A stretch of 5,658 bases of DNA. Source: CBDUXZ01 sp965371325 [NCBI: uncultured bacterium]. Lineage in GTDB: Bacteria > JAUYMQ01. Positions 1 through 5,658 of the stretch are shown piece by piece (the first letter of the stretch is position 1; every line of letters begins with the position of its first letter). The notes beneath the pieces were generated by a model, which was given only the letters and a program-made list of their open reading frames with translations, did not search any database and was not told where the DNA came from. The stretch covers positions 1 to 5,658 of the forward strand of contig CBDUXZ010000153.1 in the NCBI GenBank assembly GCA_965371325.1, given 5' to 3'. Made by a program: the position numbers and the translations under genes.

Positions 1-198
1 GTCGTGGTGATGGGGCCGACGGATCGCCGCTACGGTGCGATGAGTGAAAATTACGGCCACGTGGTGCGGCGCGATGTCCGCTGCGGCCCCTGCCATCTCA
101 AGGTGTGCCCGCTCGATCATCGCTGTATGAAGCTCATTCAGCCGGAGGAAGTGGCCGCCGCGGCGGAGGTGGCGCTTGGTGCGGGGGCTGAACGATGA
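1..198 (+). CDS. waaF: ADP-heptose:LPS heptosyltransferase (GT9, WaaF-like), C-terminal fragment
   Basis: Only the last 65 residues are present; the gene enters from the left edge already in frame. GT9 heptosyltransferases transfer heptose from ADP-heptose to the LPS inner core at the cytoplasmic face of the inner membrane. The fragment opens with VVVMGPTD, the typical GT9 C-domain strand and GPT/GPS loop near the donor site. A Cys-rich stretch follows (residues 28-42 of the fragment: CGPC, then VCPLDHRCM), resembling the 'CxPC...CPxDHRCM' segment I recall from heptosyltransferase II proteins outside the enterics. It ends with a PEEV-type helix. The stop overlaps the next start as ATGA (195-198), so the two are translationally coupled. 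The adjoining ADP-heptose genes support a heptosyltransferase role. WaaF rather than WaaC or another GT9 paralogue is an inference from the Cys/DHRCM signature; the N-terminal domain is not visible. Confidence 0.87.
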   Translation, partial: VVVMGPTDRRYGAMSENYGHVVRRDVRCGPCHLKVCPLDHRCMKLIQPEEVAAAAEVALGAGAER

Positions 199-1214
199 GC
201 CGGCAGGTCCGGCAGTTCAGAGGGGCCATCGACGCGTTTCGAAGCACGAAGATCGCCGTCCTGGGCGATTTCACCGCGGACGTCTACGTCTATGGAAAAC
301 CGCACCGTGTTTCCAGAGAAGCGCCCGTGGTTGTGGCCCGTTACGAGCGGGAGTCGATGGTGCCGGGCGGCGCTGCGAACGTCGTCATTAATCTCTGGGC
401 GCTCGGAGCGAAGGCGCTTCCGGTGGGTGTTGTCGGCGAGGATGCCCAGGGGCGGGATCTGGTCGAACAGCTCATCCGGCGTGAGATTCCCGTTAACGGT
501 ATCGCGAGAGATTCGCGTTCGCCTACGATCACGAAGACCCGCTTCATGGTCGGGGACGTTTACGCCCCTCCGCAGCAGGTGTTCCGAATCGATCACCACG
601 CCGACGCCCTGCTCCACGAAGCCGCGGAGTCAACAGTTCTCGAGTCGCTGGACAAGGCCGCGGCGGAGGCCGACGCGTTGCTCGTCTCCGACAAGGCGCA
701 CAGCGTGCTCACCGAAAAGGTGGCGGCGCGCGTCCGCGAAATAGCGGCCTCGGGAAAGCTTGTTTGTGTCGACAGCCACGCGCGGTACGAATTTCTCAAG
801 GGTGTGCGAATCGTGACACCCAACCAGCGGGAGGCGGAATACACGATGGGTATTCTCGCCCGGAGCGAGGAGGATGTTGTCCGTCTGGGGTTTCGTCTGC
901 TTGAGCTCCTCGAAACAGCCATTGTCGTGATTACGCGGGGAAACCAGGGGATGATGCTCTTCGAGGGGGGCGGGAGTTTCACCAAGATTCCGGTCAGCAA
1001 TTCGGACGATGTCATCGACGTCACGGGCGCAGGGGACACCGTGACCAGCGTCCTAACGCTTGCGCTTGCAACCGGCGCGGATCCCCTCACAGCCGCGCTT
1101 CTGGCCAATCACGCCGCGGGCATGGTGGTCATGCAGAGCGGCTCGCGGGCGGTGAGCGCGGAGGATCTTCTCGAGGCGATCCTCGACTGGAAAGAGGAAG
1201 GCCAGGGGCGATGA
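195..1214 (+). CDS. rfaE1: D-glycero-beta-D-manno-heptose-7-phosphate kinase (HldE N-domain as a separate gene, PfkB family)
   Basis: A 339-residue cytosolic PfkB/ribokinase-type kinase, about the length of the HldE kinase half. The known family reaction is ATP-dependent phosphorylation of heptose 7-phosphate at C1, giving the 1,7-bisphosphate for ADP-heptose synthesis. Visible motifs in order: GDFTADVYVYG (24-34) with HRVSREAPV just after, matching the HldE substrate-lid region (family form: GDxxxDxYxxG...ISxEAPVPV); PGGAANV (57-63), PfkB signature 1; TPNQREAE (208-215); VITRGNQGM (245-253); DVTGAGD (275-281), PfkB signature 2, with Asp281 the expected catalytic base and GAG the anion hole. 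Two internal segments differ from E. coli HldE: SDKAHS (165-170) where SDYxKG is usual, and DSHARYEF (193-200) where DPKG is usual. Start ATG 195 overlaps the upstream stop by 4 nt with only a weak G-rich SD, so translation probably relies on coupling. The stop overlaps rfaE2 as ATGA. A general PfkB sugar kinase is possible from sequence alone, but the adjacent rfaE2 makes the heptose role likely. Confidence 0.92.
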   Translation: MSRQVRQFRGAIDAFRSTKIAVLGDFTADVYVYGKPHRVSREAPVVVARYERESMVPGGAANVVINLWALGAKALPVGVVGEDAQGRDLVEQLIRREIPVNGIARDSRSPTITKTRFMVGDVYAPPQQVFRIDHHADALLHEAAESTVLESLDKAAAEADALLVSDKAHSVLTEKVAARVREIAASGKLVCVDSHARYEFLKGVRIVTPNQREAEYTMGILARSEEDVVRLGFRLLELLETAIVVITRGNQGMMLFEGGGSFTKIPVSNSDDVIDVTGAGDTVTSVLTLALATGADPLTAALLANHAAGMVVMQSGSRAVSAEDLLEAILDWKEEGQGR

Positions 1215-1699
1215 ACGAGAAAATTGTTCTCGATCACGCGGATCTCGCGGCGCGCATCAAGGATCTGCGGGCAGAGGGACAAAAGGTCGTCTTCACGAAC
1301 GGCTGCTTCGATCTGCTGCACGTGGGTCACGTGCGTTTGCTGAGAGGGGCGAAGGCAGAGGGAGACGTGCTCGTCGTGGGACTGAACAGCGATGCGTCGG
1401 TGCGCGAGCTCAAGGGAGAGGGACGGCCTTTGCAGAACGAAAAGGAGCGTGCGGAAATACTCGCGGCTCTGCGCTGCGTCGATTTCGTCACGGTCTTCAC
1501 AGGCCTTCGTTGCGATGACGCTCTTGCAACGCTCCGTCCGAACGTGCACGCCAAGGGGAGCGACTACACGCCCGAAACGGTTCCGGAAGCGCCGACGGCC
1601 GAGGCTATTGGCGCCCGTATCGCCATCGTCGGTGATCCCAAGAATCACTCGACGAAGGACATCATCTCCCGCATTCGCGATTTTGGCAGGGGTGTATAG
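1211..1699 (+). CDS. rfaE2: D-glycero-beta-D-manno-heptose 1-phosphate adenylyltransferase (HldE C-domain as a separate gene)
   Basis: A 162-residue cytidylyltransferase-like nucleotidyltransferase, full length for a stand-alone RfaE2. The known reaction joins ATP and heptose 1-phosphate to give ADP-D-glycero-beta-D-manno-heptose and pyrophosphate in the cytosol. The N-terminal Rossmann part carries TNGCFDLLHVGH (29-40), with the HxGH nucleotide-binding motif at 37-40. NSDASVRELKGEGRP (59-73) and NEKERAEIL (76-84) follow, the standard RfaE2 core. KGSDYTPETVPEA (115-127) matches the family's 'VKGGDYxPExxPEA' block. HSTKDIISRI (146-155) is the C-terminal ST-x-x-II-xRI motif that contacts the nucleotide. 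Start ATG 1211 sits in an ATGA overlap with the kinase stop. A purine-rich AGAGGAAGG (1193-1201) lies 9 nt upstream and can serve as the ribosome site. The separate kinase and transferase genes correspond to the two halves of E. coli HldE. The phosphatase step between them (GmhB) is not encoded here. Confidence 0.95.
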   Translation: MNEKIVLDHADLAARIKDLRAEGQKVVFTNGCFDLLHVGHVRLLRGAKAEGDVLVVGLNSDASVRELKGEGRPLQNEKERAEILAALRCVDFVTVFTGLRCDDALATLRPNVHAKGSDYTPETVPEAPTAEAIGARIAIVGDPKNHSTKDIISRIRDFGRGV

Positions 1700-1700
1700 A

Positions 1701-1707
1701 AAGAAGG
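1701..1707 (+). promoter_or_regulatory. Ribosome binding site fixing the GT4 start
   Basis: AAGAAGG, 5 nt before ATG 1713, lies in the 13-nt gap after the rfaE2 stop. The reading frame stays open upstream to 1392, inside rfaE2, but that stretch translates to an Arg/Ser-rich string with no GT4 similarity. This site and the typical GT4 N-terminus MRIGIIINYY make 1713 the real start. Confidence 0.75.
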
Positions 1708-1712
1708 CGCGC

Positions 1713-2879
1713 ATGCGAATTGGCATCATCATCAATTACTACGATGCCTCCCGGGGGGGGGTGGAGCGTTACGCCGAGACACTCACGCGCGCCCTGCTCG
1801 CGGGTGGGCACGAAGTGCACCTCATCGCGTTGGAAGGGAGGGATCTCCCGGAGGGGGTTGCGTTTCATCCGGTGGAGGCCGCAACTTTCTGGTCGCCGGT
1901 CAAGACGTTTTCTTTTGCCGCGGGGGCGGCGCGTGTTCTCGATCGTGAGGCCGGGGCGTGGGACGCCGTCCTGGGGCTTGCGCGGACGGTGCGGCAGGAC
2001 GTCTATCGGGAAGGCGCCGGCGCTTACGGCGCGCTCCTCCGCGCCCGATCGCGGGACGGCCGCTGGCGAAGCGGCGAAGTACTCGCCCGCATGAATCTGC
2101 GCCACGCGGCCCAGATCACCATGGAACGACGCATCTTCGCGGCCTGGCGCCGGAACGAAACCCGGCGATATCTTTTCAACTCGCGTCGCGTGCGGGATGA
2201 AATCCTGGACCTGCACGATGTTCCGCCCGAGCGAATGGATGTTCTGCACAACCCCGTCGACACGGCGCGATTCGACCCTTTACGATGGCGCCCGCGACGC
2301 GAGGAGACGCGCCGCGCAATGGGGGTTCCCGGCGAGGCATACACCGTGCTCTTCTCGGGGAGCGGGTTCAACCGGAAGGGGCTCGACCTCGCTGTCGCGG
2401 CCGTGGCCCGCTCATCTGCGGAGCCCTGGCTCGTCGTTGCGGGAAGGGGTGACACGGGCCCCTACCGGTCCCAGGCAGAGCGCCTCGGGGCGGCCTCGCG
2501 CGTCGTCTTCGTCGGGCTCCGAAGCGACATCGAGGCGGTCTACGGCGCCTGCGATGCGCTCCTGGCGCCTACCCGCTACGATGCATTCTCGAATGCCACG
2601 ATCGAGGGCCTCGCGATGGCGCTACCCGTGATCACCACGGTGATGAACGGTGCTTCGGAGATCGTGACGGAGGGGCGCGAGGGGTACGTCGTGGATGACG
2701 CAGAGGATACGGCCGCCCTCGCCCGCGCGCTCGATCGCCTTGCAAACGACAAAGAGCGCGAGGAGCTGGGGCGTCGGGCGCGCATCCGAGCGGAGGCGCT
2801 CAATCCACGCGCGCATGCCGACGGCGTCGTCAAGGTGCTCGAGGCCGCTGTCATGATGGGCGAACCGGGTGGAGGCTGA
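1713..2879 (+). CDS. Family 4 glycosyltransferase, WaaG-like LPS core glycosyltransferase
   Basis: A 388-residue GT-B fold glycosyltransferase, close to the usual length of WaaG (about 370-390). WaaG adds the first outer-core glucose to heptose II from UDP-glucose at the inner face of the cytoplasmic membrane; the sugar used here cannot be told from sequence. The N-domain starts MRIGIIINYY and has GGVERY (15-20), the glycine-rich acceptor-side loop of GT4. No signal peptide or membrane segment is seen. The C-domain has SGSGFNRKGLD (215-225), with Arg221 and Lys222 at the usual donor-phosphate contacts and a strong resemblance to WaaG 'VGSDFGRKGVD'. Next come VVAGRGD (241-247), VVFVGLRSDIEAVY (264-277), and TRYDAFSNATIEGLAMALPVI (287-307). 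The last carries the acidic pair D290-x7-E298 in place of the classic E-x7-E. The start is set by AAGAAGG at 1701-1707. The gene contains a run of nine Gs at codons 14-17 (see the repeat entry). Its stop overlaps the next ATG by one base. Confidence is high for GT4 and moderate for WaaG function. Confidence 0.9.
   Translation: MRIGIIINYYDASRGGVERYAETLTRALLAGGHEVHLIALEGRDLPEGVAFHPVEAATFWSPVKTFSFAAGAARVLDREAGAWDAVLGLARTVRQDVYREGAGAYGALLRARSRDGRWRSGEVLARMNLRHAAQITMERRIFAAWRRNETRRYLFNSRRVRDEILDLHDVPPERMDVLHNPVDTARFDPLRWRPRREETRRAMGVPGEAYTVLFSGSGFNRKGLDLAVAAVARSSAEPWLVVAGRGDTGPYRSQAERLGAASRVVFVGLRSDIEAVYGACDALLAPTRYDAFSNATIEGLAMALPVITTVMNGASEIVTEGREGYVVDDAEDTAALARALDRLANDKEREELGRRARIRAEALNPRAHADGVVKVLEAAVMMGEPGGG
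1753..1761 (+). repeat. G9 homopolymer inside the GT4 coding sequence
   Basis: Nine consecutive Gs span codons 14-17 (cgg ggg ggg gtg), encoding the RGGV of the GGVER loop. It is the longest homopolymer I found; the next G runs are 7 (4048-4054) and 6 (4704-4709). By frame reading, gain of one G would put translation into a frame that stops at 1946-1948, and loss of one G into a frame that stops at 2092-2094. Both would remove the whole C-terminal donor-binding domain. Whether the tract length actually varies is not shown by a single sequence. Confidence 0.9.
2871..2875 (+). promoter_or_regulatory. Shine-Dalgarno at the GT4/double-kinase junction
   Basis: GGAGG lies inside the last codons of the GT4 gene, only 3 nt before ATG 2879, which shares its A with the TGA stop (TGATG). 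The short spacing and 1-nt overlap fit stop-restart coupling more than independent initiation. Confidence 0.5.
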
Positions 2880-4594
2880 TGTCCCGACGCTTGCTGCGAG
2901 ATGGCGTTCGCTGGGAGATAGACGGCCTGAGCGACGAGGCCGCCAACGCTCTGTTTGCCTGGGCTGCCGGCGAGGAGGCCCCTGGGGAGATTATCAAGGA
3001 GAACCGGGCCCGCCGCGTCATTCGCCTTCCCGGCCGCCGGGGCGATCTCTATCTCAAGCACCACCGCGTGGGTGGTTTCCCGGACCGCCTCAGGTCTCTC
3101 TTTCGTCCCTCCCGTGCGCGGGCGGAACGGGAGACGGCAGGGAAGCTGAGTGAGCTGAAAATTCCGACCATCCGTCCCCTCGCACTGGGCGAGCGGCGGC
3201 ATCTCGGACTGATCGTGGAGTCGTTTCTCATCACCGAGGGAATCAGCGGCGCCCGTTCCCTCGACATCCTCCTCGAGGAGCGGGATACGCCTCCGCCGGG
3301 CCCGCCGCGCGCCCGCTGGCGCAGAGCCCTTGTTCGCGAGCTGGCCGGTGTTGTGTCGGCGTTTCACCGGGAGGGTTTTTATCACCGTGATCTGCACCTG
3401 GGGAATTTTCTGGTGAGATCTTCCGGCAGTGCGGACGTCGCGGTCTGGCTGATCGATCTGCACAAAGCGCGGGTCTCGCGGGCTCGCGAGTGGGTGACCG
3501 ACCTCGCGTGGCTGGACTATGGTGCGTGCCCCTGGGCCTCCAGGACCGATCGCCTGCGGTTCCTGAAAGCCTATCTCGAGGCGATGCCCCGGGAGCGTCT
3601 CGGGGATGCGCCGGGTGCGTCGAAGAGGACGCCGGCGGAGTCCTGGAAGAGGGCCGCGCGCACGGTGCTCGCGGCGTCGAACGAACGAGCGGATCTGCAC
3701 CGGGCCCGCCGCGAGAAGCGCTCCCTGCGAGGCGGACCTCACTTCGTACGCGAGCCGACGCCCCTCGGCCTGCTGCATCGCGCAGAGGATGCGGATCGTG
3801 AGGAGATCCTCGCGGCGTCGCGGCTTTCAGAGGACGGGTCCGGCGGGGACGTTCTGCGTGAGACGTCCCGGGCCCGCGTGGTTCGCGTCAGGCTCGAAGA
3901 CGGGCGGACACTATGCGTGAAGCGCTACAGGAGATCCCGGTGGGCGTTTCAAGCGCGTGACCGGGCGCGCGCTGCGTGGCGCGCGGCCGAGGGGAGCCGG
4001 CTGCGGGGAATCGCCACGCCCCGCGCCCACGGGCTCATCGAGGGGGCGGGGGGGCGTGGCAGTTCGGTCTTCGTCATGGAGGATCTCGGCCACCTCCCGT
4101 GGTTGACCCATTACGCCGCCCTTACGCTTCGCCGGCCGGGCACTCCCCGTGCCCGGCGCAGGGCGCACGCGGTGGCGGTGGGCGCCTGGCTCCGGCGTCT
4201 ACATGCGGCCGGACTACGCCACGCGGATCTCAAGGCTGGCAATATTCTTGTGGATGAAGCGGGGGAGGGCTGGCGCTTTCTGCTTCTCGATCTCGAAGAC
4301 GTCGATTTCCCGGGAAAGGTAATGGCCGCCGATCGAGAACGTGCCCTGGCGCAACTCTGCGGCTCGCTCCCGCCCCGGGTCAGCCGCACCGACCGGTTAC
4401 GCGCCTTCAGGGCCTACGCCCGGGGCGGAACTTTTGGGGGCGCGCGCGAGACACGCGATGCGCTCACGCGCGTTGTGCGGCAGAGCATTGCCCGGGGGCA
4501 TCTCTGGGGACCCGGGGCGCGGAAGTGGGAGCCGGAGCCGGAAGGCTACGGCCGCTCCCCCGGCGCGCGATCGCTGCCCCTGGGGCGCACTTGA
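2879..4594 (+). CDS. Tandem double lipopolysaccharide-kinase protein (two WaaP/InaA-like kinase domains)
   Basis: A 571-residue protein with two complete protein-kinase-like domains in a row; E. coli WaaP is a single domain of about 265 residues. Domain 1 (about 45-240) is clearly WaaP-like: LYLKHHRVGG (57-66) with the ATP-binding Lys60; a likely helix-C glutamate at E83 or E85; SFLITEGISG (115-124); YHRDLHLGN (168-176) with catalytic Asp171 and Asn176; WLIDLHKAR (190-198) with metal-binding Asp193, matching the 'VIDLHRA' of WaaP. Domain 2 (about 325-520) has LCVKRY (345-350, Lys348), E371, VFVMEDL (397-403), RHADLKAGN (447-455, Asp450/Asn455) and LLLDLEDVDF (468-477, Asp471). Both domains end with the same element, SRTDRLRFLKAY (221-232) and SRTDRLRAFRAY (502-513), so the second looks like an ancient duplicate. 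No membrane segment is seen; the protein is basic and Arg-rich, as expected for a cytoplasmic or membrane-peripheral LPS enzyme. WaaP phosphorylates heptose I of the inner core; that one or both domains here phosphorylate core heptose or Kdo is inferred from family and operon context. Confidence 0.87.
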   Translation: MSRRLLRDGVRWEIDGLSDEAANALFAWAAGEEAPGEIIKENRARRVIRLPGRRGDLYLKHHRVGGFPDRLRSLFRPSRARAERETAGKLSELKIPTIRPLALGERRHLGLIVESFLITEGISGARSLDILLEERDTPPPGPPRARWRRALVRELAGVVSAFHREGFYHRDLHLGNFLVRSSGSADVAVWLIDLHKARVSRAREWVTDLAWLDYGACPWASRTDRLRFLKAYLEAMPRERLGDAPGASKRTPAESWKRAARTVLAASNERADLHRARREKRSLRGGPHFVREPTPLGLLHRAEDADREEILAASRLSEDGSGGDVLRETSRARVVRVRLEDGRTLCVKRYRRSRWAFQARDRARAAWRAAEGSRLRGIATPRAHGLIEGAGGRGSSVFVMEDLGHLPWLTHYAALTLRRPGTPRARRRAHAVAVGAWLRRLHAAGLRHADLKAGNILVDEAGEGWRFLLLDLEDVDFPGKVMAADRERALAQLCGSLPPRVSRTDRLRAFRAYARGGTFGGARETRDALTRVVRQSIARGHLWGPGARKWEPEPEGYGRSPGARSLPLGRT

Positions 4595-4619
4595 AGGGAT
4601 GACGTGCTGACCTCATTAT
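4591..4619 (+). promoter_or_regulatory. Candidate sigma70-type promoter for the SDR gene
   Basis: TTGAAG (4591-4596) and CATTAT (4614-4619) are separated by exactly 17 nt, and each matches the -35/-10 consensus at 4 of 6 positions. The -10 sits in an unusually AT-rich patch for this window. The -35 overlaps the stop codon of the double-kinase gene. Transcription would start near 4626, about 90 nt before ATG 4716. The match could be chance, and read-through from the upstream operon is equally possible. Confidence 0.3.
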
Positions 4620-4715
4620 TTCGTGCCCGGCTGCGCCCATCGTGAGAAGATGGCCGCCGGAAACGAGGCACGCTCTTTGTCCAAAGCCCGGGTCGCGCCC
4701 GGCGGGGGGAGTCTC
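4595..4715. other. Intergenic gap between the double kinase and the SDR gene
   Basis: A 121-bp stretch, and the only real gap in the window. It holds the -10 part of the candidate promoter and the ribosome site for the SDR gene. No U-tailed terminator hairpin is visible. A small palindrome, CTTTG-TC-CAAAG (about 4675-4686), and a 5-bp GC stem at 4688-4702 are the only secondary-structure hints. The SDR reading frame is open back to 4611, with alternative starts GTG 4623 and ATG 4650, so part of this gap could be coding if the SDR starts earlier. Confidence 0.6.
4707..4711 (+). promoter_or_regulatory. Ribosome binding site for the SDR gene (start choice)
   Basis: GGGAG lies 4 nt before ATG 4716. 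A competing site, GGAGG at 4739-4743, lies 5 nt before an in-frame GTG at 4749, which would shorten the protein by 11 residues. An in-frame ATG at 4650 has no well-spaced SD. I chose 4716 as the ATG with a usable site; 4749 is a serious alternative, since the Rossmann fold begins only around residue 24. Confidence 0.5.
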
Positions 4716-5658
4716 ATGAGCACGATCGGCGACAAAACGGAGGACGGGGTGAACGAGGCGCTCCTTGCGGAGTTCTACAAGGGACGGAACGCGCTCGTGA
4801 CCGGCGGGATGGGATTCATCGGCTCCAACCTCGTGATACGGCTTCAAAACCTCGGGGCGAACGTAACGGTTGCCGACGCCATGATTCCCGACTACGGTGG
4901 CAATCTCTTCAACATCGAGCCCGTTCGGCGCAAGATTGCCGTGAACTACTCTGATATCCGCGATTCGAATGCGATGAACTGGCTTATCCGCGACAAGGAT
5001 TTCGTTTTTCATCTTGCCGGGCAGGTCTGTCACATCACGAGTCTTACAGATCCCTTTCCGGACATCGATATGAACATCAAGGGGACCGCCGTGTTGATGG
5101 AGGCCGTACGGCACTCGGCCCCCCGCGCCAAGGTCGTCTACACGGGGACGCGGGGGCAATACGGGCCTTCCGTGAAGCTTCCGGTCAACGAGGAAGCGCC
5201 GACCAATCCCAAGGGGATCTACGAGATATCGAACCTCACGGCGGAGAAGATCATCAAGGTCTATAACGACACCCATGGAATTAAATCCGTCCTTCTCCGG
5301 ATCTCGAACGTCTTTGGCCCGCGCGCCCAGATGAAGCACTCCCGTTTTGGTGTGGCGAACTGGTTCGTGCGGCTCGCCATCGACGGGGAGGTCATCAAGG
5401 TCTTCGGCGATGGAAAGATCCTTCGCGACTTCCTCTATATCGAGGATTGCGTTGAAGCGATTCTTCTGGCAGCCACGAGAGAGGAGGCCGTCGGGGAAAT
5501 TTTCAACGTGGGGGTGGACAAGCCCGAGACGTTCCTCGAGCTTGCAAAGACTATCATCGACGTCGCGGGGTCGGGGCAGTGGGAGTTTGCTCCCTTCAGT
5601 GCCGAGCGAGCAGCGCAGGAACCGGGCGATTTCTACTCGGACATCACGAAAATCCGCA
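4716..5658 (+). CDS. NAD-dependent sugar-nucleotide epimerase/dehydratase (extended SDR), 3' end outside the window
   Basis: The first 314 residues are present and no stop is reached; family members usually run about 310-350, so little is probably missing. Extended SDRs act on nucleotide sugars in the cytosol (4-epimerases, 4,6-dehydratases and relatives). The Rossmann motif TGGMGFIG (29-36, GxxGxxG) is followed by VADAM with Asp54 at the end of strand 2, which favours NAD over NADP. PDYGGNLFNIEP (58-69), HLAGQV (99-104), a TRGQYG block (145-150) with Thr145 at the Ser/Thr catalytic site, RISNVFGPR (195-203), and RDFLYIEDCVEAILLAA (237-253) follow in the usual order. The active-site tetrad is unusual: Tyr169 is present, but the lysine four residues on is Asn173 (YEISN in place of YxxxK). 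It does not resemble HldD, so it is probably not the heptose epimerase of this pathway. It follows the LPS operon after a 121-bp gap and may supply a sugar nucleotide for the core or O-antigen. Substrate unknown; start could be GTG 4749 or ATG 4650. Confidence 0.88.
   Translation, partial: MSTIGDKTEDGVNEALLAEFYKGRNALVTGGMGFIGSNLVIRLQNLGANVTVADAMIPDYGGNLFNIEPVRRKIAVNYSDIRDSNAMNWLIRDKDFVFHLAGQVCHITSLTDPFPDIDMNIKGTAVLMEAVRHSAPRAKVVYTGTRGQYGPSVKLPVNEEAPTNPKGIYEISNLTAEKIIKVYNDTHGIKSVLLRISNVFGPRAQMKHSRFGVANWFVRLAIDGEVIKVFGDGKILRDFLYIEDCVEAILLAATREEAVGEIFNVGVDKPETFLELAKTIIDVAGSGQWEFAPFSAERAAQEPGDFYSDITKIR

Follow-up and report, generated by a model that had tools for sequence, protein, structure and literature searches.

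The 5,658-nt stretch of DNA analysed here (the window) carries a gene run, all on the forward strand, in the order hldE1–hldE2–GT4–kinase–epimerase. It opens with a fragment (1..198) resembling the C-terminus of a heptosyltransferase, which has a weak match to TIGR02195 (E = 0.0043, positions 279-335 of 339) and no Pfam match, followed by hldE domain I (heptose-7-phosphate kinase, 195..1214; TIGR02198, 278.7 bits, cutoff 345) and hldE domain II (heptose-1-phosphate adenylyltransferase, 1211..1699; TIGR02199, 167.4 bits, cutoff 181.5). The stop codon of a GT4-family glycosyltransferase gene (1713..2879; PF00534, E = 1.6e-25) overlaps the ATG start of the gene of interest (2879..4594) in the sequence TGATG. 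This gene encodes a 571-aa protein (P0001) that matches PF06293, while an NAD-dependent epimerase/dehydratase gene (4716..5658; PF01370, E = 9.4e-48) runs off the window. The heptose-building genes directly upstream agree with the LPS-core setting proposed in a preliminary description of the sequence, which had also suggested a search for the same layout beside hldE genes. A homologue that is 58% identical over 565 aa was found in a metagenome-assembled genome (MAG) labelled Deltaproteobacteria (locus L004), where the GT4 and epimerase genes are syntenic (69% and 81.5% identical, respectively) and the order hldE2 (end only)–GT4–kinase–epimerase is the same. An assembly artefact was rejected on the basis of this homologue in a separate MAG with the same gene order. 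DegT-like and acyltransferase-like ORFs could also be read by eye in L004.

The whole protein scored 134.8 bits against PF06293 (cutoff 21.3), and each half passed this cutoff alone: the N-terminal Kdo/WaaP-type kinase domain (residues 34-240, 2978..3598; E = 1.7e-24) with 86.8 bits and the C-terminal one (residues 320-520, 3836..4438; E = 1.2e-13) with 51.5 bits. Structure prediction of each half gave a WaaP-like model. The N-half model (range 10-276) aligned to WaaP (PDB 6dfl) over 230 residues with Z 19.9 and rmsd 3.8, and the C-half model (pLDDT 90.1) aligned to WaaP over 227 residues with Z 19.3 and to PRPK with Z 19.5; as 6dfl has 241 residues, nearly the whole WaaP chain is matched twice. 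The protein is therefore predicted to contain two kinase-fold domains, as the preliminary description had proposed, whereas WaaP has one. In sequence searches of the PDB, both the whole protein (through its N half) and the C-half profile matched WaaP/RfaP best, and WaaP/RfaP was also the best or joint best structural match for both models. The next structural neighbours of both halves were the atypical kinases Bud32/PRPK (TP53RK) and Rio, at approximately 14-22% sequence identity. These kinases have protein targets or function within the KEOPS complex. The equivalog cutoffs of more specific NCBIfam models were not reached for RfaP heptose(I) kinase (NF011703, 115.8 bits, best stretch 32-240; cutoff 170), for the Kdo kinase KdkA (NF002475, 73 bits; cutoff 142), a Kdo/WaaP kinase with a single domain (model length 241), or for the heptose(II) kinase RfaY (NF007684, 14.7 bits; cutoff 248). 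The inter-domain linker (residues 241-319, 3599..3835) features a predicted helix (252-281) and an RxxR[C/S] motif at R278-S282.

Residue conservation was counted across 60 proteins (59 relatives plus the window protein, identical proteins having been collapsed first). The Lys, Asp, Asn and metal Asp of each site, all located where they had been proposed, are kept in 57-60 of the 60, and in the linker R278 is kept in 44 and R281 in 45, with Lys in a further 11. The N half has a putative ATP-binding Lys60 (3056..3058; K in 58/60), aligned to WaaP K51, and the αC glutamate Glu83 (3125..3127; E in 59/60), aligned to WaaP E78. In its catalytic loop, H169-R-D171-L-H-L-G-N176 (3383..3406), D171 is found in 57/60 and N176 in 60/60, while H169 is kept in 45/60 and replaced by Gln in 10. 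D193-L-H195 (3455..3463; D193 60/60, H195 30/60) is the counterpart of D188-L-H190 described for WaaP (PMC6147952). The K-E-HRD-DLH layout and the ACP-helix element are thus common to WaaP and the N half. Of the motifs previously called WaaP-like, IDLH[K/R]A does match WaaP, but HRDLHxGN does not, since WaaP has HRDxYxxH, with His in place of Asn176. H173 and N176 align with WaaP Y165 and H168, which are listed as substrate-binding in the WaaP study (PMC6147952).

SRTDRLRxFxAY, an element found twice in the protein, corresponds in alignment to the acyl-ACP-docking helix of WaaP. The first copy, SRTDRLRFLKAY (3539..3574), aligns to WaaP 220-231, a stretch containing the ACP-binding residues R221, R222, R226 and R229 according to the same account (PMC6147952), and the second, SRTDRLRAFRAY (4382..4417), was placed by aligning the C-half profile to WaaP. 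Within these elements R222 is kept in 17 of the 60 aligned proteins, R503 in 23 and R508 in 48. Both copies of SRTDRLR (221-227 and 502-508) are as first described, but the element is no special mark of this protein, since single-domain WaaP has it too.

The C half carries a second set of catalytic residues: a putative ATP-binding Lys348 (3920..3922; K in 58/60), the loop H448-A-D450-L-K-A-G-N455 (4220..4243; D450 and N455 each 57/60, H448 47/60) and D471-L-E-D (4289..4300; D471 57/60), with a predicted metal-binding Asp. At the αC position the glutamate is replaced by Ala366, followed by a well-kept Trp367 (3974..3979; E in 5/60, W367 in 53/60). Counted by half, the αC glutamate is present in 59/61 N halves and in 63/79 single-domain rows, the latter including a few ordinary Ser/Thr kinases (e.g. 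L020 and L028), versus 5/61 C halves (absent in 56/61), where Trp lies next to the site in 54/61. Acidic columns of the C-half N-lobe were counted as candidate stand-ins, the commonest being E388 (E in 38/61) and E401 (acid in 40/61). In the WaaP study, an E78A mutation in Pseudomonas aeruginosa increased EDTA sensitivity 128-fold, but cells still grew (PMC6147952). Identity to the nearest homologue is higher in the C half (70%, 194 columns) than in the N half (57%, 206 columns), so the C half does not look decayed. Given this and its conserved catalytic residues, a decayed C half was rejected.

Genomes placed in Myxococcota, Planctomycetota (including Candidatus Anammoxibacter), Candidatus Auribacterota and Thermodesulfobacteriota likewise carry two-domain ORFs, so the arrangement is not peculiar to the window as had been supposed; it belongs to a widespread family. 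Of the 78 relatives of a planctomycete that were sampled, at least 48 had a match spanning both halves (start ≤150 and end ≥480 of 556 query positions), as did 15 of 98 sampled relatives of a Desulfobacterales genome and 2 of another 98-genome sample, the centre genome being included each time. All 30 loci returned from the planctomycete sample had two-domain ORFs, and loci fetched from the last sample gave four more (L061, L064, L070 and L074). An in-frame stop lay within the match in 1/48 planctomycete-sample and 2/15 Desulfobacterales-sample genomes, and two genomes of the latter sample, G143 (L096) and G201 (L092), had a spanning match without a two-domain ORF. Seven planctomycete ORFs of 692-1036 aa (L117, L118, L124, L125, L133, L135 and L138) have extra N-termini that look by eye like upstream frame extensions and were not counted as fusions. 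Other searches returned little: tblastn against plasmids gave four Escherichia coli records at approximately 27-28% identity, one of them annotated as RfaP, a single-sequence search of genome contigs gave no confirmed match, and a phylum-level search matched the centre genome alone.

Domain order was assessed in 59 distinct relatives using profiles of the N-type (d1) and C-type (d2) domains built from an alignment that includes nine of them (A3). Fifty-five have the order d1-d2, four have two C-type halves (L060, L070, L044 and L153) and none is reversed, which points to an old fusion rather than a recent duplication. Relative L010, whose halves lie in two overlapping frames, was left out of this alignment, but its C half was included in another (A4). 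The window protein follows the family pattern, with an N-type then a C-type domain, R278 and R281 in the linker and A366 in place of the αC glutamate. Its halves detect each other weakly in a two-sequence comparison (36% over 75 aa, E = 7e-6), in line with the divergence described earlier. In a FastTree phylogeny of 60 double kinases, 79 single-domain rows and the two halves of the window protein (single hits below 140 residues dropped), halves of the same type mostly fall together irrespective of phylum, but long branches are numerous and 91 of 198 inner branches are open, which leaves the detailed history of the fusion uncertain. Recent tandem duplication was rejected given the 36% identity and the mostly separate clustering of the halves.

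The families of 20 neighbouring genes were scanned in seven loci, leaving out the neighbours of L008. Double kinases lie beside a heptosyltransferase in L009, L012 and L013, a lipid A acyltransferase in L009, an O-antigen ligase in L009 and L012, and a GT4 gene in L005 and L007; the L007 GT4 gene and the L012 GT9 gene are on the opposite strand. An amidase lies on one side of the L013 double kinase, and the two scanned neighbours of L006 and the two of L014 (on one side) are non-LPS genes. In L061 and L070, a GT2 glycosyltransferase is fused N-terminally to the double kinase. In L011 (Nitrospirota), a kinase with the αC glutamate is fused to a GT4 domain and another kinase without it is fused to a GT9 heptosyltransferase. 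C-like kinases with Ser-Trp at the αC site, in which Lys, HxD, Asn and Asp are all intact, occur both in this heptosyltransferase fusion and as a separate 264-aa ORF (L103); the C-like kinase of L104 begins at the locus edge and was not used as a separate gene. L078 has Ser-Trp too, but with Arg for Lys and FPD for HxD.

In the direction of Pseudomonas, searches via Aeromonas relatives found two-domain ORFs in 2 of 159 genomes, with a WaaP-like gene adjoining the ORF in one of them, and searches via relatives of G396 gave matches in 4 of 148 genomes, two being the query sources G396 and G415. G396 has three ORFs in a row: one judged by eye to be GT-like, one for a WaaP-like kinase (PF06293, E = 4.8e-44) and one for a 458-aa two-domain kinase. 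The G396 and G415 proteins (458 and 492 aa) are remote to the window's family, scoring 27-81 bits with the d1 and d2 profiles. In P. aeruginosa, PA5006 is described as a putative LPS kinase located with waaP-wapP-wapQ (PMC8005017, PMC8707732). As the cloned PA5006 fragment covers residues 300-493 (PMC8707732), the protein would be long enough for two domains. No functional study, activity or core structure was found for any double kinase in the open-licence literature, so the arrangement earlier called undescribed is so in the functional sense only, its layout being known from many genomes.

We consider it probable that the protein is a bifunctional LPS inner-core kinase that phosphorylates two different acceptors. 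Two Kdo/WaaP-type domains with separate ATP sites would operate in one cytoplasmic chain, phosphorylating lipid A-core while it is being built at the inner membrane, in concert with the glycosyltransferases from adjacent genes. Both halves would be catalytically active, with the C half dispensing with the salt bridge that usually joins the αC Glu to the Lys, and their acceptors would be different core sugar positions, most probably heptose or core hydroxyls close to it. Two activities are favoured by the conservation of both active sites, while doubt arises chiefly from the C half lacking the αC glutamate. The LPS gene neighbourhoods of several members also speak for this reading; the N-half departures from the substrate-binding residues of WaaP and the non-LPS neighbours in some loci speak against it.

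The main rival to this bifunctional reading is that one half, with the C half the likeliest candidate, is regulatory or positions the substrate, perhaps binding ATP, while the other half alone phosphorylates LPS. Catalytic/pseudokinase pairs known in other kinase groups offer a precedent, and the scarcity of the αC glutamate in C halves relative to N halves and single-domain rows points the same way. However, the retention of Lys348, Asp450, Asn455 and Asp471 in 57-58 of 60 proteins is unexpected for a dead domain, and the L103 and L011 kinases show that C-like domains keep intact catalytic residues when separate or fused to other partners; a regulatory half is possible but unlikely. Alternatively, both halves may be kinases for another glycan or lipid-linked sugar, such as the outer core, O-antigen or an exopolysaccharide precursor. 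The downstream epimerase/dehydratase and the additional L004 ORFs do resemble nucleotide-sugar modification genes, and the RfaP, Kdo kinase and RfaY scores are all below their cutoffs, but the heptose-building genes directly upstream, and the heptosyltransferase and lipid A acyltransferase genes found beside double kinases of other phyla, make this reading improbable. It is highly improbable, though conceivable, that the halves act in relay, with the N half first adding phosphate to a sugar of the core, after which the C half, as a distinct type of kinase lacking the αC glutamate, would phosphorylate that phosphate or the next position to give di- or triphosphates. We know of no enzyme that has been assigned to the LPS-core di- and triphosphates of Pseudomonas. 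Such groups have been reported for the LPS core of certain Pseudomonas (PMC8005017). A local duplication or an assembly or frameshift artefact without significance, as the short element common to both halves and the overlapping frames of L010 might suggest, can practically be dismissed, since it is refuted by homologues in many independent genomes, whose halves mostly group by kind across phyla and not with each other.

LPS core kinases have been characterised mainly in Proteobacteria. The double-kinase family, common in the sampled planctomycetes and also present in anammox and Desulfobacterales genomes, offers a handle on LPS phosphorylation in these organisms. The stakes are apparent from the WaaP study, in which LPS core phosphates are described as holding the outer membrane together and WaaP as essential in P. 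aeruginosa (PMC6147952). If the relay were true, and if PA5006-like members did likewise, a missing step in core polyphosphorylation would be named. A conserved kinase half without the αC glutamate would also provide a clean test of how dispensable this residue is.

The start codon of the double-kinase gene (2879-4594, forward strand, 571 codons) overlaps the stop codon of the glycosyltransferase gene before it. Scanned separately against Pfam, the N half (residues 34-240) matched PF06293, the Kdo/WaaP kinases, with E 1.7e-24 and the C half (residues 320-520) with E 1.2e-13. Both domains are thus members of this family, as expected from the two kinase domains seen in the preliminary description, and all of the catalytic residues listed there were found in the ORF. 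Judged by NCBIfam cutoffs, it does not belong to RfaP, KdkA or RfaY. In order, the window holds the end of a heptosyltransferase-like gene (weakly matched), the two hldE domains (I, then II), a GT4 glycosyltransferase, the double kinase and, last, an NAD-dependent epimerase; hldE (heptose-7-P kinase and adenylyltransferase, 195-1699) is split into two overlapping genes that both score below NCBIfam cutoffs.

A WaaP-like fold of each half was a check set beforehand, and structure prediction bore it out. The closest structural match of a whole-protein model built from ten aligned double kinases (mean pLDDT 84.1, pTM 0.79) was Pseudomonas aeruginosa WaaP, the LPS core heptose(I) kinase (PDB 6dfl; Z 19.9, 230 residues, rmsd 3.8, model residues 10-276). 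The C half modelled alone (pLDDT 90.1, pTM 0.87) matched WaaP with Z 19.3 (227 residues, rmsd 3.4), on a par with human PRPK (Z 19.5); Foldseek ranked WaaP first for this model, and the C-half profile found WaaP in the PDB (E 6.8e-23). Given these matches, both halves model as WaaP-like kinases.

Guided by the active-site motifs, a search of bacterial and archaeal genomes yielded 25 loci. A single ORF encodes both domains in nine of them (L004-L009 and L012-L014); in L010 the two domains lie in two overlapping frames. These loci come from Myxococcota, Planctomycetota including Candidatus Anammoxibacter, Candidatus Auribacterota and Thermodesulfobacteriota, although the Myxococcota label of L004 may merely derive from its name, 'Deltaproteobacteria bacterium'. 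When the ten-row alignment served as query, 15 of 98 relatives of a Desulfobacterales genome and at least 48 of 78 relatives of a planctomycete had matches spanning both halves; when the window protein did, such matches occurred in 2 of 98 genomes related to that of L004, which is itself counted, and two-domain ORFs were present in 2 of 159 Aeromonas-genome relatives, but the samples are non-random, so these fractions mean only that the layout is common in some groups and rare in others. ORFs in loci fetched from L004-genome relatives added four further two-domain cases. The layout is therefore not unique to the window, and is apparently uncharacterised: no described double kinase was found in a search of open-licence literature. 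The nearest relative is L004, in which the end of hldE2 (74% identity over 61 aa) is followed, as in the window, by GT4 (69%), the double kinase (58% identical over 565 aa) and the epimerase (81.5%).

Conservation was counted across 60 aligned double kinases (59 relatives and the window protein). In the N half, Asn176 and Asp193 are found in all 60, Lys60 in 58 and Asp171 in 57; in the C half, Lys348 is kept in 58 and Asp450, Asn455 and Asp471 in 57 each. The catalytic-loop His is less strict (N half 45/60, with Gln in 10; C half 47/60). Because these residues are kept in both halves, and because the C half is closer to L004 (70% over 194 columns) than the N half (57% over 206), the alignments argue for selection acting on both catalytic sites.

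The halves differ at the αC glutamate: 59 of 61 N halves have it (Glu83 here) versus 5 of 61 C halves, and so do 63 of 79 single-domain rows. C halves usually have Ala (28) or Ser (17) at this position, followed by a Trp that 54 of 61 share. The equivalent WaaP residue, E78, interacts with the catalytic Lys; its replacement in E78A changed EDTA sensitivity 128-fold, yet growth was still supported (PMC6147952). Since this glutamate is mostly missing, the C half either works as a kinase without the αC Glu-Lys salt bridge or is a partly regulatory domain. A regulatory C half, one form of the regulatory half suggested at the outset, would suit the loss of the glutamate, but is unlikely alongside a conserved catalytic set. 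C-like kinases with Ser-Trp and intact catalytic motifs also occur outside double kinases, as a heptosyltransferase fusion in L011 and as a separate 264-aa ORF in region 536-2181 of L103 (from a genome related to G005). The latter is close in the tree to C halves from other genomes of the same sample (L087, L088 and L093), so the fusion may have split in the L103 genome.

Profile scoring of 59 distinct two-domain relatives, nine of which were in the alignment behind the profiles, gave 55 with N-type then C-type domains and none reversed; the C-type profile fitted both halves better in the other four (L060, L070, L044 and L153). In a FastTree tree of 201 domains, the 83 rows of a starred set are 58 C halves (out of 61), 19 singles and 6 N halves. 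We claim from these comparisons only that two kinds of kinase domain were joined long ago; as the tree has many long branches, the claim leaves aside how often. The SRTDRLRxFxAY element ending both halves aligns with WaaP residues 220-231 in the N half, and the C-half profile alignment also covers these residues, so the element is shared with single-domain WaaP. ACP-binding residues mutated in WaaP include R221, R222, R226 and R229 (PMC6147952). Among the 60 double kinases, the element's own basic positions R222, R503 and R508 are kept in 17, 23 and 48, respectively; ACP docking by the element is possible.

A family scan of neighbours covered 20 genes in seven loci (L005-L007, L009 and L012-L014). 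Double kinases adjoin genes for a heptosyltransferase (L009, L012, L013), a lipid A acyltransferase (L009), an O-antigen ligase (L009, L012) or a GT4 (L005, L007), with some of these neighbours on the opposite strand. Besides its double kinase, Desulfobacterales locus L012 (522-9337) has three Kdo-type kinases of a single domain (522-1223, 5976-7142 and 7167-8345), next to the heptosyltransferase and O-antigen ligase. Further fusions were observed: a GT2 glycosyltransferase N-terminal to the double kinase (L061:3-2354, ending at the locus edge, and L070:343-2865) and, in Nitrospirota locus L011 (2554-4566 and 7791-9656), GT4 with a Kdo-type kinase bearing the αC Glu and a C-like Kdo-type kinase, with Ser at this position, with GT9 heptosyltransferase. 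Locus L155 (2-3634; genome G396, reached from Aeromonas) has three genes in a row: a GT-like ORF, recognised by eye, then a WaaP-like kinase with HRDFYLCH, then a double kinase of 458 aa. This resembles the gene setting of P. aeruginosa PA5006, described as a kinase without an assigned role and located with waaP, wapP and wapQ (PMC8005017, PMC8707732), and offers a lead only to a possible link. At L006 and L014 no LPS genes were found among the neighbours scanned. A non-core glycan substrate, which the LPS genes at other loci speak against, is slightly less probable than a regulatory C half. Because the active sites are conserved and LPS genes are neighbours, the best-fitting reading is that double kinases have two kinase sites, which on balance would phosphorylate two acceptors on the nascent LPS core.
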